Source: an uncultured Fidelibacterota bacterium (GTDB lineage Bacteria; Fidelibacterota; Marinisomatia; Marinisomatales; Marinisomataceae). Taken from it: DNA of 42,333 nt. The notes under the pieces are model-generated. The model saw only the letters and a list, made by a program, of their open reading frames with translations, was not told where the DNA came from and searched no databases. This document shows positions 1 through 42,333 of this stretch, one piece after another. Position numbers and translations under genes: made by a program. Where the stretch lies: contig CACOSI010000006.1 in the NCBI GenBank assembly GCA_902629855.1, positions 1 through 42,333 of the forward strand, written 5' to 3'. Each line of letters begins with the position of its first letter. Positions within the stretch are counted from its first letter, which is position 1.

Positions 1-770
1 AAATAAAATTTAATGAAACAGGAATTAAAGAAATCATTTCCTCATATACTAGGGAATCTGGAGTTAGAAGTCTTGAAAGAGAAGTATCAAATGTTTTAAG
101 AAAAGTTGCAGTCGATGTTGTTAATAAAAAACTAAAAACAGCTACAATATCTAAAAAATCTGTAAATGAATATCTAGGAATACCCAAATTTCAATCCGAT
201 CTTGCTGAAAGAGCAACAAAACCAGGTGTTGTAACTGGTATGGCTTGGACAGCTGCCGGAGGGGATATTTTATTCATTGAATCAAGTAAAATGAAAGGTA
301 AGGGTGTTCTAACTTTGACAGGTCAACTTGGAGATGTCATGAAGGAATCTGCTTCAGCGGCATTCACTTATGTAAAATCACATACAGATATTTTAGGTCT
401 TAAAGAAGACTTTGCAGAAAAAATGGATGTTCATGTACATTGTCCAGCCGGTGCTATTCCGAAAGATGGTCCTTCAGCTGGAGTAGGTATGTTTACATCA
501 TTAGTATCCTTATTATCAAATAAACCAGTTAAAAGCAAAGTTGCCATGACAGGTGAGATTACTCTTAGAGGAAATGTTTTAGCAATTGGTGGAGTTAAGG
601 AAAAAGTAACTGCTGCTCATAGAGCCGGTATTAAAACTATCATTCTTCCCCATGCTAATAAAAGAGACTTAGAAGAAATACCTGAACATATTAAAAAAGA
701 CTTATCATTCCACTTTGCTAAAGAAGTAATGGATGTGATAGACGTTGCAATACCAAATCTTAAAAAATAA
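1..770 (+). CDS. lon: Lon protease, C-terminal part (5' end outside window)
   Basis: ATP-dependent cytosolic serine protease that degrades misfolded and regulatory proteins. The frame is open from base 3 with no start in the window, so only the end of the AAA+ domain (the YTRESGVRSLERE helix) and the proteolytic domain are present. The domain begins near GMAWTAAGG. The catalytic dyad is visible: Ser in PKDGPSAG (codon 474-476) and Lys in GGVKEK (second Lys, codon 603-605), 43 residues apart as in E. coli Lon S679/K722. The C terminus (KRDLEEIPEHIKKDL) is also typical. An ATG at 240 lies inside the conserved domain and is not the real start. A strong terminator follows directly. Confidence 0.97.
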   Translation, partial: IKFNETGIKEIISSYTRESGVRSLEREVSNVLRKVAVDVVNKKLKTATISKKSVNEYLGIPKFQSDLAERATKPGVVTGMAWTAAGGDILFIESSKMKGKGVLTLTGQLGDVMKESASAAFTYVKSHTDILGLKEDFAEKMDVHVHCPAGAIPKDGPSAGVGMFTSLVSLLSNKPVKSKVAMTGEITLRGNVLAIGGVKEKVTAAHRAGIKTIILPHANKRDLEEIPEHIKKDLSFHFAKEVMDVIDVAIPNLKK

Positions 771-786
771 GTTTTATATCTTAAAT

Positions 787-815
787 AAAAAGGCTACTGA
801 AAATGTAGCCTTTTT
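787..815. terminator. Bidirectional intrinsic terminator between lon and the cupin gene
   Basis: An 11-bp inverted repeat (AAAAAGGCTAC at 787-797, GTAGCCTTTTT at 805-815) encloses a 7-nt loop. The A and T tracts lie on the outer flanks, so it can work on both strands. It sits between the convergent lon and membrane-cupin genes. Confidence 0.85.
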
Positions 816-837
816 ATTATAATAATAAATTAAAGTA

Positions 838-1527
838 TTATTTTTCTTCAATCAAAATTGCTTTGAATTTCGTATCTCCAATATTTTTTGCTTTATGGAT
901 TTGCCCTTGAAGTGGTCTACCAACTTGACCCGTTTTGATTTCAACAACATTTACAGAACCATCTTCTGCTGTCATTTCTAAAGTTCCACCCTGAACTGCA
1001 TACCAGGTCATAGGATGATGACCATGAAAATCATCTGATTCTCCTGGTTCATGTTCAACTTCAATTACTTTAACATTTTCATCTTCGAACAAGACTCTAT
1101 ATACATCAGGTGAAACTAATTCTGGATTTAACTCTGCAGCAACTGATACTTTTTCTTCTGGTGTAGCAGTAAATGCTATAATACTAAGAACTCCAAGTAA
1201 TACTAGCGGTGGTACAGGGATTTCAGGACTGAACCCTCTAGCTTTGTTCAATACTACAATAGTGATTGTAGCAACTAATCCAATTCCAATTGCACATAAA
1301 ATTACACTCATAGCATTTTGGTCTAGATCTTTAGACATAAATGCAATCAATGCCATGGAAAGAACCATTCCTCCTAGCGCTGCTCTTATCGCTGCAGCAG
1401 GATTCTTTGCCTGTTCATGTAATTCACCCATTGCGTTTTCATTGAATTTTTTAGGTGCTAATAATTTAAATAAACCTAATAAAGTCAATGTTCCAGCAAT
1501 AATTATTAATGCTAAACTTGATTCCAT
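838..1527 (-). CDS. Membrane-anchored cupin-domain protein
   Basis: A 229-residue protein of unknown function. Four hydrophobic segments fill the N-terminal half (about residues 4-24, 46-64, 72-92 and 105-121), with a short charged stretch GELHEQAKNP after the first. A single cupin domain follows from about 140. Its metal-site motif is G-x5-HGHH (GESDDFHGHH) followed by WYAVQGG. The usual cupin motif-1 glutamate is not seen, so metal binding through the His cluster is inference. The start is supported by an AGGAGAG ribosome-binding site just upstream on this strand. It is a monocistronic unit, convergent with lon and facing away from tRNA-Val. Cupin assignment is fairly safe; the fusion to the membrane half is unfamiliar to me. 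Confidence 0.8.
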   Translation of the reverse strand: MESSLALIIIAGTLTLLGLFKLLAPKKFNENAMGELHEQAKNPAAAIRAALGGMVLSMALIAFMSKDLDQNAMSVILCAIGIGLVATITIVVLNKARGFSPEIPVPPLVLLGVLSIIAFTATPEEKVSVAAELNPELVSPDVYRVLFEDENVKVIEVEHEPGESDDFHGHHPMTWYAVQGGTLEMTAEDGSVNVVEIKTGQVGRPLQGQIHKAKNIGDTKFKAILIEEK

Positions 1528-1614
1528 TTTTCTCTCCTTGTTATACTTTGTTTGCTATCAAATATAACGATAAAAATTTATTAAGTAATTCGAACAAAAA
1601 AATATTCAAAATTT

Positions 1615-1643
1615 TTGGATTTTCTTTTATTGTGATTTAACTT
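1615..1643 (+). promoter_or_regulatory. Possible sigma-70-type promoter for tRNA-Val
   Basis: TTGGAT at 1615-1620 and TAACTT at 1638-1643 are separated by 17 bp and end 8 nt before the tRNA, the right geometry for a stable-RNA promoter. Chance matches are common in DNA this AT-rich. Confidence 0.3.
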
Positions 1644-1651
1644 GTCGACTC

Positions 1652-1725
1652 GGGCGATTAGCTCAGCTGGTCAGAGCGCCTGCTTTACACGCAGGATGTC
1701 GGGAGTTCGAATCTCTCATCGCCCA
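1652..1725 (+). tRNA. tRNA-Val (anticodon UAC)
   Basis: Complete cloverleaf: acceptor GGGCGAT (1652-1658) pairs with ATCGCCC (1718-1724) and the discriminator is A1725. The D arm is GCTC..GAGC. The anticodon stem CCTGC/GCAGG encloses loop TTTACAC with anticodon TAC at 1686-1688. The T arm is GGGAG-TTCGAAT-CTCTC. CCA is not encoded. The 3' half from the anticodon to one base beyond the discriminator recurs at 2449-2489 and 3316-3356, so this gene appears to be the target of repeated insertions. Confidence 0.98.
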
Positions 1726-1750
1726 CGGTTTAAGCTATAACTCGAGAAAG

Positions 1751-1779
1751 AAAAGGACTGCTTTGGCAGTCCTTTTTTT
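1751..1779 (+). terminator. Intrinsic terminator after tRNA-Val
   Basis: Stem AAAAGGACTGC (1751-1761) / GCAGTCCTTTT (1766-1776) with loop TTTG, followed by a T run. It separates the tRNA transcript from the secreted-protein gene that starts 16 nt later. Confidence 0.85.
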
Positions 1780-1794
1780 GTATATTTATTTTAT

Positions 1795-2343
1795 ATGAAA
1801 ATATTATTTAAAGTTATTTTTACTTCTCTGACATTTTTTTCTATTATCAACGCTCAATCACTTGCAACTCTAAAACTCCAGGTTCCAAATGATCAAATTA
1901 GAGTACAAATTCTTGCTGAGGGATCGAATGATCTTTTTAGAGATTCTTCAATTGAAAATACTATGAAACTTCAATTAAGAAGAAACAATATTGAATATTT
2001 TCGATCTAATAATGAAGTAGACAACCCTAGCTATCCCTACCTTTATATCAACTTACATGCAGATAAATTAAATTCTGGAGATGTTTATGGACAAATAAAA
2101 ATATCATTTAAAAGACATAGCCTTTTTAATTTAACTGTTCCAGAAATATATGATGAATCATCTAAGTTGAAAGATATAGTAAGCATGCCTGGAAAAGGAC
2201 CCTTTTTTAGTGTTGCTACCTGGAGTAGTGCTCAACTTTTTTATATTCCTTCGAGATATAATTATGAACAAAGAATCAAAGATATCATTACAGATTTAGT
2301 TGATGAATTTTCTGCATTATATATAGATGCAAATAATTTGTAA
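1795..2343 (+). CDS. Secreted hypothetical protein (cassette 1 cargo)
   Basis: I do not recognise this 182-residue protein. It has a clear Sec signal peptide (hydrophobic residues 3-18) with predicted cleavage after INA and Gln21 as first mature residue. The mature part is mixed alpha/beta and polar, without cysteines or repeats, so it probably lies in the periplasm or outside the cell. It is the only gene between the tRNA-Val terminator and the first tRNA fragment copy. No good Shine-Dalgarno is visible before the ATG. A function cannot be given. Confidence 0.75.
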   Translation: MKILFKVIFTSLTFFSIINAQSLATLKLQVPNDQIRVQILAEGSNDLFRDSSIENTMKLQLRRNNIEYFRSNNEVDNPSYPYLYINLHADKLNSGDVYGQIKISFKRHSLFNLTVPEIYDESSKLKDIVSMPGKGPFFSVATWSSAQLFYIPSRYNYEQRIKDIITDLVDEFSALYIDANNL

Positions 2344-2448
2344 ATAATCGGAAACACTCCCAAGTCTAAAAGTAATTGCTTAATTTATACCAACTATGCG
2401 ACAACTAAGTACAATTTGGGTGATTTTACGGCACAGACTTCCTTTCAC

Positions 2449-2489
2449 TACACGCAGGATGTCGGGAGTTCGAATCTCTCATCGCCCAC
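2449..2489 (+). repeat. Second copy of the tRNA-Val 3' half (att-like direct repeat)
   Basis: All 41 bases are identical to 1686-1726: anticodon, 3' anticodon stem, variable loop, T arm, 3' acceptor strand, discriminator and one further base. The 5' half is not conserved. GGGTGAT at 2418-2424 could still pair with the acceptor strand, but no D arm is recognisable, so this is not a working tRNA. The break falls in the anticodon loop, a known crossover site of tRNA-targeting tyrosine integrases. Confidence 0.95.
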
Positions 2490-2524
2490 TCTATCTATAA
2501 AGACCCAACATTAAGAGAGAGATT

Positions 2525-2549
2525 AAGGGATACTTCGGTATCCCTTTTT
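2525..2549 (+). terminator. Intrinsic terminator with UUCG tetraloop
   Basis: Stem AAGGGATAC (2525-2533) / GTATCCCTT (2538-2546) closed by TTCG, then a T tract. It lies 35 nt after the second tRNA fragment, mirroring the terminator after the intact tRNA. Confidence 0.88.
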
Positions 2550-2587
2550 GTAATTGATTTTTTAATAGATATTTTTGAAATTTGATT

Positions 2588-3208
2588 ATGAAATTTCTAT
2601 TAACAATTTTTTTACTACTATCTCCTGTATTAACCCAAATTAAAGCTACAACAACTGAAGGCGATAATGTACTTTTGAATGACGACGGAACATGGTCTTA
2701 TGAAAATCAAGTTGATATATCTTCTGAAGATCTAGGTATTTGGGAAGTTAAATATTTTGTTGATGATTTTGGAGACCCAACTAATGAAGGATATATTTCA
2801 TCGAATATTATCGATGGTACATTTAGTAATTCTGCAACCACAAACTCCAAACTCAAATTGTATTTTATTATTTCAAATGAAGATATTGGTATGAAATTAT
2901 TTGAATATGGTAGCAATGTTCTCAAAACAACTAGGAAAGTTGAGTATAAAATTATTTTTAAACACAATGGTGTAAGATTTGATAAACCTGTTTCTGGAGT
3001 TATGTATAGTGATAGATTATATATTGTAGACAATATCAACAGTTCTATGTCGTCTGATTTTTTTCGAGATCTTTTAAAACAAGGTGGAGACTTTAATTTT
3101 GTAATTACTGAATTAGGAAGCTATGCTTCCTCGTCTTATAAATTTAAATTTAATGCAGATGGATATTCTAATGCGCATAGCACTATATTCACTTCATCGA
3201 AAAAATAA
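2588..3208 (+). CDS. Secreted hypothetical protein (cassette 2 cargo)
   Basis: A 206-residue protein of unknown function. The ATG at 2588 is preferred over a TTG two codons upstream because it begins a normal signal peptide (MKFLLTIFLLL, cleavage after VLT, Gln17 first). The mature N terminus carries a VLLNDDGTWSY segment. Similar 'LxxDGTW' segments are common near the start of small secreted bacterial proteins. The rest is predicted beta-rich and has no cysteines. It shows no obvious sequence similarity to the cassette 1 protein, so the two units carry different cargo in the same position. Confidence 0.75.
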   Translation: MKFLLTIFLLLSPVLTQIKATTTEGDNVLLNDDGTWSYENQVDISSEDLGIWEVKYFVDDFGDPTNEGYISSNIIDGTFSNSATTNSKLKLYFIISNEDIGMKLFEYGSNVLKTTRKVEYKIIFKHNGVRFDKPVSGVMYSDRLYIVDNINSSMSSDFFRDLLKQGGDFNFVITELGSYASSSYKFKFNADGYSNAHSTIFTSSKK

Positions 3209-3315
3209 TCCTGAAAAACATTCCAAAATCTCAATAAAATTCACGAAATTGGTACGGATATCGGACGATAAATAGATATTCAGGGGCGTTTATAGATAGG
3301 AGACTTTCTTGCGTA

Positions 3316-3356
3316 TACACGCAGGAGGTCGGGAGTTCGAATCTCTCATCGCCCAC
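3316..3356 (+). repeat. Third copy of the tRNA-Val 3' half (att-like direct repeat)
   Basis: Forty of 41 bases match 1686-1726; the single difference is T to G at 3327 in the variable region. Identity continues for three more bases (GGT) shared with the intact tRNA but not with the second copy. Just upstream, TGCGT-ATAC-ACGCA forms a small inverted repeat across the breakpoint. As with copy two, the D arm and 5' anticodon stem are absent. GGACGAT further upstream only loosely recalls the acceptor strand. Confidence 0.93.
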
Positions 3357-3362
3357 GGTCCT

Positions 3363-3461
3363 ATGGATTTAGTAAGTATTATTATTTCAGTCGTTCTGTA
3401 CATAGTCATACCTGCAATTGTCTTTGTTATGGCAGTTATGTTAGATACAGATGAACCTTAG
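3363..3461 (+). CDS. Small single-pass membrane protein (32 aa)
   Basis: The short frame begins 7 nt after the third tRNA repeat and encodes one long hydrophobic segment (about residues 3-25, VSIIISVVLYIVIP...) followed by an acidic tail DTDEP. Composition and layout match small membrane proteins elsewhere in the window. No clear ribosome-binding site is seen because the repeat occupies that space, so translation is not certain. I know of no family. Confidence 0.45.
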   Translation: MDLVSIIISVVLYIVIPAIVFVMAVMLDTDEP

Positions 3462-3548
3462 TAAATATATTTAGTAGTGTGTTAGTATGTATATTATGCC
3501 CTATTAATAAATTTTTTTTTGTAGTATTTTTAGCGGGAGAAGGAAATC

Positions 3549-3701
3549 ATGGAAGATCAAAGACATAACCTCGAAGATTTATTGAAGAAGAAAAAAAATA
3601 ATGAAAATCAAAAAAAAGACGATTTTAATTGGAAATTTATTTTCATTATAATCGCCTTCTTTTTTGTATTAACTATATTGATAATTTCATCAAATTTTTA
3701 A
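3549..3701 (+). CDS. Small membrane protein with charged N terminus (50 aa)
   Basis: The first 25 residues are highly charged with a Lys/Asn/Asp-rich stretch. They are followed by one transmembrane segment (about 29-47, FIFIIIAFFFVLTILII). A strong ribosome-binding site (GGGAGAAGGA) sits 5 nt before the ATG, which makes a real gene likely. Orientation is N-in by the positive-inside rule. It is convergent with the M16 peptidase gene. No family recognised. Confidence 0.65.
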   Translation: MEDQRHNLEDLLKKKKNNENQKKDDFNWKFIFIIIAFFFVLTILIISSNF

Positions 3702-3712
3702 TATAAACGTAC

Positions 3713-6541
3713 CTAATTTATATCGTTTCCATCCCTATCAAGTAGTATTGGTTTTCCAAAGCCTAACTTTTCTATAAGATCTAACTGTGTTTTTGCATCT
3801 CCAGCAACCACATATATCATGCTGTTACCATTTAGGTATTTATTTGATAATTCTTGAACATCTTCAACCGTCATATTGGAAAGTGTATTTTGACGTTCTG
3901 ATATATAGTTGACTGGAAGATTATATTTGCTAATATTATCAAGCATATCAATTAGACTGCCTAAAGTTTCAAAACGTAATGCATTACTTTTAATTAATTT
4001 ATTTTTTGTTATATCCAAATCACTTTGAAAATAGGTTTCACTATAATTAGTAATTAAATCTCTGAAAATCTCTAGTGATTCAAGTGTAACATTAGTTCTA
4101 ACTTGTGAGTATGCATAGAAAGGAGTCTGAAATTTATTTGTTCTTAAGAAAGATCCTGCTCCATAAGTATATCCTTTTTCAAGTCGTAATGTTCTCATTA
4201 GTCTTGCTTCCATTCCACCACCTAATCTATTATTTGTAACGTTAAGTGGATATATTAACGGGTCAGTACCTGGAAGAGTAAGAGTTCCGACTGTAATTGC
4301 AGATTGTTTCGCATCTGGTATATCTATAAAGTAAACAGTAGGCTTTGAAGGAGGATTCACCATTTCAATTTTAGGTAAATCAACTGATTGACCTTTCCAT
4401 TTTTTATTAAAACTACTTAAAACCTTTAATGATTCATTTTCACTTATATCACCAACAATATGAAAATGAGATACTTTTGGTGAAATATTTGTTGCAAAGT
4501 ATTCTTTTAAATCATTCATAGTTATTGAGTTTACACTTTCAGTTGTACCACCCAATGGAATTGAAGATGGATGTGCATCTCCATAGAGTTTCTTACTTAA
4601 AGCATTAAACGCTAAAGATTGTGGATTACCTTTAACTTGTTGAATATTTGACAATCTTCTAGTTTTTGCAATTTCAAATGCTTCCTTATCCCACCTTGGT
4701 TCAGTTAAAATTTCATTTACTAAATCTAGGGTTTCCTCAAGATTTCTAGCTAAGCTATTTCCATAAATACTAATACTTTCTAAATCAGCACTTATTGATA
4801 TTGATGAGCCTAAAAGATCAACTGCTTCTTCTAATTCTGCCGGAGTTTTTGTTTTTGTTCCTTCATTCATTAGGTTTGCAAGAAGGCTTGCTGTACCAAT
4901 CTTGTTATTCTTATCTAGAAGTTGTCCTCCGTCTATTCTAAGATAAAATTGTACCAATGGTAATTCTGAATTTTCAATTCCATAAAGCATCGTTCCATTT
5001 GAAAGACTATTTTTCCATACTTTTGGTATAGTAAGAAGAGGCAATTCTCCTAAAGGTGGTTCTGATCTATCATATTTTGTTTCAGTCTTTACAAAAGGCT
5101 TATTTTCTTGACCATATTTCATATCAAATTGCTTTTCTTTACCGCGAACAACTTCTTCTTCTTTGATGAAAGCTTCTTTTGATCCATCCAATATTAGTTC
5201 AGGCTGAGATTGCGGAACCACGCTTAAAATAACGCTGTTTTGATTTTTAATATATTTATTATAAACGCGCATAACATCTTCTTTTGAAACATTTAAAATA
5301 TTTTCAATATCCTTAGAAACAAAACCAGGGTCCCCTGCATATTCATTGTAGAATCCAAGCTGTCTAGCTTTGCTTAAATTGGTAGAAATACTATTATAAA
5401 ACCCTGTTTCTTGACCAGCTTTAATACGCTTTAAATCATTATCACTAACACCATTCTTTTCAAAGTTTTTTAGTGCCTGCATTATAGCATCATGCACATC
5501 ATTTAATGAAGTATTAGGTTTTGCGCGTACAGTAATTTGGAATTGTCCTGAAATTTCTGCTGAATAATTATACGCATTTGCAGCTGGAGCTAATTTTTGT
5601 TTTTCAATAATCTCTTTGTAAAAAACAGAATTTCTTCCGTCTGATAAAATTTCACCTAATGTATTTAAAGCATAAGAATCTTTGCTATATTGTTCAACAG
5701 TTGGAAAAGTTAAAGAAAGCTGAGGAAGTTGAGCATATTTATCAAGGTGATACAATTTCTTTGTTTCTGAAAGTTTAACAAGTCTTACTTCTGGCTTTTC
5801 AATAATATTTTTGTTGGGTTTAATTTCACCAAACCATCTTTCAACAAGTTTTTTTGTTTCATCAAATTCAATATCCCCAGCAATAACTACTGTTGCGTTG
5901 CTTGGACCATAAAACTCGTTATAAAATTCTTTAACATCCTCAATCGTAGCTGCTTGTAAATCTTCTAGTTCTCCAATTACAGACCAACTATATGGATGTC
6001 CTTTAGGATATAAGGCTTTTTGAATGATACCGCTACTGTGTCCATATGGCTGATTATCAACTCTTTGTCTTTTTTCATTTTTTACAACTTGAATTTCTCC
6101 TTCTAACGTTTCAGCGTCCACAGTATTAATCATAAAACCTAATCGATCTGAATCAATCCACATTAATTTTTCAAGTGCATCTTTAGGAACGACTTCGTAG
6201 TAAATGGTATAATCAAAACTTGTTCCACCATTTCTACTACCACCCCATGTCGGGATTAACAGACGATTAGCACCCCTTGGAGTATTTTCAGATGCTGTAA
6301 ATGCCATATGTTCAAAGAAATGAGCAAATCCGGTTCTTCCTGGTTTTTCTCTATTTGAACCAACATGTACAATAGTCGAAATAGCAACCAACGGATCAGA
6401 TTTATCTTGATGAAGAATAATTGTTAAACCATTATCTAATTTATATTTTTCATAATCAATTGATAATTGATTTGTTTCCTCTTTAACACAGCCAAAAAAT
6501 ACAACCAATACGAAAGTTATAAAAATTTTCCTAAATGACAT
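3713..6541 (-). CDS. M16 family zinc metallopeptidase, two-domain lipoprotein
   Basis: A 942-residue insulinase/pitrilysin-type peptidase. A lipoprotein signal (VFFGC, lipid Cys18) puts it in the periplasm or on the outer membrane. The N-terminal catalytic half has the inverted zinc motif HFFEH (His74, Glu77, His78). Glu149 and Glu156, 78 residues beyond His78, match the E162/E169 pair of pitrilysin. The second half (from about 500) is a non-catalytic M16 repeat with LANLMNEGT and an R-x-Y type region near LRLEKGYTYGAGS. Length fits the fused two-domain form. The start has an AAGGAG site upstream. It probably degrades peptides or secreted protein fragments. Divergent from the PKD-esterase gene across 45 nt. 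Confidence 0.93.
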   Translation of the reverse strand: MSFRKIFITFVLVVFFGCVKEETNQLSIDYEKYKLDNGLTIILHQDKSDPLVAISTIVHVGSNREKPGRTGFAHFFEHMAFTASENTPRGANRLLIPTWGGSRNGGTSFDYTIYYEVVPKDALEKLMWIDSDRLGFMINTVDAETLEGEIQVVKNEKRQRVDNQPYGHSSGIIQKALYPKGHPYSWSVIGELEDLQAATIEDVKEFYNEFYGPSNATVVIAGDIEFDETKKLVERWFGEIKPNKNIIEKPEVRLVKLSETKKLYHLDKYAQLPQLSLTFPTVEQYSKDSYALNTLGEILSDGRNSVFYKEIIEKQKLAPAANAYNYSAEISGQFQITVRAKPNTSLNDVHDAIMQALKNFEKNGVSDNDLKRIKAGQETGFYNSISTNLSKARQLGFYNEYAGDPGFVSKDIENILNVSKEDVMRVYNKYIKNQNSVILSVVPQSQPELILDGSKEAFIKEEEVVRGKEKQFDMKYGQENKPFVKTETKYDRSEPPLGELPLLTIPKVWKNSLSNGTMLYGIENSELPLVQFYLRIDGGQLLDKNNKIGTASLLANLMNEGTKTKTPAELEEAVDLLGSSISISADLESISIYGNSLARNLEETLDLVNEILTEPRWDKEAFEIAKTRRLSNIQQVKGNPQSLAFNALSKKLYGDAHPSSIPLGGTTESVNSITMNDLKEYFATNISPKVSHFHIVGDISENESLKVLSSFNKKWKGQSVDLPKIEMVNPPSKPTVYFIDIPDAKQSAITVGTLTLPGTDPLIYPLNVTNNRLGGGMEARLMRTLRLEKGYTYGAGSFLRTNKFQTPFYAYSQVRTNVTLESLEIFRDLITNYSETYFQSDLDITKNKLIKSNALRFETLGSLIDMLDNISKYNLPVNYISERQNTLSNMTVEDVQELSNKYLNGNSMIYVVAGDAKTQLDLIEKLGFGKPILLDRDGNDIN

Positions 6542-6619
6542 TATTACTCCTTATTAAATTTCTGATTTTTAAGATAATATTTTTTAATGAATTTTCATTC
6601 AAAATTTTTAGATTTTGTA

Positions 6620-7813
6620 ATGTTCAATCTACTTATAATTCTTTCATTATCTTTTTTATTGTCTTGTTCAGATGGCGGTAGTACTCAATCAGTTGAAGAC
6701 GTTGGAGATGATACGACTAACGAAGATGGCTCAGGAGGTAATTCAGGAACTGGAATCATACCTGAACCTGTTGCAAACTTTACAGTATCTCAAAATGAGG
6801 GCGAAGCACCTATTGATATTTTATTTTCAAGTACATCAACGGGAGAAATAAATTCATATTTATGGAATGTTGATGAAGATATAGAAATAGAAAGTACTAA
6901 CTCATATTTTGTACATACATACAATGAATCTGGAACTTATGATATTTCATTAACTGTAATTGGTCCTGGAGGTCAAAATACCCTAACAATTGAAGACTTA
7001 ATTAATATTTCAGAACCAGATACATCCACTGAAACAGGTTTATTCAATGAAACAATGATGTATGATAACGAAAATAGAGAATATTTAATTTATATCCCTT
7101 CATCTTACGACCCAAATTCTGCCACTCCTATTCTATTCGCATTTCATGGATTTGGTGGATACAATCAATACTTTATTAACACCGCAGATTTTAGATCTTT
7201 AGCTGACCAGTTTAATTTTGTTGTAGTATACCCACAAGGTTTGGTTTGCGGAGATGGAACTACATGGAATACTCATCCTCCAGGGGGTGATAATAAGTGT
7301 AGTCAAGATGATATTGGATTTTTTGGTGCTTTACTATACCAAATTTCAGGTAACTATAATATTGATTCATCAAAAGTTTTTTTAACAGGATATTCCAATG
7401 GAGCTGACTTCTCATACTCTATGGCTTGCTATCAAAGTACATTAGTTACAGCTATTGCTCCAGTCTCGGGTTTAATGCCAATGAATGATTCAAGTGAATG
7501 CCAACCAAGTCATGCCACTTCAGTAATGATATTTAATGGAACTATTGATTATTCTAGACCTTATAATGGAATTGCTGGATACATGATGAGTGTTGATCAA
7601 ACTGTAGCTTATTGGTCTCAGTATAATAATACTGATTCATCACCTCAAACAAATATTGTTGGAGATATACAAAACTATACCTATTTAAACGGAGATAATA
7701 ATACAACCGTTGATCTATTTAAAATTATAAATGGTGATCATTATTGGTTTAATCTGTCTTACAATGGTAATTCCATGGAAGAATTAATGTGGAATTTTTT
7801 TTCCAGTAATTAA
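6620..7813 (+). CDS. PKD-domain esterase/depolymerase lipoprotein
   Basis: An alpha/beta-hydrolase of the LpqC/PHB-depolymerase/feruloyl-esterase group on a lipoprotein anchor. Numbering runs from an in-frame ATG at 6587; the ATG at 6620 is preferred because it opens directly into the lipoprotein signal (LLSC, Cys27). A low-complexity Gly/Ser/Asp linker follows, then one PKD domain (about 62-143). The hydrolase domain (about 151-408) has an FHGFGG oxyanion segment, nucleophile Ser270 in GYSNG, and probable Asp321 and His385 (GDHYW). Several cysteine codons may form disulfides. It likely acts on extracellular polyesters or esterified polysaccharides; the exact substrate cannot be read from the sequence. 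Confidence 0.85.
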   Translation: MFNLLIILSLSFLLSCSDGGSTQSVEDVGDDTTNEDGSGGNSGTGIIPEPVANFTVSQNEGEAPIDILFSSTSTGEINSYLWNVDEDIEIESTNSYFVHTYNESGTYDISLTVIGPGGQNTLTIEDLINISEPDTSTETGLFNETMMYDNENREYLIYIPSSYDPNSATPILFAFHGFGGYNQYFINTADFRSLADQFNFVVVYPQGLVCGDGTTWNTHPPGGDNKCSQDDIGFFGALLYQISGNYNIDSSKVFLTGYSNGADFSYSMACYQSTLVTAIAPVSGLMPMNDSSECQPSHATSVMIFNGTIDYSRPYNGIAGYMMSVDQTVAYWSQYNNTDSSPQTNIVGDIQNYTYLNGDNNTTVDLFKIINGDHYWFNLSYNGNSMEELMWNFFSSN

Positions 7814-7815
7814 AA

Positions 7816-8382
7816 TTAAAAAGCAACTTCAGTAGTTGCAATAACGTGCATTATTTCTAATCCAAAATTACCTTCTTTTTTATCGGCTAATAGAAAACCA
7901 ATCGAAGAAATTTTTTCTGCTTTCAGTTTTGGAGATAATGGCCTTCGAGCTCCCATTATATATGCTCTAAATTCATCCATCGAAATTTCAACATCAATCC
8001 ATTCATTTTTCATAGTTTTAAAATTGACGGCATAATTTGCATACGTATTTCTCATTCTTAATCTAAACTGATAAGTACGACCATCTCCCTTAACTCTGAT
8101 TTTAAATTTTGTTGTGTCTTTAGGAATTTTTTCTGATAGAGAATTTCTACAGGAAGCAAAGCCACCTCTATTTTCTAGGGACAAGTAACCATTAAATAAC
8201 ATATTATTTTCGTCATTAAGAGAGATATATGATTTTGATATACCTCCCATAACATCATCATTTACAATTCTCCAATTTTCAAGTCCTATATTCATTGAAG
8301 GTTGAAAAATTATCATATCTTGACCAAATAGCTTGGTGGCAATAATAAAAAACAAAATTATTTTTGTTATCCAAATTTTCAT
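7816..8382 (-). CDS. CIA30 (NDUFAF1-like) family secreted protein
   Basis: A 188-residue protein. The signal peptide ends LFG with Gln21 as predicted first mature residue. The body matches the CIA30 galactose-binding-like fold: WRIVNDDVMGGISKS near the start, LENRGGFASCRN in the middle, then a YQFRLR strand and a SIGFLLADKKEGNFGLEI end. In mitochondria the family assists complex I assembly; bacterial members are mostly uncharacterised and a secreted one is unlikely to do that job. The stop lies 2 nt from the end of the convergent esterase gene. Confidence 0.85.
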   Translation of the reverse strand: MKIWITKIILFFIIATKLFGQDMIIFQPSMNIGLENWRIVNDDVMGGISKSYISLNDENNMLFNGYLSLENRGGFASCRNSLSEKIPKDTTKFKIRVKGDGRTYQFRLRMRNTYANYAVNFKTMKNEWIDVEISMDEFRAYIMGARRPLSPKLKAEKISSIGFLLADKKEGNFGLEIMHVIATTEVAF

Positions 8383-8435
8383 TACTTAAATATTAATATT
8401 TTTTTTACCATTTGAAAAATGATATATTATCATCT

Positions 8436-9380
8436 ATGGATAAAACTGCTATAATAGCTTTAGGAGGAAACGCTCTTTCTGATAAAAGTCAAGCTGGTAC
8501 GATAAATGACCAGTTTAATAATACCCGCAAATCTTTATCTAAAATAATAAAGTTTTTAAAGGAAGATTATAACATATGTATTACACATGGTAATGGTCCA
8601 CAGGTTGGAGACGAATTATTACGAATGGATCTATCCCAAAATGATGTCCCGCCTTTACCATTAGGCGTTTGCGTTGCTGGAACACAAGGAACAATTGGCT
8701 ATATGATTCAGCAAACCTTTCAAAATATTCTTGATGAAGAAAAAATCGATAAAGAAGTGGTAACACTTTTAACACAAGTAGTTGTTAACCCAAATCACCC
8801 TTCATTACAAAATCCTACAAAATATGTTGGAAGAAGAATGACAGAAAAAGATGCAAAAAAAATAGCAAAAAAGATGAACTGGATTGTTAAAGAACAAGAA
8901 CCTGGAGAATGGAGAAGAGTTGTTCCTTCACCAGACCCTGATTTTGTTATGCATGGAATTAGTATTCGTACTTTAGTACAAGCAGGAATTGTAGTTTTGG
9001 CCGCGGGTGGTGGTGGAATTCCAGTTTTTGTAAATGAAGAGGGAAGATTTGAAGGAATTGATGCTGTAATTGATAAGGATTTAACTGCAGCAAAGCTTGG
9101 AAGGGTCATTAGAGCCGATGAATATTATATAATAACTGATATTGATCAAGTTTATCTTAATTTTGGTTCTGAAAATCAATCACCTATTCCTCAGATGACT
9201 GATACCCAAGCAAAAAAATACCAAGAAGAAGGACATTTTAAGCAAGGTAGTATGTGGCCTAAAATTCGTTCAGCAATTCATTTTTTAAAACATCATGGCA
9301 AAAAAGTTATAATAACTAATATTGATAATATTCAAGATGCTATTGATGGAAAAGCTGGAACAACAATTGTAAAAGAATAA
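8436..9380 (+). CDS. arcC: Carbamate kinase
   Basis: Interconverts carbamoyl phosphate plus ADP with ATP plus carbamate. The N-terminal IIALGGNAL motif and ITHGNGPQVG are diagnostic of the amino-acid-kinase fold. GRRMTEKDAKK, AAGGGGIPV and the C-terminal GSMWPKIRSAI segment also match. The ATG at 8436 is chosen over an in-frame TTG at 8412 because family members begin directly before the IIALGGNAL strand; the result is 314 residues, the usual length. No arginine deiminase or ornithine transcarbamylase gene is next to it. One base separates it from the following membrane-protein gene, so the two are probably cotranscribed. Confidence 0.95.
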   Translation: MDKTAIIALGGNALSDKSQAGTINDQFNNTRKSLSKIIKFLKEDYNICITHGNGPQVGDELLRMDLSQNDVPPLPLGVCVAGTQGTIGYMIQQTFQNILDEEKIDKEVVTLLTQVVVNPNHPSLQNPTKYVGRRMTEKDAKKIAKKMNWIVKEQEPGEWRRVVPSPDPDFVMHGISIRTLVQAGIVVLAAGGGGIPVFVNEEGRFEGIDAVIDKDLTAAKLGRVIRADEYYIITDIDQVYLNFGSENQSPIPQMTDTQAKKYQEEGHFKQGSMWPKIRSAIHFLKHHGKKVIITNIDNIQDAIDGKAGTTIVKE

Positions 9381-9381
9381 C

Positions 9382-9930
9382 ATGGACTTATTTTCTGCGA
9401 ATCAAATGATGTGGGCAGCATTCATTATTGGAAATTCTGCTCCAATAATATTTTCTATTCTCTATTACTTTGGATTCATCTCAAAAATGTTTCAGTTATT
9501 TATTATTGGAATTCTTATTGGTTTTTTATGGGAGATACCATTTGGACTAGCTGGAGATTCTTTTCATTTAATATTAATTAATTGGCCAATTGATATACCT
9601 TTAGCAAGAAATATAACATACTCATTCATTGACAGTCTAATTTTTCTTATTGGAGTTTTTTTGGCTCGTTTAGTTTTAAAAGATTTTAATTTTTTATACC
9701 AATTTAATTACAAAGCTTTAGCTGTTATGGTTATTTGGGGAAGTTTCTCTGAGTTTTTAATTGATTTAAATGGAAATGGAAAACTATGGCTGTTCATTGA
9801 GAACTGGTATAACCCTGTTTTCATTTCTATCAACAATAATGATTTAACTATTATTCCTCAATTGATATGGCTATTTGCTCCAATATTATACTACTTAGCA
9901 ATTCTTAAATGTGCAAAAAAGAAATTTTAA
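9382..9930 (+). CDS. Polytopic membrane protein of unknown function
   Basis: 182 residues with about five transmembrane segments (roughly 10-28, 36-56, 72-95, 108-125 and 152-172) and a short lysine-rich C terminus. Acidic residues inside or next to the helices (WEIPFG, FSEFLIDLNG) stand out. It follows carbamate kinase by one base and overlaps the start of the cyclo-ligase gene by 22 bases, so it sits in a tight operon. I recognise no family. Confidence 0.7.
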   Translation: MDLFSANQMMWAAFIIGNSAPIIFSILYYFGFISKMFQLFIIGILIGFLWEIPFGLAGDSFHLILINWPIDIPLARNITYSFIDSLIFLIGVFLARLVLKDFNFLYQFNYKALAVMVIWGSFSEFLIDLNGNGKLWLFIENWYNPVFISINNNDLTIIPQLIWLFAPILYYLAILKCAKKKF

Positions 9931-10463
9931 GAAAAAAACTTAAGAACTCTAGAAGTAAGCTTGTCAATTCATATGTTACTTCAAATTCAAGCAAAATTTT
10001 TAATACCTTAAAAAATTTATTAAATCAACTTAGTTTTAATTCTATAGCGGTTTACAAATCTTTTAATAATGAAGTTTTAACCAATGATATTATAAGTTAT
10101 TATTTAAGTATTGATAAAGTTGTTTGTCTACCTGTTTTGAAAGATTTAAATACCATGGAGTTTCATCAAATAAATGTTAGATCAAAAATGAAGTTAAATA
10201 AGTATGGTATTAGTGAACCTATCAATAGTTCAAAAATAAATACCAATAAAATTGATATTATTATAATACCCTGTCTTGGATTTAATGAAAATTTATATCG
10301 CATAGGGATGGGCAAAGGATATTACGATAAGATTCTTGAAGATAATGAATCTTCAACTTTAATATGCTTAGCTTTTGAAGATCAATTCATTGATGAAGAT
10401 TTTGAAGAAAAACATGACATTAAAATGAACTATATTATAACTGAAAATTCAATTTTGTTTTAA
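9909..10463 (+). CDS. 5-formyltetrahydrofolate cyclo-ligase
   Basis: Converts 5-formyl-THF to 5,10-methenyl-THF with ATP, salvaging folate in the cytosol. At 184 residues it has the family's usual length. The basic N terminus KKEILRKKLKNSR, the central VVCLPVL strand and the diagnostic GMGKGYYDK motif near residue 133 are present, as is the CLAFEDQF strand near the end. The start codon lies inside the upstream membrane-protein gene, indicating translational coupling. The last 15 bases overlap the convergent phosphodiesterase gene. Confidence 0.92.
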   Translation: MCKKEILRKKLKNSRSKLVNSYVTSNSSKIFNTLKNLLNQLSFNSIAVYKSFNNEVLTNDIISYYLSIDKVVCLPVLKDLNTMEFHQINVRSKMKLNKYGISEPINSSKINTNKIDIIIIPCLGFNENLYRIGMGKGYYDKILEDNESSTLICLAFEDQFIDEDFEEKHDIKMNYIITENSILF

Positions 10464-11681
10464 AAAAACTTTTGTTTCATCTAAAGATCCATCATTTTGT
10501 GCTGGATTTATATTCATTAAAGAGCACATCATTTCATATAAATGAATATTTTGAATTACAGGACCTTTAAAATTTTCCTTAAATGCAGGACCTCGAGCTA
10601 TAAAAATACCATCCATTGATTTATAGTCAGGATCATAACCATGAGAACCAGGAGAAGGATTTCTTCCAGGTTTTTGAATACTCCATCCTTCATTAGCAAT
10701 AAAAATAATTGGTTCAATCCTATCATTATTTGAATAATTGAATTTTGCAGGAAAATCATCCTTTTTATATACCTGAGTATGCTCAATATTTTGAAGTTGT
10801 TGATAAATAGTTTCAATATCATTTCCATTTGGACGAATTTCCATAAAAGGCCCTCCACCAATAGTAACTACATCATCTAAATTTATATAATCAGCAATAT
10901 TAATAATTTGATCTGCAGGGGTATCTACCATTCCATGATCTGAAACAATTACTAAATTTACTTCATTCATTAAACCTCTTTTATCCAATCCATCTAATAA
11001 GTGACCTATTGCATCATCAACATCCTTAATTGAATCGACTACTTCTTGAGAATTTGGACCATATCTATGTCCAATTGTATCAACTATACTAAAATATGAA
11101 GCTAAGAAAGTTGGCCTATTTGTTCCTTCAAGATCGAGCCATTTAAGTAGTTGTTCCATCCTGCTAATATTTGTTGGTGAATCGCTATAAACATAATATT
11201 CGGATGGTCTAATCCCTTCAATTTCAGCATCAGACATTGGCCAAAACATAATCATAGCCCTTTTAAGCTGTTTTTCAACTGTAACCCAAATTGGTTCAGC
11301 TTGAATCCATTTACCGTCTTGAGCTGCAACACTTCCAGCACCTATATAATAATATTCATCAAAAGATGGATCATAAAAATAATTTGAAATTATTCCATGA
11401 TTTGAAGGATAATTACCAGTAATGATACTGATATGGTTAGGAAAGGTTTTTGATGGATATACTGTTTTTAGACCTTCAGCTTGAATTCCATTATTTATTA
11501 TTCTATCAAAATTAGGAGTATCAGTTTTATTAAAATAATCCCATCTAAAACCATCAATTGATATAAGGATGAGTGGAGTTGAAGGTTCTAAATAGTTAGT
11601 TGAACTATTTGACTTCATGCTTTCACTGCAAGATACTATAAATAATAAAAATAGGGTTAAAAGAACTTTAAAATTTTTCAT
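10449..11681 (-). CDS. ENPP-type nucleotide pyrophosphatase/phosphodiesterase lipoprotein
   Basis: A 410-residue member of the alkaline phosphatase superfamily (type I phosphodiesterase). The lipoprotein signal has the lipobox IVSC (Cys18), placing it in the periplasm or outer membrane. Metal and catalytic residues are visible: Asp43 in SIDGFRWD, nucleophile Thr79 in SKTFPNH, the VDTIGHRYGP segment, VSDHGM and the late GSHGYD. It probably hydrolyses nucleotides or phosphodiesters to scavenge phosphate; the substrate is inference. It is followed on the same strand, 8 nt upstream in transcription order, by the ubiE/menG-like gene, so they may share a transcript. Confidence 0.92.
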   Translation of the reverse strand: MKNFKVLLTLFLLFIVSCSESMKSNSSTNYLEPSTPLILISIDGFRWDYFNKTDTPNFDRIINNGIQAEGLKTVYPSKTFPNHISIITGNYPSNHGIISNYFYDPSFDEYYYIGAGSVAAQDGKWIQAEPIWVTVEKQLKRAMIMFWPMSDAEIEGIRPSEYYVYSDSPTNISRMEQLLKWLDLEGTNRPTFLASYFSIVDTIGHRYGPNSQEVVDSIKDVDDAIGHLLDGLDKRGLMNEVNLVIVSDHGMVDTPADQIINIADYINLDDVVTIGGGPFMEIRPNGNDIETIYQQLQNIEHTQVYKKDDFPAKFNYSNNDRIEPIIFIANEGWSIQKPGRNPSPGSHGYDPDYKSMDGIFIARGPAFKENFKGPVIQNIHLYEMMCSLMNINPAQNDGSLDETKVFLKQN

Positions 11682-11689
11682 TTGTTAAA

Positions 11690-12418
11690 TTAATTATTTA
11701 TCTGCTTTAAGCCAGAATAAATATTTACAACTCCAAATGTTTCTGATCTAATTTCGATATCTTCAAAACCAGTATCGTGTAAAATTTTTTTAAATTTATT
11801 TCCATGAGGAAAATTTTTTGCTGATTTAGATAAATATTTATATGCATTACTATTTTTTGCAATTATAAGCCCAAGAAAAGGAATTAAAATATTTGTATGC
11901 AAAAAATACCCAATTTTAGATAATAAAGTTTGAGGAACTGCTGTTTCTAAAATAACAACTTGACCCCCAGGCTTAAGAACTCTATTCATCTCCAACAATC
12001 CTTTTTCTAAGTTTTCAAAATTCCTTACTCCAAAACCAACAGTAACTGCATCAAACATATTATCCTCAAATTTCAAATCTTCTGCATCATCTAACTTAAA
12101 ATCAATAATTCTATCAGTTTTCAGGTATTTGGATTTTTCTTTAGCTATTTCTAACATTTCATTTGCATTATCAATTGCAATAATTTTAACATTATCTCTT
12201 GCCATTTCAATTGCGATATCTCCAGTTCCAGTTGCAACGTCTAAAATATTTTTCGCATTTTTTTCATAGACAATTTTTGAAACTTTTCTTCTCCATTTTT
12301 TGTCACTGTTTAGTGTCATATATTTATTAATGGTATCATAGGTTGGAGCTATGATATTGAACATAGATTGAATTTGTTCTTTTTTAGATTTTGTACTTTT
12401 AGAGTGCGGCTTAATCAC
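11690..12418 (-). CDS. ubiE: Demethylmenaquinone/ubiquinone methyltransferase
   Basis: SAM-dependent C-methyltransferase of quinone biosynthesis (UbiE/MenG/COQ5). It has 242 residues with FNIIAPTYD near the N terminus, motif I DVATGTGDIA, the LKFEDNMFDAVTVGFGVRNF block and MNRVLKPGGQVVILE. The C-terminal SGLK ending is also typical. The start is a GTG; the first ATG would remove part of the conserved N-terminal helix. Without other quinone genes nearby, demethylmenaquinone versus ubiquinone precursor cannot be decided; in this type of organism menaquinone is more likely (so menG may be the apter name). Confidence 0.95.
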   Translation of the reverse strand: MIKPHSKSTKSKKEQIQSMFNIIAPTYDTINKYMTLNSDKKWRRKVSKIVYEKNAKNILDVATGTGDIAIEMARDNVKIIAIDNANEMLEIAKEKSKYLKTDRIIDFKLDDAEDLKFEDNMFDAVTVGFGVRNFENLEKGLLEMNRVLKPGGQVVILETAVPQTLLSKIGYFLHTNILIPFLGLIIAKNSNAYKYLSKSAKNFPHGNKFKKILHDTGFEDIEIRSETFGVVNIYSGLKQINN

Positions 12419-12433
12419 CTGTAAAAATAATAA

Positions 12434-12460
12434 AAAGGGCTGACAAGTTGCCAGCCCTTT
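12434..12460 (-). terminator. Intrinsic terminator after the duplicated-domain secreted protein
   Basis: Stem AAAGGGCTG/CAGCCCTTT, followed on the minus strand by TTATTATTTTT. It lies 20 nt past the stop of the gene at 12480 and just before the ubiE/menG start, so the latter probably needs its own promoter or read-through. Confidence 0.85.
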
Positions 12461-12479
12461 ATTTCAATAAATATTAAAT

Positions 12480-13310
12480 TTATTTATTTGCTGGTATCCA
12501 ATTATTGAAAAGACCGATGTCGTCGTGTCTTCCAGGAGCCCAGTATTTACCATATGCATTTCTTTCTTCTTCTGTCATAGCTTCAAGCGCAAGAGGACCA
12601 TTGTCATCACCTGCATTATCAGCATCTTCCATTGAACTATATTCTGAAAGAGTAACTACTGGCCAATATCCATCCTCAACTTTACCTGACCACAAGTGTG
12701 TTAACACTTTTTGGCTTAAAATTTTTGGATTTTTGCCAATTACTTCTTTCTGAAATTTTTCCATTAACTCATATCTTTCAGCTGCTGATCCGTTCTCTAC
12801 TTCAGACATAGGTTTCCAGTATCCGACAGACGCTGTAACTACTGTAGTTTCGCCAAATCCACCTGATCTCTTCTTTTCAAGTGCTTTATGGTTTTCAAAG
12901 ATGTGAACATCTTCATGATAGTTACCAAAGTATTTATTTTGTGCTAAATATGCTTCACGTCTTTTTTCAGCATCTGGAAAAGCTATTGCATTTATTTTAG
13001 CATTATCTCTTACTGATTGTGTTGCTACATCTACGCTGGCAAATTCATTTACGACATGAACATCTTCCTGTGCACCCGTCCAATAGTGATATAAGAACAT
13101 ACTACTGATTAGTGATTTATCAGCTTGATTTGTTTTAGAAAACCACTCATTAACAGCGGAATTTCTTTCTTGAATTGAATAGCCTTCAACCTCGTCTGGG
13201 TTGGCCCATTTATATTTTCCCCACATAATAACCGTATTGTCAGTACCGTTTGTATTATATTGAGCAAAAGTAAATGATAAAAATAAAGCCATTAACATTA
13301 ACTTTTTCAT
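12480..13310 (-). CDS. Secreted protein with two-fold internal repeat
   Basis: A 276-residue protein of unknown function. The ATG at 13310 is preferred to an in-frame one 8 codons upstream: it has an AGAGG site and starts the signal peptide (MKKLMLMALFLSFTFA, then Gln17). The mature protein contains two related halves: HYWTGAQEDVHVVNEFAS ... KYFGNYHEDVHIFEN and HLWSGKVEDGYWPVVTLSEYSS ... KYWAPGRHDDIGLFNNW. Size and pattern (Trp/Gly, acidic, hydrophobic strand, helix, His/Asp, strand) resemble tandem dimeric alpha/beta-barrel (ABM-like) domains, but that is inference. Monocistronic by its terminator. Confidence 0.8.
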   Translation of the reverse strand: MKKLMLMALFLSFTFAQYNTNGTDNTVIMWGKYKWANPDEVEGYSIQERNSAVNEWFSKTNQADKSLISSMFLYHYWTGAQEDVHVVNEFASVDVATQSVRDNAKINAIAFPDAEKRREAYLAQNKYFGNYHEDVHIFENHKALEKKRSGGFGETTVVTASVGYWKPMSEVENGSAAERYELMEKFQKEVIGKNPKILSQKVLTHLWSGKVEDGYWPVVTLSEYSSMEDADNAGDDNGPLALEAMTEEERNAYGKYWAPGRHDDIGLFNNWIPANK

Positions 13311-13450
13311 AATTACCTCTTCGTTAGTTTGCATTAATTAATCATAGAGTTTTTTATTCAATTAATCAATGATAAATAAATGAGGCAAGTAGAGATTACA
13401 GATTCTTTTAAATAGTTTTTGATTTAAATATTTATCATTACTTTTTTTAT

Positions 13451-14098
13451 ATGAAAGAACTCCCCAATCAATTTTTTTATTCTAAAAAAGAAGATAGATT
13501 GAATGTGATCTCTCATGGGCTAGGTTTTATTCTAAGCATATTTGGATTAATTTTTTTATTAATAAAAAGCTTTCAAGATTATGACATAGTTCGTACTTCA
13601 AGTTTTCTAGTTTATAGTTTGAGCTTATCTACGATGTATATTGCTTCTACTTTATACCATAGTTCCAAAACTCCTGAAAGCCGATTTCGTTATAGGCTTT
13701 TTGATATGATATCCATTTACTTATTAATAGCTGGTTCTTATACACCTTTTACTTTAACTGTTTTAATTAATAATGGTGGACTAACGCTATTTATCATGGT
13801 ATGGTTAATAGCTATTTTTGGAATAATCTGGCAATTATCTACAATGAAAAAATCTAACGTTTTATCTACAGTACTTTATATGTTTATGGGAGGACTATGG
13901 CTATTTTTTATTGATGCTTTTATTAATGAAATTCCTCCAAACGCGCTCTCTTGGATTTACGCATCGTGTCTAGCTTATTTGATAGGTGTATTTTTCTATC
14001 TTGCAGATTCAAAAATTAAATACAATCATTTTATTTGGCATATTTTTGTCCTTTTTGCAAGCTTATTTCATTATATCTCAATTTACTTTTATATTTAA
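13451..14098 (+). CDS. Hemolysin III family (PAQR/TrhA-like) membrane protein
   Basis: A seven-helix integral membrane protein of 215 residues related to eukaryotic adiponectin/progestin receptors. Family marks are RLNVISHGLGF after a polar N terminus, STLYHSS after the third helix and HFIWHIFVLFASLFHYI in the last helix. Together these give the conserved His set thought to bind zinc. The bacterial role is poorly known (membrane homeostasis has been proposed); haemolysis is not implied. It lies 19 nt before acs on the same strand. Confidence 0.92.
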   Translation: MKELPNQFFYSKKEDRLNVISHGLGFILSIFGLIFLLIKSFQDYDIVRTSSFLVYSLSLSTMYIASTLYHSSKTPESRFRYRLFDMISIYLLIAGSYTPFTLTVLINNGGLTLFIMVWLIAIFGIIWQLSTMKKSNVLSTVLYMFMGGLWLFFIDAFINEIPPNALSWIYASCLAYLIGVFFYLADSKIKYNHFIWHIFVLFASLFHYISIYFYI

Positions 14099-14117
14099 AT
14101 AATCTAACTTTATTAAA

Positions 14118-16043
14118 ATGAAAAAATATTCAGTACCAAAAAATTTTATATCTTCCGTTGGAAATGATAATCTTGATACATACCAATCCTTAAGAAAAAG
14201 TTCTAAGGAAGATTCAGATTCGTATTGGGCATCAGTAGCGGAAAGAATTGATTGGTTTGAAGAATGGACATCTATTAATAATACCGATTACTCGAAAGCT
14301 CACATAGAGTGGTTTTCAAATGGTAAGTTAAACGCATCATATAATTGTATCGATAGACATATTGAAAATGGACTTGGAGAAAAAACAGCACTTATTTGGC
14401 AATCTAATGACCCAACTATTTCAAAAAGTGTATCTTATGATGAATTACTAGAAAAAGTTTCTTTGTTTTCTAATGGATTAAAGCGTGCTGGAATTAGTAA
14501 AGGAGATAGAGTTTGTATTTACATGCAAATGATCCCTGAAGCCATCGTTGCTATGCTTGCATGTGCCAGAATCGGAGCCGTGCACTCAGTAGTATTTGGA
14601 GCATTTTCAAGTGATGCTTTAAAAAACAGAATTAATGATTCTGAGTGTAAGCTACTTATTACGCAGGATAATGGAGTGCGAGGATCAAAATTTGATATTC
14701 CTATGAAAGAAAATGCAGATAAAATTGCAGATGAATGTCCTTCTTTAAAAACAGTTGTCATGGTTGAACGTTCTGGAAATGCCATGTTTATGAAAGAAGG
14801 TAGAGATTTAACGTGGAATCAATTTATAGATGGTTGTTCAAGTGAATGTCCTGCTGAAGTGATGGATGCAGAAGATCCATTATTTATTTTATATACTTCT
14901 GGATCAACTGGAAAGCCAAAAGGTGTTATGCATACTACTGGTGGATACCTTGTTTATGCATCACACACACATGAATTAGTATTTGATTATCATAAGGATG
15001 ATATCTACTGGTGTACTGCTGATATTGGATGGATAACAGGTCATTCATACATTGTATATGGTCCTTTATCAAATGCAGTAACCCAAGTAATATTTGAAGG
15101 AGTTCCTAATTATCCAGACTTTGGTAGATTTTGGCAAATTGTTGAACAGCATAAAGTAAATGTATTTTATACAGCTCCTACTGCACTACGAGCTTTAATG
15201 AAAGAAGGAGATGATTGGGTAACAAAGTATGACTTATCTACTTTGAAAGTTCTAGGTACGGTTGGGGAGCCTATTAAATCACCAGAATGGCATTGGTATT
15301 TTAATGTTATTGGTAATGAAGAATGTCCAATAGTCGATACATGGTGGCAAACAGAGACTGGGGGAATTTTGATGTCCCCAATTCCTGGATGTGTTCCAAC
15401 AAAACCAGGATCAGCCACATTACCATTACCAGGTATTATTCCAGCAATTTTAGATGAAGATGGAAATGAAATTGAAGAAAGAAATACTACTGGCTATTTA
15501 GTAATGACTCAATCGTGGCCAGGACAAATGAGAACTGTATATGGCGATCATCAACGGTTCATCGATACGTATTTTTCTCAAGCACCAGGTAATTATTTTA
15601 CTGGAGATGGAGCTTATATAGATGATGACGGTTATTTTTGGATTACTGGAAGAGTGGATGATGTTTTGAATGTTTCTGGACACAGAATTGGTACAGCTGA
15701 AGTAGAAGGAGCTATAGGTGCTGCAAGTGGTGTAGCAGAAGCTGCAGTAATTGGATATAATCATGAAATTAAAGGTGAAGGGATTTATGCTTTTGTTACA
15801 TTGATGACAGGCGTTGAACCTTCAGATAATATTGAACAAGATATTTTAAATACCGTGACTAAAATTATTGGACCTCATGCAAAACCAAGTGTTATTCAAT
15901 TCTGTTCAGGTCTTCCAAAAACAAGATCTGGAAAAATAATGAGAAGAATTTTAAAGAAAATTGCCCAAAATGAAACTGACGACTTGGGTGACATTTCAAC
16001 ACTCGCAGATCCAAGTGTTATAGATAGTTTATTACAGAAGTGA
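14118..16043 (+). CDS. acs: Acetyl-CoA synthetase
   Basis: AMP-forming acetate activation in the cytosol. 641 residues, full length for the family. The adenylate motif YTSGSTGKPKGVMHTTGGY, the WWQTETGG acetyl-pocket region and GRVDDVLNVSGHRIGTAEVE are all present. The C-terminal PKTRSGK motif contains the lysine that is acetylated in regulated homologues. Acs lets the cell use free acetate, feeding the TCA cycle or lipid synthesis. A short AT-rich hairpin (AAAACT/AGTTTT, about 16042-16059) may end the transcript but is weak. Confidence 0.97.
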   Translation: MKKYSVPKNFISSVGNDNLDTYQSLRKSSKEDSDSYWASVAERIDWFEEWTSINNTDYSKAHIEWFSNGKLNASYNCIDRHIENGLGEKTALIWQSNDPTISKSVSYDELLEKVSLFSNGLKRAGISKGDRVCIYMQMIPEAIVAMLACARIGAVHSVVFGAFSSDALKNRINDSECKLLITQDNGVRGSKFDIPMKENADKIADECPSLKTVVMVERSGNAMFMKEGRDLTWNQFIDGCSSECPAEVMDAEDPLFILYTSGSTGKPKGVMHTTGGYLVYASHTHELVFDYHKDDIYWCTADIGWITGHSYIVYGPLSNAVTQVIFEGVPNYPDFGRFWQIVEQHKVNVFYTAPTALRALMKEGDDWVTKYDLSTLKVLGTVGEPIKSPEWHWYFNVIGNEECPIVDTWWQTETGGILMSPIPGCVPTKPGSATLPLPGIIPAILDEDGNEIEERNTTGYLVMTQSWPGQMRTVYGDHQRFIDTYFSQAPGNYFTGDGAYIDDDGYFWITGRVDDVLNVSGHRIGTAEVEGAIGAASGVAEAAVIGYNHEIKGEGIYAFVTLMTGVEPSDNIEQDILNTVTKIIGPHAKPSVIQFCSGLPKTRSGKIMRRILKKIAQNETDDLGDISTLADPSVIDSLLQK

Positions 16044-16136
16044 AAAAACTCTTAAGTTTTATAAATATCCCCCTAAAGTAAATGTTATTTTTTAATAGGA
16101 CCTGGAAAAAATATATTTGTTGATTGTTGATACGCC

Positions 16137-17000
16137 TTATAGCTGGGCCTTTTTTTGAGCTGAAAAATATTCAGATGGAATAGCTCCAGTGAGATATACT
16201 AACGTTAGATACATAATTCTTGAAGTATATAATAAAGCAATACCAATCATAATCCATAACCATAGTGCTTCCGAATCAAATAATGAAATGTAAGAGGGAA
16301 TAGAAGCAATAATTAATCCATTCCATACCATCCATTCGGCAAAATAATTAGGATGTCTAGTATATTTCCAAAGCCCAACATCACAAACCATATTTTTCTT
16401 ATTTTGACTTTTCATTTCTTTTAAAAATTTCAGTTTTTGATAGTCTGCTACTGTTTCAAATCCTAATGAAAGAACAAAAATTGTAAATCCAATAATTTCA
16501 AGAGTTGATAATTGGGTTAAAGGTGATACTGAAATAAGAAATATTGGAATTGCTAAAAATGAAGCATTGGCAAGTCCTTGACTTAATGCTTCTACTTGCA
16601 TTGCTAAACCTATATTGGTTTTATTAGATTTTTCCCAACGTATTTTTTGATATTCATAGCGCGGAAACTCTTTTTTTAATAGTCCCATACTCCACATTTT
16701 TAATGCGCCAAATCCCATTCTAACGCCTATTAATAAATAAGCAGAGATTATGAAAATTTTTGAAAAAGTTATTGTATCATTAAGACTATAAGTGATTATT
16801 CCAATTAATGCCACTCCCCAAGGCCACCCAATGTCGACATATGACATTCTTTTCGTCTTCCATATTGGAATACATACTACAAAAAAAAATAAAGCTAGCT
16901 GAGCAACACCATTAATTAGTGCAATAAAATATAAATTGTTTGATTTAATTAGCAAAATCCAGCAAGCAATAAATGGTATGAATGGCTTAAAATATCTCAT
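16137..17000 (-). CDS. DUF1295/steroid-5-alpha-reductase-like membrane protein
   Basis: 287 residues, mostly hydrophobic (seven or eight membrane segments). Family signatures are SYVDIGWPWG in the first third and LWKYTRHPNYFAEWMVW near residue 215, the cofactor-binding region shared with isoprenyl-cysteine methyltransferases and 5-alpha-reductases. The substrate is unknown; lipid or isoprenoid modification is the usual suggestion. A second, frameshifted DUF1295 gene lies at 27053-27932. The start is 3 nt after the stop of the cobalamin-binding-protein gene, so it is probably the last gene of that operon. Confidence 0.88.
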   Translation of the reverse strand: MRYFKPFIPFIACWILLIKSNNLYFIALINGVAQLALFFFVVCIPIWKTKRMSYVDIGWPWGVALIGIITYSLNDTITFSKIFIISAYLLIGVRMGFGALKMWSMGLLKKEFPRYEYQKIRWEKSNKTNIGLAMQVEALSQGLANASFLAIPIFLISVSPLTQLSTLEIIGFTIFVLSLGFETVADYQKLKFLKEMKSQNKKNMVCDVGLWKYTRHPNYFAEWMVWNGLIIASIPSYISLFDSEALWLWIMIGIALLYTSRIMYLTLVYLTGAIPSEYFSAQKKAQL

Positions 17001-17003
17001 TCG

Positions 17004-17882
17004 CTAGTCGTTATATTGGTTTAATACAGTTTCTCGAAGTTTTCTTGCACCTTCAATTATCCTAAGTGTAGGTCTGCTGAATAATCCATCTGAGTCAAAT
17101 GCAAAAACTTTATTATTTTTGAAAGGAGGTAACTTATTTATTCTTTTATCTTTGATTACTTTTTGTGCATGAACTTTATTTTCTTCTTCACTATAACCAC
17201 AACATATAATTGCAATGATATCAGGATTACTTTTAATGATTTCATCAACACTAATAACTCGTGATTGATCACCGGGTTGCCCAATTGCAGAAACAAAACC
17301 TGCCATTTCTATTTGTTCAGGAACCCAATGTCCAGCCGAAAAATATGGATCAATCCATTCTAAGCATAAAACGCGATGATTAAATTTTTTCATTGATATC
17401 ATTTCAATTCTTTTAGCAATTGCGTTTTCTACAATCTTTTGTGACCTATTTTTTTGATTTAGATTTTTTCCAAGTGTTAAGATATCCTCACAAATATCAT
17501 TAAAAGATCTTCCATTCAAGGAAATTATTTTTGTAGATGATGGTAGTGTGCATAATTGACCTTTTAAAAGAACTTCAACCTGATGACTAGATATTGCACA
17601 AACTTCACATACGCCTTGAGTAACTATAATATCAGGTTTTAATTGATTGATTTTTTCAATATTGATTTCGTACAAAGGTAAGTTATCATCAACTTTTTTT
17701 CTTACTGAATCATCAATCTCTTTTTGCGATTTATTACTATCAATATTTGAAGAAGTTACTATATTAATTTTTTCAAGACTCTTTGGATAATTACATTCAT
17801 GGCTAACTCCAACAAGATTTTTTTCTAATCCTAAATCACATATAATTTCGCTTGCACTTGGAACTAGGCTAACAATTTTCAT
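17004..17882 (-). CDS. Cobalamin-binding-protein-like (BtuF/PBP superfamily), no signal peptide
   Basis: 292 residues of the helical-backbone metal/corrinoid periplasmic-binding fold: MKIVSLVPSASEIICDLG at the start, VGVSHECNYP, PDIIVTQGVCEVC and WVPEQIEMAG. The ATG at 17882 is chosen because homologues begin exactly there, and it follows the upstream stop by one base; a longer frame upstream only overlaps the DUF2805 gene. There is no signal peptide and no transporter gene beside it. It may be a cytosolic corrinoid- or metal-binding protein rather than a transport component; the ligand is inferred from family naming. Confidence 0.85.
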   Translation of the reverse strand: MKIVSLVPSASEIICDLGLEKNLVGVSHECNYPKSLEKINIVTSSNIDSNKSQKEIDDSVRKKVDDNLPLYEINIEKINQLKPDIIVTQGVCEVCAISSHQVEVLLKGQLCTLPSSTKIISLNGRSFNDICEDILTLGKNLNQKNRSQKIVENAIAKRIEMISMKKFNHRVLCLEWIDPYFSAGHWVPEQIEMAGFVSAIGQPGDQSRVISVDEIIKSNPDIIAIICCGYSEEENKVHAQKVIKDKRINKLPPFKNNKVFAFDSDGLFSRPTLRIIEGARKLRETVLNQYND

Positions 17883-17883
17883 A

Positions 17884-18132
17884 TTATTTTTGATCTTTTG
17901 ATTTGAATCTAGTTGATATAGAAGTTTGTTTATGTTTTGTTTTTCTACCAGAAACTCTTTTTCTCCATCTTTCAAATGAAGCTCTTTTTAGATTAGTTCT
18001 CATAATTTTTCGCACTCCGTTTTCTTTGAGTCCAAATTGATATTCTATTGCTTCAAAAGGAGTACGGTCTTCCCAAGCCATTTCGATAATTCTGTTAATT
18101 TCCTCTTTTTTAAAGTCCAAATCCGCCACCAT
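17884..18132 (-). CDS. DUF2805/TIGR03643 family small protein
   Basis: An 82-residue basic protein. It matches the TIGR03643 pattern throughout: DLDFKKEEINRIIEMAWEDR, then FEAIEYQFGL, and RWRKRVSGRKTKH near the end. A helix-turn-helix-like middle and a basic tail suggest nucleic-acid binding, but no function is established to my knowledge. Its start overlaps the end of the SDR gene by 23 bases and its stop is one base from the next start, so translation of the three is probably coupled. Confidence 0.88.
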   Translation of the reverse strand: MVADLDFKKEEINRIIEMAWEDRTPFEAIEYQFGLKENGVRKIMRTNLKRASFERWRKRVSGRKTKHKQTSISTRFKSKDQK

Positions 18133-18946
18133 GACACATTAAAATTTGACCTGTGACATAGTTGGATTCAGGAATACAGAACATATATATTGCTCCAGCT
18201 GCTTCTTGGGGAGTTCCAGGTCTTCCAAGTGGAATCATATGTTTAGCTGATTCAAAAAAAGCTGAATTAACACCCACTTTAATTTTATTACCTTCAATAT
18301 CAATTAAAGACTCTTCTTTTTCCGCATTAGAATCAGTTAATCGTGTTTTTATTAACCCAAAACCAACTGCATTAACGTTTACATTGTATCTTCCCCACTC
18401 TTTGGCCATAGTTTTAGCCATTCCCACAACTCCAGCTTTTGCAGTCGCATAGTTTATTTGTCCAGCATTTCCAAATACACCAGAGGTTGAAGAAATATTA
18501 ACAACTTTTCTAAAGTTGGTTATCCCTTTTTCTTTTTCTTCTAAGAAAAGTTTTTTTATATGAGGCTGAGCAGCTCTTAAAATCTTAAAGGGCGCTGTTA
18601 AATGACATTCTAAAATAGCATCCCATTGTTTATCATCCATTTTTTGGATCACATTATCCCAAGTGTATCCCGCATTATTAACAATAATATCGATTCCACC
18701 AAATTCTTCTAAAGCTGTATTGATAAATCTTTCGGCAAAATCATTTTCTGTTACGCTACCATTACATGCGATAGCTTTTCCTCCTGATGAAATAATATCC
18801 TTAACTGTCTGATTTGCAGGTTCTGAATCTAGATCATTTACTACAATGTGTGCACCATCATTAGCTAGCATTAGTGCCAATTCTCTACCAATTCCTCTAC
18901 CAGAACCAGTAATTAAAGCTACTTTATTTTCAAGTTTTTTGTTCAT
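18110..18946 (-). CDS. Short-chain dehydrogenase/reductase, FabG-like
   Basis: 278 residues with a Rossmann fold: NAD(P) motif TGSGRGIG near residue 14, NNAGYTWDN and the catalytic Ser-Tyr-x3-Lys pattern (NISSTSG ... INYATAKAG). A longer than usual insert before the C terminus (about 195-230) and an ending CHGGGFGL are similar to SDRs annotated as 3-oxoacyl-ACP reductase or acyl-CoA-pathway enzymes. The substrate cannot be assigned. It is first in the SDR-DUF2805-cobalamin-binding-DUF1295 operon and divergent from the CPBP gene. Confidence 0.9.
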   Translation of the reverse strand: MNKKLENKVALITGSGRGIGRELALMLANDGAHIVVNDLDSEPANQTVKDIISSGGKAIACNGSVTENDFAERFINTALEEFGGIDIIVNNAGYTWDNVIQKMDDKQWDAILECHLTAPFKILRAAQPHIKKLFLEEKEKGITNFRKVVNISSTSGVFGNAGQINYATAKAGVVGMAKTMAKEWGRYNVNVNAVGFGLIKTRLTDSNAEKEESLIDIEGNKIKVGVNSAFFESAKHMIPLGRPGTPQEAAGAIYMFCIPESNYVTGQILMCHGGGFGL

Positions 18947-19050
18947 AAATATCCTATGGTTTTTCGTCTTGTAATTAAAACTATATATTTTAATATTTTT
19001 TTATAATTATTACCCTATTAGTTTTAGATTACGAAAAAATAAGGGGATTT

Positions 19051-22000
19051 ATGATTAATAATAAAGTATTAGTAGGCACATTTTTAGTAGCATTAGCGTC
19101 AATTTTTACAATTTCATTGTATTGGAATGACTTTGCTGGAACATTAAAAGTTAATGTTTCAATGGATCGTCAACTTGCATTGGAATCATCAAAAGAAGCT
19201 GAAAAAAGTTTTGAAATTTTACCTAAAGAATTAGATCAAGCTGTTATTTATCAGTTTGACTCTCCTTTAAGAAATTATGTAGAACTAAAACAAGGGGGCA
19301 GGGAACGATTTCAAAATATTATTGATAACGATGTATATTCCCCTTACAACTGGATGGTGCGTTCTTTTAAAGAGGGTGAAATTGCGGAGTTATACGTTCA
19401 GTTTAAGCCAGATGGAAGTCCAAATGGGTACGTACTCAAAATTCCTGAAGATTACAAATCAAATAATCTTGACGAAGAAGAAGCTCTCAATTTAGTTACA
19501 TCTAATATCAATAAACATTGGTCAGGTAAATTTGAAGATTATGAGCTAATTGAATCATCTTTTATGGAAATGCCTAATGGTAGAATTGACCATACTTTTG
19601 TTTTTGAACATAAGCTAAAAGATATAGGAGATGCTAAATATAGGCTATCAGCAAACGTTGCTGGTTCAATTGTGTCAAAAGTTAATCCTTATGCTTTTGT
19701 ACCTGAGTCATTTAAACGAGAATTTGCTAACATTCGTTCTGATAATAATACAATAGCTGCATTTGCAAACTATGCTTTCTTAGGTATTTATTTATTAGGT
19801 ATTGGACTTGTGACCATAATTCTGTTCTATAGAAATGGTTGGCTAAAATGGAAAAAGTCTTTAACAGCAGCAGCAGTCGTTGCTTTTACTACCATGTTAG
19901 TTGATTTAAACTTTGCACCTTCATCTATGATGTATTACGATACTGCAACAAGTAAATCTCAGTTTTTTACTGAACAAATGCTTGCCGTAATCGCAAATAG
20001 TGTTCTAAACTTTTTAATAATTGCATCGTCTTTTATAGTTGCAGAATCTTTGACAAGAAAAGCCTTTCCAGAGCATATACAATTATGGAAAACATGGAGC
20101 TCTAATGTTGCTAATTCCAAGAGAGTATTAAATGACACAATTTTTGCATATTTAATTGTTCCAATTAAACTTGCTGCAGTTCTTGGCTTTTATTTGATAT
20201 CAGAAAAATATTTTGGATTTTGGTCACCAGCAAGCTCAAGTTTTGATCCTAATTATTTAGCATCAATTTTTCCATGGTATACGGGCCTAGCAATATCATT
20301 ACAAGCAGGATTCTGGGAAGAAATGCTTTTTAGGGCATTGCCAATAGCTGCAGGTGTGTTAATTGGACAAAGATATAACATGAAGTTTACTGGCCTAGTT
20401 GTTGCTATGGTCTTACAAGCTTTAGTATTTGGAGCAGGTCATGCAAATTATCCTGCTCAGCCATCTTATGCGAGAGTTGTTGAATTATTTTTACCTTCAA
20501 TAATTGTTTATGGAATGATTTATTTAAAGCTAGGTGTTGTTTTTGGAGCAATAACACATTACCTCTATGACGTTGTTTTATTTTCATTACCAATTTGGTA
20601 TTCATCGGGCTATATCATCGATAAGTTCATGACCATTATTGGTGGTTTAATTCCTTTATTAGTTATTTTATATTTTTGGTATAAAAATAAGGGTTGGTCA
20701 AAAGTTGATAAAAGTAATTTAAATGAAGGATTTATCCCAAATCCTCCTGAAAAAAAACAAGTCGAAGAGAAAATAATTTTTGAGGAATCATCTGGTAAAC
20801 CGTTAAGCATTAAAACAATATCTATTGCAATAATTTTCATAGTGGCTGTTTTTTCTACAATGAAAGTTTCTCCTATTGAAGTTGATGTTAAATCACCATC
20901 AATTACTAAAAATGAAGCCATAGCCATTGCAGAAAAATTCTTAGATGATAAAAATATAACATTACCTGAAGGTTATAATCCTTATGCCTTTGATGATAGT
21001 TCTTATCCTGCATCATCATTTGTTTGGGAAGCTCTTGGAAAAGAGGTGTATTTTGATTTATATGGTACATACATACTAGGACCAAGATGGAAAGTTCGTT
21101 TTGCAAAGTTTGATGGTCCTGTTGAATCCAGAGCACGTGAAATTATGGTTTCAATGGATTTTGAAGGTAATGTACTTCGATTTTCTAATAAATTTCCGGA
21201 AGAAGAAGCTGGTATTAGCTTATCAAAAGATAAAGCCCAAAAACTTGCTGAAAAATCTCTAGTAAATAACTTGAATATCTCCCTTGATTCAGTAGAGCTA
21301 ACAAGTGCTCAAGAATCACAAAAGCCCAATAGACTTGATTGGATTTTTACTTTTACAGATAAGAAAGAGGTTAACTATGATAGAACAAAGCTTCAAAATG
21401 TGATTTCAATTTCTGGAGATAAAATTTCAGGGTTCACACAATTCGTATATGTCCCAGAGGAGTGGGGAAGAATGAAACGAGATAGAGAAGGTTTGTCTGG
21501 TATCATTGGAACAATTTTTACAGTCCCTGGTATGATTTTTATTATTGGTCTTCTATTGATGAGATCTTTCAAGATGCTTATGGATAAGAGATTTAATTTA
21601 AGGAAAGGCCTTACATTTGGTTCATTTGCAATTTTTGGTATTATAGCAGTTTTTAATGATTCATCATTTTTAAATAATCTACCAACAAACCAGCCGATAG
21701 AAAATCTAATGACAACTTACTACATATCTGCTATTGGTGGAGGGTTAATCGTTCTAGGCTTAGTTCCAATTTTATTATATGGTACTCTAAATAAGATGAT
21801 AAAAGACTCAACTAATCAAATTTCGATTAAAGATGCGTTATTTAGTGGTATGATAGTTACTTTAGTAATGATAGCAGCTCAAGTACTTGTTGGTTCATTT
21901 CAGCTAGATCTTAATCCTAATTTTGCCAGATTTAATTTAACATCTTACTATCCTATGTATGACACCTTAAATGTATTTGGATTTTTTGGTCCAATAGCAT

Positions 22001-22383
22001 TTAATATTTTCTTGGCTGCAATTTTGTTTGAAATAACTAATGGATGGAGTAATGATTTGAAAAAAAATCTATTAGCATTTCTGCTTGTTGTAGGGGTTTA
22101 TACTTCTGATATAGGTTTTCAATATGACATTATTTTATCAATTGGTCTTGCATTAGTATATGGGGCTGTAATATTTATGATTTTCAAATTTATCATTAGA
22201 AATAACTATGCAATGATCCCATTTTATACCTTATTCATGAAACTTTATGAAAGATTTGCTATAACTGATTTTGGAAAAGTGGTCTCATATCCCAATGAGA
22301 ATTGGTTTATGTTAGCTGCATTACTTATTTCAGTCTTTGTAATGATATCATTAACTAAAAAATTGTTTAATATTTCAGATTGA
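19051..22383 (+). CDS. Very large CPBP-family intramembrane protease
   Basis: 1110 residues, several times the size of a usual CPBP (Rce1-like) glutamyl protease. Catalytic motifs are intact in the middle: Glu423-Glu424-x3-Arg428 (WEEMLFR), His464 (FGAGH) and His503-x3-Asp507 (HYLYD). An N-terminal anchor and a soluble domain (about 35-225) precede the first helix bundle (about 240-565). A second soluble region (about 615-820) appears to contain two related repeats (SITKNEAIAIAEKFL and SLSKDKAQKLAEKSL), and a second bundle runs to the end. The start has an AAGGGG site. It may process or sense a substrate through its periplasmic domains; this is inference. The following SDR starts 22 nt later. 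Confidence 0.85.
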   Translation: MINNKVLVGTFLVALASIFTISLYWNDFAGTLKVNVSMDRQLALESSKEAEKSFEILPKELDQAVIYQFDSPLRNYVELKQGGRERFQNIIDNDVYSPYNWMVRSFKEGEIAELYVQFKPDGSPNGYVLKIPEDYKSNNLDEEEALNLVTSNINKHWSGKFEDYELIESSFMEMPNGRIDHTFVFEHKLKDIGDAKYRLSANVAGSIVSKVNPYAFVPESFKREFANIRSDNNTIAAFANYAFLGIYLLGIGLVTIILFYRNGWLKWKKSLTAAAVVAFTTMLVDLNFAPSSMMYYDTATSKSQFFTEQMLAVIANSVLNFLIIASSFIVAESLTRKAFPEHIQLWKTWSSNVANSKRVLNDTIFAYLIVPIKLAAVLGFYLISEKYFGFWSPASSSFDPNYLASIFPWYTGLAISLQAGFWEEMLFRALPIAAGVLIGQRYNMKFTGLVVAMVLQALVFGAGHANYPAQPSYARVVELFLPSIIVYGMIYLKLGVVFGAITHYLYDVVLFSLPIWYSSGYIIDKFMTIIGGLIPLLVILYFWYKNKGWSKVDKSNLNEGFIPNPPEKKQVEEKIIFEESSGKPLSIKTISIAIIFIVAVFSTMKVSPIEVDVKSPSITKNEAIAIAEKFLDDKNITLPEGYNPYAFDDSSYPASSFVWEALGKEVYFDLYGTYILGPRWKVRFAKFDGPVESRAREIMVSMDFEGNVLRFSNKFPEEEAGISLSKDKAQKLAEKSLVNNLNISLDSVELTSAQESQKPNRLDWIFTFTDKKEVNYDRTKLQNVISISGDKISGFTQFVYVPEEWGRMKRDREGLSGIIGTIFTVPGMIFIIGLLLMRSFKMLMDKRFNLRKGLTFGSFAIFGIIAVFNDSSFLNNLPTNQPIENLMTTYYISAIGGGLIVLGLVPILLYGTLNKMIKDSTNQISIKDALFSGMIVTLVMIAAQVLVGSFQLDLNPNFARFNLTSYYPMYDTLNVFGFFGPIAFNIFLAAILFEITNGWSNDLKKNLLAFLLVVGVYTSDIGFQYDIILSIGLALVYGAVIFMIFKFIIRNNYAMIPFYTLFMKLYERFAITDFGKVVSYPNENWFMLAALLISVFVMISLTKKLFNISD

Positions 22384-22405
22384 CAAAAATTAGTATATTA
22401 TTTTT

Positions 22406-23203
22406 ATGGGCTATTTTGAAGGAAAAAAAATTATAGTTACAGGGGCTTCATCTGGTATTGGTGAGGCTACTGCAAAAGAATTAATAAAAAATGGTGCAAA
22501 AGTAATTTTGGTTTCTCGTAACCAGGAAAAAATGTCAAAATCATTTAATGATTTTGATTCAAGTAAGTTTGCTATATATCCATTTGATCTTTCAAATTTA
22601 AGCGAAATTGATTCCTTGATTAATTCGATAATAAACAATGAAGGTAAAATAGACATTTTATTTAATAATGCAGGGATTGGTTCAGAAAGTTATTTTGAAG
22701 ATACTGAATTGGATGTATTTCATGAAGTCATGAATCTTGACTATTTTTCAGTTGTCTATATAACAAAATCGATACTCAGACACATGATAAACAATGGTTC
22801 GGGACAAATTGTTACAAATACAAGTGTTGCAGGTTTAATTACTTCCAAAGGTCGAACTGTTTATTCATCTGCAAAGTTTGCTCTTCACGGTTTTTTTGAT
22901 TCTTTAAGAATAGAGGTTGAAGAAAAAAATATTGGTATAACCTTGATTGCACCAGGTAAAGTTATTACTAACTTTGGATTTAATAAACTGGATAAAGATG
23001 GTAATCCTTTTGCTCATAAAAACAAAAGAAAACCTTTTGGTCTATCATCAAAGAATGCTGCAAAAATAATCTTAAAAGCAATTAAAGAAAGAAAGAGGGA
23101 AGTTATCATCTCAAAATGGAGTGACGTTGCTTGGTTGGGTGTTTATATAAGAAAATTTTTTCCAAAATTTTATTTTTATCTAGCAAAAAGAATAGATGCA
23201 TAA
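22406..23203 (+). CDS. Short-chain dehydrogenase, DHRS7-like
   Basis: 265 residues. TGASSGIG is the cofactor motif, NNAGIG and the catalytic VYSSAKFALHGFFDSLR (Tyr-x3-Lys) follow, then LIAPGKVITNF. The C terminus carries a Lys/Arg-rich end and a short hydrophobic stretch (AWLGVYIRKFFPKFYFYLAKR) that may lie along the membrane. The position between a membrane protease and an acyltransferase hints at lipid metabolism, but the substrate is unknown. It is nine bases upstream of the PlsC-like gene. Confidence 0.9.
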   Translation: MGYFEGKKIIVTGASSGIGEATAKELIKNGAKVILVSRNQEKMSKSFNDFDSSKFAIYPFDLSNLSEIDSLINSIINNEGKIDILFNNAGIGSESYFEDTELDVFHEVMNLDYFSVVYITKSILRHMINNGSGQIVTNTSVAGLITSKGRTVYSSAKFALHGFFDSLRIEVEEKNIGITLIAPGKVITNFGFNKLDKDGNPFAHKNKRKPFGLSSKNAAKIILKAIKERKREVIISKWSDVAWLGVYIRKFFPKFYFYLAKRIDA

Positions 23204-23212
23204 ACATTTTTT

Positions 23213-23926
23213 ATGAAATATAGCATACTAGAAGATCCAAGATATAAGCATATTGCTCAATCAAAATCTATTCTTTTTCAAATTTTTTCATTTCTTTTCG
23301 ATTTATATGCAAATACTGTTTTAACATTTTATACTCCTGTTAAAGTGGTTGGAAAAGAAAATATACCGAAAGGAAAACCATTCATTTTTGTAAGTAATCA
23401 TAATAGTCATATGGATATTGCAGTCTTGGCATATACTACAAGATTAGGCTATGAAAAATTTGGTTTTTTAGCAGCAAAGGACTACTGGTTTGACAATAAT
23501 TTTAGAAGAAAATTTTTTAAAAACTTAATAAATCTAATTCCAATTAGTAGAAAGAAAAATCCTGAGTCTTTAGATATTGAAGATACGATGCTACTATCCA
23601 AAGCTTTTGTTGATTTAGGAAATAATATCATTATTTTCCCTGAAGGTTCTAGAGGCGATGCTGGAAAACTGCAGCGATTCAGAAAAGGAGCAATAAAATT
23701 TTCAATGGGACTAGACATTCCAATTTTACCTGCAATCATTAAAGGAACGGATAAAACATGGCCTAAGGGAGAGGCTTTCATTAAACCGGGACCAATTTCA
23801 GTTAAAATTTTACCAAGCTTTCATCCCAAAAAAGTTGAAAACTCCTCTAAAGAATATAATAAAACACTTTCATCTGAGACAGTTAAGCTTGAGAAGCTTA
23901 TAAAAAAAGAATTAGATAATTTTTAA
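23213..23926 (+). CDS. 1-acylglycerol-3-phosphate O-acyltransferase (PlsC-like)
   Basis: 237 residues. The catalytic H-x4-D motif is NHNSHMD (about 62-68). FPEGSRG provides the glycerophosphate-binding block, and PILPAIIKGT the fourth block. A hydrophobic stretch near residues 20-38 anchors it to the inner membrane. It probably adds the second acyl chain to make phosphatidic acid; acylation of another lysolipid is possible because a genome may carry several paralogues. Its last four bases overlap the convergent Rieske gene. Confidence 0.92.
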   Translation: MKYSILEDPRYKHIAQSKSILFQIFSFLFDLYANTVLTFYTPVKVVGKENIPKGKPFIFVSNHNSHMDIAVLAYTTRLGYEKFGFLAAKDYWFDNNFRRKFFKNLINLIPISRKKNPESLDIEDTMLLSKAFVDLGNNIIIFPEGSRGDAGKLQRFRKGAIKFSMGLDIPILPAIIKGTDKTWPKGEAFIKPGPISVKILPSFHPKKVENSSKEYNKTLSSETVKLEKLIKKELDNF

Positions 23927-24498
23927 TCACTTGCTTTAATAGTAATTATGGTTCCTTCAGCATTTATAGAGGAACTATATCTTTTGAGAGAGCTATTTGC
24001 AGGACCTGAAATTACATTACCATTTAAATCAAAAATTGAATTACAACTTGGACAAAATAGATTATATGATGTTGAGTTAAAGTTAACAGCATTACCATCA
24101 TTTGTGCATTGTCTTGATAAAGTTTGGACAGATGAACTTCCAGACCTAAAAATAACAATACCTTTACTATCAAAGGTGTAATCAGAAGTTAACGTTATTA
24201 CTGAACCAATGTTCTGCAATGATGTAAATAACAGAGAAATATTAATAGTTATTGTTTGGGTATCTAGATCATAGTTGTACGCATCATCTCCACCACTGTT
24301 TCCACTGCCATTGTTGTCATCAGGATCAGGAGCTGTAGGTGATACATCACTATTGCTACAAGCTTCAAGAATAAAAGCTGATGAACCAACCATCGTTATT
24401 ATTGAAGCTTTTTTTATGAAATCTCTTCTAGATTTATCTACACCTATGTCTTCAAAGCTACAGCAGTCAGAATTATTTTTATGAATTTTTCTCTTCAT
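23923..24498 (-). CDS. Tat-targeted Rieske-like lipoprotein with altered cluster ligands
   Basis: 191 residues, paralogue of the gene just upstream. A Tat signal with a twin arginine (SRRDFIKKAS) is followed by a lipobox-like LEAC (Cys47) and a short Asp/Asn/Gly linker, then a Rieske fold from about 75. The cluster boxes read Cys131-Thr-Asn133 and Cys149-Pro-Ser-Cys152, where the neighbour has CTH and CPSH. Both histidine ligands of a Rieske [2Fe-2S] centre are thus replaced (codons 24100-24102 AAT and 24043-24045 TGT). It may bind a different cluster, another metal, or nothing. The reading frame is intact, so it appears to be maintained. Confidence 0.85.
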   Translation of the reverse strand: MKRKIHKNNSDCCSFEDIGVDKSRRDFIKKASIITMVGSSAFILEACSNSDVSPTAPDPDDNNGSGNSGGDDAYNYDLDTQTITINISLLFTSLQNIGSVITLTSDYTFDSKGIVIFRSGSSSVQTLSRQCTNDGNAVNFNSTSYNLFCPSCNSIFDLNGNVISGPANSSLKRYSSSINAEGTIITIKASD

Positions 24499-24549
24499 TG
24501 TGATCTAAGATATAACAAATAAATTATTAATTAAATTAAATAATAAATT

Positions 24550-25212
24550 TTAAGCACTTGCTTTAATAGTAATTATGGTTCCTTCAGCATTGATGGAAGC
24601 ATTATATCTAGTAAGAGAACTATTTGCAGGACCCGAAATTACATTACCATTTAAATCAAAAATTGAATTATGACTTGGGCATAATAAATTATTTGATGAT
24701 GAATTTATATTAACAATACTTCCAGCATGCGTACATCTTCTTGATAAAGCTCTAACAGATGAACTTCCAGTCCTTAGAACAATAATACCTCTACTATCAA
24801 ATGTTGTACTTGAACTCAATGCTATTCCTGATCCTGTATTTTGTAATGATGTATATATTAAAGTGATATCAATAGTTATTGTTTGGGTATTTGGATCATA
24901 ATTATAGCCTGTGCTTCCACCACCGCCGTTTCCACCACCGTTTCCACCACCGTTTCCACCGCCGTTTCCACCACCGTTTCCACCGCCGTTTCCACCGCCG
25001 TTTCCACCGCCGTTTCCGCCGCCACCGTTATCACCAGGATCAGGAGCAGTAGGAGAACCACCTCCACCACCACAGGCTTCTAGGATAAAAGCAGACGAAC
25101 CGACCATAGTTACTATTGAAGCTTTCTTGATAAAATCTCTTCTAGATTTATCTACATCTCTGTCTTCAAAACAACTGCAGTCGCAATTATTTTTTTGCAT
25201 TTTACTCTTCAT
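24550..25212 (-). CDS. Tat-targeted Rieske [2Fe-2S] lipoprotein with Gly/Asn repeat linker
   Basis: 220 residues from the ATG at 25212; a TTG three codons earlier is less likely because the paralogue aligns from this Met. It has the twin-arginine SRRDFIKKAS, lipobox LEAC, then a linker of eight NGGG units, then a Rieske domain with canonical ligands CTH (codons 24727-24735) and CPSH (24670-24681). The short n-region has three Cys before the Arg pair (NNCDCSCFED). It should be a membrane-tethered periplasmic electron carrier. It shares an 85-bp divergent promoter region with the histidine-rich membrane-protein gene. Confidence 0.9.
   Translation of the reverse strand: MKSKMQKNNCDCSCFEDRDVDKSRRDFIKKASIVTMVGSSAFILEACGGGGGSPTAPDPGDNGGGGNGGGNGGGNGGGNGGGNGGGNGGGNGGGNGGGGSTGYNYDPNTQTITIDITLIYTSLQNTGSGIALSSSTTFDSRGIIVLRTGSSSVRALSRRCTHAGSIVNINSSSNNLLCPSHNSIFDLNGNVISGPANSSLTRYNASINAEGTIITIKASA
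24928..25023. repeat. 12-bp in-frame tandem repeat (8 units)
   Basis: Eight units of GTTTCCACCRCC on the plus strand, spaced exactly 12 bp, encode the Asn-Gly-Gly-Gly linker of the Rieske protein on the minus strand. Third-position A/G differences (CCA/CCG) separate units. The paralogue has no such array. Confidence 0.95.
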
Positions 25213-25297
25213 TGCGCTCAAAAGTATAACAAAAAAAAATTAATAATAAAATTTAATACTTATTTTTTTCGTATATTAATTGATAGAGAAAAATAAA

Positions 25298-25939
25298 ATG
25301 CTAAAAATATTGACGAAATTTATTTTTATTTCTTTTCTTGTATCTATTGCAAATACTCAATCGGTTGTTACAAAAGAATCGTATGATAATAGATTTAAGC
25401 CTAAAGAAATTGGCCTACCAGAAAATATGCCATTTGTTAAATCGGTTATTTGGGGTGAAAAAGGAGTATTTAGAAAGTTAAATATTGGCCCTGAAACAAG
25501 GGTAGAAGAATTAAAATTAAGAAGAAAAATGTTACAAGCGCATCAATGGCTTGGAATTATTACACTTGCAGGATTAGCATACCAATATGATGTTGGAAAA
25601 AAACTTTATGAAGGTAATGATTCTAATTATTGGGATTCTCATTATGAGCGTCACAAGGCAATGGGGTATTTTACTTATGTAACATATATGACAACATCTT
25701 CAATGTCTATGTTTTCGCCGCCGGCCAGAAAGTATGACAAAAATATGAATTCGATAAAATATCACAGAGCCATGGCTGCTTTTCACTTTACTGCAATGAT
25801 GGCTCAACCGTTCTTAGCTAAAAAAGCTGTCGAAAATGGTAAAAGATACAATGAACTTATGGATGCTCACCTAAAAGCTGGTACTGTTGCTTTTTTTGCT
25901 TTGAGTTTAGATGCATTAGGAATTACTTTTTTTAGATGA
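25298..25939 (+). CDS. Four-helix His-rich membrane protein (cytochrome b561-like?)
   Basis: 213 residues from the ATG at 25298; a TTG six codons upstream would lengthen the signal unnaturally. A signal peptide ends ANT with Gln21 first. The mature part has four hydrophobic helices (about 82-97, 120-138, 155-172 and 192-210), with histidines at their ends or inside: His82, His115, His119, His156, His163 and His191. This pattern suggests bis-His haem b binding as in b561-type proteins, but there is no diagnostic motif I can name. It overlaps the YceI gene by ATGA and is divergent from the Rieske lipoprotein gene. Confidence 0.7.
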   Translation: MLKILTKFIFISFLVSIANTQSVVTKESYDNRFKPKEIGLPENMPFVKSVIWGEKGVFRKLNIGPETRVEELKLRRKMLQAHQWLGIITLAGLAYQYDVGKKLYEGNDSNYWDSHYERHKAMGYFTYVTYMTTSSMSMFSPPARKYDKNMNSIKYHRAMAAFHFTAMMAQPFLAKKAVENGKRYNELMDAHLKAGTVAFFALSLDALGITFFR

Positions 25940-26466
25940 AAAGATTACTACTATTATTATTCTTTGGACAAATTATAGCTCAATCAAGTGTCAATTTTGA
26001 TTTATCAAAAAGCTTTATTTCATATGATGGAAAACATCCTGCTCACAGTTGGACAGGTGTTTCAAAGCAAATTGAAGGTCAATTTATAGTTAATCAAAAT
26101 GATTTTACTAAATCAACAGTAGAACTTTTTGTTCCAATGTTGAGTTTCGATAGTAAAAATTCAAATAGAGATTCTAATATGCTTGACGTTGTAGAAGACT
26201 ATTTTTACCCTTATGTAAGTTTCAAATCAAAGAGTATAGTAAGTACGGAAGAAGGTTTTAATGTTATTGGAGATATTAGTTTTCATGGTATAACAAAAGA
26301 ATTTTCAATTCCAATAACAAAAACTTCGCAAGGAGATAGAATAGTAATAGATTCTTTATTCTCAATTATGTTGACAGATTTTAAAATCAAAAGACCAGCT
26401 CTACTTACTATTAAAATAAGAGATAGGATTGATTTAAAGTTTCATCTTGAAGGAAATATTGAATAA
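25936..26466 (+). CDS. YceI family periplasmic lipocalin-like protein
   Basis: 176 residues with a signal peptide cut after IIA (Gln16 first). The barrel shows family features: SYDGKHPAHSWTGVSK near the start, FVPMLSFDSKNSNRDSNM in the middle, and GDISFHGITKEFSIPI. YceI proteins bind isoprenoid chains, including quinones, in structural work on homologues. Four-base overlap with the preceding membrane-protein gene suggests joint expression, as in E. coli where yceI is paired with a b561 gene. Confidence 0.9.
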   Translation: MKRLLLLLFFGQIIAQSSVNFDLSKSFISYDGKHPAHSWTGVSKQIEGQFIVNQNDFTKSTVELFVPMLSFDSKNSNRDSNMLDVVEDYFYPYVSFKSKSIVSTEEGFNVIGDISFHGITKEFSIPITKTSQGDRIVIDSLFSIMLTDFKIKRPALLTIKIRDRIDLKFHLEGNIE

Positions 26467-26473
26467 GTAAAAT

Positions 26474-26932
26474 TTATTTCTTTTTATCAATCTGATCTTT
26501 TCTGATTGATCCAGTAATAGTTAATGCAGCTGAAATAATAATTAAATTTTTAAAGATATATTGACCTTCTAGGGTTAAACCCATAGGGAAATACGTAAAA
26601 CAAACTTCAGGAAGTAAAACTAGAGGTAAAAATGTTCCAGGCATTTGGAAGGCTAAAAGTAATAGAGATAAACGTATCAATGGCTTATAAAGCATTGTTA
26701 ACCCAATTAAAACTTCCCACCAGCCTAAGAATATTACAAAACCAGATTTATTTGTAAACCAATACACTGTGTTTGCAACTAATTCTTGTGCCGGGGATAT
26801 TTCAAAAGTTTTAAGCAGACCAAACCAGATAAATATAACTGCTACTGAATAACGCAAAAAGATAATACCATAATGGTTCATCTTTTCAGTCATTAAAACA
26901 TCAAGTTTTTCTATATCGATATCTTTAAACAT
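26474..26932 (-). CDS. DoxX/DUF417-like four-helix membrane protein
   Basis: 152 residues with four membrane segments. The first helix starts RYSVAVIFIWFGLLK, the second contains GWWEVLIGLTMLY, and the C-terminal part is LEGQYIFKNLIIISAALTI. This layout fits the DoxX superfamily, nearest in appearance to DUF417. Such proteins are linked to redox or oxidative-stress functions in some bacteria; here the role is not known. It is convergent with YceI, 7 nt apart. Confidence 0.75.
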   Translation of the reverse strand: MFKDIDIEKLDVLMTEKMNHYGIIFLRYSVAVIFIWFGLLKTFEISPAQELVANTVYWFTNKSGFVIFLGWWEVLIGLTMLYKPLIRLSLLLLAFQMPGTFLPLVLLPEVCFTYFPMGLTLEGQYIFKNLIIISAALTITGSIRKDQIDKKK

Positions 26933-26946
26933 TTTTTAGATACTAC

Positions 26947-27060
26947 TTAGCCAAAAAAATAAAAAGTTTTATTTGGTACCATTACCAGAAGGAAAAAGAT
27001 TAAATGCATAGCAATAATTAATCCAAAGATTTGTAGCAAGGCTGTAGTATTTTTATCCAT
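26947..27060 (-). CDS. Small single-pass membrane protein (37 aa)
   Basis: Its ATG overlaps the stop of the DUF1295 gene (AATGGATAA), a typical coupled start. One transmembrane segment (about residues 8-29, LLQIFGLIIAMHLIFFLLVMV) is followed by a short polar end. It contains a His in the helix. No family recognised; the overlap and hydrophobic pattern support a real gene. Confidence 0.6.
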   Translation of the reverse strand: MDKNTTALLQIFGLIIAMHLIFFLLVMVPNKTFYFFG

Positions 27061-27932
27061 TAATAAAGCGCTTTAATATAGTAATTTCTGGAAATAAAAT
27101 ATGTACTCTTTTTTGGTAATTTTTATACTGAGGTCTTGTTCGTAAAATTTTATTTTCAATCCAAGGAATACTTGCAAACCAAAACATAGCAGTCATAGAT
27201 ATAGGAGCTAAAATTAAATAGTTAATACCACTAAAAGCAAAACCAAAAAAGAATATACCCCACCAGAAAATGATCTCACCGTAATAGTTTGGGTGTCTTG
27301 AATAATTCCATAATCCTGTTTCAATTATTCCTGTACCACTTGGATGAATTTTTCTAAAATTATGTAATTGCTTATCGCTTATAATTTCATATAATACACC
27401 AATTATACATAATCCAAAACCTAGAAAAATTGTCCAATCATAGTCGTTTTGAAAGTTTTGACCCATTGGCATGCAACAAAAGAAAACTATAAAAGTTGGA
27501 AAAAAAATGAATACCTCCAAGATTACCAATAATTTCAAAAAAATTACCAAGATTTCGACGCATATCAATATATCTCCAATCTTCGTGATGGAGACCATCC
27601 CATGTTTTCATCCAGTTGTAGGTTAGTCTCAAAGACCAAAATAAAACGGCTATCATTAGTAATATTGTTGGCGGATTAATTATATAGTCATTGATAGCTA
27701 TCCAATAAAAAGCAATTATTGGAGGAATAACTGACCAATAAGGATCATAAAAAGATGAATTTTTGTACCAAACACTGAAGAAGTAAATTGTAAATGTTGC
27801 AACAATATCAGCAATTAAAATCTGTAGCATATTAGATAAAGTCATCGAAAAAGATAGTGAGATAAATCCTAAAATTATCGCACAAGAATATGCAAATAAG
27901 ACGGTTAATAATCCTTTAGTTTTTACTTTCAT
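27053..27932 (-). pseudogene. DUF1295 membrane protein gene, frameshifted in a T8 tract
   Basis: Two overlapping frames (27438-27932 and the frame ending at 27053) together make one DUF1295 protein. The first gives the N-terminal helices and GLHHEDWRYIDMRRNLG; the second gives LWNYSRHPNYYGEIIFWWG and the end. The switch falls in an A8 run on the plus strand (27500-27507; T8 in the gene). Seven T would read GIHFFPTFIVF straight through and restore about 292 residues. This may be a sequencing error, a phase-variable tract or a recent mutation. It overlaps the upstream flippase-like gene by 17 bases and the small gene downstream by 8, which argues for a functional operon member. Confidence 0.85.
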
Positions 27933-28830
27933 TTATAATTGTCTTAAAATTCAAATTTTCTAAAGATAAATAAATGTATCCTGATATAACAGTGTATAAT
28001 ACAAATAGCGTGTGCATCAATATTGCAGCACTTTGCGCACTTTCAATATCAATGCCATATAGCTCTAAGCAATAAATAACAGCTAAATGATAAGTGCCAA
28101 TTGCTGCTGGCGCAAAAGGAAGAGATGTTACCAAACTTGAAATGATAGTTAAACCAATATATTGCTCTAAAGAAAGAGATATCCCAATTGATTGTAAAAC
28201 AAAAAAAACATATACAATAAAGCATAGCCAGAGACATATACTCAGCGAAAATAATTGAATTTTATTTTTTGATAATAATTTATAACCATTGACAAAATTT
28301 TCTAATTTAGAAAATCTTGATTGAAAGTTATTTATTATAGAATTATTTCCAAAAATTATTAAAGAAGTGATTATGTATAATATTAAAATTAAGAATGAAA
28401 ATTCTAATCCTAGCATACTAAAATAACCGAGTAAAATAAGAATAAGTGAGAAAAGACCAATAATCCACAAATCTATAATTTTTTCAGCAACTAGGCTACC
28501 AAACAAAAATGAAAAACCTGTTTTTGTATAATTTGATAAAAGTTTTGCCCTTATTAAATCACCAGCTCTTAATGGCGCTATATTATTAAAAAAATAACCA
28601 ATGTGGGTTGTTGAAATGTAATGTTTAAGTTTAATTTTTTTTGGAGATTCAACTAGAATTTTCCATCTAAATGATCTTAGATAAAAAGAGGTATAGGTTA
28701 TTATTATTGCTATTAGGATTGATTGAATATTAGCTGATAATAAAAGCGAAATTACCTTATCTAATTCAATTTGATTAAAGGAAAAGTAAAGACAAATTGT
28801 CGCAAATAGAACCGATAATACTTTTCTCAA
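27916..28830 (-). CDS. Lysylphosphatidylglycerol-synthase-TM/flippase-like membrane protein
   Basis: 304 residues with eight or so transmembrane segments, of the UPF0104/LPG_synthase_TM family. Typical features are YTSFYLRSFRWKILV near the start, the polar loop PLRAGDLIRAKLLSNYT, a SSLVTSLPFAPAAIGTYH segment late in the protein and a terminal helix pair. Family members move or modify lipids or glycolipids; here the lipid is unknown. Its start overlaps the end of the lipoprotein gene upstream by 4 bases. Confidence 0.85.
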   Translation of the reverse strand: MRKVLSVLFATICLYFSFNQIELDKVISLLLSANIQSILIAIIITYTSFYLRSFRWKILVESPKKIKLKHYISTTHIGYFFNNIAPLRAGDLIRAKLLSNYTKTGFSFLFGSLVAEKIIDLWIIGLFSLILILLGYFSMLGLEFSFLILILYIITSLIIFGNNSIINNFQSRFSKLENFVNGYKLLSKNKIQLFSLSICLWLCFIVYVFFVLQSIGISLSLEQYIGLTIISSLVTSLPFAPAAIGTYHLAVIYCLELYGIDIESAQSAAILMHTLFVLYTVISGYIYLSLENLNFKTIINESKN

Positions 28831-29030
28831 GGATCTTGATTTTTTCTTTGAAATTCGTAGTTAACAATACGTTTTTTCATTGGTTCACCATTTTCATCAA
28901 GATGTTCACTAGTTTCCATTGGATTTTGATATTCTAATGGTACATCTGTTTCAACTTGACAATTACTCATTAGTCCTAACATAGCAATAAGCATTATAAG
29001 AGCTATTATTGTGGGAAAATGTTTACCCAT
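28827..29030 (-). CDS. Small lipoprotein (67 aa)
   Basis: A hydrophobic leader ends in LMSNC (Cys24), a plausible lipobox. The mature 44 residues are charged and Glu/Asn-rich (LDENGEPMKKRIVNYEF) with no recognised domain. Four-base overlap with the flippase-like gene and an 8-base overlap with DUF5652 upstream place it in the operon. Function unknown. Confidence 0.65.
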   Translation of the reverse strand: MGKHFPTIIALIMLIAMLGLMSNCQVETDVPLEYQNPMETSEHLDENGEPMKKRIVNYEFQRKNQDP

Positions 29031-29253
29031 TTAAATCAAAGTCTTTGAAAAAATTAGTATTTCTAAATAAGTAGATGGCTTCAATTATTCCCAAAGTATT
29101 TGATATAGCAATTACGACGAACCATATTCTATGATTTTTTCTAGCTGCAAACCATACTCCGAGCATTGACCACAATCCTTGATAAATTGATAGAATTATA
29201 ATCAAAGTTGGATTGGATGCTACATACATTCCAAGTGATTCTAAATTTTCCAT
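29023..29253 (-). CDS. DUF5652-like small membrane protein
   Basis: 76 residues, two transmembrane segments (about 17-35 and 43-62). The pattern YQGLWSMLGVWFAARKNHRIWFVV followed by NTLGIIEAIYLF fits the DUF5652 description as I remember it. Function is unknown. Its end overlaps the next gene by 8 bases. Confidence 0.7.
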   Translation of the reverse strand: MENLESLGMYVASNPTLIIILSIYQGLWSMLGVWFAARKNHRIWFVVIAISNTLGIIEAIYLFRNTNFFKDFDLNG

Positions 29254-29254
29254 A

Positions 29255-29365
29255 TTAATACCTCAATATCCATCTACTACCACATTTCTTACATCGAGTT
29301 AAGAAACTGATAAATTCATACCATTTTGTTCTAGACCAACTATGCTTACATTTAATACAATACAT
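29255..29365 (-). CDS. Tiny zinc-ribbon protein (36 aa)
   Basis: The ATG at 29365 has a strong AGGAG site and gives a 36-residue protein with two Cys-x2-Cys knuckles (MYCIKC and RCKKC), enough for one zinc ribbon. Many aromatic and basic residues lie between. A longer frame upstream overlaps another small gene and lacks a ribosome-binding site. The stop lies one base before the DUF5652 start. Function unknown. Confidence 0.6.
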   Translation of the reverse strand: MYCIKCKHSWSRTKWYEFISFLTRCKKCGSRWILRY

Positions 29366-29373
29366 ATTTTCTC

Positions 29374-29457
29374 CTAAGGGTTTAGTATTAAAGAGACAAG
29401 AAATACAAATAGTATAACTCCTCCAAAAATCCCCCAATAGTACATTCCGAACTCCAT
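29374..29457 (-). CDS. Possible 27-aa membrane peptide
   Basis: The frame starts ATGGAGTTC and encodes one hydrophobic stretch (MYYWGIFGGVILFVFLVSLIL). Its end lies just upstream of the zinc-ribbon ribosome-binding site. It looks like the other small membrane proteins here, but the ribosome-binding site is poor and length gives no statistical support. Confidence 0.4.
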   Translation of the reverse strand: MEFGMYYWGIFGGVILFVFLVSLILNP

Positions 29458-29507
29458 ATTTGTATATTAGTTATTATTGATAAAGTTGAAAAGTATTAAA
29501 TTCTGTT

Positions 29508-29768
29508 ATGCATAAAAGAAATCCAGAAAATACATCAATAAAAATTTATTCAACATCATGGTGTGGTCCTTGTAAGATGGCAAAAAGTTTTTTGACAGAA
29601 AAAGGCTATCAATATCAAGAAATTGACATTGAAGAAAACAACATATCAAGGGAAAAAATGGCTTCCTTGACCAGAGGAACTACAGTACCTCAAATCATAA
29701 TTAACGAGCAACCTATAGGTGGATTTGAAGATTTAATTAATCTATTTGAAACTGAAGCATTTAAATAA
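29508..29768 (+). CDS. Glutaredoxin-like protein
   Basis: 86 residues, cytosolic thiol-disulfide oxidoreductase. The active site is Cys19-Gly-Pro-Cys22 (SWCGPCKMA). TTVPQIIINEQPIGGFEDL gives the cis-proline and the GG glutathione-side motif of glutaredoxins. CGPC, rather than CPYC, is closer to thioredoxin-like or mycoredoxin-type members, so the reductant is uncertain. Single gene between two convergent/divergent operons. Confidence 0.9.
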   Translation: MHKRNPENTSIKIYSTSWCGPCKMAKSFLTEKGYQYQEIDIEENNISREKMASLTRGTTVPQIIINEQPIGGFEDLINLFETEAFK

Positions 29769-29772
29769 TTTT

Positions 29773-30792
29773 TTAATCCCAAAGTTTTAATATCTCTTCT
29801 GAAAAATCTCTATCTGAATTTTCAATCATTTTTATCATTAATGGGAGGGGATCTAAAAATTTTTTTTGAACAAAACTATTGCTTTTTAACCACGACTCTA
29901 TTGTATTTAAACAAAAATTATTACACAATGTTGCATATCCAAGATTTTTAAGAATTTCACCATTATGTTCTTGTTCAGGTTGACCATTTAGCGGTTTGCA
30001 AAGAATTTGTTTTCCAATGAAAATAGCCTCTGCAGGAAGTTGAAATCCTGCATTTGTTATTAAATATTTATTTTTGATAAGATCTAGTTTAAAATTCTCT
30101 TCTGAAAATGGTTTAATGATAACATTTTCAATTTTATGTTTTTGTTTAACATTATAATAATAAATGAAATTTCTATTCTTTAATTTATTAAGCGTTCCAA
30201 CCATATTATTAAAATCTTCCCAAGGGGTATAAACTAAAATATTATTATGAGTATTTGATGGAACAGTATTTTTTCTAATTTTTTTTGCTAAAAATGGGGG
30301 AAGAATATCTTGATTAAAATGATAAAAATGTGATGCAATTACTTTATTTACCGGAGTATAAACATAAGGAAAAAATATTCTTAATAACCTCATTTTAAGA
30401 GTTATAGGAAGTTTTTTGTAAAAAGAGTATTGATGACCTAATCCAATAATTGGAAGTCTTCTTTTTCTAGCAAAGTATGCACTTACAGGTTCAAAATCAG
30501 TAAGAACCATGTCATAATTATTTTTTAATGAATTTATATCTTTCCTGAACTGAATTAAATCTGCATTAAATAGTGTTTTAATTAGTTTAATTTTGCCTTT
30601 TTTCTTTTGGAAAGTAAAACCCTTTTTTTCAATGAAAGGCTTAAAGTCGTCGATATCAAAAATTTCATTTTTATCATTACCACTAAAAAGTGTTGTAATG
30701 TCGTGACCTCTTTGTTTTAGCTCTGATATGATGACTCTTGCTCTAGAAAGATGACCATTTCCTGTTGCATTAATCCCATATAATATTTTCAT
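29773..30792 (-). CDS. TIGR00661 (MJ1255-like) glycosyltransferase
   Basis: 339 residues, GT-B fold. The N-terminal GNGHLSRARVIISEL loop and C-terminal AGFQLPAEAIFIGKQILCKPL with GQPEQEHN are the marks of this family, related to GT28/MurG. The nucleotide sugar and acceptor are unknown. Last gene of the glycan operon, 7 nt after the cytidylyltransferase gene, so it probably works on the same surface polymer. Confidence 0.85.
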   Translation of the reverse strand: MKILYGINATGNGHLSRARVIISELKQRGHDITTLFSGNDKNEIFDIDDFKPFIEKKGFTFQKKKGKIKLIKTLFNADLIQFRKDINSLKNNYDMVLTDFEPVSAYFARKRRLPIIGLGHQYSFYKKLPITLKMRLLRIFFPYVYTPVNKVIASHFYHFNQDILPPFLAKKIRKNTVPSNTHNNILVYTPWEDFNNMVGTLNKLKNRNFIYYYNVKQKHKIENVIIKPFSEENFKLDLIKNKYLITNAGFQLPAEAIFIGKQILCKPLNGQPEQEHNGEILKNLGYATLCNNFCLNTIESWLKSNSFVQKKFLDPLPLMIKMIENSDRDFSEEILKLWD

Positions 30793-30799
30793 AGTAGAT

Positions 30800-31213
30800 T
30801 TACTGTTTTGACAGTATTCTTCTTAGTATTGTGCTAGAAGTATGAGTAGTATATGGAAAGTAAATTATTTCAACACCTACTTTGGAAAAATCTTTTTCAA
30901 TATTTATCCATTGCTCGGTTCCTTTCCAATCATCTCCAACAAACATCAAATCAAATTTTAGATTATTCCATGCTTCCATTTTATCATATGAAGTTTGAGG
31001 AACGACTTCATCAACATATTTGACTGATTCAACAAGATCCATTCTTTCTTGAAATGGTATGAAAGGCTTTTGACTTTTTGCTTTTTCAGCTAATTCATCT
31101 GTGGTGACACCAACAATAAGATGGTCACATTCTAATCTGGCTCTCTTTAGAATATTTAAATGCCCAATGTGAAACAAGTCAAATACACCTGTTGTATAAC
31201 CAATTTTTTTCAT
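30800..31213 (-). CDS. TagD-like glycerol-3-phosphate cytidylyltransferase
   Basis: 137 residues. GVFDLFHIGHLNILKRAR contains the HxGH nucleotidyl-transfer motif, FVGDDWKGTEQW matches the glycerol-phosphate group, and SSTILRRI stands in for the ISTT-x2 motif. It should make CDP-glycerol (or a related CDP-polyol) from CTP. The gene beside it encodes a CDP-glycerol glycerophosphotransferase-like enzyme, which supports this substrate. Nine bases separate them. Confidence 0.88.
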   Translation of the reverse strand: MKKIGYTTGVFDLFHIGHLNILKRARLECDHLIVGVTTDELAEKAKSQKPFIPFQERMDLVESVKYVDEVVPQTSYDKMEAWNNLKFDLMFVGDDWKGTEQWINIEKDFSKVGVEIIYFPYTTHTSSTILRRILSKQ

Positions 31214-31222
31214 TTTAGAATA

Positions 31223-32299
31223 CTAAGTATTTTTTAATAAAAATGTCACAATTCTTTCACTTGCTTTTCCATCAAGGATACCGGCAAGTTTTTTAAGATA
31301 GTTTTTAGATTCATTTGATAAATAATGATCTTCATTAATTAATAGTCTTGTTAAATCAATCATATCATTATAAGAATCAACTCCATAAGCAATTTTTGAA
31401 TAGTCCTCATAATCCTTATCCATTCTTTTTTTAAATCTATAGGAGAATAATCCACGGTAGTTCCATCGAAGTTTTAAAAATTTACACCAAATTACGGGTT
31501 TATTAAGTGCTGAAAATTCAATTATAGCTGAAGAGGCATCGCTTATCATTAAATCGCATGAATATAAAAAGGGCGTTAGATTATAATCCTCTACTTTAGC
31601 AACATAAACGTTTTTAAAAGATGACCAATGGTTAATAAGCTTCCTTTGACCTTTATATTTTTCTTTGCTCATTGAAAAAAAGTGAGGCTTAATTATTATA
31701 TTAAAATCATTAAAGCTTTCAGGAAAGTCTAATGCAAATTTTTCAATACTACTTGGATAAAAAGTAGGTGCATATAGTACAGTTTTTTTTGATGAATCAA
31801 GATTTAATTTTGAAAAATTAATACCTTTTTCCTCACCGTTAATAATAGGATCCATTTTACAAAAACCTACATTTTCAAACTTATCTTTTGGGTACATTTC
31901 TGATAATCTTTTCAACCTATATTCGCTTTCGACAAAACGGACTGTCGTTGATGTATCAGATTTTGAATAATAACTTTTTTTTGGACCTACTCCATGACCA
32001 AGTTGTGCTGTCTTACTATGTTTATGAATTAAATCTAAACTTGGAAAAGTATTACCTAAAAAAATCCAATCTGGTTTTTCTTTTAGATATGTGTCTAAAG
32101 CTTCATCTTTATTTTCAACCCATAAAGATTGTAATTGTTTATCGTTAATAATTTTTTTTATAACAGAGTTAAATTTTCCTTTATGAAATATAAATGTACA
32201 ATCGAAAGCTTGAGAAGCTCTAAGCTTATTATATACTGGTAAATATTGCGGTAGATAATATAGCTCCTGAACATCAAAATAAACTGAACTCTTATTCAT
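31223..32299 (-). CDS. CDP-glycerol glycerophosphotransferase-like (TagF/TagB family)
   Basis: 358 residues, GT-B like. GHGVGPKKSYYSK occupies the position of the HGTPLKK motif of TagF. LYAPTFYPSS, IIKPHFFS and DLMISDASSAIIEFSALNKPV are conserved donor-site segments. It lacks the extra N-terminal region of Gram-positive poly(glycerol-P) polymerases, so it may add one or few glycerol-phosphate residues to a glycan. It overlaps the GT90 gene upstream by 8 bases. Confidence 0.85.
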   Translation of the reverse strand: MNKSSVYFDVQELYYLPQYLPVYNKLRASQAFDCTFIFHKGKFNSVIKKIINDKQLQSLWVENKDEALDTYLKEKPDWIFLGNTFPSLDLIHKHSKTAQLGHGVGPKKSYYSKSDTSTTVRFVESEYRLKRLSEMYPKDKFENVGFCKMDPIINGEEKGINFSKLNLDSSKKTVLYAPTFYPSSIEKFALDFPESFNDFNIIIKPHFFSMSKEKYKGQRKLINHWSSFKNVYVAKVEDYNLTPFLYSCDLMISDASSAIIEFSALNKPVIWCKFLKLRWNYRGLFSYRFKKRMDKDYEDYSKIAYGVDSYNDMIDLTRLLINEDHYLSNESKNYLKKLAGILDGKASERIVTFLLKNT

Positions 32300-33218
32300 T
32301 ATTTTGTCCAGAAAGTTTCAAATAACGATTTAAAATTACCAATTGTATTAACTGTTCTTTTTTTTCATCTTTAAACTGATTAACAAATTTATGGGCATTA
32401 CTTATTATATGAAGACATTTTTCAGGATTATTAATGTAAAAATTAATTTTTTCCTCAGCATTTGAAAAATTATCATCAACTTCAATAAAATGATAATCTC
32501 CTTTTAGTTTTCCTTCCATGAACCAGCTCTCATAGTTTGGTTTTGGCATAACACAAATTGAATTTGAGCTCATAGCCCAAAATAAATTTGTTGAAATACA
32601 TTTACCTTCCAAACAAAATATAAATTTATTTTTGAGCTGCTCATTTATTGGTAAAAAATCTTTATATAAAGGGCTATTCTTATCACCGTTAGTTTGACCA
32701 ATATCAAATTTTTCACAATGAATATATTTTTCTATAAAAAATGATCTCTTTGAATTATTTTTTGAATCACCTCTCCAAACTGCAACATTTTTTTTAGATT
32801 TAAAATCAAGTTTATCATTAATGAAATGAAAAAGTTTTACCTGATTTATTTTGAGTAATAAAGAATTTTCATTATCAATTATTGGCCGAGATTTAACAAA
32901 AATTGGAAATAAACTTTTTCTTTTAGCAATGTTGCTTCCAATATAATTTGGCGAATTATAAATATAATCAAATCTATAGTTTGATTGAAAAAATCTAACA
33001 AGATTATAAAAGTCAAAAAAATGAGAGTTTTGTTTATTTTTTGTTAACTGATTAATAAAAATTTCATTAATATTTTTGGCATTTTTAGTTAATTCAATTG
33101 CACTCTTTTGTTTAAAATAGTAATTAACTCTTGATATCATTTCTTTATCAAGGGGTTGACTTAAAATCTTGTTTAATTTCTTTCTAAAAATAAAATTTGG
33201 TACTAAAAGATATAGCAT
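32292..33218 (-). CDS. GT90 (CAP10-like) glycosyltransferase
   Basis: 308 residues. VAVWRGDSKNN, the LPINEQLKNKFIFCLEG segment and a STNLFWAMSSNSICVMPKPNYESW motif match the glycosyl transferase family 90 core. In fungi the family adds xylose; in bacteria it works on LPS or capsule. Sugar unknown here. Very Asn/Lys/Phe-rich composition reflects local low GC. Second gene in the glycan operon. Confidence 0.82.
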   Translation of the reverse strand: MLYLLVPNFIFRKKLNKILSQPLDKEMISRVNYYFKQKSAIELTKNAKNINEIFINQLTKNKQNSHFFDFYNLVRFFQSNYRFDYIYNSPNYIGSNIAKRKSLFPIFVKSRPIIDNENSLLLKINQVKLFHFINDKLDFKSKKNVAVWRGDSKNNSKRSFFIEKYIHCEKFDIGQTNGDKNSPLYKDFLPINEQLKNKFIFCLEGKCISTNLFWAMSSNSICVMPKPNYESWFMEGKLKGDYHFIEVDDNFSNAEEKINFYINNPEKCLHIISNAHKFVNQFKDEKKEQLIQLVILNRYLKLSGQNNE

Positions 33219-33280
33219 ATTTTTTAAAAAGTAGAGAAGCCTTCTAAAAAATGAATTTGAGCTTGATAATTAAACATATA

Positions 33281-34090
33281 CTATTTTATGCCGAATTCGG
33301 TAGTAATAATTCTTTTTGTGAGTGTTTTTTTTCTTATTTTGCGATTAATTGCTACTGCATCTTTATTTTTATATGGCCTGGTATGGTAAAGATGAAGTAC
33401 AGTTGATCTATTTCGAATCTGGATAGATTTTACCCCATAATTTTTTAGTCTATAACCCAATTCACAATCTAAACCACCATATTCCATTCTTTCATCAAAA
33501 CCCTTTACACTTATAACGTCATCTCTCCAAGCTGAAGAGTTATTTCCGTTAAATGTTGTTTTTGTTGGTGTTAAAAAATCAAGGAGACTTGCAACTTGAT
33601 TACTATAAATAATTTTGAAAAAATTTTTATTCAATTGTTGACCACTCATTAGAAGAAAAAGTTTTGAAAAGCACTTTTGAGAAATTATATCATTTAAAGT
33701 AATTTTTTCTGATACTTTTTCATTAATCGGAAAGTGTCCTCCTGATAAATAATAACCTTTCTTTGACAAGTTGACGTGAACTTCTAAAAAATTACTTTTT
33801 GGTATACAATCACCATCTGTAAAAATAATATATTTAGCCTTAGATCGTAATATCGCTTTATTTAAAATTTTACATTTTCTAAATCCATTATCCTCTTGCC
33901 AAACATGAGTTATTTTTTGACTAAAATTTTTTTTAAATTTTTCAATTAATTGCTTTGTATCACTATTAGAACCATCATCTGCGATTAAAATTTCAAAATC
34001 TTGAAAAGTTTGATTTGAATATCCTGTTAGAACCTTTTCCAAAAAATGAGGTTTGTTATAGGTTGATATTATCACTGAAACCTTTGGCAT
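33281..34090 (-). CDS. GT2 family glycosyltransferase
   Basis: 269 residues, GT-A fold. VSVIISTYNKP starts the nucleotide-sugar domain, LIADDGS and the DGD metal motif (FTDGDCIP) follow, and GLDCELGYRLKNYG is the C-terminal galactosyltransferase-type acceptor block. No membrane segments, so it acts at the cytosolic face. First gene of the minus-strand glycan operon, divergent from queC across about 60 bp. Confidence 0.9.
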   Translation of the reverse strand: MPKVSVIISTYNKPHFLEKVLTGYSNQTFQDFEILIADDGSNSDTKQLIEKFKKNFSQKITHVWQEDNGFRKCKILNKAILRSKAKYIIFTDGDCIPKSNFLEVHVNLSKKGYYLSGGHFPINEKVSEKITLNDIISQKCFSKLFLLMSGQQLNKNFFKIIYSNQVASLLDFLTPTKTTFNGNNSSAWRDDVISVKGFDERMEYGGLDCELGYRLKNYGVKSIQIRNRSTVLHLYHTRPYKNKDAVAINRKIRKKTLTKRIITTEFGIK

Positions 34091-34149
34091 AGAGTAAATT
34101 ATTTAGGGGCATTCTTAATAGCTATTTTTTTTTAAATTAATTGTTTAGT

Positions 34150-34819
34150 ATGAATAAAAAATGCATAGTATTGTTAAGTGGTGGTTTGGATTCCACTACT
34201 ATTCTAAAAATTGCTCAAAAAGATTTTGAAGTAGTTCCCATTATTTTTTGACTATGGACAGAGGCATAAGTTTGAAATTTTAGCTGCAAAAAAAATAGCA
34301 ACTCAAAACGGTCTTAAAGCAAAATTAATTAAAATAGATTTAAAACAATTTGGCAATTCAGCTTTAACGGCTGATATCGAGGTTCCTAAAAATCAAGAAA
34401 TTGGAAATGAAATTCCTGTAACATATGTGCCTGTTAGAAATACAATTTTTTTATCTTATGCTCTTGCTTTCTGCGAGGTTGAAAAAATATATGATATTTT
34501 TATAGGTGTAAATGCTTTAGACTATAGTGGATATCCTGATTGTCGTCCTGAATTCATTAGTTCATTTGAAGCAATGGCAAATCTTGCTACAAAATTTACC
34601 CAAAATAATAAGAAAATTAAAATTCACACACCACTTATTGATTTATCTAAATCTGAAATAATTTCAACAGGTGTCAAGCTTGGAATTGACTATTCATCTA
34701 CACATTCTTGCTATGATCCAGATAAAAATGGTAGAGCATGTAAAGAATGTGATGCTTGTATTTTAAGAAGTAATGGTTTTAAGAAAGCTAATATTAATGA
34801 TCCCACAGTTTACCAATGA
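34150..34819 (+). pseudogene. queC: 7-cyano-7-deazaguanine synthase gene, frameshifted in a T6 tract
   Basis: QueC turns 7-carboxy-7-deazaguanine into preQ0 with ATP and ammonia. The frame from ATG 34150 gives VLLSGGLDSTT (PP-loop) and stops at a TGA at 34249. Removing one T from the run at 34244-34249 continues PIIFDYGQRHKFEILAAKK, exactly the family sequence, and reaches the normal end with zinc cysteines (SCYDP...ACKECDAC) and stop at 34819. A start inside at 34427 would lack the PP-loop. The rest of the pathway is intact, so a sequencing error is a real possibility. The stop overlaps the queE start (ATGA). Confidence 0.93.
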
Positions 34820-35448
34820 GCTATAAAGTAAAAGAGATATTCCTTACTCAACAAGGAGAGGGGTTTCATATGGGTAAAAAAGCAGTTTTTTGTAGATTTT
34901 CCGGATGTAATTTATGGTCAGGTCGCGAAAAAGATCGTGAAAAATCCATTTGTTCATTTTGTGATACAGATTTTGTTGGCACTGATGGTCAAAACGGCGC
35001 AAAATACGATTCAGCCAAAATACTTGCTCAAAAAATCGATGAGATTTGGTCAAATAATTGTAAAGATAAAATGGTAGTTTTTACTGGAGGAGAGCCTCTT
35101 TTACAACTAAATGATGAACTCATTGAAGAAGTTCATAAAAGAAATTTTAAAATTGCAATTGAAACCAACGGTACAATAATACCACCAGATAATATTGACT
35201 GGATTTGTGTAAGCCCAAAAATTGGTTCAAAAATTAAATTAAAAAAAGGGAACGAATTAAAATTAGTTTTTCCTCAAATTGATGCGGACCCAAATAAATT
35301 TGAAAATTACGATTTTGATCATTATTTTCTTCAGCCCATGGATGGTCATTCTTTAAATGATAGTATACTTGAATGTGTATCCTTTTGTTTAAGAAATCCT
35401 AAGTGGAGATTAAGTGTTCAATCACATAAAATAATGGGAATTGATTAA
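34816..35448 (+). CDS. queE: 7-carboxy-7-deazaguanine synthase
   Basis: Radical SAM enzyme that contracts 6-carboxy-tetrahydropterin to 7-carboxy-7-deazaguanine. 210 residues. The family's unusual cluster motif is Cys31-x14-Cys46-x2-Cys49 (SGCNLWSGR ... CSFCDTDF). TQQGEGFHMG at the start and FTGGEPLLQ in the middle are also conserved. Four-base overlap with queC and one-base spacing to queD show a translationally coupled operon. Confidence 0.97.
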   Translation: MSYKVKEIFLTQQGEGFHMGKKAVFCRFSGCNLWSGREKDREKSICSFCDTDFVGTDGQNGAKYDSAKILAQKIDEIWSNNCKDKMVVFTGGEPLLQLNDELIEEVHKRNFKIAIETNGTIIPPDNIDWICVSPKIGSKIKLKKGNELKLVFPQIDADPNKFENYDFDHYFLQPMDGHSLNDSILECVSFCLRNPKWRLSVQSHKIMGID

Positions 35449-35449
35449 T

Positions 35450-35821
35450 ATGTTTATCCTTAAAAGAAAATATGAGTTTCATGCGGCAAGAAAGTTGACT
35501 AAGCTAGATAAAGATCATCCGTGTACCAATCTTCATGGTCATACTTTTAGTATTAAGGTAAAAGTATCAGGTTCAAATTTAGATGAGCACGGATGGTTAA
35601 TGGATTTCTATGATATTGACTCTGTTTTCAACAAAAATATTCATTCAAAACTTGATCATAAATATTTAAACGATATAGATGGGCTATCAAATCCTACAAC
35701 CGAAAATTTATCTATGTGGATTTGGAATAAGCTCAAAAATGACTTAGTTGGATTAGAATCTGTAACTGTAAGTGAAGGAAATAGTTATGGATGTACATAT
35801 TATGGAGAAAAAAATGGCTAA
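35450..35821 (+). CDS. queD: 6-carboxy-5,6,7,8-tetrahydropterin synthase
   Basis: Makes 6-carboxy-tetrahydropterin from dihydroneopterin triphosphate. 123 residues from the ATG at 35450; a TTG three codons upstream overlaps the queE stop and is less likely. Zinc ligands His11 (FHAARKL), His29 and His31 (NLHGH) and catalytic Cys25 (HPCTN) are visible; DHKYLN and the C-terminal ESVTVSEG are typical. It overlaps queF by 8 bases. Confidence 0.96.
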
Positions 35822-36200
35822 GGCTGATGGAAAAGAATTTAGTTTTTTGTCTGAAAATCATATTGATTCATCATTCTTAGAAACATTCAAATTTGATAGC
35901 AAAAAACAATACATTGTTACAAAAACGCGTGAATTTAGTGCTGTTTGTCCTTTTAGTGGTTTACCTGATCTTGCGGACGTCATAATTGAATATTATCCCG
36001 AGGGAGGTTTATGCGTCGAATTAAAGTCTTTGAAATATTATTTTGTTAGTTTTAGAAATGTTGGTATTTATCAAGAAGCTGCAACAAAAAGAATATATGA
36101 CGATTTGAGAGCTCTTTTAAAAACAGATAAAATTAAAATTACCACAATCTACAATACAAGAGGTGGTTTTGATACTACATGTATTGAAGGTGAAATCTAA
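35814..36200 (+). CDS. queF: PreQ0 reductase (NADPH-dependent 7-cyano-7-deazaguanine reductase)
   Basis: Reduces the nitrile of preQ0 to the amine of preQ1. 128 residues from the ATG at 35814 (overlapping the queD stop; an earlier ATG reads through queD). The catalytic Cys45 lies in [13 protein letters not shown], and the NADPH/substrate block [14 protein letters not shown] follows. Length and motif order fit the short unimodular QueF type. It completes the pathway to preQ1, the base that Tgt inserts into tRNA; tgt itself is not in this window. Confidence 0.97.
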
Positions 36201-36203
36201 TCT

Positions 36204-36680
36204 TTGGATTTTTCAACCCCAGATCTTCATGACATCAATCCATCGATGGATGTTTTAACTATTGATTTAAAATCTTTTGGCGGTTTAGAAAAATTTTATG
36301 GACAAATTGTTACTTTAGAATGTCCTGAAGATAATTCAAAATTAAAAGAGTTAGTTCATGAAGAAGGAGCTAATAAGGTAATTTTTGTCCAAGGCAATGG
36401 TAGTAGAAATGTTGCGCTTTTGGGAGATTTACTTGCATCAAAAGCTATTGAAAATAATTGGTCAGGTATTATTATTAATGGATGTGTGAGAGATGTTGAA
36501 ATTTTAAAAAAGCTCAAAATAGGTATATATGCACTTGGTGCCTGCCCTAAAAAAAGCTATAAAGAAAACAAAGGAGTTCTGAGCTCTAATTTTATAATTA
36601 ACGATACCAAAATTTGCAATGGACATTGGGTTTATTGCGATCTTAATGGTATATTATTATCTGAAGACAATAAGTTATGA
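36204..36680 (+). CDS. RraA family protein
   Basis: 158 residues. The TTG at 36204 is used because the conserved N-terminal TPDLHDINP lies before the first ATG. GNGSRNVALLGDLLASKA and the catalytic-type GIIINGCVRDVEIL are diagnostic. Members are either RNase E inhibitors or HMG/OAA aldolases; the RraA-like ones here cannot be separated without structure. It starts 3 nt after queF and overlaps the next gene by 4 bases. Confidence 0.92.
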   Translation: MDFSTPDLHDINPSMDVLTIDLKSFGGLEKFYGQIVTLECPEDNSKLKELVHEEGANKVIFVQGNGSRNVALLGDLLASKAIENNWSGIIINGCVRDVEILKKLKIGIYALGACPKKSYKENKGVLSSNFIINDTKICNGHWVYCDLNGILLSEDNKL

Positions 36681-37246
36681 GTTATTTCGAAAAATTATAC
36701 AAAGCTATTACTCTTGATGTCAAATTCTATGAGGATGTAGAAAAAGATAAAAGTCTTACAAATCAAGCGATGATGACGGTCGTTATCGTTTCTATTTTAC
36801 AGGGTTTTATGATTGCAGGACTAGCACCAATAGCCCTTTTGCAAGGTGTATTAGGAAGCTTAGTTCGTTGGTTTTTATGGGCATTTTTCATTGCATTTGT
36901 TGGGACTAGAATACTCCCTGAACCTGAGACAGAATCAAACACTGGAGAATTATTACGAACATTAGGTTTTGCATATGCACCTGGTATTCTAATTATATTA
37001 AAGCTTTTTCCTATAATTAATTTATTGTTTATTGATACAATAGTTGTGTTATTACAAATTGCAACAATGACTGTTGCTGTAAGACAAGCACTCGATTTCA
37101 ATTCAACTGTTAGAGCTGTCGGTGTTTGTATTGTTGCATTTATAGTAATGGTAATTACATTAACTTTGTTCATAGGATTTACTGCTTTTTTTGTTGGAGT
37201 AGCTGAAAATGCAGTTTCTCCAACATCTGACCTTATAGGTGCTTAA
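36677..37246 (+). CDS. Yip1-domain membrane protein
   Basis: 189 residues with five membrane segments. FYEDVEKDKSLTNQAMM at the start, GSLVRWFLWAFFIAFVGTRIL, and TLGFAYAPGILIIL are typical of bacterial YIP1-family proteins. A Leu/Val-rich final helix follows. The function is unknown in bacteria. ATGA overlap with the rraA-like gene makes it the likely last gene of the que operon. Confidence 0.8.
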   Translation: MSYFEKLYKAITLDVKFYEDVEKDKSLTNQAMMTVVIVSILQGFMIAGLAPIALLQGVLGSLVRWFLWAFFIAFVGTRILPEPETESNTGELLRTLGFAYAPGILIILKLFPIINLLFIDTIVVLLQIATMTVAVRQALDFNSTVRAVGVCIVAFIVMVITLTLFIGFTAFFVGVAENAVSPTSDLIGA

Positions 37247-37300
37247 CAAAAAAAATTATTATCACTTTAAATTTTGAAAAGAATATTTTATAATATGTAC

Positions 37301-38086
37301 ATGAAAAATACGATCAAATTATTATTATCATTTATTATACTACTTGTGATGTCGTGCGATTCATCGTCAACATCATATTCAATGAATGAAAACAATGGAA
37401 ATGATAATGAAAATGGTTCAGATAATTCTAATTTACCTGTAGGTTTTACAAAATTTATATCTGAATACACAGATGTTTATATTTCAGGAGATTACGTTAT
37501 TGTTGAATCTCAAGGATTACCAAATCATCCATCACCATACTGGGGCGCGGGTCACATAAACTATTCCAGTCCTCATAATGGTATGTCTGTTAATCCAAAT
37601 AAGATTTCCTCTCAAAATTTTAAGTTCTACATTCCGATTTCTCCCTCACCAACTAATTCTGTTTCAAGTACACCGCTAGGCCCTATTGGTGTTTCAATTA
37701 GTGGTGTTCCGTTCTACAATCAATATGCAGGGCCAAATAATCAGCCATTAGATAATGAAATCGCTTCGTTTGATATTTATTCTGGACATCCACAGCAAAC
37801 CGGCCAATATCATTATCATTGGGAACCAAACTATCTAACTTCTAACGGAGATGAATCAATGTTAATAGGTTATTCCTTAGATGGCTTTCCAATTTATGGG
37901 CCAAAAGATCAAGCTGATATGCAGTATCCATCTGATTTAGATGAATTGAATGGTCATAATCATGTTACGGATGAATATCCTGATGGCACATACCATTATC
38001 ATTCAACTTCTACTGTTCCATATTTATTAGGCGGATTTAAAGGTAAGTACGGTTCAGCTAATGGTGGCGGTTACTTCACAAATTAA
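37301..38086 (+). CDS. YHYH-domain lipoprotein
   Basis: 261 residues. The ATG at 37301 begins a lipoprotein leader (MKNTIKLLL ... VMSC, Cys19); an upstream ATG and TTG are in frame but lengthen the leader. An Asn-rich linker is followed by the YHYH domain with its signature twice (GQYHYHWEP and GTYHYHST) and DGFPIYGP between. The His/Asp pattern suggests metal binding; no activity is established to my knowledge. Its end overlaps the MORN lipoprotein gene by 26 bases. Confidence 0.88.
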   Translation: MKNTIKLLLSFIILLVMSCDSSSTSYSMNENNGNDNENGSDNSNLPVGFTKFISEYTDVYISGDYVIVESQGLPNHPSPYWGAGHINYSSPHNGMSVNPNKISSQNFKFYIPISPSPTNSVSSTPLGPIGVSISGVPFYNQYAGPNNQPLDNEIASFDIYSGHPQQTGQYHYHWEPNYLTSNGDESMLIGYSLDGFPIYGPKDQADMQYPSDLDELNGHNHVTDEYPDGTYHYHSTSTVPYLLGGFKGKYGSANGGGYFTN

Positions 38087-38567
38087 AGTCTTTCTTTTAT
38101 TTTTTGTTTTTTTACTACCTTCATGTAGCAATGAAATAAGTATTAATGAGGATAATCTTATTGATGGCAAGAATATTCAACAATTCATTCGTTCAACTAA
38201 TTTTTCTGGACAAATAAATGTAATGTATAATGAAGGACAGGCTTTAAAATCTTCAAGGACTTATAGAAATGGATTAAAAAATGGAAAACATACAGGATGG
38301 TGGGAAAATGGTAATAAAAAGTATGAATTTTATTTCAAAAATGATCAAAGTGAAGGGAAACATTTTCAATGGCATCAAAATGGTCAACTTTTCACTCAAA
38401 AGAATTTCAAAAACGGCCTTGAAGATGGAGAGCAAAAAGGATGGGATATTAAAGGTAATTTGATGTACAAATACATTTACAATGACGGAAGAAAATATGG
38501 TATTCAAGGATCTATACTTTGTAACGGTGGAAAAGAATTGATAATCAAAAATGATAGAATTAATTGA
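38061..38567 (+). CDS. MORN/YwqK-like repeat lipoprotein
   Basis: 168 residues. The lipobox is LPSC (Cys22). The body is made of MORN-type repeats: YRNGLKNGKHTGWWENGNKKYE, NDQSEGKHFQWHQNGQL and NGLEDGEQKGWDIKGNL. YwqK relatives are often called antitoxins in databases, but the lipoprotein signal argues for an envelope role here. The long overlap with the YHYH gene suggests coupled translation, and a 17-base overlap links it to the GNAT gene. Confidence 0.85.
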   Translation: MVAVTSQIKVFLLFFVFLLPSCSNEISINEDNLIDGKNIQQFIRSTNFSGQINVMYNEGQALKSSRTYRNGLKNGKHTGWWENGNKKYEFYFKNDQSEGKHFQWHQNGQLFTQKNFKNGLEDGEQKGWDIKGNLMYKYIYNDGRKYGIQGSILCNGGKELIIKNDRIN

Positions 38568-39075
38568 TTACGAAGATGAATACTTCGATTTTTTAATTGA
38601 GTCAAACAATATTAATAAACCTCAAGTAGGTTTTTTACAAAAAGAAAGACTTCAACTATTAATCAAATTATCTAATTATTGCAAGGTTGCTAAATTTAAT
38701 GGTAAGCTAGCTGGCTTTTTATTGTGCTTACCTGAAAATGATAATAGTGATCTAATTTATGATAGCCTAAACTACCAATGGGTATCAAAAAGGTTTTCAA
38801 ATTTTGTTTATATAGACCGTATCACCGTGCTTCCTAAATTTCAAAATGAAAAAATTGGCTCAGCACTTTATACAGATTTAATAATTTTTTCAGCTCTTGA
38901 AGGATATGATGATATTCTTTGTGAGGTAAACATTCAACCCGCAAACCCCGGTTCAATAAGATTTCATAAAAGATTTGATTTTGAGGAATGTGGTTCGCAA
39001 CTTACGGAAGCTGGGAAACTTAAGAGCTATGATTACACAGTTGAAGTTCAGTTTCTTCGCAAAAAAATAAAATAG
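38551..39075 (+). CDS. GNAT family N-acetyltransferase
   Basis: 174 residues. The central strand FVYIDRITVLPKFQNEKIGSALYTDL matches motif A of the GNAT fold (acetyl-CoA pyrophosphate loop QNEKIG in place of Q/RxxGxG/A). EVNIQPANPGSIRFHKRFDFEE matches motif B with the typical GF-to-DF variant. Substrate unknown. Overlaps the MORN gene by 17 bases. Confidence 0.88.
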   Translation: MIELIDYEDEYFDFLIESNNINKPQVGFLQKERLQLLIKLSNYCKVAKFNGKLAGFLLCLPENDNSDLIYDSLNYQWVSKRFSNFVYIDRITVLPKFQNEKIGSALYTDLIIFSALEGYDDILCEVNIQPANPGSIRFHKRFDFEECGSQLTEAGKLKSYDYTVEVQFLRKKIK

Positions 39076-39096
39076 TTAACAAATAAGGATTTTTTT

Positions 39097-39207
39097 ATGA
39101 GCAATTTTTGGCACGATTTACTTTTTCCAGTGTATTTTTTTATAGTATTTGTTGCAGCTCATATTGCATTATATATAATGATTTTTAAAGGAGATAAAAC
39201 TAAGTGA
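39097..39207 (+). CDS. Small single-pass membrane protein (36 aa)
   Basis: An AAGGA site precedes the ATG. One helix (about residues 8-30, LLFPVYFFIVFVAAHIALYIMIF) is followed by a lysine-rich end KGDKTK. Its stop overlaps the GTG of the next gene (GTGA), a normal coupled junction, which supports it as a gene. Family unknown. Confidence 0.65.
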   Translation: MSNFWHDLLFPVYFFIVFVAAHIALYIMIFKGDKTK

Positions 39208-39455
39208 ATAAAAAGCAAAAAATAGCAAAAAGAAAGCAAAAGAAAGCAAAATTGCGTTTAAAAGCAAAAAAAGCACTTTTACTAAAAAATAAAAAAGTAA
39301 AACCTCTAGCTAATAAAGAAGAAGCTCCTAAAAAGAAGTCTGAAACAAAGAAAACATCAAAGAAGAAGTCTACAAAAAAAACAAAAGTTTCTGATAAAAA
39401 AGTAGTCAAAGCTAAGAAAAAACCCTCATCTAAGAAAAAAACAGATAAAGAATAA
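39204..39455 (+). CDS. Lysine-rich basic protein (83 aa)
   Basis: The GTG start at 39204 has an AAAGGAG site. More than 40 percent of residues are lysine, with Ala/Thr/Ser and repeats of K-K-x-K and S-K-K-K-S type (KKTSKKKSTKKTK). It has no hydrophobic core and looks like the disordered tail of histone H1-like or ribosome-associated proteins. DNA or RNA binding is plausible; low-complexity composition means similarity would not prove it. Confidence 0.65.
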   Translation: MNKKQKIAKRKQKKAKLRLKAKKALLLKNKKVKPLANKEEAPKKKSETKKTSKKKSTKKTKVSDKKVVKAKKKPSSKKKTDKE

Positions 39456-39460
39456 ACTTC

Positions 39461-40564
39461 ATGTTCCAAAAGAATACAACCTTTGGGATTTATTTAACTT
39501 CACTACAAATATTACTGGAGAATGGTAGATATTTTTATTTTATATCTTTTGCTTTATTCTACCCTCCATTATTGATTATTAACAGGATATTTCTTTTCTT
39601 AGACTTTATACTTGTACCAGAGTTTGAGAAAGCAAAAGTAAAAAATCCTATTTTTATTATGGGTGTAAATAGAAGTGGAACCACTTTTTTTCATAAAATT
39701 TTATGTAAGTCAAACAAATTCAGTACATCTAGCACTTGGGATCTTATAATTCCGTCATTATCATTAAGAAAACTACTTTCTTTTATTTATGCAATACTTT
39801 CATTTTTTAAAATGGATAAAATTGAGAAAAAAAATAAAGGACATGAGGTCAAGTTGTCGAATATTGAAGAAGATGAGATGTTATTATTCATACATAAGTT
39901 AGATTCATTATGGTTAACCAATCATTTAGTTCCTTGGTTTAAGTTTAGTAAATCAACAAAAGAGTTTTCAAAATCATTATATATTGACTCAGAAGAAAAT
40001 TTCTCAAGAAATACAAGATCAATGCTTTTTTGCAAAGATTTTTTTAGGCGCCAATCTTTTTTAAGCAAAGGTAAACCACACTTATCAAAATCAAATCCAT
40101 TTATTTTTAGACTAAATTCAATTCTAAAAGTTTTTCCAGATGCAAAGTTTGTTTTTCTTGTAAGAGATCCTCTTGAGGTAATACCATCATATTTTTCATT
40201 GCAAAAAAATGTTAAATTTGGAAATCTATTGACTGAAAATGAATTAAAAGAATATAGAAAAGAATCTTATCAAGAAATTATTAGATGGTATAAAGAAACT
40301 GAAAAAGCAAAATCAAAGTTGAAAAAAAATCAATACATGATTTTGACTTATCCTGAAATAAAAAATGATTTGAAAAAAAGTATCAACAAATTTTTCAAAT
40401 TCTCAAAAATTAAAATTTCAAAAAAATATGAAAATGAAGTTGATATTTTTGCAAACAAGAAATATAAAAAAAAGCATAAAAATAACAGTATCGAGGATTT
40501 TGGTTTCTCAAAAAATAAAATAGTTAAAGATTTTGATTTTGTATATCAAGAATACTCTTTATAA
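39461..40564 (+). CDS. Sulfotransferase family protein
   Basis: 367 residues. The PAPS 5'-phosphosulfate loop is visible in PIFIMGVNRSGTTFFHKIL (about residues 62-80), and the 3'-phosphate block in FPDAKFVFLVRDPLEVIPSYF. A hydrophobic N-terminal stretch (about 20-52) may anchor it to the membrane. The acceptor is unknown; a lipid or glycan is plausible. It starts 5 nt after the lysine-rich gene. Confidence 0.87.
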   Translation: MFQKNTTFGIYLTSLQILLENGRYFYFISFALFYPPLLIINRIFLFLDFILVPEFEKAKVKNPIFIMGVNRSGTTFFHKILCKSNKFSTSSTWDLIIPSLSLRKLLSFIYAILSFFKMDKIEKKNKGHEVKLSNIEEDEMLLFIHKLDSLWLTNHLVPWFKFSKSTKEFSKSLYIDSEENFSRNTRSMLFCKDFFRRQSFLSKGKPHLSKSNPFIFRLNSILKVFPDAKFVFLVRDPLEVIPSYFSLQKNVKFGNLLTENELKEYRKESYQEIIRWYKETEKAKSKLKKNQYMILTYPEIKNDLKKSINKFFKFSKIKISKKYENEVDIFANKKYKKKHKNNSIEDFGFSKNKIVKDFDFVYQEYSL

Positions 40565-40601
40565 TAAGTGTGATAAATTTTAATAAAAACTAAAAAAGAA
40601 A

Positions 40602-41162
40602 TTGAAAAAGAAATTCATCATAATACTGACAATATTTGCAATTATTTTCCTTGGAAGAATAATGCCACATCCATACAACTTTACTCCATTAATTGGTATA
40701 ACATTATTATCAGGTTTTTTATTTAAGAATAGACTCTTATCCATTTTTGTGCCTTTGATTTCATTTTGGCTTAGTGATATTTTTATTAATAATTATATTT
40801 ATGCAGGTTATTATGGAGGGTTTACAATTTTCCAAAGCGGTATGTTTTGGACATATGGTTCTTTAATAGCTATATCCTTTTTAGGGTCAAATTTTTTATC
40901 TAACTCAAAAATTTCCAAAGTTTGTTTAGCTAGTCTTTCAGCATCAACAATATTTTTTATTATATCTAATTTTGGTGTTTGGCTTGGTGGTGCAATGTAT
41001 GCCAAAAATCTAGCTGGTTTAATTCAATGCTATACACTTGCGATTCCCTTTTATGGCTCCTCATTAATAGGTGATTTAATTTACTCTTCAATTTTCTTTT
41101 CAGCCTATAATTTCGCAACTTCAAGAAATATTTTTATTGTGGGTGCAAAACAACAAATATAA
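40602..41162 (+). CDS. DUF6580-like putative transport membrane protein
   Basis: 186 residues with about six transmembrane segments. GRIMPHPYNFTPLIGITLLSG and SFWLSDIFIN are typical of the group, which looks like the substrate-binding subunit (S component) of ECF transporters. The TTG start is used because no ATG lies before the conserved part; a short leader is then left. Substrate unknown. Confidence 0.82.
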   Translation: MKKKFIIILTIFAIIFLGRIMPHPYNFTPLIGITLLSGFLFKNRLLSIFVPLISFWLSDIFINNYIYAGYYGGFTIFQSGMFWTYGSLIAISFLGSNFLSNSKISKVCLASLSASTIFFIISNFGVWLGGAMYAKNLAGLIQCYTLAIPFYGSSLIGDLIYSSIFFSAYNFATSRNIFIVGAKQQI

Positions 41163-41241
41163 ATCTTTTTATTTCATTGGTATTAGATAAATAACTAACT
41201 ATATTGCCCCATAAATTTTATTAATTAACAAAGAGAAACAA

Positions 41242-41454
41242 ATGAGTGACAAAGAAAAAGGTACTGTAAAGTTCTTTAATGAAAAAAAAGGTTATGGTTT
41301 CATCACTAAAGAAGATGGAAGTGACGTTTTTGTTCATTTTTCTAGCATCGTGTCTGAAAATGACTTCAAGACTCTTAAACAAGATCAAGCTGTTGAGTTT
41401 GATGTTGAGTCAGATGATAGAGGAGACAAAGCAGTCAATGTATCAGCTGTATAG
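41242..41454 (+). CDS. Cold-shock protein (CspA family)
   Basis: 70 residues, single cold-shock domain. RNP1 KGYGFIT and RNP2 VFVHFSSI are intact. It binds single-stranded RNA/DNA and acts as an RNA chaperone. A 79-nt upstream region without genes holds AT-rich sequence and an AAAGAGAAA leader before the ATG; I see no convincing cold-box. Located 48 nt before tRNA-Lys. Confidence 0.97.
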
Positions 41455-41502
41455 TTAGTTAGTAATTTTATATCATATTTATTATTTTAGCTTTAGAGAA
41501 AT

Positions 41503-41574
41503 GCCTCAGTAGCTCAATGGTAGAGCAGTGGCCTCTTAAGCCATTGGTTGTAGGTTCGAGTCCTTCCTGGGGTA
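41503..41574 (+). tRNA. tRNA-Lys (anticodon CUU)
   Basis: Acceptor GCCTCAG (41503-41509) pairs with CTGGGGT (41567-41573), with one G-U at each end region, and the discriminator is A41574. The D arm is GCTC/GAGC. The anticodon stem GTGGC/GCCAT encloses loop CTCTTAA with CTT at 41535-41537. The T arm GTAGG/CCTTC has one T-T mismatch. CCA is not encoded. Confidence 0.93.
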
Positions 41575-41583
41575 CTAAATCAA

Positions 41584-42333
41584 ATGGAACTTCATAATAA
41601 AAATATTATAATTACTGGTGCAGCAAATGGAATTGGAAAAGCATTAGCAGATCGATTTGCTGTTGAAAAACCTAACTCCATATCGTTAATTGATATTGAT
41701 TCTAACGTTCACAGCGTTGCTGAGAAGATTAACGCTGATAGCTATATTGTTGACGTTAGAGATGAAAAATCTTTTATAGATACATTGTCAGAAATAATAT
41801 TTCAAAAAAAAACTATTGATTTATTTTGTTCTAATGCTGGCACTCAACAATTTGGATCAATTGAAATTTCATCGAAAGATTGGCAGTCCACTTGGGAGGT
41901 AAATGTCATGTCTCATATTTATGCTGCTCGAGTATTAATTCCTCACATGGTAAATAATAAAAATGGATACTTTCTATTAACCGTGTCAGCTGCAGGTTTA
42001 CTTAATATGCCAGGTGCTTTATCATATGCGACAACAAAACATGCTGCAATTGGTTTAGCTGAAAATCTATCAATTATGTACGGCGAAAAGGGCGTAAAAG
42101 TTTCAGCTTTATGTCCTCAGCTTGTTGATACTGATATGGTTAGAAAAGTAAAAATTCTTGACGATAATCACCCATTAATGAAAGATGGGGTTCTACCTGC
42201 AGAAGTTATTGCTGAAGAAACTGTTATAGGAATTGAAAGAGAAAAATTTTTAATACTACCACATAAAGAAGTATTAAAATATATTCAGGGTAAAGCCATG
42301 GATTATGATGCATGGCTTGATGCTGTGAGGAAA
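41584..42333 (+). CDS. Short-chain dehydrogenase (3' end outside window)
   Basis: The ATG at 41584 opens a frame of 250 codons that runs off the window. TGAANGIG is the cofactor motif, SNAGTQ follows, and the catalytic LSYATTKHAAIGLAE has Tyr-x3-Lys; LCPQLVDTDM is the usual C-terminal strand. No ribosome-binding site is obvious in the 9 nt after tRNA-Lys, so it may be translated from the same transcript. Substrate unknown. Confidence 0.9.
   Translation, partial: MELHNKNIIITGAANGIGKALADRFAVEKPNSISLIDIDSNVHSVAEKINADSYIVDVRDEKSFIDTLSEIIFQKKTIDLFCSNAGTQQFGSIEISSKDWQSTWEVNVMSHIYAARVLIPHMVNNKNGYFLLTVSAAGLLNMPGALSYATTKHAAIGLAENLSIMYGEKGVKVSALCPQLVDTDMVRKVKILDDNHPLMKDGVLPAEVIAEETVIGIEREKFLILPHKEVLKYIQGKAMDYDAWLDAVRK

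Follow-up and report, generated by a model that had tools for sequence, protein, structure and literature searches.

How a tRNA gene comes to be followed by repeated copies of its own 3' half, with one small gene in front of each copy, is the question raised by the locus described here. The window, i.e., the whole stretch of DNA analysed (42,333 nucleotides), is the whole of contig C6 of a Marinimicrobia (SAR406) genome, which has a size of 0.93 Mb and is 88% complete. The first-pass annotation had placed an intact tRNA-Val gene here, with two copies of its 3' half behind it, one of 41/41 at 2449 and one of 40/41 at 3316, and had explained them by serial insertion at the tRNA. The coordinates were confirmed by ARAGORN and BLAST, and the locus is composed as follows.

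1652-1726, plus strand: intact tRNA-Val(TAC), found by ARAGORN; the functional gene and putative attachment site (attL after insertion)
1727-1790, plus strand: head of unit 1 (GGTTTAAGCTATAACTCGAG...), common to units with unrelated cargo in genomes G015, G008 and G007
1748-1779, plus strand: intrinsic terminator in the head of unit 1, from the terminator scan (fold z -3.96)
1795-2343, plus strand: cargo of unit 1, an ORF for a 182-aa orphan protein with a signal-like N terminus and no Pfam match
2346-2448, plus strand: tail of unit 1, conserved in other units, that of G015 among them, despite different cargo
2390-2409, plus strand: tandem arm-like repeats CCAACTATG / ACAACTAAG with 11 bp spacing, from repeat analysis
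2436-2463, plus strand: core-like imperfect inverted repeat GACTTCCTTT ... GCAGGATGTC flanking the anticodon-loop sequence, seen in the sequence
2449-2489, plus strand: 41/41 copy of the tRNA-Val 3' half, putative attR of unit 1 (BLAST E 1.4e-17)
2490-2555, plus strand: head of unit 2 with an intrinsic terminator at 2525-2546, from the scan (fold z of the whole segment only -1.43)
2588-3208, plus strand: cargo of unit 2, an ORF for a 206-aa orphan protein with a signal-like N terminus
3216-3315, plus strand: tail of unit 2, a divergent member (tail model R1, 63 bits, E 1.6e-17), without a clear 11-bp-spaced repeat
3316-3356, plus strand: 40/41 copy of the tRNA-Val 3' half, putative attR of unit 2 (BLAST E 3.4e-15)
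3357-3529, plus strand: extra segment with a 32-aa ORF at 3363-3461, absent from the empty-site relative G022

The copied 3' halves comprise tRNA positions 35-75, with the first base at the anticodon, and they delimit unit 1 (1727-2489, 763 bp) and unit 2 (2490-3356, 867 bp). Chance is ruled out as the source of these 41-bp matches, since their E values are 1e-17 and 3e-15 in a 0.93-Mb genome. A search of the whole assembly with all 28 tRNAs for further 3'-half copies returned, besides those in the window, just one such fragment, 43 bp of tRNA-Arg(tct), split between contigs C14 and C5. The sizes of the units, as well as the presence of one terminator and one gene in each, agree with the annotation, and each of the two ORFs opens with a signal-like segment. 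Two intrinsic terminators, one per unit, were found in the two units against 0.7 expected. The ORF of unit 2 has an alternative start at TTG 2582, giving 208 aa instead of 206 aa from ATG. Synteny with G022 resumes 165 bp behind the last fragment (about 3365-3529), and the segment 3357-3529, on which the annotation is silent, is possibly an eroded third unit. Its 32-aa ORF is membrane-like; the DNA of this ORF recurs near tRNA-Val(GAC) of G022 in the opposite orientation (L068 6354-6434), and a match of lesser length lies close to tRNA-Ser(gct) of G008 (L069 4825-4872).

The cargo offered few likenesses. Among all units, cargo proteins showed no resemblance to each other at E<=0.01. The two proteins of the window (182 aa and 206 aa) had no counterpart in 23 congeners and matched no Pfam family, searches against PHROGs and a phage collection gave nothing useful for them, and their alignment-free structure prediction yielded no usable fold (pLDDT 31 and 38). 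Elsewhere, judged from family models, units carry a putative BamE-like protein (below the Pfam cut-off), a PEGA-domain protein, a TonB-receptor set and a LEM-3-like GIY-YIG protein, as well as a probable ABC-transporter-like set named from inspection of the ORFs.

The locus was compared in the 23 congeners (24 genomes including the source), where its order is lon, usually a membrane cupin gene, and tRNA-Val. No unit was present at tRNA-Val(TAC) in G022, G011, G004, G010, G012, G005 and G019, one was found in each of G015, G007, G018 and G016, two in the source genome and three in G008; in the remaining congeners the contig ends at the locus, or the stretch examined held no fragment. Number and content of the units thus vary among the 23 congeners (0-3 per site, 0.6-5.5 kb, unrelated cargo), and empty sites are present. 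Eleven complete units could be delimited at the TAC and GAC loci together; ten of them measure 0.6-3.4 kb, mostly 0.6-1.3 kb, and one 5.5 kb.

Three comparisons define the difference between filled and empty sites. Firstly, G015 and G019 share 99.66% identity along 5,858 bp, a tract whose first base is precisely that of the fragment; in this position G019 has an intact tRNA and no unit, the unit being present in G015 only. Secondly, G016 is filled and G011 empty, with a common flank of 90% over 1.8 kb. Thirdly, the site is empty in G022, which is the closest of the relatives compared here; identity is 84.5% upstream and 89% downstream. Identity between G015 and G019 changes at the tRNA itself, from 88.7% upstream to 99.66% downstream, which suggests an exchange of a long tract on one side of the tRNA, besides the insertion of a cassette. 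At the empty sites of G022, G019, G011 and G012 the next ORF lies a few to about 30 bp past the tRNA. The sites of G022 and G019 were folded and showed no terminator, the folding being no better than shuffled, so that insertion of a cassette would separate the next ORF from read-through of the tRNA.

Content is exchanged as well. Identity between G007 and G018 is 98.8% for a tract of 2,480 bp ending with the tRNA, and the two hold different one-gene units, encoding a 122-aa lipoprotein-like protein in G007 and the PEGA-domain protein in G018. Their T-stem alleles also differ (GCAGG/CCTGC and GGGAG/CTCTC, respectively). Three such alleles of tRNA-Val(TAC) occur, all fully paired, and in G008, G007, G018 and G016 the allele of the intact gene is not that of the nearest displaced fragment, as predicted for an inserted element importing its own 3' half. 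Some units are eroded: the three-gene block of G016 recurs in G018 and G007 minus its tail, and the third fragment of G008 is decayed.

Tandem direct repeats on one strand are also what segmental duplication would leave, if the tRNA 3' half and the DNA next to it had been copied without any mobility. However, the cargos of the two units are unrelated and absent from relatives, and near-identical genomes show empty sites and swaps, which makes this origin extremely improbable. The arrangement is neither fixed among relatives nor filled with homologous cargo, the two outcomes that the annotation had named as speaking against serial insertion.

The pattern is repeated at a second site, tRNA-Val(GAC), with the filled and empty pairs G010/G012 (a unit of 1,183 bp, flanks 92-96% identical) and G005/G016 (a unit of 1,272 bp). 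Both GAC units are detected by the tail model made from TAC units, with E values of 7e-9 and 5e-11, and the TAC unit of G018 has almost the same head as the GAC site of G007.

Cargo is never common between units, yet their ends are. Tails share 71-96% identity in pairwise BLAST; with the fragment included, the tail of unit 1 matches that of the G015 unit at 92% over 144 bp, and the tails of G016 and G018 match at 92% over 103 bp. The tail model, R1, matched 11 times across the order (130 genomes), and all 11 matches adjoin a tRNA-Val fragment. A more permissive search within the genus added three weak matches (E 0.001-0.004); one of the three is to the arm-repeat section of the head at the GAC site of G007. 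In most heads an intrinsic terminator follows the tRNA or fragment. The head of unit 1 is 87-96% identical to heads in G015, G008 and G007 over the first 50-71 bp, and this type (GGTTTAAGC...) has no obvious arm repeats. Many heads, especially at GAC, are about 240 bp long; GACGACAA recurs in them, and GACTACAAA or GGTATACAA occurs as a pair of repeats. Many heads also have arm repeats 11-12 bp apart. Several heads, such as those of G018, G007 and G022 at the GAC site, have no matching tail. A derivation of the tail from a degenerate tRNA 5' half was considered and dropped, as overall similarity was mostly no better than shuffled (P 0.02-0.97). The motif GGGTGAT lies at -30/-31 from the fragment in 8 of the 11 tails and could pair with AUCGCCC, the acceptor 3' strand within the fragment.

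The units end in tRNA 3' halves with arm repeats, and in all of them the fragment starts at the anticodon loop. Short direct repeats, two in number and with a spacing of 11 bp, lie in the tails some 60 bp away from the crossover region. Their summed score at lag 11 was 80, compared to 56.4 +/- 3.2 for shuffled sequences, and other lags were mostly at background, lag 10 being slightly raised; in unit 2 of the window the repeat is weak or absent. This statistic is a description more than an independent test, because the 11 tails are related by descent. More telling is the distribution of GACTACAAANNGACTACAA, which with at most one mismatch occurs at six places in 24 genomes, all at the ends of tRNA-associated elements, five of them at Val elements and one at the tRNA-Arg element of the source genome; the reversed control gave none. 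The junction of tail and 3' half in G018 and G016 reads GACATCCTTC-TTTACAC-GCAGGATGTC, with inverted arms around the anticodon loop which by inspection are complementary at 9 of 10 positions, and the arms are weaker in the units of the window. Core and arm repeats together resemble the attachment site of a tyrosine recombinase, a likeness drawn from sequence features.

Conserved ends permit another reading. In minimal mobile elements cargo is swapped by homologous recombination through the flanks, and DNA entering by transformation, vesicles or gene transfer could replace cargo here in the same manner, using the tRNA and the head and tail flanks. Heads and tails of 50-190 bp could act as short homologies, and a larger replacement beside the tRNA does occur, as in the pair G015/G019. 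A simple swap between flanks does not, however, yield tandem stacking with a displaced 3'-half allele, and the start at the anticodon loop in every unit, the inverted-repeat core and the 11-bp-spaced arm repeats also stand against it. We consider this explanation very unlikely.

Serial insertion at the tRNA, as put forward in the first-pass annotation, is supported by the empty sites with identical junctions and the swaps between near-identical genomes, and further by the exchange of 3'-half alleles, the unrelated cargo and the attachment-site-like ends. The units are therefore probably cassettes without an integrase of their own, which a trans-acting tyrosine recombinase would move at tRNA-Val. 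In such a cassette a conserved head with a terminator and often arm repeats would be followed by variable cargo, mostly one or two genes, and then by a conserved tail that closes with one half of the inverted-repeat core, which joins the tRNA-Val 3' half. An arm-binding, lambda-Int-like tyrosine recombinase supplied in trans would join the circular cassette and the intact tRNA at the anticodon loop. The incoming 3' half would restore the tRNA and the previous one would come to lie downstream, behind the cassette; the terminator of the head would block read-through from the tRNA. Repeated events would give stacked units with the newest nearest to the tRNA, excision would remove units, and erosion of the ends would fix or remove them. 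The anatomy of the units, the lack of a recombinase gene in them, the empty and swapped sites, the replaced 3' halves and the conserved ends around unrelated cargo are read from the genomes themselves; we infer the enzyme, the circular form of the cassette, the order in which units were inserted and the route by which they are transferred.

No recombinase gene and no Phage_integrase match was found inside any unit, and no tyrosine recombinase lies beside the array at the Val loci examined. Searches with PF00589 and PF00239 revealed no tRNA-Val-specific recombinase in the 24 congeneric genomes; Phage_integrase matches there are genes of XerC/D size and a few elements elsewhere, and serine recombinases occur in two genomes only across the genus. 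The tyrosine recombinase named as the agent in the annotation is thus suggested by the anticodon-loop core and the arm repeats, the enzyme itself not being found in these 24 genomes, either because its host element is rarely resident or because of incompleteness. In a viral collection the tRNA-Val 3' half retrieved just phage tRNA-Val genes or unrelated high-GC fragments, and two tail types used as queries retrieved no tails. No parental element at tRNA-Val was found in the order.

An island in G007:C1 (L118 4550-11220) occupies 6.6 kb at tRNA-Arg(tct) and encodes a 411-aa tyrosine recombinase, a serine recombinase and a ParB-like protein. Similar arm-like CTACAACA pairs are present at both of its ends, and none of the relatives of its integrase found order-wide and in IMG/VR is linked to tRNA-Val. 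The tRNA-Arg(tct) element of the source genome is split by contig ends (C14:5806-6571 and C5:48234-48748), and its head has GACTACAAACCGACTACAAA, like Val elements. In another Marinimicrobia family, G041:C27 (L139, 7,758 bp) has a terminal repeat of 86 bp that extends across a tRNA-Val 3' half, together with ORFs that are carbamoyltransferase-like, SGNH-like and TonB-receptor-like, and no integrase; it is an excised circle or else a single unit out of a tandem array.

The units could instead be residues left by deletion of larger integrase-bearing tRNA-Val islands, the stacking dating from old accretion at full size. CIMEs, the decay products of ICEs or IMEs, are formed in this way, and site-specific accretion is an established model for integrase-less elements that keep attL and attR (PMC5704250). 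Like CIMEs, Val units keep both sites, lack genes for integration and transfer, and stack in tandem at a tRNA 3' end (PMC5704250). Some units are indeed eroded (the blocks of G018 and G007 without tail, the third fragment of G008), and the tRNA-Arg island demonstrates an integrase-bearing element in the genus. For the Val units no trace of a parental ICE or IME appeared in the order searched, an absence that is compatible with such an origin. None of the 11 complete units keeps a recombinase, yet their ends are conserved around intact, changing and unrelated cargo. Recent gain or loss, as between G015 and G019 with 99.66% identity downstream, also involves whole small units. Decay from larger islands is therefore unlikely, and cassettes moved in trans are the reading retained here.

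Integron cassettes are small, mostly single-gene, and added serially at one end of an array. By functional analogy the Val units are alike in all three respects; unlike in integrons, there is no integrase (IntI) beside the Val array, and the site is a tRNA gene and its 3' half. Tycheposons were reportedly described by Hackl et al. in Cell in 2023. They are summarised, in the available parts of two later reports, as cargo-carrying, tRNA-targeted elements of ocean bacteria, 4-200 kb in size and with a tyrosine recombinase (PMC10872708, PMC11389934). As far as these summaries go, both insert into a tRNA gene, and part of the tRNA is found again at the far end; Val units encode no tyrosine recombinase, and 10 of the 11 complete ones are 0.6-3.4 kb, with one of 5.5 kb, compared with 4-200 kb (PMC10872708). 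The microcin H47 island of E. coli also lacks its own recombinase, and its excision and integration by trans-acting host proteins was shown experimentally (PMC3191183); it is 13 kb in size, occupies a different site and has a single cargo system.

The nearest likenesses come from other streamlined bacteria. In Ca. Actinomarinales, likewise streamlined and marine, the available part of the report describes small tRNA-targeted gene cassettes which leave a partial tRNA repeat and differ between genomes of >98% ANI (PMC7771536). Those cassettes lie within a cell-envelope island with five tRNAs, unlike the Val units, and common ends, arm repeats and one-gene stacks at single Val isoacceptor genes do not appear in that part of the description (PMC7771536). 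For Ca. Methylopumilus, the accessible text reports repeated tRNA-Lys ends at additive islands, similar to the Val locus in the multiple tRNA-end repeats, in content from 330 bp and one gene upward, and in mostly unknown proteins; the repeats are 20 bp, precede islands of up to 42 kb, and are given there without conserved ends per unit (PMC10872708). The annotation had regarded stacked single-gene units of this size as an apparently undescribed system, which is only partly right. The category is known and not new, because tRNA-targeted cassettes have been reported in other streamlined bacteria (the available parts of PMC7771536 and, for tRNA-Lys repeats, PMC10872708); the single-gene size and the recurring conserved ends are what is new. 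In the open-licence literature we met no description that combines single-gene units with standard ends around unrelated cargo, occurrence at two isoacceptor loci and the lack of a resident recombinase. We suggest tentatively, and with more doubt than confidence, a genus-wide system on two tRNA-Val isoacceptor genes, in which single-gene cassettes with standard ends, served by one family of recombinases in trans, would be shuffled between cells and play an integron-like role in these streamlined genomes, with the tRNA serving as the point of entry.

In streamlined ocean bacteria few mobile elements can be recognised, yet close relatives differ in gene content. At the tRNA-Val genes the unit of exchange can be one gene, with ends definable to the base, and near-identical genomes differ by exactly one unit. 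Because of such base-defined differences, the source of the recombinase, the travel of cassettes and the rate of turnover become testable, and the tail model R1 together with the 11-bp-spaced arm repeats provides a sequence model to find cassettes that annotation has missed.
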